From Serratia liquefaciens (GTDB taxonomy: Bacteria > Pseudomonadota > Gammaproteobacteria > Enterobacterales > Enterobacteriaceae), in NCBI RefSeq assembly GCF_027594825.1, contig NZ_CP088930.1, positions 3,099,019 through 3,163,018 on the forward strand: a DNA stretch of 64,000 bases, read 5' to 3'. The translations under genes and the position numbers were made by a program. Shown in pieces: positions 1 to 64,000 of the stretch. Position 1 is the first letter of the stretch. Each line of letters opens with the position of its first letter. The notes beneath the pieces are model-generated. The model was given only the letters and a program-made list of their open reading frames with translations. It did no database searches and was not told the DNA's origin.

Positions 1-659
1 TGGCTACCTACAAGGGCAAAGCGCTCGGTACCATCGGTCATATTGGTTGCTTTAGCTTCCATGAAACCAAAAACTACACCGCAGGCGGTGAGGGCGGCGC
101 TACGCTGATCAACGATCCGGCGCTGATCGACCGGGCGGAAGTCATTCGTGAGAAAGGCACCAACCGTAGCCAGTTCTTCCGCGGTCAGGTGGATAAATAT
201 ACCTGGCGCGATATCGGCTCCAGCTATCTGATGTCAGATTTGCAGGCCGCTTATTTGTGGGGCCAACTGGAAGCGGCCGATCGCATCAATCAGCGCCGCC
301 TGGCGCTGTGGCAAAAGTATTACGACAGTTTCCTACCGCTGGCTAAAGCTGGACGCATCGCGCTGCCGACTATCCCGACAGACTGCGTGCACAATGCACA
401 CATGTTCTATATCAAACTGCGTGATATTGAAGACCGCACGGCGTTTATCGATTATCTGAAAGAAGCCGAAATCATGGCGGTGTTCCATTACATCCCGCTG
501 CACGATTGCCCGGCGGGCGATCGCTTTGGCCGTTTTGCCGGCGAAGACCGCTTCACCAGCCAGGAAAGTGCGCGTCTGGTGCGTCTACCGTTGTTCTACA
601 ATATGTCTGATGTCACTCAGCGTACGGTGATCAATACCATTCTTAACTTCTGCGCCTGA
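1..659 (+). CDS. wecE: dTDP-4-amino-4,6-dideoxygalactose transaminase, C-terminal part (5' end outside window)
   Basis: PLP-dependent sugar aminotransferase (DegT/DnrJ/EryC1 family) that makes dTDP-Fuc4N for enterobacterial common antigen (ECA). Only about the last 218 codons are present; the reading frame enters at base 3 and is open to the left edge. The SFHETKN motif is visible at bases 54-74, and its Lys (69-71) is the expected Schiff-base residue. The C-terminal sequence (MYRDIG-like substrate loop, FHYIPLH) closely resembles E. coli RffA. It ends one base before wzxE, in the order wecE-wzxE-wecF-wzyE-wecG, so it is part of the ECA operon. Cytoplasmic. Confidence 0.96.
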   Translation, partial: ATYKGKALGTIGHIGCFSFHETKNYTAGGEGGATLINDPALIDRAEVIREKGTNRSQFFRGQVDKYTWRDIGSSYLMSDLQAAYLWGQLEAADRINQRRLALWQKYYDSFLPLAKAGRIALPTIPTDCVHNAHMFYIKLRDIEDRTAFIDYLKEAEIMAVFHYIPLHDCPAGDRFGRFAGEDRFTSQESARLVRLPLFYNMSDVTQRTVINTILNFCA

Positions 660-660
660 T

Positions 661-1911
661 ATGTCGCTGGCAAAAGCATCGATTTGGACCGCCGGTTCCA
701 CGCTGATCAAGATTGGCGTGGGGCTGTTGGTGGTGAAACTGCTGGCGGTGGCCTTTGGCCCCAGCGGGGTTGGGCAGGCGGGCAACTTCCGTCAGTTGAT
801 TACCGTGCTGGGCGTGCTGTCCGGCGCCGGGATTTTTAACGGCATCACCAAATACGTTGCCGAATACCATCAGGATCCGCAGCGGTTGCGGCTGGCTGTC
901 GGGACGGCGTCAAGCATCGTGCTGGGCTTCTCCACGCTGCTGGCGCTGGTGTTTCTGTTCGCGGCGGAGCCTATCAGTATCGGGTTGTTCGGCCATGCTG
1001 ACTATGTCGGCGTGGTGCGGGCGGTAGCCTTTATTCAGATGGGCATCGCCTACGCCAACCTGTTTATGGCGGTGCTGAAAGGCTATCGCGATGCGATGGG
1101 CAACGCGCTGGCGGTGATTGGCGGCAGCCTGATTGGCGTGGTGGCCTACTACCTGTGCTTTAAGCTGGGCGGCTACGAAGGCGCGCTGGCGGGTTTGGCA
1201 CTGGTGCCGGCCTTGGTGGTGTTGCCCGCAGGTTTCATCCTGTGGCGGCGTAAAACCTTGCCGCTGCGCTATTTGGCATTGGCCTGGGACAAGGCGTTAG
1301 CCAGCCATCTTGGCAAGTTCACCATCATGGCATTGATCACATCAGTGACGCTGCCGGTGGCCTATGTGATGATGCGTAACCTGCTGGCCAGCCATTACAG
1401 TTGGGATGAGGTCGGGATTTGGCAGGGCGTCAGCAGCATTTCCGACGCTTACCTGCAGTTTATCACCGCCTCATTTACCGTTTATCTGCTGCCTACGCTG
1501 TCGCGGCTGAAGGAAAAAAGCGCCATCTCTCAAGAGATTGTGCGCTCGTTAAAATTTGTACTGCCTGCGGTAGCGGCGGCGAGTTTCACGGTCTGGTTGC
1601 TGCGCGACTTCGCCATCTGGTTGCTGTTCACGGACAAGTTCGTCGCGATGCGCGATCTGTTTGCCTGGCAACTGGTGGGGGACGTCCTGAAAGTGGGCGC
1701 CTATGTGTTCGGCTATCTGGTGATTGCCAAGGCGTCGCTGCGTTTTTATATCCTGACCGAAGTCAGTCAGTTCCTGCTGTTAACGCTGTTCTCGCATTGG
1801 TTGATACCGCTGCATGGCGCGCTGGGAGCGGCACAGGCCTACATGGCAACCTACATCGTGTACTTCACGCTCTGTAGCTGCGTATTTATTCTTTATCGTA
1901 GACGAGTATGA
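661..1911 (+). CDS. wzxE: ECA lipid III flippase WzxE
   Basis: 416-residue polytopic inner-membrane protein of the MVF/MOP flippase superfamily. It moves undecaprenyl-PP-linked ECA trisaccharide (lipid III) across the inner membrane. The sequence is a succession of hydrophobic segments starting around residue 13 ([19 protein letters not shown]), with the polysaccharide-synthesis-protein signature in the N-terminal half. It starts one base after the wecE stop and overlaps wecF by 4 bases (ATGA), which indicates translational coupling. Length matches the E. coli protein (416). Confidence 0.96.
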
Positions 1912-2993
1912 CTACACTGATTCACGTATTGGGATCTGACATCCCGCATCATAATCAGACGGTGCTGCGTTTCTTCAACGATGTGTTGGCGAAGCGCCTG
2001 CCGTCCGAACAGACGCGTCATTTTATGGTAGCCGCCAAAGATGCCGCCGCGTTAGGGGCGTTTCCCGAACTGAACCTCGAATGCCATCCGGACAAGAAAA
2101 GTCTGGCGATGGCGGTTATTGCCCGTGCTCAGGCCGATCGCAATCAGCGTTTCTTCCTGCACGGCCAGTTCAACCCTACGCTGTGGCTGGCGTTGCTGAG
2201 CGGTAAAATCAAGGCCGATCAGGTGAGCTGGCATATCTGGGGCGCTGACTTGTATGAAAACGCCACCAGCTGGAAATTCCGCCTGTTCTATTTGCTGCGC
2301 CGTATTGCGCAGGGCAGAGTGAGACACGTGTTCGCGACCCGCGGTGATATTATTCATTACCAGCAACGACACGCGCGCGTGCCGGCCTCTCTGTTGTATT
2401 TCCCGACGCGGATGGATCCGGCGCTAACCGGCATTGAGGTAGAGAAAAACCTGGCCGGGCCGATGACCATTCTGGTGGGGAATTCCGGCGATCGCACCAA
2501 CCGGCACGTTGAGGCGCTGAAAGCGATTCATCAGCAGTTTGGTGCAGACGTTCGCGTGATCCTGCCGATGGGCTACCCGGCCAATAACGACGCCTACATT
2601 GAACAGGTGCGCAGCGCCGGGCTAGAGCTGTTCAGCGCCAGGAACCTGCAGGTGCTGACGCAGCAGGTGGCGTTTGACGATTACCTGAATATTCTGCGCG
2701 AGTGCGATCTCGGTTACTTTATTTTTAACCGCCAGCAGGGCATAGGCACGCTGTGCCTTCTGATCCAGTTTGGCGTGCCCTTTGTGCTGAGCCGACAGAA
2801 CCCGTTCTGGCAGGATCTGGCGGAGCAACATCTGCCGGTGCTGTTCTATGGCGATTCGCTGGATGAGGCGGTGGTGCGTGAAGCGCAACGCCAACTGGCA
2901 TCCGTCGATAAACAGGCCATCGCTTTCTTCAATCCTAACTACGTTGATGGCTGGCAGCAGGCATTAACCCTGGCGGCAGGGGACAACGTATGA
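1908..2993 (+). CDS. wecF: TDP-Fuc4NAc:lipid II Fuc4NAc transferase
   Basis: 361-residue glycosyltransferase (GT56, RffT family). It adds 4-acetamido-4,6-dideoxygalactose to lipid II to complete the ECA trisaccharide at the cytoplasmic face of the inner membrane. Family landmarks include HIWGADLY near residue 107 and the C-terminal region around [19 protein letters not shown]. It overlaps both neighbours by 4 bases (wzxE upstream, wzyE downstream). Length is within two residues of the E. coli enzyme. Confidence 0.96.
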
Positions 2994-4366
2994 CGCTGGC
3001 GCAATTTGGCGGGTTGTTTATCGTTTATCTGGTGAGCGTGCTGTTTATTCTGACGCTGGCTTACCAGGAGTTCAGGCGCGTCCGATTCAATTTTAACGTC
3101 TTCTTTACGCTACTGTATCTGCTGACGTTTTACTTCGGTTTCCCGTTGACCTGTCTGCTGGTGTTTCAGTTTGACGTCGAGGTGGTACCGGTAGAGTTTT
3201 TACTCTATGCGATCCTCTCCGCTACTGCGTTTTATGCGATTTATTACGTCAGCTATAAAACCCGGCTGCGAAAGCGCAGCGTGCAACCGCGTAAGCCGGT
3301 CTTCACCATGAACCGGGTGGAAACCCATCTGACCTGGATGCTGCTGGCGCTGGTGGCGATGGCGACCGTCGGCATTTTCTTCATGCAAAACGGTTTCCTG
3401 CTGTTCAAACTCAACTCTTACAGCCAAATTTTCTCCAGCGATGTCTCCGGGGTGGCGCTCAAGCGGTTCTTCTATTTCTTCATCCCGGCGATGCTGGTGG
3501 TGTATTTCCTGAAGCAAGATCTGCGCGCCTGGTTCTTTTTCCTGGCGGCGACGGTGGCCTTTGGCATCCTGACTTACGTGATCGTCGGCGGTACCCGCGC
3601 CAATATCATAATTGCCTTCTCGCTGTTTCTGTTTATCGGCATCGTGCGCGGCTGGATCTCGTTGTGGATGCTGGTGGCCGCCGGAGTGTTCGGTATCGTC
3701 GGCATGTTCTGGCTGGCGTTAAAGCGCTACAGCCTGGACGTCAGCGGCCCCGAAGCGTTTTATACTTTCCTTTATCTGACGCGCGATACCTTCTCGCCAT
3801 GGGAAAACCTGGCGTTGTTGCTGCAAAACTACGACAAGATAGATTTCCAGGGCCTGGCACCGATAGTGCGCGATTTCTACGTGTTCATTCCGACCTGGCT
3901 GTGGCCGGGACGACCGGACACGGTGCTCAATAGTGCCAACTATTTCACCTGGGAAGTGCTGAATAACCATTCCGGCCTGGCGATTTCGCCAACGCTTATC
4001 GGCTCACTGGTGGTGATGGGCGGCGCGGTGTTTATTCCCGTTGGCGCGGTGCTGGTCGGGATGATCATCAAGTGGTTCGACTGGCTGTATGAGATGGGCA
4101 AAAGCGAACCTAACCGCTATAAGGCCTCGATATTGCAAAGTTTCTGTTTCGGTGCGGTATTCAACATCATCGTGTTGGCGCGAGAAGGGGTGGATTCCTT
4201 TGTCTCGCGGGTGGTGTTCTTCTGCCTTATTTTTGGCGCCTGCCTGCTGATGGCCAAGTTGTTGTACTGGCTGTTTGACACTGCCGGGTTAATTAAGGCA
4301 CGAGTGCGGCGTACGCGTACGTTGGCATCGCCGCCATCATCCGTACGGGTCGACGGCCTTCTGTAA
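2990..4366 (+). CDS. wzyE: ECA polymerase WzyE
   Basis: 458-residue multi-spanning inner-membrane protein that polymerises ECA trisaccharide repeats on the periplasmic side, with WzzE setting chain length. It has repeated hydrophobic segments with a large periplasmic loop (roughly residues 245-320) typical of Wzy polymerases. It is slightly longer than the E. coli protein because of a basic C-terminal tail. The start overlaps wecF by 4 bases; wecG follows after 14 bases. Confidence 0.95.
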
Positions 4367-4380
4367 GGGTAATAATAACG

Positions 4381-5121
4381 ATGGAAGCAAAGATTTCGGT
4401 TCCCCAATATCAGCTGCGTGGTTTCAGCCTGTGGGGATTTCGCGATATGGCGCAATGCCTGGATTTTCTATTTGATGGCGGCCGGGTAAAGCAGGGCACG
4501 CTGGTCGCGATGAATGCCGAAAAGATCCTCAAGGCGGAAGAAGATACGGCGCTGCACGCCTTGCTGGATGAAGCCGAATACAAGTATGCGGACGGGATCA
4601 GCATGGTACGTTCGATCCGCCGTAAATATCCGGGGGCAGAAGTATCGCGCGTCGCAGGAGCCGATCTGTGGGAAGCGTTGATGCAGCGCGCCGGGCGCGA
4701 GGGGACGCCGGTATTCCTGATTGGCGGCAAACCCTCGGTGCTGGCGGAAACAGAACAGAAGCTGCGTAGCCAGTGGAATGTAAACCTGGTGGGCAGTCAG
4801 GACGGCTATTTCAAGCCCGAACAGCGGGATGCGCTGTTCGAACGCATTCGCGGCAGCGGTGCCGCCATAGTGACGGTGGCCATGGGATCGCCGAAACAGG
4901 AAATCCTGATGCGCGACTGCCGTAAAGTGCATCCGCAGGCGCTCTATATGGGCGTAGGCGGCACCTACGACGTGTTCACCGGGCACGTAAAGCGTGCGCC
5001 AAAGATTTGGCAGAGCCTCGGTCTGGAGTGGCTGTATCGGCTGCTAAGCCAACCGAGCCGTCTGGGGCGCCAACTGAAGCTGCTGAAGTTTGTCGGCTAC
5101 TATTACCGCGGCAAGATGTGA
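4381..5121 (+). CDS. wecG: UDP-N-acetyl-D-mannosaminuronic acid transferase
   Basis: 246-residue WecG/TagA/CpsF-family (GT26) transferase. It adds ManNAcA to lipid I to form lipid II in ECA synthesis, as a peripheral cytoplasmic-face enzyme. The family core is clear: NAEKIL near residue 41, YADGISMV near 61, AMGSPKQEI near 162 and the [11 protein letters not shown] segment near 198. Length equals that of E. coli WecG. It is the last gene of the ECA cluster; a GC-rich inverted repeat lies just downstream (5134-5151) but lacks a U tract. Confidence 0.95.
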
Positions 5122-5488
5122 TCTTTGCGTTGGGGCGGGGGATCCCGCCCTGATGCGACAAATTGTTCAAATAACCTGCTTTGTGGCGTATTCGTCAGCA
5201 CTCCTATAACCTCAGCCCATAAACTCGCCTGTATTTATTCCATAAAGTTTTAAATTGCGGTTTGCTTATAGCGGCAAAATGCGAAACGATACCGCCCGGA
5301 AATTATCCCCGAGCGTTGGCGCAAAACGTGATAGCGCTTAACGACGTTTTTCTCGCCGTAAGATCGTCCCATCACCAGCTGATGTCCGCCAACGCGGCGG
5401 GAGAGGTTTTACGCTATTTTCATTAAAACAATAACGACCGGTAACGGCCGGCATGCAAACACAATCAAAAAAATAATATTGAGGATTT
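5122..5488 (+). other. intergenic region wecG-thrP with thrP leader
   Basis: Gap of 367 bases without a credible gene. It begins with a GC-rich hairpin (GGGCGG...CCCGCCC, about 5134-5151) after wecG and becomes AT-rich near 5440-5480. A CA-rich stretch (AAACACAATC, about 5457-5466), 22 bases before the thrP start, resembles the C/A-rich targets bound by the GU-rich seed of the sRNA GcvB. thrP/yifK is a known GcvB target in Salmonella, but the site here is only a candidate. GAGGA at about 5480 is the thrP ribosome-binding site. Confidence 0.4.
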
Positions 5489-6892
5489 ATGGCACACAAA
5501 GAAAAACCGCAAGGCCTACACCGGGGGCTGGAAGCCCGGCATATCGAGCTGATTGCTTTGGGGGGCACCATCGGGGTTGGCCTGTTTATGGGCTCGGCCA
5601 GTACGCTGAAGTGGGCGGGGCCGTCGGTGTTGCTGGCTTATATCATTGCCGGCCTGTTCGTGTTCTTCATTATGCGTTCGATGGGCGAGATGCTGTTCCT
5701 TGAACCGGTCGCGGGCTCCTTTGCCGTTTATGCCCATAAATACATGAATCCCTATTTTGGCTACCTGACCGCCTGGGGCTATTGGTTTATGTGGATTGCC
5801 GTGGGCATCTCGGAAATCACCGCCGTCGGGGTCTACGTGCAGTATTGGTTCCCGGAAATGCCGCAGTGGATACCGGCGTTGATCGCCGTGGCGATGGTAG
5901 CGCTGGCCAACCTGGCCGCCGTGCGCCTGTACGGCGAGCTGGAGTTCTGGTTTGCCATGATCAAGGTCACCACCATTATTGTGATGATTTTGGTGGGGCT
6001 GGGGGTGATCTTCTTTGGCTTCGGGAATGGAGGGCAGCCGATTGGCTTTGCCAACCTGACCGAGCATGGCGGTTTCTTTGCCGGCGGTTGGAAGGGCTTC
6101 CTGTTCGCGCTCTGTATTGTTGTGGCGTCCTATCAGGGCGTTGAGCTGGTCGGTATTACCGCCGGTGAAGCCAAGAACCCGCAGGTGACACTGAAGCGTG
6201 CAATTAACAATATCCTGTGGCGCATCCTGATCTTCTACGTAGGCGCTATCTTTGTCATCGTCACCATTTTCCCCTGGAACGGCATCGGCACCGCAGGCAG
6301 CCCCTTCGTGCTGACCTTTGCCAAAATCGGCATCGTCGCTGCTGCCGGCATCATTAACTTTGTGGTGTTGACCGCCGCGCTTTCAGGTTGTAACAGCGGG
6401 ATGTACAGCGGCGGTCGTATGCTGTACGCGCTGGCCAAAAACCGGCAGTTGCCTGCGTCGTTGACCAAACTGTCTGCCAACGGCGTGCCGGTTAACTGTA
6501 TTGCCGTGACCATTGCCTGCCTGTTGGTCGGTTCCGGATTGAATTACCTCATTCCCAATCCACAGGCGGTCTTCGTTTATGTCTATAGCGCCAGCGTGTT
6601 GCCGGGCATGGTGCCGTGGTTCGTGGTGCTGATTAGCCAACTGTATTTCCGTCGCGCCCATAAAGAAGCGATTAAAACCCACAGCTTTAAGTCGATTATG
6701 TTCCCCTATGTGAACTATCTGACCATCGCTTTCTTGGTCTGCGTGCTGATCGGCATGGGAATTAACCCGGATACGCGAATTTCTTTGCTGGTCGGGGCGA
6801 TTTTCTTAGCGGCAGTCAGCCTGTGCTACTTTGCTTTCGGGATGCACAAGAAACATCATCCGGCTGAAAAACGGACAGAAACACAGCAATAA
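5489..6892 (+). CDS. thrP: threonine/serine APC-family permease (YifK/ThrP)
   Basis: 467-residue amino acid permease of the AAT branch of the APC superfamily with about 12 membrane segments. The N-terminal [16 protein letters not shown] segment (about residues 25-40) is the family's substrate/ion-binding helix, and the EGEF-like sensor helix region follows ([14 protein letters not shown]). Placement between wecG and the argX-hisR-leuT-proM tRNAs is exactly that of E. coli yifK, later renamed thrP for proton-coupled threonine/serine uptake. The start is the ATG after TTGAGGATTT. Substrate is assigned from synteny and similarity. Confidence 0.9.
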
Positions 6893-6977
6893 CCGGTGAA
6901 AAGGGGCTGCGGATAGCGCTTTCCTGCGCGGGAGTGAGCAAAGCGTAATCAAACACAACATTTCTGCGAAAAAGCAC

Positions 6978-7006
6978 TAGACAGGATTGTGTTAAATCCG
7001 TAGTAT
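6978..7006 (+). promoter_or_regulatory. promoter of the argX-hisR-leuT-proM tRNA operon
   Basis: A -35 TAGACA (6978-6983), a 17-base spacer and a -10 TAGTAT (7001-7006) are followed by a C-rich discriminator (CCCCTCCCGC). This is the layout expected for a stringently controlled stable-RNA promoter. The first tRNA begins 22 bases further on. Confidence 0.7.
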
Positions 7007-7027
7007 CCCCTCCCGCAACGGCGCTAT

Positions 7028-7104
<77 letters not shown>

Positions 7105-7165
7105 TTAAGTTTGTGTGCAAGAGCTGCGGTGGTAGTATTACCGCGTGAAGTAGTGAAGAAGTAAT

Positions 7166-7242
7166 GGTGGCTATAGCTCAGTTGGTAGAGCCCTGGATTG
7201 TGATTCCAGTTGTCGTGGGTTCGAGTCCCATTAGCCACCCCA
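7166..7242 (+). tRNA. hisR: tRNA-His (anticodon GTG)
   Basis: 77-nt cloverleaf including the extra G at position -1 opposite C73, the hallmark of tRNA-His. Acceptor GTGGCTA/TAGCCAC, anticodon GTG, encoded CCA end. Confidence 0.98.
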
Positions 7243-7285
7243 CTTCCTAAGAGAAGTGAAGAATTTTAAGCTGTTTTGTGACTGT

Positions 7286-7372
7286 GCGAAGGTGGCGGAA
7301 TTGGTAGACGCGCTAGCTTCAGGTGTTAGTGTTCTTACGGACGTGAGGGTTCAAGTCCCTCTCTTCGCACCA
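7286..7372 (+). tRNA. leuT: tRNA-Leu (anticodon CAG)
   Basis: 87-nt class II tRNA with a long variable arm (TGTTCTTACGGACG region). Acceptor GCGAAGG/CTTCGC, anticodon loop TTCAGGT, encoded CCA end. Confidence 0.97.
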
Positions 7373-7446
7373 CACAAAATGTCTAATAAATTTAATATTT
7401 ACATAGACATAAGCGATAAAATTTAGTAGTATCTGCAACAAGAAAT

Positions 7447-7523
7447 CGGCGAGTAGCGCAGCTTGGTAGCGCAACTGGTTTGGGACCAGTGGGTCGGAGG
7501 TTCGAATCCTCTCTCGCCGACCA
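7447..7523 (+). tRNA. proM: tRNA-Pro (anticodon TGG)
   Basis: 77-nt cloverleaf, acceptor CGGCGAG/CTCGCCG, anticodon loop TTTGGGA, encoded CCA end. Last of the four-gene tRNA operon; a strong terminator follows. Confidence 0.98.
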
Positions 7524-7531
7524 CATTCAAG

Positions 7532-7562
7532 AAAAGCCCGTTCAGCAATGAACGGGCTTTTT
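7532..7562 (+). terminator. Rho-independent terminator of the tRNA operon
   Basis: Perfect 12-bp stem AAAAGCCCGTTC / GAACGGGCTTTT with a 6-base loop and a T run, 8 bases after the tRNA-Pro CCA. Confidence 0.92.
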
Positions 7563-7651
7563 GCTTTCTGACATTCCGCTTTTCATCCTCCTGCTCTGAT
7601 TTTGCCTCTGCCCGCTATCTGTCGGATCCCGCCAGAATACTTTTGGCTCGG

Positions 7652-7764
7652 TGTTGGCTTCCGGCGACATTGGCATACCGAATTGTCGTCAGCTTGAGAC
7701 ATTTAGTATATTGATTTTTATGAATAAAAATGACTTTGGCTTAAGTCGTCGTTTTAAGGCGACA
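7652..7764 (+). promoter_or_regulatory. three GlrR-like activator sites upstream of glmZ
   Basis: Three matches to the GlrR operator TGTC-N10-GACA lie 160-272 bases before the glmZ start. They are TGTT-N10-GACA at 7652-7669, a perfect TGTC-N10-GACA at 7684-7701, and CGTC-N10-GACA at 7747-7764. GlrR (YfhA) is the sigma54 enhancer-binding protein known to drive glmY and, in several enterobacteria, glmZ. The number and upstream position of the sites fit an enhancer. The rest of the 7563-7897 gap holds nothing else I recognise. Confidence 0.75.
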
Positions 7765-7896
7765 TATCTGCAGACGTCAGGTGAGAACAGCAGGAAGGGA
7801 CAGTGAACGGTGTGAACCTAAGTGCTGAGATTAAATTTGTTTTAATTCAGTTTATTAGATTGATTATCTGAAGGGTTGATGCATTTTTTCCAAAGT

Positions 7897-7912
7897 TGGC
7901 ACGCCAAGTGCA
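7897..7912 (+). promoter_or_regulatory. sigma54-type promoter of glmZ
   Basis: TTGGCACG-N4-GTGCA has GG at 7898-7899 and GC at 7910-7911, the 10-base GG-to-GC spacing required for -24/-12 promoters. The -24 element is consensus; the -12 element has G for T at its first base. Transcription would begin about 7923-7924, where the conserved GlmZ 5' end starts. Confidence 0.82.
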
Positions 7913-7923
7913 ATATCCATTAC

Positions 7924-8145
7924 GTAGATGCTCATTCCACCTCTTATGTTCGCCTTAGGCTTCATAAACCCTGGGAATGACGCAGAGCCGATTTAGGGTG
8001 CCTATTGCCCACCAGAACGATGACGGCGTTGCTTGCAATGGCTGACATCACACTCCGGGCAAAACGTTGAGTGAGGCACCGCCCCTGTTGTCCTAGACCT
8101 GATTGCTTTTTTATACACTTGCCACCGCGGCAAGTGTTTTTTTTT
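7924..8145 (+). ncRNA. glmZ: small regulatory RNA GlmZ
   Basis: Hfq-dependent sRNA that activates translation of glmS mRNA (glucosamine-6-phosphate synthase). It is controlled by GlmY and RapZ through RNase E processing. The 5' end (GTAGATGCTCATTCCA, then CTTATGTTCGCCTTAG) is nearly identical to the E. coli RNA. The conserved GGAATGACGCAGAGCC and AACGTTGAGTGA blocks, the latter near the glmS-pairing/processing region, are present in order. It lies directly upstream of hemY, its E. coli location. The 3' end is an 8-bp stem CACTTGCC/GGCAAGTG (8116-8136) followed by nine T. Confidence 0.93.
8116..8145 (+). terminator. glmZ Rho-independent terminator
   Basis: Stem CACTTGCC (8116-8123) / GGCAAGTG (8129-8136), loop ACCGC, T9 tail. 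A second dyad, T-tract-GCCTG (8138-8150) / CAGGC-A-tract (8162-8174), sits between this and the hemY stop and may help end hemY transcription from the other side. Confidence 0.85.
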
Positions 8146-8215
8146 GCCTGCGAGCGGCCGACAGGCAAAAAAAAGCGCGACACAATGCCGCGCTTCGATG
8201 GTATTGATGATGTTG

Positions 8216-9412
8216 TTAGGGCTCGCCGTTTTGTTTCAGCGTCAGCATCAGGCCTTCACGACGCATTTGAGCCGCTTCATCCGAGCGGTGCAGCTTCTCC
8301 AGCACGTCAGCCAACCAAGCGTAATCGTAGGCATCAGGGCGCTGTTTCAGCGCTTCCCGCAATGCATCGGCCGCCGCTTGCCATTCGCCGTGCTTCATCA
8401 GCAACTGGCCCAGGGTGCTGTTCAGCAGTGGCGTGGCGCCATGCTGCTTCACCTGTTGACGCAACGCTTTCTCCAGCTGTTGCGGGTTGCCGGACTTCAG
8501 ACGCGGGATCAGCAACACCAGGCGTTCGTCATACTGACGCTTGAGGCCGTCGAGCACGATTTCTTGCGCCAGTTCATGGTCATTGCATTCGATCAGGTGC
8601 TCAACCATCGCGATTTGCAACGGCACCTCATGCCGGATTTTTCGGCTCTGATCTTTCCACCAGCGTTTCAGGCCATCGCTGCCCTCATCCGCCATCGCCT
8701 GATTCATCAGGCCAATGTAGGCCTGCTGTTGCAGCGCCTGCAGCTCAGCCTCGCTGTGCAGATTGATCTTGCTCATCGACGGCAGGATCTCCAGCAATGA
8801 GGCAAAAGCGCCGGTGCGCAGATAGGCCATTTCCGCCAGTCGCAGCACTTCCGGATGACGCGGGGCCTGATTAAGCAGGCGATCGACACCGTGGCGTGCC
8901 GCATGGTTTTCACCCTGAGCCAGTTGGATGCGCACGCGGGTGATGTCTACCGGCAACTGGTCGGTGTCGGCGGCTTCGGCGGCGCGTTCGAGATACTGAT
9001 TGGTACGGAAATCGTCACCCCGTTGCTGGGCGGCCTCCGCGGCCAGCAGGTAGTTCACCACCGGTTGTTCGGCGTGATCGGCATTGCGCGTCAGCAGTTT
9101 TTCAACCTGCTTGTAATCACCTTCGGCCAGTTTGATCAGCGCGGCCTTGGTCTGCTTGCGCGCACGGCTGCGTTTGCGGCCCAGGAACCAGCCGCGAGTG
9201 CGGGCGCTGGTGCTGAAGATGCGACGCAGGATCCACTCGATCACCAGCAGCACCACAAACAGCAAGATACCCATGATCACCAGGCCGGTGACGCTGGTTT
9301 CGATATTGTAGTTATCGGTCTGAATCAGCACATAGCCCTGATGGCCGGCCAACATCGGCCCAACCACCACGCTGGCGATCAGCACCAGGAACAGAAATAG
9401 CACGCGTAACAT
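8216..9412 (-). CDS. hemY: protoheme IX biogenesis protein HemY
   Basis: 398-residue inner-membrane protein of the enterobacterial HemY type, unrelated to Bacillus HemY oxidase. Two N-terminal hydrophobic segments (about residues 3-22 and 41-62) anchor it, followed by a long cytoplasmic/periplasmic TPR-like helical region (residues about 85-390). Its role in late haem synthesis or haem-synthesis complex assembly is inferred from the operon and older genetics; the precise activity is unsettled. It is the last gene of hemCDXY, 3 bases after hemX. Confidence 0.93.
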   Translation of the reverse strand: MLRVLFLFLVLIASVVVGPMLAGHQGYVLIQTDNYNIETSVTGLVIMGILLFVVLLVIEWILRRIFSTSARTRGWFLGRKRSRARKQTKAALIKLAEGDYKQVEKLLTRNADHAEQPVVNYLLAAEAAQQRGDDFRTNQYLERAAEAADTDQLPVDITRVRIQLAQGENHAARHGVDRLLNQAPRHPEVLRLAEMAYLRTGAFASLLEILPSMSKINLHSEAELQALQQQAYIGLMNQAMADEGSDGLKRWWKDQSRKIRHEVPLQIAMVEHLIECNDHELAQEIVLDGLKRQYDERLVLLIPRLKSGNPQQLEKALRQQVKQHGATPLLNSTLGQLLMKHGEWQAAADALREALKQRPDAYDYAWLADVLEKLHRSDEAAQMRREGLMLTLKQNGEP

Positions 9413-9415
9413 GGC

Positions 9416-10540
9416 TTATTCCTCCTGATGAGCGGCAGGGGACTGGGCCATCAGATTACGCACCCGGGTCTGCATCAGTTTTTCCAGCAGCGGCTGGCTT
9501 TTCAGCTGATCCGGCACGTCCATGGTGATCGACTGCTGGCTCAGGGTATCCAACTCTTCCAGGAAAGCTTTCGTGGCCGGGTCGGTGGTATCAAAGTAGG
9601 CGCGAACCCAAGTGGAAATGGTCTCCAGCGACTGCTTATACACTTCGTTCTGATGGCGCGGGATGGCCTGTGCGGCAACCAGCAGGCGCGAACGGATATT
9701 TTCGCGCAGGTAAATGTCCTGGTTCGGAGCCAGCAGCGGCTCGGCATTGCTATCGCGACGGCGGACGGTAATAAAGTCGGCCATAAAGTTGTGCCAGCTT
9801 TTGGTCAGGTTTTGCCGCCATTCGCCGATCGAGCTCGACAGCTCGCTGCTGTCTTGATCCATCGGCGCTTCGTCGCTGTCGTTATCCGCCAGGCGCAGAT
9901 TATCCACCTGATTGGACAACTGATTGGTCTTGAGAATGATGCCGTCGAAATCCACCTGAGTCAGCGTGGACAGCGTGCTGACGTCTTCGGTGATGGCGCG
10001 GCGAACCTCGAGCAGGCTCGGGTCATTCATGTCTGCCAGGCTGGCATCGGCGCTTTTCAACAGGGCGGCGGCGGTGGTGACGTCCTGATCGCTCCACAGT
10101 TTACGTCCGGCCATTTTCACCAGAAAATCGGCCTGCGCCAGCAACCAGGTTTTGGCGTCGCTGCCGGAGATAATGGCGACTTTCTCTTGCAGTTCATTGA
10201 GCTGTCGCGCCAGGGTTGCCTGTTCGCGATCGGCGGCGTCCAGCGTTTTGCCCTGTTGCTGCAACAGGCCTTCCAGCGCACTTCTTTCCTGCTGTTGGTT
10301 CTGTTTCAGCGCTTCAAGCTGTTGCTGCAAGGTTTGATTGGCGGCGATAAGCTGCTGCGCCTGCCGATGGGTGTGGTAATAGCCACCGGCGGCCAGAGCG
10401 ATGACCAGCACGATCGCTATTGCGCCCAATACCGGGCCGGTATTTTTACCTTTACGCTTTTCAGCGTCTGGCTGCTGGGGGCTCTCAACCGCAGAGGTGG
10501 GTTCTTCAACCGGGGCGGATGGGGTATTTTGTTCCGTCAT
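9416..10540 (-). CDS. hemX: HemX-family inner-membrane protein (uroporphyrinogen-III methyltransferase-like annotation)
   Basis: The protein has a proline/acid-rich N-terminus, one membrane helix (about residues 38-58), a Gln-rich coiled coil (about 65-130) and a conserved C-terminal domain. Databases often label it uroporphyrinogen-III C-methyltransferase, but it lacks the SAM-methylase fold and motifs, so that name is doubtful. The start MTEQ at 10540 matches E. coli HemX; an in-frame ATG five codons upstream (10555) is possible but less likely. It lies between hemD (17 bases upstream) and hemY. Confidence 0.9.
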
Positions 10541-10557
10541 AGTGGCACATCCCATAG

Positions 10558-11304
10558 TCAGGTTTGTTGTAGCGCGCGGATCAGCGCGTCATTATCGGCA
10601 TTATCAGCTACCCGAATTGTGCTCCAGCCCAATTCCTGGGCGAGGGTAGCCAGGCGTTCACTCACTACCACCAGGCGGCAACGCAACAGCCACGAAGAAC
10701 GGTAGTAATCAGGAACTAAAGTATAGAGCTGTTGTAACATTTCACCGCTGGTAACCACCAGCGTATCAACACCGGCACGCTGCCAGTGGGCGCTTTGCTC
10801 GCTGCCATCATAGTGCACCGGGCTGCGTTGATAACATTCATAATAGCTGACGGCGGCGCCGCGCTCGCTCAGGGTGTTGCCGAGCAGCTCGCGTCCGCCG
10901 TTACCGCGCAGGATCAGCGCCTGTTTGCCGTCCAGCTTCTGCAGCGCCGGCAGCAGCAGCAATGTTTCACTGATCTCCTGCTCACGCGGATATTCTATCG
11001 GCAGGCTGCTGATGCGGTGCATGGCTAACGCCGTGTTGCGACCAATAGCATAATAGGCCAGCCTGGCGGGCCATGACAGCCCGACGCGGCCCATCACCGA
11101 GTTGGCGTAGCTCACCGAGTGCTGCGACAGGATGAACACCAGATCGCCATCGTTAAGCTGCTGCAAGGCCTGTGGTAATTTGGGCAGATCGCCGCCGGGG
11201 GCGAAATCGATCAGCGGAGCATGATAGGCAACCCGGCCGAGCGCGCGCAGTCGGCTTACCAGTTCTTCTCCTGACGGAGAGGGGCGGGTTACCAGGATCG
11301 TCAT
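10558..11304 (-). CDS. hemD: uroporphyrinogen-III synthase
   Basis: 248-residue cytosolic enzyme that closes and inverts ring D of hydroxymethylbilane to give uroporphyrinogen III. Two HemD half-domains are evident. Characteristic segments are TRPSPSGE near the N-terminus, SYYECYQR near residue 152 and the VTSGEML segment in the second half. It overlaps hemC by 4 bases (translational coupling), so product is made next to its substrate source. Confidence 0.95.
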
Positions 11305-12242
11305 GCCGGGGGATTTCCCTGATAAACGTCCTGCAGAATTTCACGAGCGCCTTGCGCAAGCAGTTCTTCCGCCAGCGCCACGCCCATCTGTTCAGCCTGC
11401 GCTGCCGGACCACGGCGTTCGCCGCGCACCATTTGGCTGCCGTCTGGTGAGCCCACCAGGGCTCGCAGCCACAGGGTGTCGCCATCCAGTTCGGCATAAC
11501 TGCCGATCGGTACCTGGCAACCGCCCTCCAGTCGGGTATTCATCGCCCGCTCGGCGCGTACGCGGGTTTCCGTGGCAACGTGATTGAGCGGTGCCAACAG
11601 CGCGCGGGTGGTTTCGTCGTCGAGGCGGCATTCGATACCCACTGCGCCCTGGCCGACGGCCGGCAGGCACTCTTCCGGGCTCAATGGGCTGCGGATACGC
11701 TGTTCCAACCCCAGGCGCTTAAGCCCGGCGACCGCCAAAATAATGGCGTCGTAATCACCGTTATCCAATTTTGCCAGTCGGGTACCGACATTGCCGCGCA
11801 GATCGCGCACGATCAGATCCGGGCGGCGCTCACGCAATTGGCACTGACGACGCAGGCTGGAGGTACCGACCACGCTGCCCTGCGGCAGTTGATCGAGCGA
11901 AGCGAAACGATTGGAAACAAATGCGTCGCGCGGGTCGTCGCGCTCACAAATGGTCACCAAACCCAAGCCATCGGGGAAATCTACCGGGACGTCTTTCATC
12001 GAATGCACGGCGATATCCGCGCGGCCATCCAACAACGCCAGCTCAAGTTCCTTAACAAACAGCCCTTTACCACCGACTTTCGCCAGCGGCGTATCCAGAA
12101 TAATGTCGCCCCGCGTGACCATCGGCACCAGTTCGACCTGCAGGCCAGAGTGGCTGGCCATCAGGCGCTGCTGCACATAATGTGCTTGCCAGAGAGCGAG
12201 CGGGCTTTGTCGGGTGGCAATTCGAATAATTTTGTCTAACAT
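11301..12242 (-). CDS. hemC: porphobilinogen deaminase (hydroxymethylbilane synthase)
   Basis: 313-residue cytosolic enzyme polymerising four porphobilinogens. [15 protein letters not shown] at the N-terminus, HSMKDVPVD around residue 81 (catalytic Asp region) and [11 protein letters not shown] are all present. EGGCQVPIG near residue 240 carries the Cys that binds the dipyrromethane cofactor. It is the first gene of hemCDXY and is transcribed divergently from cyaA, as in E. coli. Confidence 0.97.
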
Positions 12243-12443
12243 GCTTGTTACCGTTTTTATAATTCGCCGTTCATCCTACCACTGAGTGCGAAAACTGTCA
12301 GTGCAAGAAGCCACAGGCGAAGAAAGGACAACGGAATCAACGGGACGTGTGATGTGTTTTGGGGCAGTTAACACTGCGGGTAAATCGTTTGGAGTGGCGC
12401 TACAATAATAGTGAAGCGTTACTTCCTTTACGGTCAATCAGCA

Positions 12444-12465
12444 AGGTGTTAAATTGATCACGTTT
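12444..12465 (+). promoter_or_regulatory. CRP-like site in the hemC-cyaA intergenic region
   Basis: AGGTGTTAAATTGATCACGTTT keeps the TGT...GATCAC..TTT core of the CRP consensus. It corresponds closely to the CRP site overlapping E. coli cyaA P2, which gives cAMP-CRP feedback repression of cyaA. The 316-base intergenic region (12243-12558) otherwise holds the divergent promoters; I did not fix their -35/-10 boxes with confidence. Confidence 0.75.
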
Positions 12466-12558
12466 CCAACAATAAGTTGCCAAATATTCTTCCAACACTA
12501 ACGGCGCTTATGGAATACGGGTTTTTTTCTAAACACCGGGATAATCAGGCGAGACGTC

Positions 12559-15111
12559 TTGTACCTCTACATCGAGACACTGAAGCAGAGACTGGATGCG
12601 ATCAATCAATTACGAATCGATCGCGCCCTAGCGGCCATGAAGCCCGCGTTTCAACGGGTATACAGTCTGCTGCCTACCTTATTGCATCACCACCACCCAC
12701 TGATGCCAGGTTACCTGAACGGTAACGTTCCCCATGGCGTTTGCCTCTACACGCCTGATGAAACCCAAAAAGATTACCTCAACGATTTAGAAGACAAATG
12801 GGGCAGCCCATTTGACAAAATGGCCAGCGGTGAACTGCCGATTACCGGGGTTTACTCGATGGGCAGCACCTCGTCGATCGGCCAGAGCTGCAGTTCGGAT
12901 CTCGACATCTGGGTGTGTCACCAATCCTGGCTGGACAACGAAGAGCGTAACCGCCTGCAGCAAAAATGCAGCCTGCTGGAAAAATGGTCGGCGTCGATGG
13001 GGGTGGAAGTCAGCTTCTTCCTGATCGATGAAAACCGCTTCCGTCATAACGAAAGCGGCAGCCTGGGGGGCGAAGACTGCGGCTCCACCCAACATATCCT
13101 GCTGCTGGACGAATTCTACCGCACCGCGGTGCGCCTGGCCGGCAAACGTATTTTATGGAACATGGTGCCGGGCGAAGAAGAAGCGCATTACGATGAGTAT
13201 GTGCTGTCGCTGTACTCGCAAGGCGCGTTAACGCCGAACGAATGGCTGGATCTCGGCGGGCTGAGCACGCTGTCGGCGGAAGAATACTTCGGCGCCAGCC
13301 TGTGGCAGCTGTACAAAAGCATCGACTCGCCTTACAAGGCGGTGCTGAAGACCCTGCTGCTGGAAGCTTATTCCTGGGAATATCCCAATACTCAGCTGTT
13401 GGCGATGGACATCAAACAGCGCCTGCATCAGGGCGAGATTGTCTGCTTTGGTCTCGACGCCTACTGTATGATGCTCGAACGCGTTACGCATTATCTGAAT
13501 CAAATCAACGACACTACCCGCCTCGATCTGGTCCGCCGCTGTTTCTACCTGAAAGTCTGTGAAAAACTGTCGCGTGCCAATGCGTGCGTCGGCTGGCGCC
13601 GTGAAATCCTCAGTCAATTGGTCAGCGAATGGGGCTGGGACGAAGAGCGTCTGGCGATCCTGGATAATCGCGCCAACTGGAAAATCGAACGGGTACGTGA
13701 AGCGCACAACGAATTGTTGGATGCGATGATGCAAAGCTATCGCAACCTGATCCGCTTTGCCCGTCGCAACAACCTTAGCGTCAGCGCCAGCCCGCAGGAT
13801 ATCGGCGTGTTGACCCGCAAGCTGTACGCCGCGTTTGAAGCGCTGCCCGGCAAGGTGACGCTGGTGAACCCGCAGATTTCGCCGGACCTGTCAGAAGACG
13901 ACTTGACCTTTATTCACGTGCCGATTGGCCGCGCCAACCGGACCGGCTGGTACCTTTATAACCAGGCACCGGCCATGGACTCGATCGTCAGCCATCAGCC
14001 GCTGGAATATAACCGCTACCTCAACAAGCTGGTGGCCTGGGCCTATTTCAACGGGCTGCTGACGCCGAAAACCCGTCTGCACATCAAGAGCGGCAACCTG
14101 TGCGATACGGCCAAACTGCAGGAACTGGTGGCCGATGTGTCGCACCACTTCCCGCTGCGGCTGGCGGCTCCCACGCCAAAAGCGCTGTACAGCCCGTGCG
14201 AAATTCGCCACCTGGCGATAATCGTCAATCTGGAAAACGATCCGACCGCCGCCTTCCGCAATCAGGTGGTGCATTTCGATTTCCGCAAGCTCGATGTATT
14301 CAGCTTTGGTCAGCAACAGCAGTGTCTGGTGGGCAGTATCGATCTGCTGTACCGCAACTCCTGGAACGAAGTGCGTACCTTGCATTTCAGCGGCGAGCAA
14401 TCGGTGCTGGAAGCGTTGAAGACCATTCTCGGCAAAATGCACCAGGATGCCGCGCCGCCGGAATCGGTCGAGGTGTTCTGCTACAGTCAGCACCTGCGCG
14501 GCCTGATCCGTACCCGTATACAGCAGTTGGTGTCGGAGTGTATTGAGCTACGCCTGTCCAGCACCCGACTGGAGCCGGGCCGTTTCAAAGCGGTACGGGT
14601 TGCCGGCCAGACCTGGGGCCTGTTCTTCGAACGGTTGAGCGTGTCGGTGCAGAAGCTGGAAAACGCGGTGGAGTTCTACGGCGCCATTTCCAACAATAAA
14701 TTGCACGGCCTGTCGATCAAAGTGGAAACCGATCAGGTGCATCTGCCGCCGGTGGTAGACGGTTTCGCCAGCGAGGGGATTATTCAGTTCTTCTTCGAAG
14801 ACACCACGGACGACAAGGGCTTTAACATCTATATTCTGGATGAGTCTAACCGGGTTGAGGTTTATCACCATTGCGAAGGCAGCAAAGAGGAACTGGTGCG
14901 CGACGTTAGCCGTTTCTACTCGTCCTCGCACGATCGCTTCACCTACGGCTCCAGCTTTATCAACTTCAACCTACCGCAGTTCTACCAGATCGTACATCTT
15001 GATGGCCGAACTCAGGTGATCCCGTTCCGCAGCAATGTGCTGTCGAGCCTGTGCGTTCCCCTGACCGACAGCGCCGTCCAACCGCTGAAGCAACAGTTCC
15101 AGCTGCATTGA
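12559..15111 (+). CDS. cyaA: class I adenylate cyclase
   Basis: 850-residue enzyme converting ATP to cAMP, the CRP effector. The catalytic N-terminal half shows the nucleotidyltransferase motif [17 protein letters not shown] with G102-S103 and D114/D116. The C-terminal half is the regulatory region that responds to enzyme IIA-Glc. The start is a TTG (12559-12561) giving [13 protein letters not shown], the same unusual weak initiation codon as E. coli cyaA; there it limits expression. Length is close to the E. coli protein (848). Confidence 0.97.
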
Positions 15112-15114
15112 TAT

Positions 15115-15144
15115 CGTCAAGGTTCAGCAGGCTGAGCCTTGACG
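15115..15144. terminator. bidirectional terminator-like hairpin between convergent cyaA and cyaY
   Basis: 13-bp stem 15115-15127 / 15132-15144 (CGTCAAGG-TTCAG paired with CTGAG-CCTTGACG, one G-U). It lies 3 bases after the cyaA stop and 16 before the cyaY stop; no long T tract on either side. Confidence 0.55.
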
Positions 15145-15160
15145 ACGGATGCGGCCATTC

Positions 15161-15481
15161 TCAGGAAAACTTCACCTCTTCGCCGGCCTGCGCGCTGGCC
15201 GCTTCGCTCAGTAAGGGGTAGAAGGCGCGGTCGCTGCGATCGCACAGCCACACGCCGTCACGGTAGTTAAAGTGGTAGCCGCCGGTTTTGGTCGCCAGCC
15301 AAATCTGATGCAACGGCTCCTGGCGATTGATCACAATTTTGGTGCCATTTTCGAAGCTTAACGTCATTACGCCACCGTTAGTTTCGTAATCGATGTCCGC
15401 ATCGCCGTTAAAATCGTCCAGGGTCTCTTCAATATTCAGCATCAGTTGGTCAGCCAACTGGTGAAACTCACTGTCGTTCAT
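15161..15481 (-). CDS. cyaY: bacterial frataxin CyaY
   Basis: 106-residue acidic cytosolic iron-binding protein that modulates Fe-S cluster assembly on IscU-IscS. An N-terminal acidic helix is followed by [12 protein letters not shown] and [13 protein letters not shown] strands and GGYHFNY, matching frataxin. The ATG at 15481 is preceded by AGGA at good spacing and gives the standard length; a TTG two codons upstream is in frame but less likely. Convergent with cyaA. Confidence 0.96.
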
Positions 15482-15559
15482 ATTCAATTCCTATTGCTTT
15501 TCATGATCCACCTGCGATTATAGAGACCTTGGACGCATGAATTACAGGCATTAATGCAA

Positions 15560-15766
15560 ATGAAAAAACAACTACGCTATGCGCTGATGGCAGTTCTGCT
15601 TGCCGGGCTCTCCGGCTGCGGCCTGAAAGGCCCGCTGTACTTCCCGCCAGCCGATCCGGCCAGCGCTAAGAAACCGGCTACCCAGGTTCAGACCGGAGAT
15701 CAGGTACAGAAAAATCAGCAGGAACTTTCTGGCTCTCAGCAAAAACCGTCGATGAGCGACCAGTAA
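15560..15766 (+). CDS. lptM: small outer-membrane lipoprotein LptM (YifL)
   Basis: 68-residue lipoprotein with a lipobox LSG-C (Cys20) followed by GLKGPLYFPP, the conserved LptM core. LptM is known to bind LptD-LptE and help mature the LPS translocon. The remainder is a low-complexity Gln/Ser-rich tail. The start at 15560 gives MKKQ; an ATG two codons earlier (15554) is also in frame. Located between cyaY and dapF as yifL is in E. coli. Confidence 0.93.
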   Translation: MKKQLRYALMAVLLAGLSGCGLKGPLYFPPADPASAKKPATQVQTGDQVQKNQQELSGSQQKPSMSDQ

Positions 15767-15824
15767 CACCTTGTTTGCGGCGGCATGAGTCACCGCAAAC
15801 CCAAGACGGATAGCGGAGTATGAT

Positions 15825-16649
15825 ATGCAGTTCTCCAAAATGCACGGTCTGGGCAACGACTTTATGGTGGTCGATGCCGTTACACAGAATGTCTATTTCT
15901 CACCCGAGCTGATCCGCCGTTTGGCCGATCGGCACTTGGGCGTTGGCTTTGACCAGCTGCTGGTGGTAGAACCGCCTTACGATCCGGAACTGGATTTCCA
16001 TTACCGCATTTTTAACGCCGACGGCAGTGAAGTGGCGCAGTGCGGTAACGGCGCTCGCTGCTTTGCCCGCTTTGTACGGCTGAAAGGCTTGACCAACAAG
16101 CGCGATATTCGCGTAAGTACCCAGACCGGGCGCATGGTGTTGAGCGTGACCGACGATGATCTGGTGTGCGTGAATATGGGCGAGCCGAACTTCGATCCCC
16201 AGGCAGTGCCGTTTCGCGCAACCAAAGAAGAAAAGACGTACATCATGCGGGCAGCGGAGCATACGGTGCTGTGCGGCGTGGTATCGATGGGCAATCCACA
16301 TTGTGTTTTACAGGTGGATGATGTAAAAACCGCCAAGGTGGAGTTGCTCGGGCCGGTGCTGGAAGGGCATGAGCGCTTCCCGGAACGGGCCAACATCGGT
16401 TTTATGCAAATTGTCAGTCGCGAGCACATTAAACTGCGCGTCTATGAGCGCGGTGCTGGCGAAACGCAGGCCTGCGGTAGCGGAGCCTGTGCGGCCGTGG
16501 CAGTAGGGATTCAACAGGAATTGCTGTCAGAAGAGGTGCATGTAGAACTGCCGGGCGGCAGCCTGCATATTCGCTGGAAAGGGCCGGGCAGCCCGCTGTT
16601 TATGACCGGTCCGGCAACCCATGTATATGACGGATTTATTCATCTATGA
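15825..16649 (+). CDS. dapF: diaminopimelate epimerase
   Basis: 274-residue PLP-independent racemase converting LL- to meso-diaminopimelate for peptidoglycan and lysine. The two catalytic cysteines lie in the paired motifs QCGNGARCF (about residue 73) and QACGSGACA (about 217). Full length as in E. coli (274). It overlaps the DUF484 gene by 4 bases, and the series continues with xerC and yigB as one operon. Confidence 0.97.
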
Positions 16650-17350
16650 AGAGCGTTGAGGACCAGGCTGTCGCAGGCATTGAGCTTGATGACGACGCCG
16701 TGATGCAGTTTCTGCTGCAAAACCCGGATTTCTTTATGCGCAACGCACGGTTGGTGGAGCAGATGCGCGTTCCCCATCCCGTTCGCGGCACCGTATCGTT
16801 GGTCGAGTGGCATCTGGCTCGCCAGCGCAATCACATCCATCGGCTGGAAGAAGAAATCACGCTGCTGATGGAGCAGGCCAGCGCCAACGAAACGCTGTTT
16901 GCCAGCCTGCTGCATTTACAGGCCAATCTGGCCACCGCCGACAGCCTGCAGGATATGCTTAACCGCCTGCAGCGTTGGGCGCGCGGTTTCGGTTTGGCCG
17001 GCGCCAACATCCGCCTGTTTTCCGAAAGCTGGAAAATCGGCGCACCTTCCGATTTCACCCACCTTGCCCTGACGCGCTCTTCGTTTGAACCGTTGCGCAT
17101 TCAGCGCCTGGGTGACCAACAGCACTTTCTCGGCAGTCTGAATGGCCCCGAACTGCTGCTGTTGCTGCCGCAGGCCAAACTGGTCGGCTCGGTAGCGCTG
17201 TCGATGCTGGGTGATGAGGGCGAGCTGGGCATGGTGATTTTCAGCAGCCGCGATACGCAACATTATCAGCAGGGTATGGGCACGGTGATGCTTAATCAAC
17301 TGGCGCGCATGCTGCCGGAACTGCTGGAACGCTGGATCGAACGAGTATGA
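16646..17350 (+). CDS. yigA: DUF484 family protein (YigA)
   Basis: 234-residue DUF484 protein. It has an N-terminal helix-rich part with a probable coiled coil (about residues 50-80) and a GAF-like C-terminal domain (about 85-230). Function is not established; it is conserved between dapF and xerC in gammaproteobacteria and overlaps both neighbours by 4 bases. No catalytic motif is visible. Confidence 0.9.
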
Positions 17351-18258
17351 CCCCGCTGGCGGCCAGCCTGCAACAGCCGGTCGATGCCTTTCTGCGCTAT
17401 CTGAAGGTGGAACGCCAGCTCAGCCCCTTGACGCAGTTAAGCTATTCACGCCAATTACAGGCGCTGATGGCGCTGGCTCAGGATATGGGCATCACGGAGT
17501 GGCCGTCGCTGGACGCCGGCAAAGTCCGGATGCTGGCAGCACGCAGCAAACGCGCCGGCCTGCAGTCTTCCAGCCTCGCGTTGCGCTTGTCGGCATTACG
17601 CAGTTTTCTCGACTGGCAGGTCAGCCAGGGCATGCTGATAGCCAACCCCGCCAAAGGGATCCGCACGCCGCGCAGCGGCCGTCATCTGCCGAAAAACATC
17701 GACGTCGATGAAATGAATCAGCTGCTGGATATCGATCTCAACGATCCGCTGGCGGTGCGCGATCGCGCTATGCTTGAGGTGATGTACGGGGCAGGGCTGC
17801 GTCTTTCTGAACTGGTGGGGCTGGACTGTCGCCACGTCGATCTGGCCGCCGGTGAAATTTGGGTGTTGGGCAAGGGCAGCAAGGAACGCAAGCTGCCGGT
17901 CGGCCGCACCGCCGTGACCTGGCTGGAACACTGGCTGGCGATGCGCGATTTGTTTGGGCCGTCAGACGATGCGATGTTCCTGTCCAATCAGGGAAAACGC
18001 ATCTCGACTCGCAACGTGCAAAAGCGTTTTGCCGAATGGGGCGTCAAGCAGGGCGTTAACAGCCATATCCATCCGCACAAGCTGCGCCACTCCTTTGCCA
18101 CCCATATGCTGGAGTCCAGCGGCGATCTGCGAGCGGTGCAGGAACTGCTTGGCCACGCCAACCTGACCACCACCCAAATCTATACCCACCTCGACTTTCA
18201 ACATCTGGCGAACGTGTACGATGCTGCGCATCCGCGCGCCAAACGGGGGAAATCCTGA
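17347..18258 (+). CDS. xerC: site-specific tyrosine recombinase XerC
   Basis: 303-residue recombinase that with XerD resolves chromosome dimers at dif. It has an N-terminal SAM-like core-binding domain (about 10-95) and a C-terminal catalytic domain with the R-K-H-R-H-Y set: R in [33 protein letters not shown]. It overlaps yigA by 4 bases and yigB by 1 base (TGATG). Confidence 0.97.
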
Positions 18259-18974
18259 TGCACTTTTATCGTCCGCTACGCCCGCTGGCGGCACTGACCT
18301 TCGATCTGGACGACACGCTGTATGACAACCGTCCGGTGATCAAACAGACTGAATTGCAGTCGGTCGCTTTTTTGCAGAACTATCACCCCGGGCTGAACCA
18401 CTTCCAGTCGGCGGATTTTCATCGCCTGCGCCGGGAGCTTCGCGAGCAGGATCCGGAGATTTACCACGACGTCACCCAGTGGCGCTGGCGCGCTATCCAC
18501 CTGGCGCTGAGCCGCCAGGGACTGCGTGATGCCCAGGCTGCTGAGGGGGCTGATGCGGCGATGCAGAATTTTGCGCTGTGGCGCAGCCGTATCGAGGTTC
18601 CTGAAGTCACCCACGCCACGTTGAAAGCGCTGGGCGAACGCTTCCCGCTGGTGGCGATCACCAACGGCAATGCCGATCCTTCGCTGTGCGGGCTGGACGG
18701 TTACTTTCAGTTTGTGCTGCGCTCCGGGCCGGATGGCCGTGCCAAACCTTACCAGGACATGTACCAGACGGCTGCCGAGCGGTTAGGGATCGCCCCTGAG
18801 CATATACTTCACGTCGGCGATGATTTAACCACCGACGTCGCCGGCGCGTTGCGCTCCGGCCTGCAAGCCTGTTGGATCAACGACCGCCAGCGCAGCCTGA
18901 TGCAGGCCGCCGATAGCCGGCTGCTGCCACATATTGAGATTTCGCAGTTGGCATCGCTGACAGCATTGTTATAA
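18258..18974 (+). CDS. yigB: HAD phosphatase YigB (5-amino-6-(5-phosphoribitylamino)uracil phosphatase)
   Basis: 238-residue HAD-superfamily hydrolase. Motif [13 protein letters not shown] (nucleophile D about residue 17), motif II ITNGN and motif [15 protein letters not shown] are present. The E. coli protein has FMN phosphatase and riboflavin-pathway ARPP phosphatase activity; that assignment is by homology. It is the end of the dapF-yigA-xerC-yigB operon. Confidence 0.94.
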
Positions 18975-18988
18975 TCCCTGCCAGAACT

Positions 18989-19004
18989 CTGTATAAATTC
19001 CCAG
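18989..19004 (+). promoter_or_regulatory. LexA (SOS) box of uvrD
   Basis: CTGTATAAATTCCCAG matches the CTG-N10-CAG LexA consensus and differs from the E. coli uvrD box in only two central positions. It lies 48 bases before the uvrD start. Confidence 0.9.
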
Positions 19005-19051
19005 TGGAATCGCGTCGCTGACGCGCTTTCCCTTACCAATTAATGGTGCCT

Positions 19052-21214
19052 ATGGACGTTTCCGATCTGCTCGACAGCCTGAATGAAAAACAACGCGAAG
19101 CCGTGGCGGCGCCACGTGGCAACCTGTTGGTATTGGCCGGCGCGGGCAGCGGTAAAACCCGGGTACTGGTGCACCGCATCGCCTGGCTGCTGTCGGTAGA
19201 GAACTGTTCGCCGTATTCGATCATGGCGGTGACGTTCACCAACAAAGCCGCGGCGGAAATGCGCCACCGTATCGAACATCTGATTGGCACCAGTCAGGGC
19301 GGCATGTGGATCGGCACCTTCCACGGGCTGGCTCACCGGTTGCTGCGCGCACACCATATGGACGCCAATCTGCCGCAGGATTTCCAGATCCTCGACAGCG
19401 ACGACCAGTTCCGCCTGCTCAAACGCATCGTCAAGGCGTTGAATATCGACGAGAAACAATGGCCACCGCGTCAGGCGATGTGGTACATCAACGGCAAAAA
19501 AGATGAAGGCCTGCGCCCGCAACACGTCGAAACCTACAATAACCCGGTAGAGGCGACCTGGCTGCGTATCTACCAGGCCTATCAGGAAGCCTGCGATCGC
19601 GCGGGGCTGGTGGATTTTGCCGAGCTGTTGCTGCGCGCCCATGAGCTGTGGCTGAACAAACCGCATATCCTCAACCATTATCGCGAACGTTTTACCAACG
19701 TACTGGTGGATGAGTTTCAGGATACCAACAGCATTCAATATGCCTGGATCCGCCTGCTGGCCGGCAATAACAGCAACGTGATGATCGTGGGTGACGATGA
19801 CCAGTCGATTTATGGCTGGCGCGGCGCTCAGGTGGAAAATATTCAACGTTTCCTGAAGGACTTCCCCGGTGCGCAGAGCGTCCTTCTGGAACAAAACTAC
19901 CGTTCGACCAGCAATATTCTGAAGGCAGCCAACACCCTGATCGCCAACAACGGCGGGCGCATGGGGAAAAACCTGTGGACCGAGGGTGGGGATGGCGAAC
20001 CTATTTCCATCTACTGCGCTTTCAACGAACTCGATGAGGCGCGCTTTGTCGTCGGCCGCATCAAAACCTGGCAGGAAAATGGCGGAGCACTGAATGACTG
20101 CGCCATCCTTTACCGCAGTAACGCCCAGTCGCGCGTGCTGGAAGAGGCGCTGCTGCAAACCGCCATGCCTTACCGCATTTACGGCGGGCAACGCTTCTTC
20201 GAACGTCAGGAAATCAAGGATGCGCTGGCCTATCTGCGGCTGATAGCCAACCGTAATGACGACGCTGCGTTTGAACGTGTGGTGAATACCCCGACGCGTG
20301 GCATTGGCGACCGGACGTTGGACGAAGTGCGTCGAACGGCGCGCGATCGCCAATTGACCCTGTGGCAGGCCACCCGCGCCCTGCTGCAAGATAAAGTGCT
20401 GGCCGGCCGTGCGGCCTCTGCGCTGCAGCGTTTTACCGAACTGGTGGATTCACTGGCGCATGAAACCGCCGATATGCCCTTGCACGTACAGACCGACCGG
20501 GTGATCCGCGACTCGGGGCTGTTCATTATGTATGAGCAGGAAAAGGGCGAGAAAGGTCAGGCGCGTATCGAAAACCTTGAGGAACTGGTGACGGCAACCC
20601 GTCAGTACAGCTATCAGGATGAAGATCAGGATCTGATGCCGCTGCAGGCATTTTTGTCGCACGCTGCGCTGGAGGCGGGCGAAGGCCAGGCCGATGCCTA
20701 TCAAGATGCGGTGCAGCTGATGACTCTGCACTCGGCCAAGGGGCTTGAGTTCCCGCTGGTGTTTATCGTCGGCATGGAAGAGGGGATGTTCCCGAGCCAG
20801 ATGTCGCTGGATGAAGGCGGGCGGCTGGAAGAAGAACGTCGTCTGGCCTACGTTGGCCTGACGCGCGCCATGCAGAAACTGACGCTGACCTATGCCGAAA
20901 CGCGCCGTCTGTACGGCAAAGAAGTCTACCATCGGCCATCGCGTTTTATCGGCGAACTGCCGGAGGAGTGCGTGGAAGAAGTGCGGTTGCGTGCCAGCGT
21001 ATCGCGACCGGTGAGCCATCGTCGTATGGGCACGCCGATCAGTGAAAACGACACCGGTTACAAACTGGGCCAGCGGGTGCGTCATCCTAAATTTGGCGAA
21101 GGTACCATCGTCAATCTGGAAGGCAGCGGCGAACACAGCCGGCTGCAAATTGCGTTTCCGGGAGAAGGCATCAAATGGCTGGTGGCAGCCTATGCCAGAC
21201 TGGAAACGGTGTAG
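19052..21214 (+). CDS. uvrD: DNA helicase II UvrD
   Basis: 720-residue SF1A 3'-5' helicase for nucleotide excision and mismatch repair and for clearing RecA filaments or stalled RNA polymerase. Walker A is GAGSGKTRVL (about residue 30), motif II VDEFQDTN, motif III GDDDQSIYGWRG, and motif VI is VGLTRAMQKL; the C-terminal RNAP-interacting Tudor-like part is VRHPKFGEGTIV. I chose MDVSDLL (19052) over an ATG three codons upstream, because it gives E. coli length. SOS-regulated through the box upstream. Confidence 0.97.
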   Translation: MDVSDLLDSLNEKQREAVAAPRGNLLVLAGAGSGKTRVLVHRIAWLLSVENCSPYSIMAVTFTNKAAAEMRHRIEHLIGTSQGGMWIGTFHGLAHRLLRAHHMDANLPQDFQILDSDDQFRLLKRIVKALNIDEKQWPPRQAMWYINGKKDEGLRPQHVETYNNPVEATWLRIYQAYQEACDRAGLVDFAELLLRAHELWLNKPHILNHYRERFTNVLVDEFQDTNSIQYAWIRLLAGNNSNVMIVGDDDQSIYGWRGAQVENIQRFLKDFPGAQSVLLEQNYRSTSNILKAANTLIANNGGRMGKNLWTEGGDGEPISIYCAFNELDEARFVVGRIKTWQENGGALNDCAILYRSNAQSRVLEEALLQTAMPYRIYGGQRFFERQEIKDALAYLRLIANRNDDAAFERVVNTPTRGIGDRTLDEVRRTARDRQLTLWQATRALLQDKVLAGRAASALQRFTELVDSLAHETADMPLHVQTDRVIRDSGLFIMYEQEKGEKGQARIENLEELVTATRQYSYQDEDQDLMPLQAFLSHAALEAGEGQADAYQDAVQLMTLHSAKGLEFPLVFIVGMEEGMFPSQMSLDEGGRLEEERRLAYVGLTRAMQKLTLTYAETRRLYGKEVYHRPSRFIGELPEECVEEVRLRASVSRPVSHRRMGTPISENDTGYKLGQRVRHPKFGEGTIVNLEGSGEHSRLQIAFPGEGIKWLVAAYARLETV

Positions 21215-21240
21215 AAGGGCAGTAACGGGCAAAACCCAAA

Positions 21241-21260
21241 GGGGCGAATCTCTTCGCCCC
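21241..21260. terminator. hairpin between convergent uvrD and cupin gene
   Basis: Perfect 8-bp stem GGGGCGAA / TTCGCCCC with a TCTC loop, 26 bases after the uvrD stop and 5 before the stop of the opposing gene. Confidence 0.65.
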
Positions 21261-21265
21261 AGCAG

Positions 21266-21751
21266 TCAGGCATAAAGCGTGCGGTTGTAACGATCGCCAA
21301 TCTGCGCGGTGGCATACCAGCGCATCACAGACTCAATGCCTTCACCGCCTTCCGGTGGCGCCCAGTGCATGCAGTCCTCTTCCGAAAGCGCCTGATAAGG
21401 TCCCTGTTTTACTTCGAACACCACGCCGCCCGGATCAACCGACAGCACGGCATGCCAGGTAAACGCCGGCATCTCCAGCACTTTGGTTTCTTCGCCGAGC
21501 AGGGTGCGTTGGGTAACGACCCCTTCTTCGTTAAACTGCAGTACCACAAAGCGCCCGCGCAGCGGCGTCAGCAGCTCCCAGGTTTGCGGATGGCGGTGCG
21601 GTCGGATATAGGTGCCAGGTTCCATGGCGATTGCCAGTCGCTGCACCGGCTCGCTCAACTCGTCGTGTAACGTACGGTGCGCGCGCAGGCGAGCCACTTT
21701 AGCGGCCTGCTCACTCATGGCGGTCAGGTCGTGGGCGGTAATCTGTTTCAT
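21266..21751 (-). CDS. WbuC-family cupin-fold metalloprotein
   Basis: 161-residue small cytosolic protein of the WbuC-type cupin group. The metal-binding cupin signature is visible as RPHRHPQTWE (His-X-His...Glu, about residues 50-60) and FTWHAVLS (second-motif His). The substrate is unknown; relatives are often found with O-antigen genes, but here it stands alone between uvrD and corA. MKQI (21751) is chosen over an upstream ATG (21766). Confidence 0.82.
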   Translation of the reverse strand: MKQITAHDLTAMSEQAAKVARLRAHRTLHDELSEPVQRLAIAMEPGTYIRPHRHPQTWELLTPLRGRFVVLQFNEEGVVTQRTLLGEETKVLEMPAFTWHAVLSVDPGGVVFEVKQGPYQALSEEDCMHWAPPEGGEGIESVMRWYATAQIGDRYNRTLYA

Positions 21752-21972
21752 CGTTAAAGTCCGCAAGCTTATCGTGGCTTCATATTAGCAATATTCACCG
21801 ACGCGGTCAGAGATCCCCGCGACTTTTTCGTTACCCTTTATCGCGGATTAAACTGATTTTGTCCCATTGGTTATGGCGATGAATTGTTGCGCAATTATCG
21901 GGCCTAACCGGTTGACAGACTTTTTCTTCTCGGCGTAACATGCGCGCACTATTATCAATGAGGACATACGCC

Positions 21973-22032
21973 TTGGACACACCCAGTAGATACTGGCTCA
22001 CTGACCTGGACAACAACAGGTACAACTTCTAA
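21973..22032 (+). CDS. corL: corA leader peptide CorL (19 aa)
   Basis: Short ORF MDTPSRYWLTDLDNNRYNF beginning with TTG at 21973 and preceded by GAGGA 8 bases upstream. An in-frame ATG at 21958 would add five codons but has no Shine-Dalgarno. It lies 164 bases before corA. In Salmonella the corA mRNA leader encodes corL, whose translation controls Rho-dependent termination in the leader. This peptide's position and size, and as far as I recall its sequence (YsgD), fit that element. Immediately after the stop is a strong hairpin. Confidence 0.72.
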   Translation: MDTPSRYWLTDLDNNRYNF

Positions 22033-22058
22033 GGCTATCCCATCGAGCTGATAGCCTT
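22031..22058 (+). promoter_or_regulatory. stem-loop in corA leader overlapping the corL stop
   Basis: Perfect 9-bp stem AAGGCTATC (22031-22039) / GATAGCCTT (22050-22058) with a 10-base loop. The left arm begins inside the corL stop codon, so a ribosome terminating on corL would melt it. There is no T tract, which argues against an intrinsic terminator and for a Rho-coupled control structure. Confidence 0.65.
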
Positions 22059-22196
22059 CGTGGTTGTCGGCGACCTCTTATGTGTCGATACGAGTCAGAT
22101 CCTTCATGGTCTGAAACAAGCTGGTGATGCAACACCCCTCTGTTTCTGTGCTTCCACGCGTTGTTTACCCCTGTCACCCTAAGGGAGTTTTAGCAC

Positions 22197-23147
22197 ATGC
22201 TGAGCGCGTTTAAATTAGATAAAAGCCGCCTGTCCCGTCTGGAGTTGGATGACTCCGATGATCTCACCACCTCGCTGTGGGTTGATCTGGTTGAGCCGGA
22301 AGAAGGTGAGCGTGAACGCGTGCAAAACGAGCTGGGCCAAAGCCTGGCGACACGTCCGGAGCTGGATGATATCGAAGCCTCCGCGCGTTTCTTCGAAGAC
22401 GAAGACGGCCTGCATATTCACTCCTTCTTCTACTTTGAAGATGCAGAAGATCATGCCGGTAACTCCACCGTAGCTTTCACCATCCGTGATGGCCGCCTGT
22501 ATACCCTGCGTGAGCGTGAGCTGCCGGCGTTTCGCCTGTACCGCATGCGCGCCCGTAACCTGACGATGGTGGACGGCAACGCCTACGAGCTGCTGCTGGA
22601 CTTGTTCGAAACCAAGATTGAGCAACTGGCGGACGAAATTGAAAACGTCTACAGCGATCTGGAAAAGCTCAGCCGGGTGATCATGGAAGGCCATCAGGGC
22701 GACGAATACGATGAAGCACTGTCGACGCTGGCCGAACTGGAAGATATCGGCTGGAAAGTGCGACTGTGTTTGATGGATACCCAGCGTGCGCTGAATTTCC
22801 TGGTGCGCAAGGCGCGGTTGCCGACCGGTCAGCTGGAGCAGGCGCGTGAAGTGCTGCGCGACATCGAATCCCTGTTGCCGCACAACGAATCGCTGTTCCA
22901 GAAGGTGAACTTCCTGATGCAGGCGGCGATGGGTTTCATCAATATCGAACAGAACCGCATCATCAAGATCTTCTCGGTGGTTTCGGTGGTGTTCCTGCCG
23001 CCGACGCTGGTGGCTTCAAGCTACGGGATGAACTTCGAGTTTATGCCGGAGCTGAAGTGGTCGTTCGGCTATCCGGGCGCCATCAGCCTGATGATCCTGG
23101 CGGGGCTGGCCCCGTACCTGTACTTCAAACGCAAGAATTGGCTGTAA
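22197..23147 (+). CDS. corA: magnesium/cobalt/nickel channel CorA
   Basis: 316-residue homopentameric inner-membrane Mg2+ channel. It has a large cytoplasmic N-terminal domain and two C-terminal membrane helices, with the signature [11 protein letters not shown] at the end of the first (about residue 281). It ends in the basic KRKNWL tail. Length equals E. coli CorA. A hairpin (23153-23174, CGGGCGAA/TTCGCCCG) follows the stop. Confidence 0.97.
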
Positions 23148-23152
23148 GCTGA

Positions 23153-23174
23153 CGGGCGAACCGCTGTTCGCCCG
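23153..23174 (+). terminator. corA terminator-like hairpin
   Basis: 8-bp stem CGGGCGAA / TTCGCCCG, loop CCGCTG, followed by the weak U-rich ATATTTCT. Confidence 0.6.
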
Positions 23175-23260
23175 ATATTTCTGTGGTTGACCAACGCTTA
23201 GCCTGCTAAATAGGGGTAGAATGCCCTTTTGGCTTATCTGTCCGTAAGGCATGCGTTTTG

Positions 23261-24319
23261 ATGGAGAGATTTCCCCGCTTGATCCAATGGTCGCTCCTGC
23301 TGCTGGCTTCGCTGGTACTGGGGTTTGGCCTGCAAACCTTCCATATTCCTGCCGCGCTGTTGCTGGGGCCGATGATTGTCGGCGTGGCGATGGGGCTGTT
23401 GGGCGCCACGGTTCGCATCCCCGGTTACCTGTTTATCGCTGCCCAGGCAGTACTGGGTTGCATGATCGCGCAAAGTCTCTCTCCTGCTATTCTCACACCG
23501 TTAGTGGATGACTGGCCGTTGGTGCTGCTGGTGTTGATCGCTACGCTGCTGGCCAGCGGTGTCTCCGGTTGGTGCCTGGTGCGTTACAGCAGCCTGCCTG
23601 GGCCGACCGGTGCCTGGGGGGCATCGCCCGGTGGAGCATCGGCGATGGTAGCGATGGCCGGGGATTTCGGTGCCGACGTGCGGCTGGTGGCGTTTATGCA
23701 ATATCTGCGGGTATTGTTTGTCGCAACGGCGGCGGCGATGGTGGCACGTATTGGGTTGGGTGATGAAGCGGGTCAGGGTAGCGCGATGCTGGAATGGTTC
23801 CCATCGCTGGATTGGCGTTTCCCGGCGACGCTGGGCGTGGCGCTTGTCGGTGCCTGGCTTGGCCCCCGGCTGCGTATTCCCTCCGGCGCGCTGTTGCTGC
23901 CGATGATCATCGGCGCGGCGCTGCATTCCAGCGGTACCCTGGCGTTGCAGGTGCCGGAATGGTTGTTGGCCCTGGCTTACACCCTGATTGGCTGGAGCGT
24001 CGGGCTGCGTTTCACCCGGCCGATATTTTTGTTGGCGCTGCGCACCTTGCCGCAAATGGTGGTCTCGATCGTCGCCCTGATGCTGTTTTGCGGTCTGCTG
24101 GCATGGATGCTGACGCGCTTCCTGCCGGTGGATTTAATGACCGCCTATCTGGCGACCAGTCCGGGCGGGTTGGATACCGTGGCGATCATCGCCGCCGGCA
24201 GCCGGGTGGACATGTCGTTCGTGATGGCGATGCAGACGCTGCGTTTGTTCACCATCTTGCTGACTGGCCCGGCGATGGCGCGATTCATCTCTAACCGCGC
24301 CGCGCCGGCCTCAACCTAG
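23261..24319 (+). CDS. AbrB-family (Gneg_AbrB_dup) inner-membrane protein
   Basis: 352-residue polytopic membrane protein with two homologous halves of about 160 residues (internal duplication). Each half has a GASPGGASAM- or TSPGGLDTV-type motif in a helix break (about residues 122-132 and 300-308). This is the AbrB/ammonia monooxygenase-like transporter family; the substrate is unknown and the name does not mean the Bacillus regulator. The ATG at 23261 follows an in-frame TTG at 23258. Convergent with rarD, 7 bases apart. Confidence 0.82.
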   Translation: MERFPRLIQWSLLLLASLVLGFGLQTFHIPAALLLGPMIVGVAMGLLGATVRIPGYLFIAAQAVLGCMIAQSLSPAILTPLVDDWPLVLLVLIATLLASGVSGWCLVRYSSLPGPTGAWGASPGGASAMVAMAGDFGADVRLVAFMQYLRVLFVATAAAMVARIGLGDEAGQGSAMLEWFPSLDWRFPATLGVALVGAWLGPRLRIPSGALLLPMIIGAALHSSGTLALQVPEWLLALAYTLIGWSVGLRFTRPIFLLALRTLPQMVVSIVALMLFCGLLAWMLTRFLPVDLMTAYLATSPGGLDTVAIIAAGSRVDMSFVMAMQTLRLFTILLTGPAMARFISNRAAPAST

Positions 24320-24326
24320 CGCTGGA

Positions 24327-25214
24327 TCAACGCAGTTTGCGTTGGGTATAAAGCGCGTCGAGGATAAACAGCAACAGTGCCGCCCAGATAAAGCCGAAGG
24401 TCACCAGCTTGTCCTGGCCGATGGTTTCACCGTAGAAGGTGACGGCCAGCAGGAACATCAACGTGGGGCCGAGATACTGGAAGAAGCCGAGTGTCGACAG
24501 GCGCAGGCGGGTGGCTGCGGCGGTAAAGAACAGCAGCGGCACGGTGGTGACGATACCGGCGGCGACCAGCAGCAGATTTAGCGACCAAGGGTTGGCGCTC
24601 AGATGGCTGGTCGGGCTGTCGGCGAACAGAAACAGATATGCTGCGGCGACCGGCAGTAGCCACAGGGTTTCAATCAGCATGCCGGTTTGCGCGTCGATGG
24701 CGATCTTCTTGCGCAGCAGGCCGTAGAACGCGAAGCTAAATGCCAACCCCAGCCCGATAATCGGCAGCGAACCGAACTGCCACAGCTGAATCAGCACGCC
24801 GGCAAATGCCAGTGCCACCGCAATCCATTGCATGCGGCGGAAGCGCTCACCCAGGAACAGCATCCCCAACAGCACGTTCACCAGCGGGTTAATGAAATAC
24901 CCCAGGCTGGCTTCCAGCATATGGTGGTTATTCACTGCCCAGATAAACAGCAGCCAGTTGCCGCCGATCAACACCGCGGTCACCGCCAGCAAGAACAGCC
25001 GTTTGCGGTCACTGCAGGCCGCACGGACCTGTGGCCAGTTACGGCCGAGCGTGATCAGCGCCAGCATGAAGAAGAATGACCAAATGACCCTGTGGGTGAG
25101 GATCTCATCCGCAGGCACCTGTTGGATCAGTTTGAAATAGGCCGGAGCTATGCCCCAAATAAAATAAGCGGCCAGGGCAAAGAAAATGCCCTGCCGCGTT
25201 TGCTGTGCGTCCAT
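24327..25214 (-). CDS. rarD: EamA-family transporter RarD
   Basis: 295-residue DMT-superfamily protein with about ten membrane helices and two EamA domains. Start MDAQQTRQGIFFALAAYFIWGIAPAYFKL matches E. coli RarD. It was named for a chloramphenicol-sensitivity phenotype in Pseudomonas; the natural substrate is unknown. It is downstream of the yigI-like thioesterase on the same strand. Confidence 0.92.
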   Translation of the reverse strand: MDAQQTRQGIFFALAAYFIWGIAPAYFKLIQQVPADEILTHRVIWSFFFMLALITLGRNWPQVRAACSDRKRLFLLAVTAVLIGGNWLLFIWAVNNHHMLEASLGYFINPLVNVLLGMLFLGERFRRMQWIAVALAFAGVLIQLWQFGSLPIIGLGLAFSFAFYGLLRKKIAIDAQTGMLIETLWLLPVAAAYLFLFADSPTSHLSANPWSLNLLLVAAGIVTTVPLLFFTAAATRLRLSTLGFFQYLGPTLMFLLAVTFYGETIGQDKLVTFGFIWAALLLFILDALYTQRKLR

Positions 25215-25241
25215 GACGTTACTCGGATGGGAAAAACGGAG

Positions 25242-25274
25242 ATGCGGTGAGTGTACTCAAGAGCCTCACCGCAT
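25242..25274 (-). terminator. hairpin between yigI and rarD
   Basis: 10-bp stem ATGCGGTGAG (25242-25251) / CTCACCGCAT (25265-25274) directly after the yigI stop, with no clear T tract. It may reduce read-through into rarD or act as an mRNA stabiliser. Confidence 0.5.
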
Positions 25275-25278
25275 ACAA

Positions 25279-25749
25279 TCACCCGACCAGATAGGTCGCA
25301 GTGGCGCTGGCGATGTGCAGACCATCGTGGTTATGCAGTTCAACGCGGGCGACCGCGACTTTGTTGCCGCTGCGCAATACGCTGGCGGCAGCGACGAAAT
25401 GTTCGCCACGGCCCGGGCGAAGATAGTCAACGCGCAGATCTATGGTGCCCATACGCGAAAGGCGGGTGGCGACTTCTTCTTCGATCAGCGGATCCAGGCG
25501 CATCAGTACGCTACCGGCGCAGGCTAACCCGGCGGCGACGTCCAGCACTGAGGCGATCACTCCGCCGTGCAGGATCTTCTGGGCCGCATTGCCGACCAGC
25601 TTGGGCTGGTTGGTGAAACTCAGCTCCACGTAGTCGTCGTCAAAGCGGCGCAGCTCGAGGCCCAGCTCGCGGTTAAACGGCATATGATAAACAAAGATTT
25701 CGCCAATTTTCTGGCGTGCGGCTTCTAGTGTGAGTGGTGTGGTAGACAT
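25279..25749 (-). CDS. yigI: hotdog-fold thioesterase YigI
   Basis: 156-residue PaaI/YigI-type acyl-CoA thioesterase, a cytosolic hotdog-fold enzyme. The core [19 protein letters not shown] (about residues 59-77) carries the HGG-x(n)-D region expected for hotdog thioesterases. Context rarD-yigI-pldA matches E. coli. Medium- to long-chain acyl-CoA preference is reported for the E. coli protein; substrate here is inferred. Confidence 0.9.
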
Positions 25750-25951
25750 AAATACCCATTCTTGTTCTGTGTCGTAGGGGAAGTTAACTGGTCAGTCCAG
25801 GTTAACTGTTTGTTGATATTATGCCTATATTTTGTTGCTTTCCAGACTAATCCAATAAATACACGCCGCGCTGCTGTAAAATCCCCTTTGTGTGTAAAAT
25901 GGCCTGTTTTTATTTCAGAGTTTGTCATTTTTTGTTGGGGTGAGGAACGTT

Positions 25952-26830
25952 ATGCGCATTTTGTCAGGGATCGTTTTGGCCACGCTGGCCGCGCCGCTGC
26001 TGGTACAGGCGGAAGAAGCCAAACAGCAGCAAATTCATGATAAACCGGCGGTACGCGGCAGCATTATTGCCAACATGCTGCAGGATCACGACAACCCATT
26101 TACGCTGTATCCGTATGAAACCAACTATGTGTTGTATACCGATACCAGCAATATCAATAAAGAAGCCATCCAGTCCTATAACTGGTCCGATAACGCCCGC
26201 AAGGACGAGGTCAAGTTCCAGCTTAGCCTGGCATTCCCACTGTGGCGCGGCATCGCCGGCGACAACTCGGTGCTGGGTGCATCTTATACTCAGCGCTCCT
26301 GGTGGCAGCTTTCCAACCACGGTGAATCATCGCCGTTTCGCGAAACCAACTACGAGCCGCAGGTGTTCCTCGGCTGGGCGACCGATTACAGCTTTGCCGG
26401 CTGGACATTGCGCGATGTGGAAGTGGGCCTCAATCACCAGTCCAACGGCCGCTCTGATCCCACATCACGCAGTTGGAACCGCGGTTACGCGCGCTTTATG
26501 GCGCAAAACGGCAACTGGCAGGTGGATCTGAAGCCCTGGTTCCGATTCTCGGAAAGCAGCAGCAGCGACGATAACCCGGACATCACCAAATACATGGGCT
26601 ACTACCGCCTGAAAGTCGGTTATGCCTGGGGTGACAGCATATTCAGCGTCGATAGCCACTATAACTGGAACAGCGGCTACGGCGGCGCGGAAATGGGCTG
26701 GAGCTACCCGATCAGCAAGCACGTGCGTTTCTACACTCAGGTGTTCAGCGGTTACGGCGAATCCTTGATTGATTACAACTTCCGGCAGACACGGGTTGGC
26801 GTTGGTGTCATGCTTAACGATATTATGTAA
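25952..26830 (+). CDS. pldA: outer membrane phospholipase A
   Basis: OMPLA, a 12-stranded outer-membrane barrel that hydrolyses phospholipids mislocalised to the outer leaflet. The start MRILSG at 25952 gives a 20-residue signal peptide cleaved after VQA. The catalytic region NHQSNGRSDPTSRSWNR contains the His-x-Ser and the downstream Asn of the Ser-His-Asn triad. It ends in a terminal Met rather than Phe. Mature length agrees with E. coli (269). Ten in-frame codons precede this ATG but do not look coding. Confidence 0.96.
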   Translation: MRILSGIVLATLAAPLLVQAEEAKQQQIHDKPAVRGSIIANMLQDHDNPFTLYPYETNYVLYTDTSNINKEAIQSYNWSDNARKDEVKFQLSLAFPLWRGIAGDNSVLGASYTQRSWWQLSNHGESSPFRETNYEPQVFLGWATDYSFAGWTLRDVEVGLNHQSNGRSDPTSRSWNRGYARFMAQNGNWQVDLKPWFRFSESSSSDDNPDITKYMGYYRLKVGYAWGDSIFSVDSHYNWNSGYGGAEMGWSYPISKHVRFYTQVFSGYGESLIDYNFRQTRVGVGVMLNDIM

Positions 26831-26878
26831 TCCGGCCGTCATACAGGCGTCGCTACGCAGCAAAAAATGGGGAAGTGT

Positions 26879-28711
26879 GTGTCAACCGCAGCAGTGATAA
26901 ACAAAGAGTTGCTGGCAGAGCAGGTATTACGCGATACCTTCGGCTATCAGCAATTCCGACCGGGTCAACAAACGATTATCAACACGGCGATCGGCGGGCA
27001 GGATTGCCTGGTTGTCATGCCGACCGGCGGCGGTAAATCGTTGTGCTACCAAATCCCGGCGCTGGTGATGGATGGCCTGACGTTAGTGGTTTCCCCGTTG
27101 ATTTCGCTGATGAAAGATCAGGTCGATCAACTGTTGGCCTATGGCGTCTCCGCCGCCTGCTATAACTCGACGCAAACGCGCGAGCAGCAGCTTGAAGTGA
27201 TGGCGGGTTGTCGCAGCGGCCAAATCAAAATGCTGTACATCGCCCCAGAGCGGTTGATGATGGACAGCTTCCTCGATCTGCTCGACCACTGTCCGCCGGC
27301 CTTGCTGGCGGTAGACGAGGCACACTGTATCTCGCAGTGGGGCCACGATTTCCGTCCTGAATACCGTGCATTGGGGCAGTTGAAGCAACGCTTCCCTGCC
27401 ATGCCGGTGATTGCCCTGACGGCGACGGCCGATGAATCGACCCGTGGCGACATTGTGCGCCTGCTGGCGCTGCAGGATCCCTTGGTGCAGGTCAGCAGCT
27501 TTGACCGGCCGAACATCCGCTATACGCTGGTGGAGAAGTTTAAACCTCTCGATCAACTGTGGCGTTTCGTGCAGGACCAGCGCGGCAAGAGCGGCATTAT
27601 TTATTGCAACAGCCGCGCCAAGGTAGAAGACACCACCGCACGCCTGCAAAGCCGTGGGCTGAGCGTGGGCGCCTATCATGCCGGGCTGGACAACGATCGC
27701 CGCGCCCAGGTGCAGGAAGCGTTCCAGCGCGACGATTTGCAGGTGGTGGTTGCCACCGTGGCCTTCGGTATGGGCATCAACAAACCCAACGTGCGCTTTG
27801 TGGTGCACTTTGATATTCCGCGCAATATCGAATCTTATTATCAGGAAACCGGCCGCGCCGGGCGTGATGGCCTGCCGGCCGAAGCGATCTTGCTATACGA
27901 TCCGGCCGATATGGCCTGGCTGCGCCGCTGCCTGGAAGAAAAGCCTGCCGGGCAACAATTGGATATCGAGCGCCACAAGCTGAACGCCATGGGCGCATTT
28001 GCCGAGGCGCAAACCTGCCGCCGCCTGGTGTTACTCAACTATTTTGGCGAAGGCAAGCATCAGAACTGCGGCAACTGCGATATCTGCCTGGATCCGCCCA
28101 AGCGCTACGATGGGCTGGAAGATGCGCGCAAAGCACTGTCTTGCGTCTATCGCGTCGGGCAGCGTTTCGGGCTGGGGTACATTGTCGAGGTGCTACGCGG
28201 TTCCAATAATCAGCGCATTCGCGAATACGGTCATGAAAAGCTGCCGGTGTACGGCATTGGCCGCGACCAAACCACCGAACATTGGACCAGCGTACTGCGC
28301 CAGCTGATCCACCTGGGCTTTATCACCCAGAACATTGCCATGCACTCGGCGCTGCAACTGACCGAAGCTGCCCGCCCGGTGTTGCGCGGCGAGCTGGAGC
28401 TGCAACTGGCGGTGCCGCGTATTCAAAGCCTGAAGTCGCGTGGCAGCGCTAACCAGAAATCCTATGGTGGTAATTACGATCGCAAGCTGTTCGCCAAACT
28501 GCGCAAGCTGCGTAAATCGATTGCCGATGAAGAAAATATTCCGCCTTACGTGGTGTTTAACGATGCTACGCTGCTGGAAATGGCGGAGCAGATGCCGATC
28601 AAGGCTGGGGATCTGTTGAGCGTTAACGGCGTTGGCCAGCGTAAGCTGGAGCGTTTTGGCGCCCCGTTTATGGCGATGATCCGCGATCATCTCGATAATG
28701 ACGAAGACTAA
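26879..28711 (+). CDS. recQ: ATP-dependent DNA helicase RecQ
   Basis: 610-residue SF2 3'-5' helicase of the RecF pathway. Walker A is [11 protein letters not shown], the DEAH box is [15 protein letters not shown], and motif [12 protein letters not shown] is present. The RQC zinc cysteines lie in CRR...CGNCDIC (about residues 380-405) and the HRDC domain ends the protein (about 525-605). A GTG at 26879 preceded by GGGAAG gives [10 protein letters not shown] and near-identical length to E. coli RecQ. An ATG at 26867 is the alternative start. Confidence 0.96.
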
Positions 28712-28723
28712 GGGCAGTAAATC

Positions 28724-29350
28724 ATGCTGATGTTGTTTCTGACCGTGGCGCTGGTGCACCTGATTGCGTTAATGAGCCCGGGGCCGGATTTCTTTTTTGT
28801 TTCGCAAACCGCCGCCAGCCGTTCACGCCGTGAGGCGATGATGGGGGTGGTGGGGATCTCGCTGGGCATCGTCGTCTGGGCGGGCGTGGCGCTGATGGGT
28901 CTGCACCTGATCCTGCAAAAAATGGCCTGGCTGCATCAGGTTATCATGGTAGGCGGTGGAATTTACCTGTGCTGGATGGGCTGGCAACTGCTGCGCTCCG
29001 CACGCTCTCAGAATGCGCAATCTGCACCTGTACCGGAAGTGAAAGTGGCCCTGCCGAAGCCTGGCCGCAGCTTTATTCGTGGCTTTTTGACCAACCTGTC
29101 AAACCCGAAAGCGGTTATCTATTTCGGCAGCGTGTTTTCACTGTTTGTCGGTGACGACGTCGGTGCCGGCGCACGTTGGGGGTTGTTCCTGTTGATCATC
29201 GCCGAGACTTTTGTCTGGTTCAGCTTAGTGGCCGTGGTGTTTGCGCTGCCGGCAATGCGCCGTGGCTATCAACGCTTGGCGAAGTGGATTGACGGATTGG
29301 CGGGCGTCTTGTTCACCGGTTTCGGTTTGCACCTGATCTTTACCCGTTGA
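28724..29350 (+). CDS. rhtC: threonine exporter RhtC (LysE family)
   Basis: 208-residue inner-membrane exporter with about six helices. The LysE-family signature LMSPGPDFFFV is at residues 16-26 and NPKAVIYFGS near 125. Almost collinear with E. coli RhtC and in the same recQ-rhtC-rhtB context. A terminator separates it from the convergent rhtB. Confidence 0.95.
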   Translation: MLMLFLTVALVHLIALMSPGPDFFFVSQTAASRSRREAMMGVVGISLGIVVWAGVALMGLHLILQKMAWLHQVIMVGGGIYLCWMGWQLLRSARSQNAQSAPVPEVKVALPKPGRSFIRGFLTNLSNPKAVIYFGSVFSLFVGDDVGAGARWGLFLLIIAETFVWFSLVAVVFALPAMRRGYQRLAKWIDGLAGVLFTGFGLHLIFTR

Positions 29351-29371
29351 TTTTGGGGCAGTGAACCAGAG

Positions 29372-29398
29372 GGCCGAACAGCGATGTTCGGCCTTTTT
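29372..29398 (+). terminator. rhtC Rho-independent terminator
   Basis: 9-bp stem GGCCGAACA (29372-29380) / TGTTCGGCC (29385-29393), GCGA loop, T5. Just before the rhtB stop on the opposite strand. Confidence 0.88.
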
Positions 29399-29401
29399 GC
29401 A

Positions 29402-30022
29402 TCAGGCCTTCTTTGCCGTGGCCAGCAGTCCTGCGACCAGAATGAACAACGAGCCGAAGATGCGGTTCAGCAGTTGCATCTGGCGTGGGGTCTTCAGCCA
29501 ACCGGCAATACGGGTCGCCAAAGTGGCGTAGCCAATCATCACGATGATATCCACTACCACCGTGGTGACGCCAAGCACCACATACTGTTCGGCCTGGGGC
29601 TGATTGGGCAAAATAAACTGCGGAAACAGCGCGGCCAGAAAAACGATGCTTTTCGGGTTGGTCAGATTTACCAGCACGGCACGGCGAAACAGACGGCGGC
29701 GCGGCAGGGTACCGGCCAGCGTATGCAAGTCCAGCGAACCGGCGGCGCGCCACTGCTGAATACCGAGCCACACCAGATAAGCGGCACCCAGCCATTTCAG
29801 CAATTCAAAAGCCATCAGCGACTGCGAGATCAGCGCCCCCAGGCCAATGCCCACCAGCAGGATATGCAGGCTCAGCCCGACCTGCAGCCCGGCGATCGAG
29901 GCTGCTGCCCCACGATAACCGTGGCTGATGCCGGTGCTCATGGTGTTGATCGCCCCAGAGCCGGGTGACAGGCTGAGGATAAGGGTTGTCAGCAGGTAGG
30001 TTAGCCACCAGTCCAAAGTCAT
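29402..30022 (-). CDS. rhtB: homoserine/homoserine lactone exporter RhtB (LysE family)
   Basis: 206-residue LysE-type inner-membrane exporter paralogous to rhtC. The [12 protein letters not shown] signature (about residues 17-28) is that of RhtB proper, and [18 protein letters not shown] follows near 118. Start MTLDWW at 30022 matches E. coli; a longer in-frame extension to 30082 runs into the ERIC element and is unlikely to be translated. Confidence 0.94.
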
Positions 30023-30063
30023 TGCAGTGCTCCCTGAAAGCGCCAATTTGTGCCAAAATAGGC

Positions 30064-30190
30064 TATACCCGTCGTCTTTCAAGCTGCAGCGTTGTTACCT
30101 GCACTCGTGCACCCCAGTCACTTACCTGAGTAAGCTCCTGGGGATGAACGAGCTGGGCGCCTAGCTGCAACTTGAAATCCATAGGGTATA
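30064..30190. repeat. ERIC (IRU) element, 127 bp
   Basis: Full-length enterobacterial repetitive intergenic consensus. It has TATACCC...GGGTATA ends, a central CCCCAGTCACTTAC and a GTAAGCTCCTGGGGAT (the sequences behind the classical ERIC primers). The arms AAGCTGCA and TGCAACTT are inverted. Exactly 127 bp, the canonical size. It lies between the divergent rhtB and pldB starts and can fold into a long imperfect hairpin in transcripts from either side. Confidence 0.93.
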
Positions 30191-30240
30191 GTAATATTTA
30201 TCATATTTTTGTAGGCACTTCCCTCGCTAAAAGGCATGCG

Positions 30241-31278
30241 ATGACGTCGTTTACTCTCAGCACCGATGACTGGTTAAAGCGTGAAACGCAGTTTGCTGCT
30301 TTCGCCACCGGCCCGCTGCTGGATTTTTGGCGGCTGCGTGAGGAGGGCGAGTTCATCGGCGTTGGCGGCGTACCCATCCGCTTCGTACGATTCCGTTCTG
30401 CGCGTCATCAGCGGGTGGTGGTGGTAAGCCCCGGCCGCATCGAAAGTTACGTGAAATATCCTGAAGTTGCCTACGATCTGTTTCAGTGCGGCTACGATGT
30501 GATGATCCTGGATCACCGCGGGCAAGGCCGTTCCGGCCGTTTGCTGGCAGATACCCACCGCGGTCATGTGATAAACTTCAGCGATTACGTCGACGATTTC
30601 ACCCAGTTTTATCAGCAGGAAGTTAAGCCGCGTGGTTATCGGCAAAGCTTTGCGCTGGCGCACTCGATGGGGGGCGCGATCCTGGCGCAATTCCTGGTAC
30701 GTCAGCCGCAGGCCTTTGACGCTGCCGCGTTTTGTGCGCCCATGTTCGGCATTTATCTACCGATGCCGGGTTGGATGGCGAATCGCATTCTTAACTGGGC
30801 GGAGAAGCACCCGGCGGTGCGTGATTACTATGCGATAGGCACCGGCCAGTGGCGGCCACTGCCGTACGTGGTTAACGTATTGACCCACAGTCGTGAACGC
30901 TATCGGCGTTGCTTGCGCTATTACGCCGATTATCCCGAGCTGCAGGTGGGGGGGCCCACTTACCATTGGGTGCGAGAAAGTCTCCAGGCCGGTCGGGATA
31001 TCATCGCTCAGGCGGCTAACATCACCACGCCGCTATTGTTATTGCAGGCCGGAGAGGATCGGGTGGTCGACAACCGCTCTCATCAGGCTTTTTGTCAGGC
31101 ATTGTCAGAAGCGGGGCACCCTTGCGAAGGGGGAAAACCGCAGGTTATCGAAGGCGCACGGCATGAGATCCTGTTTGAGCGGGACGCGATGCGCGCCGAA
31201 GCACTGAACGCAATCCTGCGTTTCTTTGCTCAACACTTAGGTGGTACCCCAACCGCCGACCACTCCATCAGAGGTTAG
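30241..31278 (+). CDS. pldB: lysophospholipase L2
   Basis: 345-residue alpha/beta hydrolase associated with the inner membrane, which degrades lysophospholipids. The nucleophile elbow is AHSMGGA (Ser about residue 142). The oxyanion/lid region DHRGQGRSGR (about 99) and the C-terminal His (GARHEIL, about 309) complete the triad. MTSFTL at 30241 is chosen; upstream in-frame ATGs fall in the ERIC element. Followed after 11 bases by yigL, as in E. coli. Confidence 0.95.
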   Translation: MTSFTLSTDDWLKRETQFAAFATGPLLDFWRLREEGEFIGVGGVPIRFVRFRSARHQRVVVVSPGRIESYVKYPEVAYDLFQCGYDVMILDHRGQGRSGRLLADTHRGHVINFSDYVDDFTQFYQQEVKPRGYRQSFALAHSMGGAILAQFLVRQPQAFDAAAFCAPMFGIYLPMPGWMANRILNWAEKHPAVRDYYAIGTGQWRPLPYVVNVLTHSRERYRRCLRYYADYPELQVGGPTYHWVRESLQAGRDIIAQAANITTPLLLLQAGEDRVVDNRSHQAFCQALSEAGHPCEGGKPQVIEGARHEILFERDAMRAEALNAILRFFAQHLGGTPTADHSIRG

Positions 31279-31289
31279 AACATACCGCT

Positions 31290-32090
31290 ATGTATCACGT
31301 CGTCGCTTCCGATTTAGATGGCACGCTGCTGTCACCTGACCACACCTTGTCCCCGTACGCCAAAGAGACCTTGAAGCTGCTGACCCAGCGCGGCGTTCAT
31401 TTTGTTTTTGCTACCGGGCGTCACCATATCGACGTTGCGCAGATCCGCGATAACCTCGACATCAGCGCCTTTATGATCACTTCCAACGGCGCTCGCGTGC
31501 ACAACACCGACGGTGAGCTGATTTTCAGCCATAACCTGGCCGAAGACATTGCCCGCGATCTTTACGGTATGCTGCATAACGATGCCGATATCACCACCAA
31601 CGTTTACCGTAACGACGACTGGTACATCAACCGGGAAAGTCCTGAACAGAAAGAGTTTTTCCAGGAATCCATTTTCCAGTACCAGTTGTTCGAACCGGGC
31701 CTGTTGGAAACTGACGGCGTGTGCAAGGTGTACTTCACCTGCGACGATCACGAAAAGCTGCTGCCGCTGGAAGATGCCATCAATGCGCGCTGGGGCGATC
31801 GGGTTAACGTCAGTTTCTCGTTCCCAACCTGTCTGGAAGTGATGGCGGGTGGCGTGTCAAAAGGGCATGCGTTGGAAGAAGTGGCCAAGATCATCGGTTA
31901 TACGTTGAAAGAGTGCATCGCCTTCGGCGACGGCATGAACGACCTGGAAATGCTGTCGATGGCCGGCAAAGGCTGCATCATGCGCGACGCGCATCAGCGC
32001 CTGAAAGATAAACTGCCTGAGCTGGAAGTCATAGGCTCCAACGTCGACGACGCGGTGCCGCATTACCTGCGCAAAATGTTCCTGGGCTGA
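31290..32090 (+). CDS. yigL: HAD phosphatase YigL (pyridoxal phosphatase type)
   Basis: 266-residue Cof-type HAD-IIB phosphatase with motif I ASDLDGTLLSP at residues 6-16, ITSNGAR (motif II) and FGDGMNDLEML (motif IV). E. coli YigL dephosphorylates sugar phosphates and pyridoxal phosphate, and is post-transcriptionally activated by SgrS during glucose-phosphate stress; regulation here is inferred. In an operon with pldB. Confidence 0.94.
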   Translation: MYHVVASDLDGTLLSPDHTLSPYAKETLKLLTQRGVHFVFATGRHHIDVAQIRDNLDISAFMITSNGARVHNTDGELIFSHNLAEDIARDLYGMLHNDADITTNVYRNDDWYINRESPEQKEFFQESIFQYQLFEPGLLETDGVCKVYFTCDDHEKLLPLEDAINARWGDRVNVSFSFPTCLEVMAGGVSKGHALEEVAKIIGYTLKECIAFGDGMNDLEMLSMAGKGCIMRDAHQRLKDKLPELEVIGSNVDDAVPHYLRKMFLG

Positions 32091-32096
32091 TATGAA

Positions 32097-32118
32097 CAGG
32101 GCGCCTTGCGGCGCCCTG
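32097..32118. terminator. hairpin between convergent yigL and glpQ
   Basis: Perfect 9-bp stem CAGGGCGCC / GGCGCCCTG with a TTGC loop, 6 bases after the yigL stop. No T tract in either direction. Confidence 0.5.
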
Positions 32119-32122
32119 ATGG

Positions 32123-33202
32123 TTACTTGTGCTGGCCCTGCTTTTGCAGGAATTGCACGCCCTTGTCAGGGAAGTCGGTGAATACGCCATCCACGCCTGC
32201 CTGGTTGTAAATCACGTCATACAGCTGATGCACGTCGGTCACGTAGTCTGGCAGCGCATCAGCGCGGATGGTGAATGGGTGCACCGCCAACTTGTTGGCA
32301 TGCGCTTCTTTCACCATGTCGGTCAAGACCACCTTGCCCGGCTTGGATTTTTCCGCCACCACCAGCATGTGGTAGTCCGGCCCGATACCGTCGGCATACT
32401 GGGCGATCTGCTTCATCGCGCCCGGTTTGAACATCCAGTCATAGTCGTATTCCACCCATTTGCCGTCGGCTCTCTGCTCATAGGTTTCCTGCCATTTGTT
32501 GTAGGCAATCAGTTGGATCAGTTTCAGATCCATGCCCATTTTCGGTTCCAGCTCGGTTTTAATCCGCTTCAGCTCGTTGGCATCGAAGCATTGCAGATAA
32601 ACGTTATCGCCCTTGCCGGTGTAGCCATACTGCTTGAGTACTGCCAGCACTTTGCTGGAAATGTCTTTGCCTTCCTGCTTGTGGAACCACGGCGCTTTGA
32701 TTTCCGGGTAAATACCGATGTTTTTGCCGGTTGAATGATTCAGCCCCTGCACAAATTCGATCTCTTCCTGGAAGGTATGGACGCGGAAGTCGGATTTACC
32801 CATCGGGAAACGACCCGGGTAGCCCTGCACCTTCTTGCCATTTTCGATCTCAAAACCTTCGGTGAACTTCAGCGACTTGATTTCAGGCAGCGTAAAGTCG
32901 ATGGCGTAATAACGGCCGTCTTTGCGCGCGCGGTCCGGGAAACGCTCGGCTACGTCGGTGACGCGATCGAGGTAGTGGTCATGCAACACCACCAGCTCGT
33001 TGTCCTTGGTCATCACCAGATCTTGTTCAAGGAAGTCCGCACCTTGCGCGTAGGCCATGGCTTTCGCTGGCAGCGTGTGTTCCGGCAGATAACCGCTGGC
33101 GCCACGGTGGGCAATCACCACCTTGTCGGCGGCTTGTGCAGCGCTGACCATTGAGGTGGCCAGGATAATCCCTGTCAGCAGGGCTTTGACTTGAGTCCGC
33201 AT
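32123..33202 (-). CDS. glpQ: periplasmic glycerophosphodiester phosphodiesterase
   Basis: 359-residue exported GDPD enzyme that releases glycerol-3-phosphate from glycerophosphodiesters. The signal peptide MRTQVKALLTGIILATSMVSAAQA is cleaved after AQA. The catalytic HRGASGYLPEHT and the EQDLVMTKD segment are intact. MRTQ at 33202 has GGAGAA 8 bases upstream and is preferred over the longer ORF start. It is downstream of glpT (83-base gap), so its product feeds straight into GlpT. Confidence 0.96.
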   Translation of the reverse strand: MRTQVKALLTGIILATSMVSAAQAADKVVIAHRGASGYLPEHTLPAKAMAYAQGADFLEQDLVMTKDNELVVLHDHYLDRVTDVAERFPDRARKDGRYYAIDFTLPEIKSLKFTEGFEIENGKKVQGYPGRFPMGKSDFRVHTFQEEIEFVQGLNHSTGKNIGIYPEIKAPWFHKQEGKDISSKVLAVLKQYGYTGKGDNVYLQCFDANELKRIKTELEPKMGMDLKLIQLIAYNKWQETYEQRADGKWVEYDYDWMFKPGAMKQIAQYADGIGPDYHMLVVAEKSKPGKVVLTDMVKEAHANKLAVHPFTIRADALPDYVTDVHQLYDVIYNQAGVDGVFTDFPDKGVQFLQKQGQHK

Positions 33203-33285
33203 ATTGTTGTTCTCCATGTTGTAGGTGCAGGGGTAGAAAAAAGGCCGCAATGCGGCCTTTAAATAATGCGAAAGTTGTATGACGC

Positions 33286-34641
33286 TTAACCGCGTTTGTT
33301 GGCAGCGATTTCCGCGTGGTGTTTTTTCTCGCTCATCATGGTCAGCAACAGCAGCACTACCGCGCCGATGCTACCGCCAATCATCACCATAAAGCCGCCG
33401 TCCCAACCGAAGTAGTCAACGGTGTAGCCGACGATGGCGCTGGCTGCAACAGAGCCGCCCAGGTAACCGAACAGACCGGTGAAGCCTGCGGCGGTGCCAG
33501 CGGCTTTCTTCGGCGCCAGTTCCAGTGCGTGCAGGCCAATCAGCATGACCGGGCCGTAAATCAGGAAGCCGATGGTGATCATACAGGCCATGTCAATGCC
33601 AGGATTACCGACCGGGTTCAGCCAGTAAACGACGGTGGCAATGGTCACTAGCGTCATGAAGAACACGCCGGTGGCACCGCGGTTGCCTTTGAACACCTTG
33701 TCCGACATCCAGCCGCACAACAGGGTGCCCGGAATACCGGCATATTCGTACAGGAAGTAAGCCCAGGAAGACTTGTCCAGCGCGAAGTGTTTCACTTCTT
33801 TCAGGTAGGTCGGTGACCAGTCCAGAATGCCGTAACGCAGCAGATAAACGAACACGTTGGCTACGGCGATGTACCACAGCAGTTTGTTCGGCAGGATGTA
33901 CTGCATGAAGATCTGCTTGGCCGTCAGCTCCTCTTCCGCTTTATCGGTGTAGTCGTCCGGATAATCGTTTTTGTATTCTTCAATCGGCGGCAGGCCGCAG
34001 GATTGCGGGGTGTCGCGCATCAGGGCAAAGGCGATCAGGGCTACCAGAATGGCACCGAAGGCCGGCATGTACAGCGCCGCGTGCCAGTCGTTGAACCAGG
34101 CCATGCCCAGCAAGAACAGTAGCGGTGGCAGACCGCCACCCACGTTATGGGCGCAGTTCCAGACCGAAACGATACCGCCGCGTTCCTTCTGTGACCACCA
34201 GTGCACCATGGTACGGCCACAAGGCGGCCAGCCCATGCCCTGGAACCAACCGCACAGGAACAGCAGGACGAACATGACTGCGATGCTCGATGTCGCCCAT
34301 GGCACGAAGCCCATGAACAACATGACCGCGGCAGCCAAAATCAGGCCGGCGGGCAGGAACACGCGTGGGTTGGAGCGGTCAGAAACCGACCCCATGATAA
34401 ATTTGGAGAAACCGTAGGCGATGGAAATACCGGACAGCGCGAAACCGAGGTCACCGCGGCTGAAGCCCTGGTCAATCAGGTAAGGCATGGCCAGGGTGAA
34501 GTTCTTGCGCACCAGGTAGTAGGCGGCATAACCGAAGAAAATCCCCATAAATATTTGCCAGCGCAATTTACGGTACAGCGGGTCGACTTTGTCGACCGGC
34601 ACACGTGAAATGTGTGCTGCCGGCTTAAAAATACTCAACAT
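33286..34641 (-). CDS. glpT: glycerol-3-phosphate:phosphate antiporter
   Basis: 451-residue major facilitator (OPA family) inner-membrane antiporter with 12 helices. [15 protein letters not shown] near residue 41 includes the substrate-binding Arg, and [24 protein letters not shown] near residue 130 is the OPA signature. Divergent from glpA, followed by glpQ; expected GlpR and cAMP-CRP control from the shared 365-base intergenic region. Confidence 0.97.
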
Positions 34642-34868
34642 GAGCGCCTCCGATGGCTTTATCTAGTTATCACATCAATATGATCTTTTACGTTCATTTG
34701 ATGATTGAGCGGATATCGAATGTGGTGTTTTTTTGTTCCATAACGAGCGTCATCCTAGTCAAAACCGCCTGGTGTCGCTGTGATGAATGGCGCAAATGTT
34801 ACACTTTTATGAAACACCGGCGGATTTTGAGCGATTCGTTAACGTTATGAAATAGAAAAACGCCTAAA

Positions 34869-34890
34869 AATCGTGATTGTGATCACATTC
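34869..34890. promoter_or_regulatory. CRP site between glpT and glpA
   Basis: CGTGA-N6-TCACA at 34872-34887 (one mismatch from TGTGA-N6-TCACA) lies about 120 bases from glpA and 230 from glpT. Suited to cAMP-CRP activation of the divergent glycerol-3-phosphate operons. Confidence 0.8.
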
Positions 34891-34909
34891 GTGGTTTTTT
34901 GTGGACATT

Positions 34910-34931
34910 TTACTTTCGTTTTAAGTTCGTT
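34910..34931. promoter_or_regulatory. candidate GlpR half-sites
   Basis: Two direct copies of a TT(A)CTTTCGTT / TTAAGTTCGTT element each match one half of the GlpR operator at 9 of 10 positions, but lack a good inverted partner half. GlpR repression of glpTQ and glpABC is well established in E. coli; this exact site is tentative. The rest of the intergenic region (34642-35006) is AT-rich with no gene. Confidence 0.35.
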
Positions 34932-35006
34932 ATTGTTCCTTATCAAACAAAGACCCCAATGACTGTGGCCCAATAGGGCAATAATCACGGATCCAGAGGG
35001 AGCGTC

Positions 35007-36650
35007 ATGAGCAGCCATTCAGCAGAAAACGAAACGGATGTGATCATCATTGGCGGCGGCGCGACCGGCGCGGGCATTGCTCGTGACTGCGCACGCCGCG
35101 GTCTGCGTTGCATACTGCTGGAGCGTCATGATATCGCCACCGGCGCGACCGGGCGCAACCACGGCCTGCTGCACAGCGGAGCGCGTTATGCGGTTACCGA
35201 CGGCGAGTCGGCACGCGAATGCATAGAAGAGAACCGCATCCTCAAGCGCATTGCGCATCACTGTATTGAGCGAACCGACGGGCTGTTTATCACCCTGCCG
35301 CAGGATTCGTTGGCATACCAACAGCAGTTTATTGTCTCCTGCCACAGCGCCGGTATCAACGCCGAAGCGATTGATCCCCAACTGGCACTGCGTCTGGAGC
35401 CCGCGGCCAACCCGGCGTTGATCGGCGCGGTACGCGTGCCGGACGGCACCGTCGATCCTTTTCGTTTGACCGCCGCCAATATGCTCGATGCCCGTGAGCA
35501 CGGCGCGCAGATCCTCACCTATCACCAGGTGGTCGGTTTATTGCGCACGGGCGATCGCGTTACCGGAGTGCGTGTTTTCGACCATCAATCGTCGCGCCGT
35601 TACGACATTCACGCCGAAGTGGTGGTCAACGCCGCCGGTATCTGGGGTCAGCAGATTGCAGAATATGCCGACCTGCGGATCCGCATGTTCCCGGCCAAGG
35701 GCGCTTTGCTGATCCTGGGCCATCGCATCAACAACATGGTGATCAACCGCTGCCGCAAGCCGGCGGACGCCGATATTCTGGTGCCGGGCGACACCATCTC
35801 GCTGATTGGCACCACCTCCACCCACATTGACTATGACCAGATCGACAACATGCTGGTGACGCCGCAAGAAGTGGACATTCTGATCCGCGAGGGCGCGTTG
35901 CTGGCACCTAAACTGGCACAGACCCGCATTCTGCGTGCTTATGCCGGCGTGCGCCCCCTGGTCGCCAGTGACGACGACCCCAGCGGCCGCAACGTCAGCC
36001 GTGGCATCGTGCTGCTCGATCATGCCAGCCGCGATGGCCTGGAAGGCTTTATCACCATCACCGGCGGCAAGCTGATGACCTACCGGCTGATGGCGCAGTG
36101 GGCGACCGATAAAGTGTGCGAAAAGCTTAGGGTAGACAGCCCCTGCACCACTGCGCAGGAGGCGCTGCCGGGCTCTCGTCAGTCGGCGGAAGAAACGGTT
36201 CGCAGCGTGGTTTCCCTGCCCGCCAGCATTCGCGGCTCGGCGGTTTACCGTCACGGCGACCGTGCAAACCGGGTACCGGCGGGGGATCGGTTGGACAACA
36301 GCCTGGTGTGCGAATGCGAAGCGGTGACCGCCGGCGAGGTGCGCTACGCGGTTAACTCTCTCACCGTCAATAACCTGGTCGATTTGCGTCGCCGTACCCG
36401 CGTTGGCATGGGTACCTGCCAGGGGGAGCTTTGCGCCTGCCGTGCCGCGGGGCTGCTGACACGCTTTAACGTCACCACCCCGCAGCAGTCGATCGACCAG
36501 CTATCGCATTTTCTCAATGAACGTTGGAAAGGTGTCCGGCCCATCGCCTGGGGCGATGCGCTGCGCGAAAGTGAATTTACCAGTTGGGTTTACCAGGGAT
36601 TGTGCGGGCTCGATGCCCGGGGGGAACAGGAGGCCGATGATGCGATTTGA
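35007..36650 (+). CDS. glpA: anaerobic glycerol-3-phosphate dehydrogenase subunit A
   Basis: 547-residue FAD-dependent catalytic subunit with dinucleotide-binding motif IIGGGATGAGIARDCARRG (residues 14-32). A C-terminal [2Fe-2S]/BFD-like domain has the cysteines CECEAVT and GTCQGELCACR (about 436-476). It oxidises G3P to DHAP anaerobically, passing electrons through GlpB/GlpC to menaquinone. It overlaps glpB by 11 bases. Confidence 0.96.
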   Translation: MSSHSAENETDVIIIGGGATGAGIARDCARRGLRCILLERHDIATGATGRNHGLLHSGARYAVTDGESARECIEENRILKRIAHHCIERTDGLFITLPQDSLAYQQQFIVSCHSAGINAEAIDPQLALRLEPAANPALIGAVRVPDGTVDPFRLTAANMLDAREHGAQILTYHQVVGLLRTGDRVTGVRVFDHQSSRRYDIHAEVVVNAAGIWGQQIAEYADLRIRMFPAKGALLILGHRINNMVINRCRKPADADILVPGDTISLIGTTSTHIDYDQIDNMLVTPQEVDILIREGALLAPKLAQTRILRAYAGVRPLVASDDDPSGRNVSRGIVLLDHASRDGLEGFITITGGKLMTYRLMAQWATDKVCEKLRVDSPCTTAQEALPGSRQSAEETVRSVVSLPASIRGSAVYRHGDRANRVPAGDRLDNSLVCECEAVTAGEVRYAVNSLTVNNLVDLRRRTRVGMGTCQGELCACRAAGLLTRFNVTTPQQSIDQLSHFLNERWKGVRPIAWGDALRESEFTSWVYQGLCGLDARGEQEADDAI

Positions 36651-37911
36651 CGTAGTGGTGATTGGCGGTGGCCTGGCGGGAATGACCTGCGCCATTCGGC
36701 TGGCGGAACAGGGCAAGCGTTGTGCGGTGGTCAGTTCTGGCCAGAGCGCACTCTATTTTTCATCCGGCTCGCTTGATCTGCTGGCGCAGCTGCCCGACGG
36801 CACCCCGGTGACAGAGCCATTGGCGGCGTTGCCCGCGTTGGCAACACAAGCGCCCCGGCATCCTTATGCGTTGATCGGCACCGAACGGGTGGCAGCGCTG
36901 TCGGGTGAAGCCGCTTCACTGTTGCAGCGCTGCGGGCTTGATCTGCAGGGCGACAACGAACGCAATCATCTGCGCATCACGCCGCTGGGCACGCGCCGGG
37001 CTACCTGGCTCAGCCCGCGGGCTATCCCCGTTACGCCGTTGGACGGCGAACTGCCGTGGCAGCACATAGCCGTGATCGGCATTGAAGGCTTTTTGGATTT
37101 TCAGCCGCAGTTGGCCGCCAGTTCACTGACGCAGAGCCTGGGCGTTCGGGCTGAGGTGGCAGATATGCATTTGCCGGCACTGGATCGGCTGCGCAACAAC
37201 CCCAGTGAATTCCGGGCGGTAAATATCGCCAGGGTCTTGGATCTGCCGGAAAACCTGACGCCAATGGCGGACGAGCTTCGGCGGTTGGCTGCGGACGCCG
37301 AGGCAATATTCTTGCCGGCCTGTCTGGGGCTGGAGGATGACGGGCCACTGGCGGCGCTGCAGGCCGCGGTCGGCAAACCGATTCGCCTGCTGCCGACGCT
37401 GCCGCCTTCGGTGCTGGGGATGCGGTTGCACCAGGCGCTGCGCGCGCGGTTGCAGCAATTGGGCGGTATTTTTATGCCGGGGGACAGTGTGCTGCGGGCA
37501 GATATTGAAGCCGGGCGTGTCACCGGTCTTTATACCCGCAACCACACCGACATTCCGCTGGTGGCGCAGCAGGTGGTACTGGCCAGCGGCAGCTTTTTCA
37601 GTAATGGGCTAGTGGCGGACTTCGACGGCATACGTGAACCGGTATTTGGACTGGATGTCGACAGTAAGGCGGAGCGTGCAGACTGGAGTTGTCGTGAGCT
37701 GTTTGCTCCACAACCCTACTTGCAGTTTGGCGTGCGCACCGATAACCGGCTGCGAGCACTAAGGCAGGGAGAGCCTTTGAGTAACCTGTACGCCATAGGG
37801 GCGGTGACCGGCGGCTACGATCCGCTGCAGCAGGGCTGCGGTGCAGGTGTTTCGCTGGTGGGAGCATTGCATGTCGTGCAACAGATTGCGGCACAGGAGG
37901 AGCAGCCATGA
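36640..37911 (+). CDS. glpB: anaerobic glycerol-3-phosphate dehydrogenase subunit B
   Basis: 423-residue FAD/NAD-binding subunit. MRFDVVVIGGGLAGMTCAIRL at the N-terminus is a Rossmann fold. Two adjacent ATGs compete (36637 and 36640). AGGAGG at 36628-36633 is 6 bases from the second and only 3 from the first, and the second reproduces the E. coli N-terminus, so 36640 is chosen. It overlaps glpA by 11 and glpC by 4 bases, fixing the subunit ratio by coupling. Confidence 0.94.
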   Translation: MRFDVVVIGGGLAGMTCAIRLAEQGKRCAVVSSGQSALYFSSGSLDLLAQLPDGTPVTEPLAALPALATQAPRHPYALIGTERVAALSGEAASLLQRCGLDLQGDNERNHLRITPLGTRRATWLSPRAIPVTPLDGELPWQHIAVIGIEGFLDFQPQLAASSLTQSLGVRAEVADMHLPALDRLRNNPSEFRAVNIARVLDLPENLTPMADELRRLAADAEAIFLPACLGLEDDGPLAALQAAVGKPIRLLPTLPPSVLGMRLHQALRARLQQLGGIFMPGDSVLRADIEAGRVTGLYTRNHTDIPLVAQQVVLASGSFFSNGLVADFDGIREPVFGLDVDSKAERADWSCRELFAPQPYLQFGVRTDNRLRALRQGEPLSNLYAIGAVTGGYDPLQQGCGAGVSLVGALHVVQQIAAQEEQP

Positions 37912-39107
37912 GCCTGCAGAAAGACAACAGTTTTGAAAACTGCATCAAGTGCACCGTCTGCACCACCTATTGCCCGGTAGCCAAAGTGAATCCGCTTTAT
38001 CCCGGGCCCAAGCAGGCGGGGCCGGACGGCGAACGCCTGCGGTTAAAAGATCCGGCGCTGTACGATGAAGCGCTGAAGTATTGCACCAACTGCAAACGCT
38101 GCGAGGTGGCCTGCCCGTCCGACGTCAAAATTGGCGATATCATTCAGCGGGCGCGTGCCGACTTTGCCCAGAGCAAGCCGACGCTGCGCGACGCCATCCT
38201 CAGTCATACCGATATCATGGGCTCACTGTCGACGCCGTTTGCGCCGATCGTTAACGCCGCCACCGGGTTGAAGCCAGTGCGCGCCCTGCTGGACAAGGCG
38301 TTGAAAATTGACCACCGTCGCGAACTGCCGAAATACTCGTTCGGCACCTTCCGCCGCTGGTACCGCCAGCAAGCGCAGGCCCAACAGCGTTATGCTGAGC
38401 AGGTGGCTTTTTTCCACGGCTGCTTCGTCAATTACAACCATCCGCAGCTGGGTAAAGACCTGATCAAAGTCTTCAATGCGATGGATATCGGCGTGCAGTT
38501 GCTCAAGCGGGAAAAATGCTGCGGCGTGCCGCTGATTGCTAACGGCTTTATTACCCAGGCCAAGAAACAGGCCAGGGTGAATGCCGAATCGCTGCATGAG
38601 GCGGTGTTGGAGCGCGGTATTCCTGTTGTGGCCACTTCATCGAGCTGTACTTTTACGCTGCGTGACGAATACCCGCATTTGCTGGAGGTGGATACCTCGG
38701 CGGTGCGAGAACGGGTGGAGCTGGCGACGCGCTATCTGTACCGCCTGCTCAATCAGGGGCGCAGGTTGCCGCTGAAGCACACGCCGTTGCGGGTGGCCTA
38801 CCATACGCCGTGTCACATGGAGAAAATGGGCTGGACGGCCTATACGCTGGAAGTACTGCGGCAGATACCGGGGCTGGAGCTGGTGGTATTGGATTCGCAG
38901 TGTTGCGGCATTGCCGGCACCTACGGTTTTAAATCCGAGAACTATGCGACTTCGCAAGGGATTGGCGCATCGCTGTTTCGTCAGATTGAGGAAAGCGGGG
39001 TCGATTTGGTGGTGACGGACTGCGAAACCTGCAAATGGCAAATCGAGATGTCGACCAGCAAGCGCTGCGAACATCCGATCACCCTGTTGGCACAGGCTTT
39101 GGCGTAG
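37908..39107 (+). CDS. glpC: anaerobic glycerol-3-phosphate dehydrogenase subunit C
   Basis: 399-residue membrane-anchoring iron-sulfur subunit. Two ferredoxin-type clusters are ligated by CIKCTVCTTYC (about residues 12-22) and CTNCKRCEVAC (about 57-67). Two CCG domains carry KCCGVP (about 205) and QCCGIAG (about 325), as in heterodisulfide-reductase-like proteins. It passes electrons from GlpAB to the quinone pool. Last gene of glpABC. Confidence 0.96.
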   Translation: MSLQKDNSFENCIKCTVCTTYCPVAKVNPLYPGPKQAGPDGERLRLKDPALYDEALKYCTNCKRCEVACPSDVKIGDIIQRARADFAQSKPTLRDAILSHTDIMGSLSTPFAPIVNAATGLKPVRALLDKALKIDHRRELPKYSFGTFRRWYRQQAQAQQRYAEQVAFFHGCFVNYNHPQLGKDLIKVFNAMDIGVQLLKREKCCGVPLIANGFITQAKKQARVNAESLHEAVLERGIPVVATSSSCTFTLRDEYPHLLEVDTSAVRERVELATRYLYRLLNQGRRLPLKHTPLRVAYHTPCHMEKMGWTAYTLEVLRQIPGLELVVLDSQCCGIAGTYGFKSENYATSQGIGASLFRQIEESGVDLVVTDCETCKWQIEMSTSKRCEHPITLLAQALA

Positions 39108-39131
39108 GGCGCAGCAGTGTGAACTGCGCCC
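39107..39131. terminator. hairpin between convergent glpC and dcrB
   Basis: 8-bp stem GGGCGCAG / CTGCGCCC with a 9-base loop, beginning within the glpC stop codon. No clear T tract. Confidence 0.5.
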
Positions 39132-39140
39132 CGGAAAAGT

Positions 39141-39704
39141 TTACTTGTTCAGTTTCAGCGTGTTGATGATGCCTTCAGCTTCACTTTGCGCCTGCTGCTG
39201 GTTATCCGCCGGCAACGTCACCTGAATGGTCAGCATGTTGTTGTCCAGCGTGCCAATCAGGATGGAGGAGTAGGCCTTCTCGCCGCCGCTGGTAATGATG
39301 CTGTCCAACTGACGCAGCGGCACGCCGTTTACGTCGATGGCTTTGTTGGTCACCACCTGCAGGTTGGCGTCGCGTGAACGCTGGGTATCTTCGAGACGCT
39401 TGCTCAAGGTTTCCAGACTGTCGGCGGTTTTGTCGCCGAGGATCACGATCACTGCGCGTTGGCCGGTGCTGTCGGCGTAAACGTGCATGTTGTTCGCCTG
39501 ATTACCCAGCTTGCCGCTTTGGTCCGCCATACCGACCGGCAGGGTGAACGCCAGCTTACCCTCCAGCAAGCTTACCTGTTGCCCGGCCGGTGCGCTGGCT
39601 GCGGCATCGCCTGCCGGTGCTTTGGTGTCTTTGGTTTCGCCGTCGCAGGCCGCCAGGCCAAGCACTAACAGGCTGATACCCATCAATTTTGCTACTTTAC
39701 GCAT
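39141..39704 (-). CDS. dcrB: DcrB family lipoprotein
   Basis: 187-residue lipoprotein. The lipobox LAAC places the modified Cys at residue 20 and the following Asp21 predicts inner-membrane retention. A low-complexity Ala-rich linker (about 28-42) precedes a PsbP/DcrB-like domain. In E. coli it is needed for phage C1/C6 DNA entry and with YciB for envelope integrity. It sits beside yhhQ-tusA as in E. coli, with one extra gene (GNAT) in between. Confidence 0.93.
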
Positions 39705-39784
39705 TGGGCTTCCTTCTTCCTTTCAGGTAGGGTTTCACTGCCGTATCGCAACCTATTCCAGGGTGAAATGCAAGGCAGATGTTG

Positions 39785-40219
39785 TCACAAGGTTTTCTCA
39801 AGTAATAGCCGATAATCAGCCACTTCGCCTTTCTTTTCCAGTTGAACAATCTGATAGTGATGGTCGATGAGCATCATCAGCATCGCCCGGAACTGATTGC
39901 GGGTTTTCACCCTCAGTTGGCGATAGCCCTGTCCTCGAGCCCAGTTTTCCTGCTCTGCCAATAGCGTCAATGCCACACCGTGACGGCGATAAGCCGGCAA
40001 TACGGCACCCAACCAGCTGTAAAACACCCCGTCTTGCTGCTGATAACCGAGTTTGAAACCGGCAGCCTGGCCGTCGACTTCGGCGATCAGTGCGCTCATC
40101 GGGAGTGAGCCGATGCGCCGTTGCAGATCGTTGAGATTGTGCAGATTGCCGAATTCGGGGATTTGCTGATACAGACGGTGAATTTCTTCGAGGGTGGCGT
40201 GGCGGGTGGTGACGGTCAT
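39785..40219 (-). CDS. GNAT-family N-acetyltransferase
   Basis: 144-residue GNAT-fold protein. The acetyl-CoA region LGAVLPAYRRHGVALTLL (Q/R-x-x-G-x-G/A-like loop, about residues 68-85) is followed by VKTRNQFRAMLMMLI typical of motif B. MTVTTRHA at 40219 is chosen; the upstream ORF extension has no sensible initiation context. Substrate unknown. It lies between dcrB and yhhQ, which are adjacent in E. coli, so it is a single-gene insertion relative to that map. Confidence 0.8.
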   Translation of the reverse strand: MTVTTRHATLEEIHRLYQQIPEFGNLHNLNDLQRRIGSLPMSALIAEVDGQAAGFKLGYQQQDGVFYSWLGAVLPAYRRHGVALTLLAEQENWARGQGYRQLRVKTRNQFRAMLMMLIDHHYQIVQLEKKGEVADYRLLLEKTL

Positions 40220-40259
40220 GGCGGCCTCCGGATGGGTAGGCCGCCAATGATAACACGGG

Positions 40260-40925
40260 TCAGCTCGGTTGCAGGCTGCTGTCGCCCTGGCGAGCGGCAA
40301 TGCGTTTGAGCAGCATATTCAGCAGCACGCCATACATTGGCAGGAAGAACAGCATGCAGATCAGCACCTTGAAGCTGTAATCGACCAGCGCAATCTCGAC
40401 CCAGTTGTTGGCCATAAAGGCGTCGCTGCTCTTGTAGAATGCAATAAAGAAGAACGACAGCGTGTCGCTGATATTGCCGAGGAACATGGCCGCGGCAGGG
40501 GCCACCCACCAGGCGCTGCGCTGGCGTAACCGGTTGAAAACGTGTACGTCGAGGATCTGACCGAGCACGTAAGCCATAAAGCTGGCGACGGCGATGCGTG
40601 CGACAAACAGATTAAAGCTGCCCAGTGCGGCAAACCCCTGCCATTCCCCCTGATAGGTGACGGTGGAGATGACGTACGAGATAAACAGGGCCGGCACCAT
40701 CACCGAAAGAATGATGCGTCTCGCCAGCGGGGCGCCAAAAATACGCACCGTCAGGTCGGTTGCCAGAAAGATAAACGGGAAGGTAAACGCGCCCCAGGTG
40801 GTATGGAAGCCGAAAATGGACATCGGCAACTGCACCAGGTAGTTACTGGAGGTAATGATGACAATATGGAACAGCGATAGCCAGACCAACGCGGTAAGGC
40901 GCTGTCGAGCGGTAAACGAGTACAT
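40260..40925 (-). CDS. yhhQ: queuosine precursor (7-cyano-7-deazaguanine) transporter YhhQ
   Basis: 221-residue VUT/ECF-S-like inner-membrane protein with about six helices. The conserved TFPFIFLATDLTVRIFG (about residues 48-64) is diagnostic of the YhhQ/QueT family, and E. coli YhhQ imports preQ0/preQ1. Divergent from tusA, whose product also works in tRNA modification. Confidence 0.93.
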   Translation of the reverse strand: MYSFTARQRLTALVWLSLFHIVIITSSNYLVQLPMSIFGFHTTWGAFTFPFIFLATDLTVRIFGAPLARRIILSVMVPALFISYVISTVTYQGEWQGFAALGSFNLFVARIAVASFMAYVLGQILDVHVFNRLRQRSAWWVAPAAAMFLGNISDTLSFFFIAFYKSSDAFMANNWVEIALVDYSFKVLICMLFFLPMYGVLLNMLLKRIAARQGDSSLQPS

Positions 40926-41145
40926 GTTGTAGCCTTTTTAGCAGTGGGGTGAGGGAACCCAGAATGTCTTGTCTGTGCAGCGAAATAAGCTGCGCGGCCG
41001 CATGATACGCGTTTGCGCAACCAATGCAATGGTTAAATTTAACGCAAACGTTAACGCATCTTGCACAGAAAAACTACCGGCGTAAACTAGGCGCTAATGA
41101 GATGCGGCGAGCGTGCGCCGATCGCTTTTGACCGAGAAAAATTGC

Positions 41146-41397
41146 ATGACTGACTTGTTTGCCCAGGCCGACCAGACGCTTGATGCGCTGGGGCTGCGCT
41201 GTCCGGAACCGGTAATGATGGTGCGTAAAACCGTGCGCCATATGGATAACGGTGAAACCTTGCTGATTATCGCTGACGATCCGGCCACCACCCGGGATAT
41301 CCCGGGCTTCTGCCGTTTTATGGAGCATACGCTGGTGGCGCAGGAAACTGAAAAAACGCCTTACCGCTATTTATTGCGTAAAGGTGTTGAGCGCTAA
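41146..41397 (+). CDS. tusA: sulfurtransferase TusA
   Basis: 83-residue SirA/TusA-fold protein relaying persulfide sulfur from IscS to TusBCD for mnm5s2U34 tRNA thiolation. The [14 protein letters not shown] motif contains the catalytic Cys (about residue 21). MTDLFAQ at 41146 is chosen over an upstream ATG (41113), giving near-E. coli length. Divergent from yhhQ. Confidence 0.96.
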
Positions 41398-41410
41398 TCG
41401 CCGCTTTTGC

Positions 41411-42532
41411 CTAGCGTTTTTGCAGTATTTGCTGTGCGTCCGATGCGCGAGCATGCATTGCCAGCCCCCTGAAATCCTGCGGGCGGTAATAGTGGGGCGG
41501 CACCGGCAGAGAATGCATCGCATCCGTCGGCCAGAGTTGCAGTTCACCCAGCCTGGCCAGCCAGAACCCCTGAACCTGCAGCGGTAACATCAGGCGCTGT
41601 GGGGCGGTACTTTCGAACGGGGGCCGATGGGGCAGGCGATTGCTGCCGGTGGTGTAATCCCGTTTCAAGACCAAAAACTTCTCCGGCACCCGGCGATGGC
41701 TGTCCCACCAGTCGCCATCAATCCCGTCGAGTTGCCGCTGTGTTTCCCTGATGGAGACGGCGCCAAGCTGGTGCAGGGCCTGGGGGAGCAGCGTCTCCAT
41801 GGCGTGGTTGTAGGCCGTGAGGGAAACCGCCTGCCCCTGCAAGATAGCATCGATCGCCAGCCGTGATCCCAGCAGGTTGGAATACAAATCCTCCGGTGAA
41901 AAAGCCGAGACCTCCTCTGAAAACCCCGGTACCGACTGATAGCCATACCACTGTGCCACTTCATGCCACGCCGCCATTTGAAAGGCGAGTTCTCCTGCCA
42001 AATACGCCGCGAGCGTATAGCGCTGCGCAGCATCCTGAGGCGGGGTAAAGGCGTTCAGCTGGATACGGCGTATTGCCAACTCGGGGCTAAGATCGATATT
42101 CCATTGCTGGCCCAATCGGGGTAGCAGTTGGCTGAACAGGAAAAGGGTATTGTCGGCGGTGTCGCGCACGTGAGCGATATCGATAAATCCCCCGCGGCGG
42201 GTGTACATCACCCCCAATTGCTCGCTGCCAAGTCCCATCAAGTTGCTAACGGCATTGAAAGCGCTGTCGTTATAGTGGTGACGGCCAAGCCGGTCTGCAT
42301 CCACCAGGTTACCCAACTGATAAAAGGGCACCGGGATACCCCAAACTTGCGCTTTGAGGTTGTAGCCAAAGGCACAGCAGGGGCGCAAACCATCCGGCGG
42401 GGACAGCGGCGCAGCCACCGGCCAGGCGATACGGCTTTCGTTGATGGGTTGCGAGGTCACCAACGTTTCCACGGGTTTGGCAGTTAGCGCGGAAGTAAAC
42501 GACAACAAAACCAGCAGTACAACAGAGCGCAT
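41411..42532 (-). CDS. exported protein, probable DUF4056 family
   Basis: 373-residue protein with a cleavable signal peptide (MRSVVLLVLLSFTSALTAKP, cleavage near residue 18). I associate it with DUF4056 from the N-terminal GLRPCCAFGYNLKA segment and the central AWHEVAQWYGY...EEVSAFSPEDLYSNLLG region (about residues 192-230). The His-Glu and following acidic residues could bind a metal, but there is no HExxH zincin motif, so enzyme function is not claimed. Last gene of a three-gene operon with two outer-membrane barrels; the start overlaps the previous stop by one base. Confidence 0.7.
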   Translation of the reverse strand: MRSVVLLVLLSFTSALTAKPVETLVTSQPINESRIAWPVAAPLSPPDGLRPCCAFGYNLKAQVWGIPVPFYQLGNLVDADRLGRHHYNDSAFNAVSNLMGLGSEQLGVMYTRRGGFIDIAHVRDTADNTLFLFSQLLPRLGQQWNIDLSPELAIRRIQLNAFTPPQDAAQRYTLAAYLAGELAFQMAAWHEVAQWYGYQSVPGFSEEVSAFSPEDLYSNLLGSRLAIDAILQGQAVSLTAYNHAMETLLPQALHQLGAVSIRETQRQLDGIDGDWWDSHRRVPEKFLVLKRDYTTGSNRLPHRPPFESTAPQRLMLPLQVQGFWLARLGELQLWPTDAMHSLPVPPHYYRPQDFRGLAMHARASDAQQILQKR

Positions 42533-43668
42533 TAAAAAGCTTCCCCAACCTGAAAGTAAAATCCACTGCTGCCACGTCCGATGCCAAAATCGAGCCGCAC
42601 GTTCATTTTCGGTTTGAATTCAAAACGGTAACCCGCTCCCAGCGTGGGTAACCAGGGCCCCTGGCCCAAATCGCCAGCCTTGCTACTTAGCGTGCCCGCA
42701 CCGGCCCAAAGAACGTAACCGTGGCGCCAGTTCAGCTTGCGACGGTATTCAAGCTGGCTGCTGAACACATTTCTGTCGCGATAACGGCCTTGATAATACC
42801 CCCGCATGCGTTTGTCGTCGCCCAGCCCGAACAGCCTGTCCCAGGGGACATCGCCAGTGATCAGGCGGCTGTAGGCGTCCAACGCCAGCACGCTTTTCGC
42901 ACTCAAGCTGTGGTAAGCATTGTACTGACCCTCCACGGCATTGAAACGGCTGTCGCCGCCCAATTCCGGCGCAAAATAGGTGTCACTCAGGCGAAGATAC
43001 TGGCCACGGCTGGCATTAGAAACGAAGTCGCGCGTATCGTAACTCAGCGAACCGCTGACTCCTGAACTTAGCGATGAAACGCCGGCCTTTTGGGCCCTTA
43101 GCAGGCTGCTGCCATCTTCATCAGTCTTGCTGGCGTGCGTCGAGGAAAAATCCCAGCCAACCCCCGCGTAGGTGGCATTGGCAATGCGATACAGCAGCTG
43201 TGGCGCTATCTGGAATGCCTGTTGCGTGTACTTTTCTTTGTTACCGTTGTTATGTCCAGCCTGGTAACCGGTGCCCCAGAAATAGGTAGGCATATTATTC
43301 AGCGAGCCGTCGGCAAAGAAACGCCATTGGTCTTCAGCGAAAAAACTGTGGTTTTGGAAACCGACGCCGAAGGCGCCGGTGGTGCTGAAAAAGCCCTTTA
43401 ACGCCAGCGTCGAGTTTTGGCTGACTTTATCGTGTGTGTCCGGTCGGTATATTCCCACCACGGCGGTGCCGATGCCCAGACCGAGTTCTGGCGTATAGAA
43501 CGGGCCGGGCAAAACGCCCCAATCGATGGTTTTGCTGCTGTCGAAATGATTGTCAGATCCCAGCGGGGCCAACATTCCATCGATTTGCTGACGTGACAAT
43601 AAGGCGGCGTTGGCAGCGGGCAGCAGCACCAACAAGGCCAGCGGCAAACTGCGAATCGATATTGCCAT
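42532..43668 (-). CDS. POTRA-less Omp85-like outer-membrane barrel protein
   Basis: 378-residue protein with a signal peptide (cleavage after ANA, about residue 21) and only about 40 residues before the barrel, so there is no room for POTRA domains. Barrel motifs typical of Omp85 are visible: MRGYYQGRYRDRN (about residue 288, the (V)RGY loop-6 motif) and the C-terminal RLDFGIGRGSSGFYFQVGEAF. The latter is almost a BamA C-terminal strand ending in Phe. Probably a barrel of 16 strands; role unknown. Overlaps neighbours by one base on each side. Confidence 0.75.
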   Translation of the reverse strand: MAISIRSLPLALLVLLPAANAALLSRQQIDGMLAPLGSDNHFDSSKTIDWGVLPGPFYTPELGLGIGTAVVGIYRPDTHDKVSQNSTLALKGFFSTTGAFGVGFQNHSFFAEDQWRFFADGSLNNMPTYFWGTGYQAGHNNGNKEKYTQQAFQIAPQLLYRIANATYAGVGWDFSSTHASKTDEDGSSLLRAQKAGVSSLSSGVSGSLSYDTRDFVSNASRGQYLRLSDTYFAPELGGDSRFNAVEGQYNAYHSLSAKSVLALDAYSRLITGDVPWDRLFGLGDDKRMRGYYQGRYRDRNVFSSQLEYRRKLNWRHGYVLWAGAGTLSSKAGDLGQGPWLPTLGAGYRFEFKPKMNVRLDFGIGRGSSGFYFQVGEAF

Positions 43669-44738
43669 CAGAAGCGATATTCACCCGAGACCATAAAGCT
43701 GTTGCGTTCGCTAAAGCCAAACTCGGTCAACAGGTTAAAGTGTCTGGTGATTTCATATTGCGTGCCAATCAGTACGTTCCACGGTGATTGCAGATGCTGC
43801 TTCACGTCGAAGCGGCCTTCACCCTTCTGGTTGGCAATCATCATCAGATTTTGCAGCTCAACCGGCATTTGTAAATCGCTCAGGCTGCCCTTGAACCTTT
43901 GCTGCACGTCCTGATACATGGTGCCGACCCACAGGTTGAGATGGGTTTGCCCACTGATACCCGGCACCAGGAAACGGTAACCTACCCGAGGCGACACCGT
44001 CAGTGCGGAAATTTGGCCATCAAGGATATCGAAATTGGTGCGGGTGTAGTTGGTATCGACCGAGGTGAACCAGTTGTCATACCCGCCGACCAAGGTGAAA
44101 CCGGCACCGTAAGTGGTGCCTTTAAAATCGAGTTTGAAATCCAGATCGCGCAGTGTCCCTTCCTGGTTCATACCGTGCACCATACCGGCGATTAGATTCT
44201 CCATCGAGCCTTCGGCATATTGGCTGGGATGGCCGTCGACGGAGACCTTGGACAGCGAGCTGCCTTTGGTATGGCCGACAATGCCGTAAACATTGAGGAA
44301 CGGCAGCACCCAGGTATCCAGACGCATGGTTTCCGTTTTGCTTTGTTCGCGAGTTTTGCTTACGTCTATGTCGAACAAATTGGCTGGCAGGGCGAATGTG
44401 TCCCAACCTAGTCCAGTAAAGTTGATGCTATCGACATCGATATTCTGCCGCATGTTCATGTAGTTGATGCCGATCCCGAAGGGTTCCGGCAGATCATAAC
44501 CGCGGGCCCGTGCTTCATCCCCCCAAAGGGGCAGCAGGCGGTGCTCCGGCAGGGGTTTCGCCTTCGGTACATCAGCATGCTGGGCTGCCGGTAAGGCATG
44601 TTGGGTGATGAAGAGGGGGCGATCGGCAGTATCAATGAGCTGCTCGGTGGGGGCTGAATCAGGCTGCTGCGCCAGAGCAAGTGAAGGGATAAAAGGGATG
44701 GCGAGCAGGTTCAGGATTTTAAAATATAGCGGTTTCAT
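43668..44738 (-). CDS. predicted outer-membrane beta-barrel protein
   Basis: 356-residue exported protein: signal peptide MKPLYFKILNLLAIPFIPSLALA (cleavage about residue 23), a proline-rich linker (about 25-75), then alternating amphipathic strands. It finishes with NSFMVSGEYRF, a canonical Phe-terminated BAM recognition strand. I do not recognise a named family. First gene of the operon with the POTRA-less Omp85 protein and the DUF4056-like protein; the one-base stop/start overlaps imply stoichiometric co-production. Confidence 0.7.
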   Translation of the reverse strand: MKPLYFKILNLLAIPFIPSLALAQQPDSAPTEQLIDTADRPLFITQHALPAAQHADVPKAKPLPEHRLLPLWGDEARARGYDLPEPFGIGINYMNMRQNIDVDSINFTGLGWDTFALPANLFDIDVSKTREQSKTETMRLDTWVLPFLNVYGIVGHTKGSSLSKVSVDGHPSQYAEGSMENLIAGMVHGMNQEGTLRDLDFKLDFKGTTYGAGFTLVGGYDNWFTSVDTNYTRTNFDILDGQISALTVSPRVGYRFLVPGISGQTHLNLWVGTMYQDVQQRFKGSLSDLQMPVELQNLMMIANQKGEGRFDVKQHLQSPWNVLIGTQYEITRHFNLLTEFGFSERNSFMVSGEYRF

Positions 44739-44875
44739 TCATTCGGCCATGACTCTGATAAGTTTAATTGGCTTATCGGGTTTCAGTGAATAGATGGCGG
44801 AAGAATATAGAAAGGCATGCTGGCTTTATGGTTATTACGTGCGACTTGTCGGTGTTATTTTTCGGGTAAGTGAGT

Positions 44876-44899
44876 CAGGGTGCCGCCAATGGCACCCTG
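44876..44899 (-). terminator. zntA terminator-like hairpin
   Basis: 9-bp stem CAGGGTGCC / GGCACCCTG with a 6-base loop, just beyond the zntA stop. The T tract is weak. Confidence 0.55.
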
Positions 44900-44913
44900 A
44901 CATGTTGCTCTTA

Positions 44914-47229
44914 TTACTGACGTTTTTTCAGCAAGCGCAGGGCGTTGGCGGTGACCAGCGCGGTAGCGCCGGAGTCTGCGAGCACCGCCAGCCACAGCCC
45001 GGTCAGGCCCATTAGGGTGGTGATCAGGAATATCCCTTTCAGCCCCAACGCAATGGTGATGTTTTGCCGGATATTGGCATGTGTGGCGCGCGAGATGCGG
45101 ATCATCTCCGCTACGCCCAGTAGCCGATTGTGAGTCAGCGCTGCGTCGGCGGTTTCCAGCGCCACGTCGGTGCCGCTGCCCATGGCAATACCAATGCTGG
45201 AGGCTTTCATTGCCGGCGCGTCGTTGATGCCGTCACCGATCATCGCCGTTGGGCGCAGCTCGCTCAGCTCGGTCACCGCTCTTACCTTGTCTTCCGGCAG
45301 CAGCCCGGCGCGGTAATCCAGCCCCAGCTCAGTGGCAATCGCTGCGGCGGCACGCGGGTTGTCACCGGTTAACATCACCCCGTTGATCCCCAGCGCATTC
45401 AGTTCGGCAATCGCCTGCTTGGCGTCGCTGCGCAGCGTATCGCGCAGGGCCAACAGGCCGATCGGCACGCCATCTTCCAGTACCACTACCGCCGTTTTAC
45501 CGGCATTTTCCAACTGTTCTACCCGGTCAGTACCCTGCCGGTCGAGCAAGCCGGCAGCCAGCTTGGCCGGTGTGCTGATCAGCACGGTTTTACCGTCGAC
45601 AACGCCTTCCACACCGACACCGGCCAACGCGCGGCGATGCTGTGCCGGCGGCAGAGGGGCGCCATATTGTTCTGCGCGGTTGATAATGGCCTGCGCCAAC
45701 GGGTGATGGGAGCCGGCTTCTACCGCCGCGGCAAGGGTCAACAATGACTGTTCGCCAATGCCGTTGAGCGGCAGGACATCCGTGACCGTCGGCTTGCCTT
45801 CCGTCAGGGTACCGGTTTTGTCGAAGGCAATGGTTTGCACCTGGCCCAGTTGTTCCAGCGCGGCGCCACCTTTAATCAGCGCACCGCGACGGGTTGCCGC
45901 CGCCAGTCCGGAAGTAATGGCGGCTGGCGTGGAGATCACCAGCGCACAAGGACAGCCGATCAACAACAGGGTCAGGCCGCGATAAATCCAGACATCCCAG
46001 GGTTGCGCATACATCAACGGCGGAACCAGGATCACCGCAATGGCCAGCAACATGATGGCCGGTGTGTAGTAACGGCTGAAACGGTCGAGGAAACGCTCGA
46101 TCGGCGCACGGCGCTCTTCGGCTTCTTCAATCAGCTGCAGGATGCGGTCAATGGCGTTTTTGCCCGGCTCGGAAATCACCTTCATTTGTGCAGCCTGATC
46201 GACCGATAAACTGCCCGCCGCCACTTTCTGACCCTGCTGACGTTCGACCGGGACCGACTCGCCGGTCAGGGCACTTTCGTCGAAGCTGGCGAACGGGTTG
46301 AGCAGTTCGGCATCGGCCGGCAGGCGACCGCCGGGAGCAATTTCAATCACATCGCCGGGGCGCAGGCTGGCGACCGGTACGCGTTTGCGTTCGGTTCCCC
46401 GCAGCAGCAGGGCATCTTCCGGGACCAGTTCCATCAGCGCCTTCACGCCACGGCGAGCGCGGTTGGCGGCATAGGATTCGAGCATTTCGCCGACCATAAA
46501 CAGCAACAGCACCATGGCCGCTTCGGCGGTCGCGCCTATAAACAGCGCGCCGATGGCTGCCACGCTCATCAGAGTTTCAATGGCAAACGGCGTGCCCGAG
46601 CGGATCAATCGCAGCGCTTTGGTGGCGACCGGTGCCAGCCCTACCAGCGTGGTGGCGATAAAGGCAATTCGGCTCAGCTCAGGGTTGACCATGCTGAGCG
46701 CCCAGCTGACGATCATCAGCGCGGTGAGCAGCAGCAATGGGCCAAATTCCCCCAGGCGCGAAGGCTTTGGTGGCTCGGCTTGGGTTGCCTGGGTGCCAAG
46801 CAGGGTAAAACCGGCTTGTTTTACCGCATCCTGAATGCGCAGGCTGAGATCGGACTGGCCGTCGACCACCAGCTTTTCAGTGGCAAACAGCACGCGGGCA
46901 TTTGCAACGCCTGGAATAGCGGTAACGGCATTCTCAATTTTTTTGGCGCAGCTTGGACAGTCCATACCCGTGACCTTCCAGCTGTAGCGTTGACTACCGG
47001 CGAGGGGGGCGGCAACTAGCCTGTCGCTCTCCTCGTCGGGATCCCCATGATCGTCAGCGCTGCAACAGCTGGCGCCATGATCGTGGCTATGGGCGTGCTC
47101 GCTGTGGTCAGCGGCATTTTGTTTTTCACTGCTGCAACCGTGCTGAGTTTTGCTGTGGCTGTGATTGCAACCGCAGCCGCCTTCGGCGTGGTTATGTTCC
47201 TGATGATTATGGTTTTCATGGTTATGCAT
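44914..47229 (-). CDS. zntA: Zn(II)/Cd(II)/Pb(II)-translocating P-type ATPase ZntA
   Basis: 771-residue P1B-ATPase. An unusually His/Cys-rich N-terminal tail (residues 2-60, with about 17 His) precedes the heavy-metal domain GMDCPSC (C91, C94). Then come TGES, the CPC ion-site motif in LIGCPCALVIS, the phosphorylation site DKTGT and the hinge GDGINDAPA. The open frame extends to 47301, but those codons overlap the ZntR promoter. MHNHENHN at 47229 with GAGGGGG upstream is the start. Exports zinc, cadmium and lead across the inner membrane. Confidence 0.95.
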   Translation of the reverse strand: MHNHENHNHQEHNHAEGGCGCNHSHSKTQHGCSSEKQNAADHSEHAHSHDHGASCCSADDHGDPDEESDRLVAAPLAGSQRYSWKVTGMDCPSCAKKIENAVTAIPGVANARVLFATEKLVVDGQSDLSLRIQDAVKQAGFTLLGTQATQAEPPKPSRLGEFGPLLLLTALMIVSWALSMVNPELSRIAFIATTLVGLAPVATKALRLIRSGTPFAIETLMSVAAIGALFIGATAEAAMVLLLFMVGEMLESYAANRARRGVKALMELVPEDALLLRGTERKRVPVASLRPGDVIEIAPGGRLPADAELLNPFASFDESALTGESVPVERQQGQKVAAGSLSVDQAAQMKVISEPGKNAIDRILQLIEEAEERRAPIERFLDRFSRYYTPAIMLLAIAVILVPPLMYAQPWDVWIYRGLTLLLIGCPCALVISTPAAITSGLAAATRRGALIKGGAALEQLGQVQTIAFDKTGTLTEGKPTVTDVLPLNGIGEQSLLTLAAAVEAGSHHPLAQAIINRAEQYGAPLPPAQHRRALAGVGVEGVVDGKTVLISTPAKLAAGLLDRQGTDRVEQLENAGKTAVVVLEDGVPIGLLALRDTLRSDAKQAIAELNALGINGVMLTGDNPRAAAAIATELGLDYRAGLLPEDKVRAVTELSELRPTAMIGDGINDAPAMKASSIGIAMGSGTDVALETADAALTHNRLLGVAEMIRISRATHANIRQNITIALGLKGIFLITTLMGLTGLWLAVLADSGATALVTANALRLLKKRQ

Positions 47230-47269
47230 AACGTCCCCCTCAGGGCAGTTAATGAGCTTCTTGAAACAG

Positions 47270-47301
47270 ACTCTACACCCTGGAGTCCACTCCAGAGTCA
47301 A
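47270..47301 (-). promoter_or_regulatory. zntA promoter with ZntR (MerR-family) operator
   Basis: Reading leftward: -35 TTGACT (47301-47296), a 20-base spacer and -10 TAGAGT (47275-47270). The spacer contains the dyad CTGGAGT-N2-ACTCCAG (47280-47295). The over-long 19-20 bp spacer with a central dyad is the hallmark of MerR-type activation, and the dyad is nearly that of E. coli zntA. ZntR itself is not in this window. Confidence 0.93.
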
Positions 47302-49366
<2,065 letters not shown>

Positions 49367-49378
49367 CAGTCCAGACGG

Positions 49379-49408
49379 TAACGCCCGGTCCCGGTTGGTC
49401 GGGCGTTA
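49379..49408 (+). terminator. stem-loop between prtS and inh
   Basis: 9-bp stem TAACGCCCG (49379-49387) / CGGGCGTTA (49400-49408). No T tract; likely an attenuator or mRNA processing element that lowers inh relative to prtS. Confidence 0.5.
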
Positions 49409-49421
49409 TACGGGAGCCGAT

Positions 49422-49799
49422 ATGAAGGGCAGCTTAGCGCACGCCGCCTTAGTGGCAGGCGGCATGATGGTTACGGGAGCAGTTATGGCCGGCAGTTTGG
49501 TTCTTCTCAGCGCGCAGTCACTGGCGGGGCAATGGCAGGTTGCCAATGCGGAACAGCAATGTCAGATACAATTTTTGGCCGACGAACAGCATGAAACCCA
49601 CGGCTACGTCTTGGTCGATCGCCAGCATTGTTTGGAGAAGGTGTTAACCGCCGAGGTCGTCGGTTGGCGGCCGGCGCCGGATGGCATCGCTTTGCTTCGG
49701 GCGGATGGCAGTACGCTGGCGTTCTTCTCGCGCGATGGCGATATTTACCGCAACCAGCTTGGGGCCGATGATGGTCTGACGCTGAAGGCGCTGGTATAA
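49422..49799 (+). CDS. inh: periplasmic serralysin inhibitor (Inh/AprI family)
   Basis: 125-residue protein with a signal peptide (hydrophobic residues about 5-32). The mature chain begins near SLAGQWQVA, and the family's N-terminal strand inserts into the protease active cleft. Two cysteines (in QCQIQF and HCLEK) fit the conserved disulfide. It is 55 bases downstream of prtS and protects the periplasm from any prematurely folded protease. MKGSLA at 49422 has GGGAG upstream. Confidence 0.9.
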   Translation: MKGSLAHAALVAGGMMVTGAVMAGSLVLLSAQSLAGQWQVANAEQQCQIQFLADEQHETHGYVLVDRQHCLEKVLTAEVVGWRPAPDGIALLRADGSTLAFFSRDGDIYRNQLGADDGLTLKALV

Positions 49800-49804
49800 C
49801 AACA

Positions 49805-49827
49805 GCGGGTTCGGTAGCCGAACCCGC
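49805..49827. terminator. bidirectional terminator hairpin between inh and yhhN
   Basis: Perfect 10-bp stem GCGGGTTCGG / CCGAACCCGC with a TAG loop, between convergent stop codons. Confidence 0.65.
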
Positions 49828-49838
49828 CCTGATGAGCT

Positions 49839-50465
49839 TTAAAGGTACAGAGAACGTACGATCAGGAAATGGCCGGAGAAATAGCAGAAAGCCACCAACG
49901 CATCCGCGGCGCGGAAGGTCCAACGATAGCGGTTTACCAGCCACACGACATTGGCCAGCAGCAGCAGTGATGTGCCCGCCAGCAGCGAGAAACCGAAATC
50001 GGTGCTGCGCATAAAGTATTGTTCACCCGCCAGCCACACCATCAGTAGCGTCATGGCTACATAGGTGGCGATCGGCCAACGCATTTCTTCCAACCGCGTC
50101 CAAATCGTCGCCAGTAACAGCACGCCGATAATCAGCAGCGCCAGCGGCAGCGGCCAAAACAGGCTGAAGGTCATCTGGCTGGCGAAGCTCAGGGTATACA
50201 GCAAGTGCGAAAGGAAAAATGCCCCGATGGCGTAAAGCACGCGCTCGCGCGGTAGCAGCAGCAGAGTGTCGGCGATCAAGGTTGCCAGCAGGCCGAGGAC
50301 GATCAAATACCCGGCAGGCCCCAACACCGGCGCCTGCCAGGCCAGCAATAACAGCAACAGCAGGGTGATGGGCTTAAACACCCAACGCTGCCAACGCGGC
50401 CCGCGGTAGGAGGCATCGACGAACAGCCAACCGGAAAAGAATACGGCAAGGAACGGCCAACTCAT
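49839..50465 (-). CDS. yhhN: YhhN/TMEM86-family inner-membrane protein (lysoplasmalogenase-like)
   Basis: 208-residue polytopic membrane protein with about eight helices. [16 protein letters not shown] near residue 17 and [11 protein letters not shown] at the C-terminus match E. coli YhhN. Family members in eukaryotes hydrolyse lysoplasmalogen; bacterial function is uncertain. MSWPFLA at 50465 is chosen; the longer frame to 50648 is intergenic. Backbone gene between zntA and yhhM in E. coli; here it is flanked by two accessory insertions. Confidence 0.9.
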
Positions 50466-50864
50466 TATGTCTTCCTTATTCATTATGGGAACCGCAGCAG
50501 CCGGTTCCAAATTGTCACCAGTGTCACTTCCTGATTGCAGTGTAGGCAGCGCCCCTGCAATCGACAATGCTTTCTTGCTGATGAACGGTAACTTATTTGC
50601 AGAGCAAGAAAGGGCGGCGAAGTTTCTTTCGAACAAACCTGCTGACAATGGCGGTTCAAGCGTTGCGGATCATTTTCTGAGAGCCATAACGTTCAGATGA
50701 GAATGCTAATTAATTAGTCATTAATGCTGTGCGTGACAATAATAGCTAAGGATTAATCTTAGAATCTCATTATTATTTAGCAGGTTGGGTAACTGTATTT
50801 GCAGTTTTAGCTTTTTTTAGACCCACCATCGGTCCCGCTTGATACATGATGTTTCTGGGGAGTT
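50466..50864. other. intergenic region at left edge of the recombinase island
   Basis: 399 bases between the divergent yhhN and FimB-like gene. GC content falls sharply after about 50690; the stretch up to the recombinase start is rich in A/T with small dyads (TTAATTAA near 50708, AAGGATTAATCTT near 50748). I looked for a copy of the 53337 inverted repeat here and saw none. GGGGAG at 50856-50861 is the recombinase ribosome-binding site. Confidence 0.5.
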
Positions 50865-51422
50865 ATGCAATTGGAAATAAGAAAATATCTGAATGAATCA
50901 GAAATAAAAAAAATGATAAAAAATATAAAGGGGGGACTGAATTCGATCAGGGACAGTTGCATGATCACCATGTGTTTTGTTCACGGTTTGCGGGCCAGCG
51001 AGTTAAGCCGTATGACGGTGGACAATATAGAACTCGCCGAGCGGCGGGTTTTTATTTCGCGATTGAAGAATGGTCTGTCGGTTCAGCACCCATTACAACC
51101 TGATGAGACCCTGATGCTTAAACGCTGGCTGGATTACCGCAAAGACAGCCCGCACGCCGGCCAGCCCTGGTTATTTTTGTCGCGTAAAGGCGGCCGGTTA
51201 TCGCGCCAGCAAATCTACCGACTGATCCGTGATTACGGCAAAGCGGCACGTCTCGAATTACCAGCCCATCCCCATATGTTACGCCACGCCTGCGGCTACA
51301 GTCTGGCAAATAAAGGTATGGATACCCGACTGATACAGGATTATCTCGGCCACCGGAATATTCAGCATACGGTACTCTATACCGCCAGTAATGTCCGCCG
51401 TTTCAAAAGAATCGAATTTTAA
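50865..51422 (+). CDS. FimB/FimE-type tyrosine recombinase (left copy)
   Basis: 185-residue compact integrase without an N-terminal arm-binding domain, as in FimB, FimE and MrpI. Catalytic set: Arg in HGLRASEL (about residue 44), HPHMLRHACGYSLA (His...Arg-His), LGHRNIQHT and the nucleophile Tyr in VLYTASN (about 173). The N-terminus is Lys/Asn-rich and AT-rich, unlike the rest. It faces the tandem-HTH gene convergently. It resembles the right-hand recombinase closely, but no inverted-repeat pair is visible next to this copy. Confidence 0.88.
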   Translation: MQLEIRKYLNESEIKKMIKNIKGGLNSIRDSCMITMCFVHGLRASELSRMTVDNIELAERRVFISRLKNGLSVQHPLQPDETLMLKRWLDYRKDSPHAGQPWLFLSRKGGRLSRQQIYRLIRDYGKAARLELPAHPHMLRHACGYSLANKGMDTRLIQDYLGHRNIQHTVLYTASNVRRFKRIEF

Positions 51423-51493
51423 CTTTCGCCCAGAAGATTAATTCTCTTGAAATAGCCACAGTGTGAACTCACTGTCGTAACGGCCGTCGGTCA

Positions 51494-52267
51494 TTAAATG
51501 ACACTCTTCCACCGCTGTGTGAACGGGGTGTTTGTTTCGGGCTCAATATTGCAATGCTCGGCGGCGGCGGCAAACAATGCCACCTCATGGGGCACGTTAA
51601 GTCGCCGCATAATATTGTGCTTTTGACCACTGACCGTTTTGACGCTTTTCCCCAGCGACTGTGCGGTCGCCGTGACGCTGCCGTTGCACAGCAGAGCGGT
51701 CAACACCTGTTGTTCCGCCGCCGGCAAGGCAACTTGCGCAGTGGTGTGGTGCGGGCCGTAAAGCAGCGCCCCCAGCGCATAGAGCTCGCCGTTGTGCCGC
51801 AAGCCGGCTTTGTCCATTGCTCGCTTTTTATGGCTGGAAATGGTGCGAATATCTCGGTTCATGCGGGCGGCCAACTGCCAGGGATGCATACCGCCGAGCA
51901 ATGTCAGTAATACCCGACTCTCAGTTAGCGTCAAGAATGGCAGGCTTTGTGGCTGTTTGGCGGCCAGACCGGGGGCAATGTTCAGCACGCCTAACAGACG
52001 GTGCCAGGCGGGGGCGGAAAACGGTGCCAGCAGGCTCAGCTTCAGGTCATGCCGACAGGACTTCAGCACCACCAGTTGCCACAGTAGCGGCAGCCAGTTG
52101 ACGCCGCCGGTATGGGGCAGGGGCTCCAGCCGCACGGCGCTTTCGGCGGCGGGGTGTAGTTTAAGGACAATGCTGGGCAGACTGTCTGCCGTGGCGATAT
52201 TACGCAGCAGGTCCTGCTCCCTGGGGGCGGGGAAATAGCCGGTGTGCTCGTTAACGGTCAAACGCAT
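51494..52267 (-). CDS. LuxR-type protein with two tandem helix-turn-helix domains
   Basis: 257-residue protein of unknown role. Residues 1-105 show no recognised sensor domain. Two LuxR/GerE-like HTH units follow: LTLTESRVLLTLLGGMHPWQLAARM...ISSHKKRAMDKAG (about 112-165) and PAAEQQVLTALLCNGSVTATAQSLGKSVKTVSGQKHNIMRRL (about 181-232). Two GerE domains in one chain is unusual. AGGAGA precedes the ATG. Together with the 56-aa and CaiF-like genes upstream it forms a leftward cluster aimed away from the invertible element. Confidence 0.75.
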   Translation of the reverse strand: MRLTVNEHTGYFPAPREQDLLRNIATADSLPSIVLKLHPAAESAVRLEPLPHTGGVNWLPLLWQLVVLKSCRHDLKLSLLAPFSAPAWHRLLGVLNIAPGLAAKQPQSLPFLTLTESRVLLTLLGGMHPWQLAARMNRDIRTISSHKKRAMDKAGLRHNGELYALGALLYGPHHTTAQVALPAAEQQVLTALLCNGSVTATAQSLGKSVKTVSGQKHNIMRRLNVPHEVALFAAAAEHCNIEPETNTPFTQRWKSVI

Positions 52268-52306
52268 ATCATCTCTCCTGCAATCAAATGAAAAATAGCG
52301 CCGGGG

Positions 52307-52477
52307 TTAAAACACCCAGTAGAGCAGCAGCGCAAACAGACACCAGAGCAGTGCACTGAGAGCAAACACCAGATCCCAGGCAAACTGTTCCAGGTAATAC
52401 AGGGTTCTTTTGGTCAAGAGCGGGTTATCCCCCTTGGTTTGAAAAAGCCGGGGCCGATTAAACGCAACGCTGTTCAT
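52307..52477 (-). CDS. 56-residue single-pass membrane protein (unannotated small ORF)
   Basis: Reads MNSVAFNRPRLF..., then NPLLTKRTLYYLEQFAWDL (about 19-36), followed by one hydrophobic helix (about residues 36-55) ending YWVF. It fits neatly between the CaiF-like gene and the tandem-HTH gene on the same strand, with 39- and 78-base gaps. The pre-helix segment recalls the N-terminus of PgaD/HmsS-type proteins, but that similarity is weak and only an impression. Shine-Dalgarno is poor, so expression may depend on upstream translation. Confidence 0.55.
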   Translation of the reverse strand: MNSVAFNRPRLFQTKGDNPLLTKRTLYYLEQFAWDLVFALSALLWCLFALLLYWVF

Positions 52478-52555
52478 GTCATCACGGCCTGGCCCCGGTG
52501 GGAAAAGTTGTCTATAAGCAACGTCCCCAACGAGGGGAGCGAAGAGGGCCGGCTA

Positions 52556-52936
52556 TTACAGATGCAGTTCGCTCCACGGTCGCTGAAGCAGCTGTGCCCA
52601 GACGTTTTGCCTGTCTTCACTGTGAACCCGGGTGCTCTTCGTTCGTAATGGCTGGGGTTGGCTTACCGTGCGGATCCAGACCCGCAGTTCCTGGCGGTGC
52701 GATCGCGGATGGGTGTAAACGTGTTGATCGCAGGTGATGCAAGGGCTGTGCACTATATAGCGCAGAATATAACCCGCCTTGCGGCGCGATACGTTAAAGG
52801 CCTGCATGATGCGTTGGCGGTTCAGATAGTGGTTTTGCAGTAACCCCCAGGTGGCCACAATACGACATAACGGCTGTTCGGCCAGGTGCGCTACCGTTTC
52901 TGGCAGGGTGATATTCTCGTCATGCTGAAGCTTCAT
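52556..52936 (-). CDS. CaiF/GrlA-like transcriptional regulator
   Basis: 126-residue DNA-binding protein. LPETVAHLAEQPLCRIVATWGLLQNHYLNRQRIMQAFNVSRRKAGYIL (about residues 11-58) matches the winged-helix start of the CaiF/GrlA family, whose members regulate carnitine genes or the LEE pathogenicity island. Two cysteines (CITCDQ, about 66-69) follow. MKLQ at 52936 has GGGGA upstream; the frame could begin at 53005. It is the first gene that would be transcribed if the nearby switch were inverted. Confidence 0.72.
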   Translation of the reverse strand: MKLQHDENITLPETVAHLAEQPLCRIVATWGLLQNHYLNRQRIMQAFNVSRRKAGYILRYIVHSPCITCDQHVYTHPRSHRQELRVWIRTVSQPQPLRTKSTRVHSEDRQNVWAQLLQRPWSELHL

Positions 52937-53109
52937 AAAGTCCCCAGTCTCCTTGATCAATGAATAGTTGTTAGGGTGGCCTTCAGTCGCCGCGCCATTT
53001 CCCACAGGACGCTATCGGCCAGGTAACTTTGCCATTTTCATTTCACCAACCGGTTATTTTGGGATGGCAACGTATAACTTTTCTTACACCCGATGCTTCT
53101 GATTAATTA

Positions 53110-53220
53110 ATGGAGTCGCTGTTGGATAGCTTGAAAAAAGCATTTGTGAAGCTGCTGTCACTATTGGGTGCTTTCTTCATATGCACGTTTCCATCAATAT
53201 TTCCACCCTTGCTATTTTAA
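53110..53220 (+). CDS. possible 36-residue amphipathic/hydrophobic peptide
   Basis: ATG-to-TAA frame MESLLDSLKKAFVKLL followed by SLLGAFFICTFPSIFPPLLF, an amphipathic helix then a hydrophobic run. There is no Shine-Dalgarno sequence before the ATG (ATTAATTA), and it lies antisense to the predicted leader of the CaiF-like gene, so it may be chance. It resembles small membrane-active peptides in composition only. Confidence 0.2.
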   Translation: MESLLDSLKKAFVKLLSLLGAFFICTFPSIFPPLLF

Positions 53221-53336
53221 GGGAGGATCAGGTGCCAAGATGCAAAATTGCCACACAGTATATTTGTTTGAGTTATTTTTTATTTCCCCTTTAATTTCAA
53301 TTGGTTATTCGTGTTTCTGATGTGCTGAAAATGCGA

Positions 53337-53359
53337 CATTTTGGACCAAAGTGTGACAT
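53337..53359 (+). repeat. left inverted repeat (IRL) of the invertible element
   Basis: CATTTTGGACCAAAGTGT-G-ACAT. The first 18 bases are identical to the reverse complement of 53626-53643; after one mismatch a further 4 match. The core TTTGGACCAAA is itself palindromic around a central A and resembles the E. coli fimS repeat TTGGGGCCA. Confidence 0.9.
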
Positions 53360-53501
53360 TCAGATAATTAAGCTGATTTTTTTGTATTTTGGTATGGCAA
53401 TGTTTCATTTTGTGCTGAATATAGCCGATTTATCAGTGCATATATCTAAAAATAAAATGACGTTGCCTCACTGTTTAATTGAGTTAATTTATTTAACAAA
53501 G

Positions 53502-53525
53502 GTTCGCTCTTGCGGGCCTTTTTTA
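53502..53525 (+). terminator. rightward intrinsic terminator inside the invertible element
   Basis: Stem GGTTCGC / GCGGGCC (two G-U pairs), loop TCTT, followed by T6 and further T-rich sequence. It would insulate the internal promoter from transcription entering from the left. Confidence 0.6.
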
Positions 53526-53592
53526 TTTATTTTCGTGGGTGGTTGATATTGAAGGGAATAAAATTATTGCGTAAAAGCGGGGGGTATTCTTA

Positions 53593-53620
53593 TTGACTTG
53601 AAATTGTACAAAACTAAGAT
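53593..53620 (+). promoter_or_regulatory. outward promoter inside the invertible element
   Basis: -35 TTGACT (53593-53598), 16-base spacer, -10 TAAGAT (53615-53620). The predicted start (about 53627) lies within the right inverted repeat, as the fimA start lies beside the fimS right repeat. Confidence 0.65.
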
Positions 53621-53643
53621 ATGTAACACTTTGGTCCAAAATG
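53621..53643 (-). repeat. right inverted repeat (IRR) of the invertible element
   Basis: Reverse complement of the left repeat with one mismatch in 23. It lies 14 bases from the recombinase stop codon. Confidence 0.9.
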
Positions 53644-53657
53644 ACCTATTTTTCACC

Positions 53658-54215
53658 TCACTTTTTTTGCCATAATCCAATAAAGCGATTGGGATTGCTG
53701 GCGGTATATATCACCGTATGTCGAATATTCCGGTGACCCAGATAATCCTGAATCAAACGCGTGTCGACGCCCGAATCCGCCAGTGCAAAGCCACAGGCAT
53801 GCCGCAGCATATGTGGGTGCGATGACACCGTAATATTGGCGGCCTCGCCGTAACGTTTAATCAAGTAATGCACGTGTTTACGCGTCAGTTGGCCGCCTTT
53901 TTGCGACAGAAATAGCCACTCGCTGTCAGCATCGCGCCACCTGCCGCGCAAATTCAGCCAGCACAACAAGTGCGGCAGCTCATCTTGCGCCAGGGGATGC
54001 ACGGTCGAAAAACCGTTCTTCAGGCGACGGATATAAATCACGTTATCGCGCAAATCGATATCAGATATTTTTAACTGACAGGCTTCGCTGGCGCGCAGCC
54101 CATGGATAAAACACATCTGAATTAAACAACGGTCACGCTCCGGATGTTTTCCAATGTGCGTGGCAAACAGAATGTCATTTATTTCACCGAGAGTGAGGTG
54201 TTTTCGAGTTTTCAT
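53658..54215 (-). CDS. FimB/FimE-type tyrosine recombinase (right copy, beside the switch)
   Basis: 185-residue integrase with the arm-less fim-recombinase architecture. Catalytic residues are in FIHGLRASEAC (Arg), HPHMLRHACGFALA, LGHRNIRHT and VIYTASN (Tyr). RRLKNGFSTVHPL is word-for-word FimE-like. Its 3' end adjoins the invertible element, the same arrangement as fimE next to fimS. With the promoter in the assembled orientation an antisense transcript through this gene is expected. Likely catalyses inversion of 53337-53643. Confidence 0.9.
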   Translation of the reverse strand: MKTRKHLTLGEINDILFATHIGKHPERDRCLIQMCFIHGLRASEACQLKISDIDLRDNVIYIRRLKNGFSTVHPLAQDELPHLLCWLNLRGRWRDADSEWLFLSQKGGQLTRKHVHYLIKRYGEAANITVSSHPHMLRHACGFALADSGVDTRLIQDYLGHRNIRHTVIYTASNPNRFIGLWQKK

Positions 54216-54271
54216 TATTTTGGCTCCATATACCCTCTCCGGCCCGATGCCGTATGAGGATCTTACCGGAG

Positions 54272-54311
54272 AGAAAATAGCCTGTTTCCATTTTTTACGT
54301 ATCTATTTTCT
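54272..54311. promoter_or_regulatory. dyad in the divergent recombinase/operon intergenic region
   Basis: AGAAAATAG (54272-54280) / CTATTTTCT (54303-54311), 9-bp perfect inverted arms separated by 22 bases. It lies between the divergent starts of the recombinase (54215) and the rightward operon (54361). A candidate operator for one of the local regulators; no known factor matched. Confidence 0.4.
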
Positions 54312-54360
54312 TCGCGAATAAATGGCGGCAGCCGATCTGACATGAGGAGTAAAAACCACC

Positions 54361-54666
54361 ATGCAGCAGGAAATAACCGCGATGTCCGCACCCACGATAC
54401 TCACCCGCAAGGCCGCCCGTGCCGTTGCCGGAAAAGCCGCCAGTTTGGAGCGGCGCATCATGCAACTTAGCGGCATGGCTTATGGCGTAGAAGATTGGTT
54501 GTGCGCTTTGCGCAAGGCTGCCGAGCTGTGGCGTTGCGTCAGTGAGACGCCATTGTTGGCTGAAAACGAACGGCGCTATGCCCGGTTACGCCACCGGCAT
54601 TGTTCGCACCCGGCTACCCAATTGCTGGTACGTCAACGCTATCAGGCCGATAGCCAGCAACCCTGA
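54361..54666 (+). CDS. hypothetical basic protein, 101 residues
   Basis: Arg/Ala-rich, helix-predicted protein with no domain I recognise (KAARAVAGKAASLERRIMQL, then a WLCALRKAAELWRC segment with two Cys). It is the first gene of a rightward cluster that continues with two LuxR-like regulators and small envelope proteins. GAGGAG lies 11 bases before this ATG; an internal ATG at 54382 is the alternative start. Function unknown. Confidence 0.6.
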   Translation: MQQEITAMSAPTILTRKAARAVAGKAASLERRIMQLSGMAYGVEDWLCALRKAAELWRCVSETPLLAENERRYARLRHRHCSHPATQLLVRQRYQADSQQP

Positions 54667-54688
54667 ATCCACTGCAGAGGACAAATTT

Positions 54689-55375
54689 ATGTCTGCAAGC
54701 TCCCTTCCACCGCGTTTGCGTGTGGTCGTGATGATGAGGCCGGGGTTGATGCGCGAAGGCACCCTGCGGGTGCTCGAACTGGCCGGTCAGGCAATCGCAT
54801 CGTTAACCGTGGTCGACGATCTTTTGACTCTGCGACAGGCGCTGTCGCAAGGCGGAGCGGATGTCATCCTCACCGGCCTCTTCGGGCACCGCGACAGGCT
54901 GCGCGACTTTTTTCTGTTCTATTCCCACTACCTGCGCTTCAACATCGACACGACCTGGCTGCTGTACAGCGAACCCCTGACGCCGTTGCTAACCACCTTA
55001 AGCCCGTTAGCCCCCCATGAAGGGCCGTTGTGCTTGCCACACGATCTGCAGCCGCATCTGTTGCACGATTTGCTGATGAAACGCCAGGCATTGAGCCACC
55101 TTGCCTTTATGAACCGCGACCCATTGCACCGGATGCCGGCGAATATTGTGCTCAGTTGGCCGGAGTTGCAGGTTCTCAGTCATTTTGTCTGTGGCGTACT
55201 TGAACATCTCACTACACCGACGGGCGGGTTCACGACGAAGACCCTGAGCGCCCATAAACGCAGCGCGATGCGCAAACTGGGCGTGTGTTGCGATCAACAA
55301 CTCCATGCGTTGCTGCATGGATCTCGGCTATGCCCAGCAAGGAGGCTCCCGGATGTGGCCGTCAGCCAGGGATAA
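54689..55375 (+). CDS. LuxR-family protein with degenerate receiver domain
   Basis: 228-residue RcsA/RcsB-like architecture. The N-terminal half folds like a response-regulator receiver, but the acidic pair is replaced (MMRPGLMREG, R17/P18) and the phosphoacceptor Asp is lost (ADVILTGLFG, T62). It therefore cannot be a conventional phosphorylated receiver. The C-terminal GerE-like HTH (about 165-215) is recognisable by LSWPELQVLSHF...TTKTLSAHKRSAMRKLGV. AGAGGA precedes the ATG at good spacing. It overlaps the next small gene by 23 bases. Confidence 0.7.
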   Translation: MSASSLPPRLRVVVMMRPGLMREGTLRVLELAGQAIASLTVVDDLLTLRQALSQGGADVILTGLFGHRDRLRDFFLFYSHYLRFNIDTTWLLYSEPLTPLLTTLSPLAPHEGPLCLPHDLQPHLLHDLLMKRQALSHLAFMNRDPLHRMPANIVLSWPELQVLSHFVCGVLEHLTTPTGGFTTKTLSAHKRSAMRKLGVCCDQQLHALLHGSRLCPARRLPDVAVSQG

Positions 55376-55472
55376 ACGTATCCGTCGCTACACCTGGCTG
55401 GCGATGCTGCTGGTTTGTGGCATGTTTTGGTGGGGGGTTATTTGGTGCGTGCTGAAATTTACCGGTCTTTAA
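55353..55472 (+). CDS. 39-residue single-pass membrane protein (unannotated small ORF)
   Basis: MWPSARDKRIRRYTW then a Trp-rich hydrophobic helix (about residues 15-34) ending KFTGL; basic N-terminus predicts N-in topology. A strong AAGGAGG is 8 bases before the ATG. The stop overlaps the next start as TAATG, and the start overlaps the preceding regulator, so translation is probably coupled. This is a second tiny membrane protein beside a LuxR-type gene in the island. Confidence 0.65.
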   Translation: MWPSARDKRIRRYTWLAMLLVCGMFWWGVIWCVLKFTGL

Positions 55473-56062
55473 TGGCCAGCCGGCGATGGTCAAGCCGATT
55501 CTTAAAACAATTTTCCGACAAGTGCTTACCCCCTCAGGGCTTTACGCTCGCCGTTGGGGGGGCGGCAGCTTTGTTGGGGGGCATGCTGTTTTTCCCTCAG
55601 GCTGAGGCGAGCACGTGGATGGGCAGCTCGCCGGCTTCTTTTATCGGCAGCTGTCGGAAGAACGCATTGCTGCAGATAGTGGCGCAGTGCCGCCATGATG
55701 CGAGCGCGCTTGATACTTCGCCCGCGCGTCACTCCGGGCGTTATCTCCACGCGCTGAACGACCGGCTTGCTCAATGGGGGATCGGCCCTGCAGCAGATGC
55801 CAGCTCTTCGTTGACCCGCCGTCAGCGTTGCGAGCTGTATCAATTCTGTGGGTTGTTGCATCAGCAGGCGGGCAGGCAACTGTTGGACCAGCTGTTTTTG
55901 CCACAGGGTGGGATGGCTGAAGTGGATTATCGTACGGTGGCCATCAAGGCTCCCTGTTTAAGGAGAAACAATGATACGTCTAAAAGTGATGATCATGGAG
56001 CCGGATCCCTGGTTTCGGCTCGGGGTCTTGTCGGTGCTTGCCTCGCTCCCGGCTCAGTTTGA
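55472..56062 (+). CDS. hypothetical exported protein with 3' overlap into the next gene
   Basis: 196 residues; a basic N-terminus and hydrophobic stretch (about residues 24-45) ending in AEAS look like an export signal. The remainder has paired cysteines (SCRKN, QCRHD, RCELYQFC). No family recognised. Its frame runs 92 bases into the downstream LuxR gene, whose Shine-Dalgarno is strong. The last about 31 residues may be non-native, because another frame has a stop (GTTTAA) just before that Shine-Dalgarno. Possible small frameshift near the 3' end. Confidence 0.5.
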   Translation: MASRRWSSRFLKQFSDKCLPPQGFTLAVGGAAALLGGMLFFPQAEASTWMGSSPASFIGSCRKNALLQIVAQCRHDASALDTSPARHSGRYLHALNDRLAQWGIGPAADASSSLTRRQRCELYQFCGLLHQQAGRQLLDQLFLPQGGMAEVDYRTVAIKAPCLRRNNDTSKSDDHGAGSLVSARGLVGACLAPGSV

Positions 56063-56654
56063 AGTCTGTGGGGTCACCGATCGGCTGTCGGATTTACAGA
56101 GTCTGGTGCACAAACAGCCGTTTGATCTGTTGCTTTCAGACACTCATGGGCAGGGTGAAAGCCTGGATGACTACTTTGTCTTTCGCAGGGGATTTTGCAA
56201 GAGGCACTCTCATGTGACCTGGCTGATGTGGAGCGACGGTTATGGCCCTTTCTTATCGGGCCTGTCTTCTCGGCTGAAACTGCCGGTTTGCCTGCAAAAA
56301 ACGCTGGGGCCTGCCGAGTTGAATTCGCTGTTGGTGCTGCGTCATCGGCTGGGGCATCAGCATTTTTTGGTCGAACATCAGCGGACCCAAGTGTGCGTAT
56401 GCTGCCACCTGACGCAAAAAGAGCTTTTGGTTATCAGCGCGCTGGCACATGGCGAACCGCAAAAGCAACTGGCGCGGCGCTTGGGCCGCAGTGAAAAAAC
56501 CATCAGTTCACACAAGATCCAGGCCTTGCACAAGCTGGGCGCCAGTAGCGATCGGCGGTTATTTCATCATCAAGGAGAAAACCTCCTGCTGGAAATTCTG
56601 CGCTATGCGGGCATCAATATTCCCCATGACCCCTATGGGAGTTACTCGGCGTAA
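55971..56654 (+). CDS. RcsB/NarL-type response regulator-like protein
   Basis: 227 residues. The receiver-like domain retains plausible phosphorylation residues: E10 and D12 (MEPDPWFRLG), D57 in FDLLLSDTHG and K110 in LQKTLGPAEL. A GerE HTH follows (LTQKELLVISALAHGEPQKQLARRLGRSEKTISSHKIQALHKLG, about 148-191). No cognate histidine kinase lies in the window. AAGGAGAAACA precedes the ATG. Last gene of the island, followed by the conserved yhhM. Confidence 0.78.
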   Translation: MIRLKVMIMEPDPWFRLGVLSVLASLPAQFEVCGVTDRLSDLQSLVHKQPFDLLLSDTHGQGESLDDYFVFRRGFCKRHSHVTWLMWSDGYGPFLSGLSSRLKLPVCLQKTLGPAELNSLLVLRHRLGHQHFLVEHQRTQVCVCCHLTQKELLVISALAHGEPQKQLARRLGRSEKTISSHKIQALHKLGASSDRRLFHHQGENLLLEILRYAGINIPHDPYGSYSA

Positions 56655-56740
56655 CTCAATCTGATGCCGGTGATAAGCTGTGTAGTGGGGAGCGTATGCT
56701 ATGTTTACGCTGATTTCACCGCGTGGAGATGGGAATAAAG

Positions 56741-57097
56741 ATGAGTAAGCCGCCGCTGTTTTTTATCGCCGTGATTGCGTTGATCGCCGTACTGGCGACG
56801 CAGCGCTATTTCAATCAGCGCCGTACTGAAGCGGATAACGACCGGGCACCGGTGCGCAGTCTGCAGGTCACGGTGAGTGACAAACGTGAGTTTCCAGTCG
56901 CCAAGACCCGGGCACCGCAGCGGGAGCCGCTGGTCAATGAGCCGATGCATTATGAGGTGGTGTTTAGTCCGCAGGGTGGCGGTGAAGAGCTCCGGCTGCG
57001 GCTGAAGCCGTGGCAGTACAATCCGATTGAAAAAGGCGCACAGGGTACGTTGAGCATGCAGGGCACGCGCTTCGTCTCCTTTACCGCCCAGCCGTAG
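56741..57097 (+). CDS. yhhM: DUF2500 family protein YhhM
   Basis: 118-residue protein with one N-terminal membrane helix (MSKPPLFFIAVIALIAVLA) and a small beta-rich periplasmic domain ending GTLSMQGTRFVSF, almost the E. coli YhhM sequence. Function unknown. MSKPP at 56741 is chosen over ATGs two and six codons upstream. First backbone gene right of the recombinase island; convergent with yhhL. Confidence 0.92.
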   Translation: MSKPPLFFIAVIALIAVLATQRYFNQRRTEADNDRAPVRSLQVTVSDKREFPVAKTRAPQREPLVNEPMHYEVVFSPQGGGEELRLRLKPWQYNPIEKGAQGTLSMQGTRFVSFTAQP

Positions 57098-57116
57098 GGC
57101 GCCGGATCCGGCGCCC
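57097..57116. terminator. perfect 20-bp palindrome between convergent yhhM and yhhL
   Basis: GGGCGCCGGATCCGGCGCCC begins at the last base of the yhhM stop. It can fold to a GC-rich hairpin in both transcripts; the yhhL stop is 9 bases beyond. Confidence 0.6.
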
Positions 57117-57124
57117 ATGCGGGG

Positions 57125-57397
57125 TTATTTTCTTTTGATCGGCGGCTGTTTTTTCTGCCAGGCCAGCAGTTCGAAGACGCCAAAGATGAAGATCTTGGCT
57201 TCTTGCCAGTAGCTTATCGGCTGATCTTTCGGTTGCGTGGACTTCAGCAGAACCAATTGCAGCCCGTGCATTACCACCATAAAGAACAGCGCCACGTCGA
57301 TGAAATATTTCAGCGGCTTGGGAAAGGGGTGAAACAGATTGGAGAGCAGAAAGCCCCACACGCACAGCATCAGCAGGCGACCCAGATTAATCAGCAT
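57125..57397 (-). CDS. yhhL: DUF1145 family inner-membrane protein YhhL
   Basis: 90-residue protein with two to three hydrophobic helices (NLGRLLMLCVWGFLLSNLF and DVALFFMVVMHGLQLVLL) and a basic C-terminus. Corresponds to E. coli YhhL (89 residues). Function unknown. MLINLG at 57397 overlaps the rsmD 3' end by 11 bases, indicating co-translation with rsmD. Confidence 0.9.
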   Translation of the reverse strand: MLINLGRLLMLCVWGFLLSNLFHPFPKPLKYFIDVALFFMVVMHGLQLVLLKSTQPKDQPISYWQEAKIFIFGVFELLAWQKKQPPIKRK

Positions 57398-58007
57398 TTT
57401 CGGTTTTCTCTTGCGAACGGATATAAAGACGATAAGCCACCTGACCGGCGACTTTTTCACGGTGTAACTGCCAGTTGGCCGGGACATCAGCGGCGGCGCT
57501 TTCGGCTTCGGCCTCTACGTAGATCCAGGCCTCATCGGCCAGCCAGCCCTGCTGCTCCAGCAGCGTGACGGTTTCAGCCAGCAATCCTTTACGAAAAGGC
57601 GGATCGAGAAACACCACGTCAAACGGCTGAGCGGGAGTCGCCAGCCAGCTCAGCGCGTTGGTATTGACCACCTTGCCATTGCCCTGCAGCAGGGCCAGAT
57701 TTTTTTCCAGTTGCTGCGCCACCGGGCGCTCAAACTCCAACAGCGTGACGCTGCCGGCATAGCGCGACAGCGCTTCCAGGCCGAGTGCGCCGCTACCGGC
57801 GAAACAGTCCAGGCAACGTGCGCCCTGGATCACCGGCGCCAGCCAGTTGAACAGGGTTTCACGAACGCGATCGGTGGTTGGACGTAGCCCGGGGCTGTTG
57901 GGTACCGGCAGTTTTCGTCCGCGCCATTGGCCGCCGATAATGCGGATCTGCCCGGCCGCAGCCTGAGGCGCTTTTTTTGCCGATGCCCGTGGCGATATTC
58001 TTGTCAT
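57387..58007 (-). CDS. rsmD: 16S rRNA (guanine(966)-N2)-methyltransferase
   Basis: 206-residue SAM-dependent methyltransferase. RIIGGQWRGRKL near residue 22, TTDRVRETLFNWL near 44, SAM motif I LDCFAGSGALGLEALSR and the N2-guanine catalytic motif FLDPPF are all intact. Acts on assembled 30S particles. Divergent from ftsY, as in E. coli, with yhhL downstream. Confidence 0.96.
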   Translation of the reverse strand: MTRISPRASAKKAPQAAAGQIRIIGGQWRGRKLPVPNSPGLRPTTDRVRETLFNWLAPVIQGARCLDCFAGSGALGLEALSRYAGSVTLLEFERPVAQQLEKNLALLQGNGKVVNTNALSWLATPAQPFDVVFLDPPFRKGLLAETVTLLEQQGWLADEAWIYVEAEAESAAADVPANWQLHREKVAGQVAYRLYIRSQEKTENAD

Positions 58008-58228
58008 AGGTTTGCTTTGATGGTTTTTCTGGCGATGAGGCCGAATGAGTTAGCGATCAGTTGCCTCTATTCTACCGGTGAGACGCGCCGGGGGAAACGG
58101 TAAAACTTTGTTGCCTGATTTCACAGTGGAAAGCGTGCCGGATGCGTGTTGCTGGGCGAGGGAAAGTGATAGACTCGGCGAATTATTGTCAGCATAAGCA
58201 AGCCTTCGGTACGGAGTAGAGTCATAAC

Positions 58229-59929
<1,701 letters not shown>

Positions 59930-59934
59930 TACGG

Positions 59935-60606
59935 ATGATTCGCTTTGAACAGGTCAGTAAAGCTTATCTGGGCGGACGGCAGGCCCTGCAGGGGGTAGAT
60001 TTCCATCTGCGCCCGGCAGAGATGGCGTTTCTGACCGGCCATTCCGGCGCGGGGAAGAGTACCCTGCTGAAACTGATTTGTGGTATCGAACGGCCAAGCG
60101 CCGGCCATATTTGGTTTGGCGGCCATGACATCAGCCGGTTGAAAAACCGCGAGGTGCCGTTCCTGCGTCGTCAGATCGGCATGATTTTCCAGGACCACCA
60201 TTTGCTGCTGGATCGCACGGTGTATGACAACGTGGCGATGCCACTGATCATCGCCGGTGCCAGCACCGAAGACATCCGTCGCCGCGTTTCCGCTGCGTTG
60301 GACAAGGTCGGGCTGCTGGATAAGGCGAAAAACTTCCCGATTCAGCTTTCCGGCGGTGAGCAGCAACGCGTGGGTATCGCCCGTGCGGTGGTGAACAAGC
60401 CGGCGGTACTGCTGGCGGATGAGCCTACCGGTAACCTGGACGATGCGCTGTCGGAAGGCATTCTGCGCCTGTTCGAAGAGTTTAACCGCGTGGGTGTCAC
60501 CGTGCTGATGGCCACTCATGACACCGGGCTGATCGCTCGTCGCAATTACCGCATTCTGCGCCTGAGTCAGGGCCGCATGGCTGGAGGAGCGCATCATGGC
60601 GAATAA
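59935..60606 (+). CDS. ftsE: cell division ABC ATPase FtsE
   Basis: 223-residue ABC ATPase partnering FtsX; controls EnvC-activated amidases at the septum. Walker [10 protein letters not shown] (about residue 37), Q-loop FQDHH, signature LSGGEQQR and Walker [13 protein letters not shown] are intact. Five bases after ftsY and overlapping ftsX by 11 bases. Confidence 0.97.
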
Positions 60607-61549
60607 TGCAAAAACCGCCAAGAGCAAAGCGCTGCGTGGCGGCTGGCGGGAACAATGGCGCTATGCCTGGATGAACGCCGTCAAGGATATGCTGCGCCAG
60701 CCACTGGCTACGCTGCTGACGGTGATGGTAATCGCCATCTCCCTGACGCTGCCAAGCGTGTGTTATATCGTTTGGAAAAACGTCAGCACCGCGGCGACGC
60801 AGTGGTACCCCACGCCGCAGTTAACGGTGTACCTGGATAAATCCCTGGATGACGACGCGGCGGTGAAAGTGCTCGACGCCATCAAGGCGGAAGCCGGCGT
60901 AGAGAAAGTGAATTACCTGTCGCGTGAAGAGGCCCGGGGCGAGTTCCGCAACTGGTCCGGCTTTGGCGGCGCGCTGGACATGCTGGAAGAGAACCCGTTG
61001 CCGGCAGTGGCTATCATCACGCCGAAAATGAGCTTCCAAAGTTCCGACACCCTCAATACCCTGCGCGATCGCGTAGCGGCGGTGCAGGGTGTGGATGAAG
61101 TGCGAATGGACGACAGCTGGTTTGCCCGTCTGGCCGCACTGACCGGGTTGGTGGGGCAAGTGGCCGCGATGATCGGCGTGCTGATGGTGGTGGCGGTGTT
61201 CCTGGTGATCGGCAACAGCGTACGTCTGAGCATCTTCAGCCGTCGCGATACCATCAACGTGATGAAGCTGATTGGTGCCACCGACGGTTTCATCCTGCGG
61301 CCGTTCCTGAACGGCGGGGCGATGCTGGGCTTCTTTGGCGCATTGCTGTCGTTGCTGTTGTCCGGGGCGATGGTATGGCGGCTGGAGTCGGTGGTCACCG
61401 GCGTGGCCAAGGTGTTCGGTACCACCTTTACCCTGCACGGCCTGGGTTGGGACGAGGCGTTGCTGCTGCTGATTGTCTCTGCGATGATCGGCTGGATCGC
61501 CGCCTGGCTGGCGACGGTGCAACATTTACGCCGATTTACACCACAATAA
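60596..61549 (+). CDS. ftsX: cell division protein FtsX
   Basis: 317-residue inner-membrane protein with four helices. A basic cytoplasmic N-terminus and the first helix (about residues 38-58) are followed by a large periplasmic loop (about 60-190) that binds EnvC, then a C-terminal FtsX/MacB-type three-helix domain. [16 protein letters not shown] and the final helix are clear. Starts within ftsE. Confidence 0.96.
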
Positions 61550-61864
61550 AGATTTTTTGGTATACTCTTCTCCTGCTGCTCCGAGCGTGTTGTGGGAGAA
61601 GAGCTACCGGCACTAATCTAAGCCTCATCCAGTCTCTTCTTAGCGCACAAATTCCCTATCGGCCTGAGTTTTCGTCACGTATTGTCATGCACAATGCGAT
61701 CGAAAAACTGTGAACTAATAGGGCGGAACGCGGTCAAAATCTGCAGCAAAATGTTATGGTGCCCGGCGTGTGGACCGCTTTTGCAATAGCAACTGCCGTA
61801 AAATCAATCTTTTCCCCGCCGTGACAATCACCTGCATGACCTGTTTTTTCAAGAGAGGGTTTGA
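61550..61864 (+). promoter_or_regulatory. rpoH promoter region including a sigmaE-type promoter
   Basis: 315 bases without a gene. GAACT-N17-TCAAA at 61712-61738 matches the sigmaE consensus and aligns exactly in spacing with E. coli rpoH P3. An extended -10 (TGGTATACT, about 61557-61565) directly after ftsX suggests a sigma70 P1-type promoter. The AT-rich leader just before the ATG, with the conserved first codons, is where the E. coli RNA thermometer folds; I did not model it here. Confidence 0.65.
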
Positions 61865-62722
61865 ATGACCAAAGAAATGCAAACTTTAGCTTTAGTGCCC
61901 CAGGGCAGTTTGGAAGCCTATATCCGGGCCGCCAACACCTATCCGATGCTGACGGCAGAGGAAGAGCGGGAGCTGGCTGAACGGCTGCATTATCAGGGCG
62001 ATCTGGAAGCCGCTAAGCAGCTCATCCTGTCTCACCTGCGCTTTGTCGCTCATATTGCCCGCAATTACTCCGGTTACGGCCTGCCGCAGGCAGACCTGAT
62101 CCAGGAAGGTAATATTGGCCTGATGAAAGCTGTTCGCCGCTTCAACCCAGAGGTTGGTGTGCGTCTGGTTTCCTTTGCGGTGCATTGGATCAAGGCAGAA
62201 ATTCACGAGTACGTACTGCGTAACTGGCGTATCGTTAAAGTGGCTACCACCAAAGCACAGCGCAAGCTGTTCTTTAACCTGCGTAAAACCAAGCAGCGTC
62301 TGGGCTGGTTCAATCAGGATGAGGTGGAATTGGTCGCTCGCGAGTTGGGTGTGACCAGCAAGGACGTCCGCGAGATGGAATCCCGCATGGCGGCGCAGGA
62401 CATGACGTTCGATCCTACGCCGGACGACGAAGCCCGTGATGGCCAGTCTATGGCGCCGGTGCTGTACCTGCAGGATAAAAGCTCGGACTTCGCCGAAGGC
62501 ATCGAGGAAGATAACTGGGAAAGCAACGCCGCAGACAAACTGGCCTATGCGCTGGAAGGTCTGGACGAGCGTAGCCAGCATATCATTCGTGCCCGCTGGT
62601 TGGATGACGACAATAAATCCACGCTGCAAGAGCTGGCCGATCAGTACGGTGTTTCCGCTGAGCGTGTGCGCCAGCTAGAAAAGAACGCCATGAAGAAATT
62701 GAAAATGGCGATCGAAGCCTAA
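61865..62722 (+). CDS. rpoH: heat-shock sigma factor RpoH (sigma32)
   Basis: 285-residue sigma factor. Region 2 [35 protein letters not shown], region 2.4 [16 protein letters not shown], the sigma32-specific RpoH box [15 protein letters not shown] (FtsH/DnaK-related control) and region 4.2 [20 protein letters not shown] are all present. Length is essentially that of E. coli (284). Adjacent to ftsYEX as in E. coli; a strong terminator follows. Confidence 0.98.
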
Positions 62723-62737
62723 TCCCGCATAAGCGTT

Positions 62738-62764
62738 AAAAAGCCCGGCTAGCCGGGCTTTTTT
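62738..62764 (+). terminator. rpoH Rho-independent terminator
   Basis: 12-bp stem AAAAAGCCCGGC / GCCGGGCTTTTT with a TA loop and terminal T run; the A-rich left side also makes it work for the convergent gene. Confidence 0.92.
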
Positions 62765-62781
62765 GTGCCTGAAATTCGACG

Positions 62782-64000
62782 TTATGGCGTAACCGCCGCG
62801 AAATCTGGTGCCGGGCAATCGTAGCCAAACTTGTTGGCCCAGTTGTAACGCGTCCCGGTATTGATATAGCGCTGATACAGCGCCCGGCCGGTTTTCGCGT
62901 CACGCTTGATCACCCAACTGGCGGCATTGCACAGCACGGCGGCATAGGCCTGGCTTTTTGGCGGCAGTAAGTCGGCGGCCTGCTGCGCCAGATCAACCGC
63001 CTGCCAGCGGTAGTGCAGGAAGCGATTATCCTGTGGCGGCAATGCCGCTTTGGCCCGAGCCGCCTCTGCGTTGCTGATCCAGCTCTTATGCTTGAGCTCG
63101 CGCGTATCAAAGGCATCCCCCAGATAAGAATAGCCCGCGTCATAAATCGCATAATCTGGCGTCATCTCATAACCCGTGAATACCAGCCCCTGGCTGCGCA
63201 GCAGCGTTGCTGCCTGATAGTAGGCTTTGGCGCGCGCCAGTTTGTCAGCGGTTTTGTCCTGCGCCGCTTTCAGCGTATCGGCGTACTGTTGGGCAACCTG
63301 ACGATAGTTCGGGATATCAAAGTAGGCCATTGCTTCTTGAGGGCGTCCGGCGCGCATCAGCCGCCGCGCCAGCAGCTCGCGTAGTTGCACGTCCGGCGTC
63401 AGCGACTGGCCGTTGTACTCGTCGGGGTTGACCGGTTTCAACGGCGTAGCCGGGGCCGGTACATGCTTATCAACAAAGCCTTTCAGCTCATCGATGGTCA
63501 GCACGCGTTCGGCCACGTCGGCGACGTCCGCCCAGTAAATTTCTTTGCCGCGATAAAGGAAGTCCATTGCCTGCAGATAGTCGCCGCGATCCAGGGCCAG
63601 AATGGCCTGCTCCCCCGCGACCCGGCATTCGGGCACGATAGTTTCTGGCGTAAAGTCCGCGTTGCGCTGTTCGCCCCAGCTTTCATTGGAGGGGAACGCG
63701 GCCGCTGCTTTGGCGTAGTCTGCGGTGGCGGCTTTAACATCCCCGTCGCGCAGCGCCATCTTGGCGCGCAGCCACCAGGCCAAACCGCTGTCACCGGCAT
63801 GTTTCAGCAGGCTGGCGGCCATCGGGTACTGCCCGGCGCGATAGGCCAGCGCCGCCAGCCGATCGCTGCCGCTGAAGCCGCTTTTTACCGAGGCATCCAG
63901 CAGCGTCAGAATCTGGCTGATGATCTGCGCAGAACGGGTGCCGGTGCCGTCCGTGTCCGCCATTTGCAGATTGCTGCTGCGGGCAAACAGCTCAATGGTG
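62782..64000 (-). CDS. hypothetical helical-repeat protein, C-terminal part (5' end outside window)
   Basis: At least 406 codons, open to the right edge (the frame continues past the internal ATG at 63963 as T-I-E-L-F-A-R). Mostly alpha-helical with TPR/Sel1-like patterns: AALAYRAGQYPMAASLLKHAGDSGLAWWLRAKMALRDGD, then AILALDRGDYLQAMDFLYRG. The C-terminal part is rich in Tyr/Trp (RYNWANKFGYDCPAPDF). I do not recognise a named gene; it is convergent with rpoH, which is not the E. coli neighbour. Localisation cannot be judged without the N-terminus. Confidence 0.65.
   Translation of the reverse strand, partial: TIELFARSSNLQMADTDGTGTRSAQIISQILTLLDASVKSGFSGSDRLAALAYRAGQYPMAASLLKHAGDSGLAWWLRAKMALRDGDVKAATADYAKAAAAFPSNESWGEQRNADFTPETIVPECRVAGEQAILALDRGDYLQAMDFLYRGKEIYWADVADVAERVLTIDELKGFVDKHVPAPATPLKPVNPDEYNGQSLTPDVQLRELLARRLMRAGRPQEAMAYFDIPNYRQVAQQYADTLKAAQDKTADKLARAKAYYQAATLLRSQGLVFTGYEMTPDYAIYDAGYSYLGDAFDTRELKHKSWISNAEAARAKAALPPQDNRFLHYRWQAVDLAQQAADLLPPKSQAYAAVLCNAASWVIKRDAKTGRALYQRYINTGTRYNWANKFGYDCPAPDFAAVTP

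What the first reader, a model, noticed from the sequence alone, without database searches (positions are those of the whole stretch)
53337..53643. Previously unremarked fimS-like invertible promoter switch
The sequence directly shows 23-bp inverted repeats (22/23) at 53337-53359 and 53621-53643, spaced like the fim switch. Between them lie a rightward terminator hairpin and a TTGACT-N16-TAAGAT promoter whose start falls in the right repeat. The repeat core TTGGACCAA is close to the fimS repeat TTGGGGCCA. A FimB/E-type recombinase ends 14 bases away. In known fim switches the promoter drives a fimbrial major subunit. Here inversion would aim it at a CaiF/GrlA-like regulator, so the phase-variable output would be a transcription cascade.
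Basis: partly seen in the sequence, partly recalled or inferred. Interest (0 to 1): 0.88.

Follow-up and report, generated by a model that had tools for sequence, protein, structure and literature searches.

The report
Flip-switch promoter for gene regulators
In a Serratia genome, a short DNA segment that enzymes of the FimB/FimE kind can probably flip carries a promoter aimed, in one orientation, at a pair of gene regulators instead of at hair-like fimbriae, so single cells could randomly switch a regulatory programme on or off.

Summary
The repeats extend to 32-nt arms (88%) and score above all 2000 shuffles. Two FimB/FimE-family recombinases with intact active-site motifs bracket the locus. 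It belongs to the Fim-type switch family: two other switches in the same genome, beside fimbrial genes, have similar arms (TTTTGRACCAAAGTGT) and 266/273-bp spacing (261 here), and the two arms of each switch share a core. The promoter, unremarkable as a consensus match, recurs at the equivalent place in Trabulsiella odontotermitis. In a second Serratia species the arms are 97-100% identical, the leader 59% (76% without gaps).

The element lies in a 6.1-kb island of recombinases, regulators and small unknown genes, absent at that site from five other Serratia genomes checked. Flipped, its promoter would read into a CaiF/GrlA-like gene, a small membrane-protein ORF and a LuxR-type gene. The layout recurs in Trabulsiella; a looser version elsewhere adds an autotransporter.

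Inversion is unproven: 4 of 4 assemblies show one orientation. New variant of a known kind.

The parts
   Evidence: 31 of 32 bases identical in G006, 32 of 32 in G007
53360..53620 (.). invertible interior, 261 bp
53498..53521 (+). intrinsic-terminator-like hairpin, reading right in this orientation; after inversion it would stop read-through from recombinase 2 before the promoter (inference)
   Evidence: 19 of 24 bases identical in G006, pairing kept by eye
53593..53620 (+). sigma-70-like promoter TTGACT-N16-TAAGAT, reading toward recombinase 2 in this orientation (OFF for the CaiF operon)
   Evidence: counterpart in Trabulsiella TTGACT-N16-TAATAT; 27 of 28 bases in G006
   Evidence: 32 of 32 bases identical in G006
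53658..54215 (-). recombinase 2, FimB/FimE family, 185 aa, active-site motifs intact
   Evidence: NF007370 257.8 bits, cut-off 221; motifs; dN/dS 0.12 against G006
50865..51422 (+). recombinase 1, FimB/FimE family, bracketing the left end
   Evidence: NF007370 232.3 bits (scanned from 50868); motifs; dN/dS 0.05 against G006
52556..52939 (-). CaiF/GrlA-like regulator, first gene downstream of the switch when flipped
   Evidence: PF07180 E 1.7e-11; dN/dS 0.08 against G006
52307..52477 (-). 56-aa ORF, hydrophobic C-terminal half by eye (probable membrane protein)
   Evidence: no Pfam match above cut-off; dN/dS 0.45 against G006
51494..52267 (-). LuxR-type regulator with two matched HTH stretches, last gene of the switched operon
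   Evidence: PF00196 E 3.6e-12, 2 stretches; 39% over 174 residues to the Trabulsiella counterpart; dN/dS 0.13 against G006
52940..53327 (-). leader between switch and CaiF-like start, poorly conserved: 228 of 388 bases identical in G006, 88 of the 388 being opposite gaps; no Rfam match
54361..56654 (+). divergent block beyond recombinase 2: 101-aa unknown (54361-54666), weak LuxR-like (54689-55375, GerE E 0.076), unknown ORF (55415-56062), LuxR-type (55971-56654)
   Evidence: dN/dS 0.10, 0.19 and 0.15 against G006 for the first, second and fourth
50578..56695 (.). island, boundaries good to some tens of bases: the flanks are 3 bases apart in three Serratia genomes without it

Best explanation
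A phase-variation switch of the FimB/FimE tyrosine-recombinase kind. One or both flanking recombinases bind the half-sites in the repeat arms, exchange strands at the shared core, and invert the 261-bp interior. In the sequenced orientation the internal promoter reads toward the recombinase's 3' end (OFF for the regulators, antisense to recombinase 2). Inverted, it reads left through a ~400-nt leader into a CaiF/GrlA-like gene, a small membrane-protein ORF and a LuxR-type gene (ON). In ON the internal terminator would lie upstream of the promoter and block read-through from recombinase 2. The output would be a regulatory programme acting elsewhere in the genome, as StdE/StdF do in Salmonella. 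Shown: anatomy, families, conservation, recurrence. Inferred: inversion, promoter activity, operon, regulon.
For: Repeat pair beyond chance. Both recombinases match the tyrosine DNA invertase family and keep GLRASE/HPHMLRHA/YLGHR/Y motifs. Two sister switches in the same genome, each between a FimB-type recombinase and fimbrial genes (the subunits confirmed by Pfam, chaperone and usher named by eye). The two arms of each switch share their own core while half-sites are similar between switches, as expected for tyrosine-recombinase sites. Arms and promoter 96-100% identical in G006, where the leader is 59% (76% of aligned bases) and the left interior 71%. Promoter and proximal arm conserved in Trabulsiella, where the layout (two recombinases bracketing switch, CaiF-like and LuxR-type genes) recurs. 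S. nevei and G003 have the two-recombinase layout with fimbrial genes and LuxR-like matches between. Low dN/dS on regulators and recombinases, G000 against G006.
Against: No inverted copy seen: 4 of 4 assemblies (G000, G007, G006, T. odontotermitis) have the same orientation. Three similar switches in G019 are also all in one orientation. Consensus promoter and terminator are individually no better than chance. In Trabulsiella the two arms share only a 9-base core (TTTGGACCA) and the repeat finder did not list them as a pair. The Trabulsiella CaiF-like protein is only 28% identical overall, and the first gene after its switch is a small protein without Pfam match, not CaiF. No read or RNA data were available.
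Confidence: 0.83

Rival explanations
1. Two-way toggle: the promoter serves both orientations. Flipped left it drives CaiF-TM-LuxR; as sequenced it runs antisense through recombinase 2 and on into the + strand block 54361-56654, so the switch selects between two regulator sets.
For: Between 53620 and 54700 the scan shows no terminator-like site and no other consensus promoter on the + strand. In Trabulsiella the gene beyond the recombinase (EAL-domain) and in L178 the AraC-type gene have the same relative sense.
Against: 734 nt of antisense first; three concordant gene directions are expected by chance 1 time in 8; pattern scans miss weak promoters (none was found for recombinase 2 either). 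In Trabulsiella a terminator-like hairpin, the palindromic arm itself, directly follows the promoter on that strand. At the fimbrial switches L138, L139 and S. nevei L109 the gene beyond the recombinase has the opposite relative sense.
Confidence: 0.1
2. Relic: a fimbrial switch that lost its fimbrial genes and no longer works.
For: The layout in S. nevei and G003 has chaperone, usher and subunit genes between the two recombinases; here they are absent.
Against: All genes open, dN/dS 0.05-0.19 for regulators and recombinases, one genome pair; arms conserved against a diverged background; Trabulsiella has a similar fimbria-less arrangement; in G014 and G003 the fimbrial locus lies elsewhere and the island site lacks the island.
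Confidence: 0.04
3. The repeats are operator or recombinase-autoregulation sites, not recombination sites.
For: Cores are near-palindromic and could bind a dimer; only one orientation seen.
Against: Both arms share a switch-specific core, lie in opposite orientation at 261-273-nt spacing, with a FimB-type recombinase at one side, here and in four other Serratia switches.
Confidence: 0.03

Closest known systems
ipuS / ipuA-ipuB / ipuR-upaE, E. coli CFT073 (PMC6083910, passages)
   Same: 260-bp element beside FimB-type recombinases; promoter inside; ON orientation drives a LuxR-type regulator gene
   Different: there the regulator is followed by an autotransporter, repeats are 7 bp and one lies inside ipuA; here CaiF/GrlA-like plus LuxR-type genes, no recognised surface protein in the operon, repeats outside the recombinase gene
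hyxS / FimX / hyxR, uropathogenic E. coli (described in PMC6083910, passages)
   Same: Fim-type switch whose output is a transcription regulator
   Different: LuxR-type regulator, only FimX inverts it; no CaiF/GrlA-like gene mentioned in the passages read
StdE/StdF of Salmonella (PMC6173445 and PMC3264584, passages)
   Same: a GrlA/CaiF-related regulator followed by a second DNA-binding regulator, bistably expressed, controlling many genes
   Different: there they end a fimbrial operon under Dam/HdfR control; no DNA inversion described in the passages read. Homology to StdE was not computed here; only membership of the CaiF/GrlA family
The two fimbrial switches of this same genome (L138, L139)
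   Same: recombinase family, similar arms, spacing; a promoter-like site beside the recombinase-proximal arm reading toward the recombinase (L138 by scan; L139 by eye only)
   Different: they face fimbrial chaperone or subunit genes

Membership tests
Fim-type invertible promoter element | adjacent FimB/FimE-family tyrosine recombinase with intact catalytic motifs | tested here: met
Fim-type invertible promoter element | inverted-repeat pair with identical core, roughly 260-320 bp apart | tested here: met
Fim-type invertible promoter element | promoter inside the element directed outward at one end | tested here: inconclusive
   consensus match at chance level but conserved in Trabulsiella
Fim-type invertible promoter element | both orientations occur | tested here: inconclusive
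   4 of 4 assemblies same orientation; the approach does detect both in Photorhabdus, 3 of 13 loci reversed, so 4 is too few
Fim-type invertible promoter element | recombinase-dependent inversion and ON/OFF expression | not testable with these tools
   needs reads, PCR or reporter
Fimbrial (fimS proper) switch | drives a fimbrial subunit operon | tested here: not met
   no fimbrial gene recognised between switch and recombinase 1
Regulator-driving Fim switch (hyxS/ipuS kind) | first operon in ON direction encodes a transcription regulator | tested here: met
   CaiF/GrlA-like and LuxR-type genes; that they form one operon is inferred
StdE/StdF regulators | CaiF/GrlA-family protein followed by a second HTH regulator | tested here: met
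StdE/StdF regulators | direct sequence homology to StdE and StdF | not tested
   no comparison with the Salmonella proteins was run
StdE/StdF regulators | genome-wide regulon | not testable with these tools
   no expression data

The most novel reading that the evidence does not exclude
The island is a free-standing two-state regulatory cassette with no structural payload: one invertible promoter toggles between two divergent regulator blocks (CaiF-TM-LuxR to the left; the 101-aa/LuxR-like/LuxR block to the right, reached through antisense silencing of its own recombinase), so that each orientation sets a different cell-wide programme.
Probability: 0.1. Interest if true: 0.78.

Novelty: new variant of a known kind. 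Interest (0 to 1): 0.52.

Why it matters
Where this survey could name the neighbour of a FimB/FimE-type recombinase, it was mostly a fimbrial gene (33 of 38 recognised, of 80 loci). A cassette that carries only the switch and regulators would let a cell flip a programme at random rather than one surface organ. It offers a compact test of whether phase variation can act as a stand-alone cell-fate switch, and of how several switches with similar half-sites but different cores in one genome avoid or permit cross-talk.

Tried and rejected
A search for the opposite orientation of this switch in the 30 Serratia genomes held (own included) found 3 carriers, all alike. The two fimbrial switches of this genome gave one near-full-length match elsewhere, in G019 at 70% and in the same orientation, and short pieces otherwise. 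Duplicate loci in G019 and G008 were colinear, giving no inverted pair. Rfam gave nothing at E up to 0.1 in 52900-54400. The plasmid collection's best listed recombinases were 61% identical (record limit reached). The fimS comparison by core letters alone was dropped as weak. A first inverted-repeat filter over the 80 named loci listed none for Trabulsiella, nor did repeat finder list its distant pair; its sites rest on reading and alignment to the window's arms. In L178 repeat finder did not list the arm pair either; I read it from the sequence, and its orientation could not be decided because the promoter-like hit lies in the distal arm. A search for CaiF-like genes matched 54 of 392 genomes. 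Of 28 regions fetched for a CaiF hit, 27 had a CaiF match to my references and 5 a FimB-type recombinase (L178, L182, L198, L200, L203; a 27% partial match in L189 was not counted). I looked for a switch directly before CaiF only in L178 and L042/L200. Recombinase relatives in Enterobacter cloacae subsp. dissolvens (79%) and E. quasiroggenkampii (74%) turned up, but their surroundings were not seen; a last genome search found no further close relative beyond Trabulsiella at 80% and one at 67%.

Full report
Check of the observation. In 52940-53700 the best inverted-repeat score is 20, while 2000 dinucleotide-preserving shuffles reached at most 14. The promoter and the terminator hairpin are present, but in number they are no more than shuffles give.

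Setting. The window lies in a complete 5.35-Mb chromosome. The genus is Serratia: two same-genus genomes, G014 and G018, hold contigs whose lengths equal those of named S. nevei and S. proteamaculans contigs. The species is not known. Around the element, left to right: recombinase 1 (+, 50865-51422), a LuxR-type regulator (-, 51494-52267), a 56-aa probable membrane protein (-, 52307-52477), a CaiF/GrlA-like regulator (-, 52556-52939), the switch, recombinase 2 (-, 53658-54215), then a + strand block of a 101-aa unknown, a weak LuxR-like protein, an unknown ORF and a LuxR-type protein. Both recombinases pass the cut-off of NCBIfam NF007370, tyrosine-type DNA invertase, and keep the catalytic motifs.

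It is an island. In three other Serratia genomes (G014, G013, G002) the sequences matching 50577 and 56696 lie 3 bases apart; in G003 258 bases without a match separate the flanks, and in G018 another insertion of about 4.9 kb with efflux-type genes (named by eye) lies there. In G003 and G018 the left flank matches as far as 50614 and the right from 56738, so the ends are good only to some tens of bases. The island (about 50578-56695) thus sits between yhhN (PF07947) and the DUF2500 gene. Of 30 genus genomes, own included, 3 (G000, G007, G006) hold the element. The same 3 have the CaiF-like gene at 95% identity or more; 3 others (G013, G008, G020) have only relatives of 28-43%.

It is of the Fim switch family. 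Beside the two other FimB-type recombinases of this genome lie two more inverted-repeat pairs, 35 and 32 nt with 266 and 273 nt between, each facing fimbrial genes (subunit Pfam matches; chaperones and ushers named by eye). Aligned at the core, the arms have similar half-sites, roughly AAAATGNNACATTTTG and AAAGTGTNACAT, with departures (for example the distal arm of L138). The central bases differ between switches (GGACC here, GAACC in both sisters, GAGCC in G019) but agree between the two arms of each switch. That is what tyrosine recombination needs: matching overlap between partners (established knowledge, recalled). S. nevei (L237) and G003 (L238) show a full layout: recombinase, LuxR-like matches, fimbrial genes with usher and chaperone, switch (arms TTTTGAACTAAAGTGA or TTTTGAGCTAAAGTGA, 271-272 nt between), recombinase. 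In S. nevei I read, by eye in the printed sequence, a TTGACA-N17-TACAGT promoter at the recombinase-proximal arm. The window locus has that layout without the fimbrial genes.

Conservation. Against G006 the arms are 97% and 100% identical and the promoter 96% (27 of 28), while the leader is 59% (228 of 388, 88 positions being gaps; 76% of aligned bases) and the left interior 71% (79 of 111). Its promoter, TTGACT-N16-TAATAT, sits at the equivalent place and direction. Its two arms share only a 9-base core and were not listed by the repeat finder; each aligns to the corresponding window arm. Against G006, dN/dS by my Nei-Gojobori script is 0.12 and 0.05 for the recombinases, 0.08 CaiF-like, 0.13 LuxR-type (gapped alignment), 0.10-0.19 for three right-block genes, 0.45 for the 56-aa ORF. 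One genome pair is a small basis, but it does not look like decay.

How usual. Of 80 named loci with a related recombinase, a crude BLAST against my references recognised a gene within about 2.2 kb on the recombinase's 3' side in 38; in 29 a fimbrial subunit came first or directly after a second recombinase, in 4 a chaperone came first, and CaiF appeared in one, Trabulsiella; 42 of 80 stayed unclassified. CaiF-first switches therefore look rare, but the survey is rough. A search of the 5.8-billion set, which reaches only relatives sharing exact words, gave 7 relatives of this CaiF protein.

Orientation. All four assemblies compared have the promoter toward the recombinase. As a control for what assemblies can show, 13 Photorhabdus loci in the same set carry an element of about 319 bp, and 3 (L070, L084, L085) are reversed relative to the other 10. 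Four matching orientations therefore say little, and no inverted copy of this switch has been seen.

Mechanism. In the sequenced orientation the promoter would make RNA antisense to recombinase 2, and the scan finds no terminator-like site on that strand up to 54700. Flipped, the -35 and -10 boxes stay inside the element, the start would fall in the left arm, and transcription enters a ~400-nt leader and the CaiF-like gene. The hairpin at 53498-53521 would then lie upstream of the promoter, against read-through from recombinase 2. Orientation-dependent termination of fimE transcripts is known in E. coli (recalled, not looked up). Which recombinase acts, and in which direction, is open. The bolder toggle reading meets one result against it: in Trabulsiella a terminator-like hairpin, the palindromic arm, follows the promoter directly.

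Against the literature. hyxS-hyxR and ipuS-ipuR-upaE put regulators under Fim-type switches (PMC6083910, passages). StdE, related to GrlA and CaiF, and StdF bind DNA and control many genes; the std operon is bistable and under Dam methylation and HdfR (PMC6173445 and PMC3264584, passages). [quoted passage not shown] PMC11349298, a Serratia paper that came up, mentions invertible promoters only in its reference list (passages). In the listings of my searches I saw no Fim-type switch in front of a CaiF/GrlA-like gene and none described for Serratia regulators; I opened five papers in part, and subscription journals are largely missing. I therefore rate it a new variant of a known kind.

Noticed in passing
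   Followed up: partly
L138:6345-6680 and L139:13187-13523 (own genome, about 312 kb and 5176 kb): Two further Fim-type switches beside fimbrial genes; both cores read GAACC, so recombination between the two loci is conceivable.
   Followed up: partly
L230, L231, L232 (G019): Three similar recombinase-switch copies in one genome, all in the same orientation.
   Followed up: partly
L125/L126 and L234 (G008, about 641 kb and 956 kb): A recombinase and CaiF-like region appears twice in one genome; the 3 kb compared are 99.9% identical.
   Followed up: no
L070, L084, L085 against 10 other Photorhabdus loci: A switch of about 319 bp caught in both orientations among species representatives.
   Followed up: yes
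window 47834-49366 and 49395-49799: Serralysin-type metalloprotease gene followed by an Inh-type protease inhibitor gene, next to the island.
   Followed up: no
L243:1412-6308 (G018): The same yhhN/DUF2500 junction carries a different insertion with membrane-fusion, FUSC-like and outer-membrane efflux genes (named by eye): a possible insertion hot spot.
   Followed up: partly
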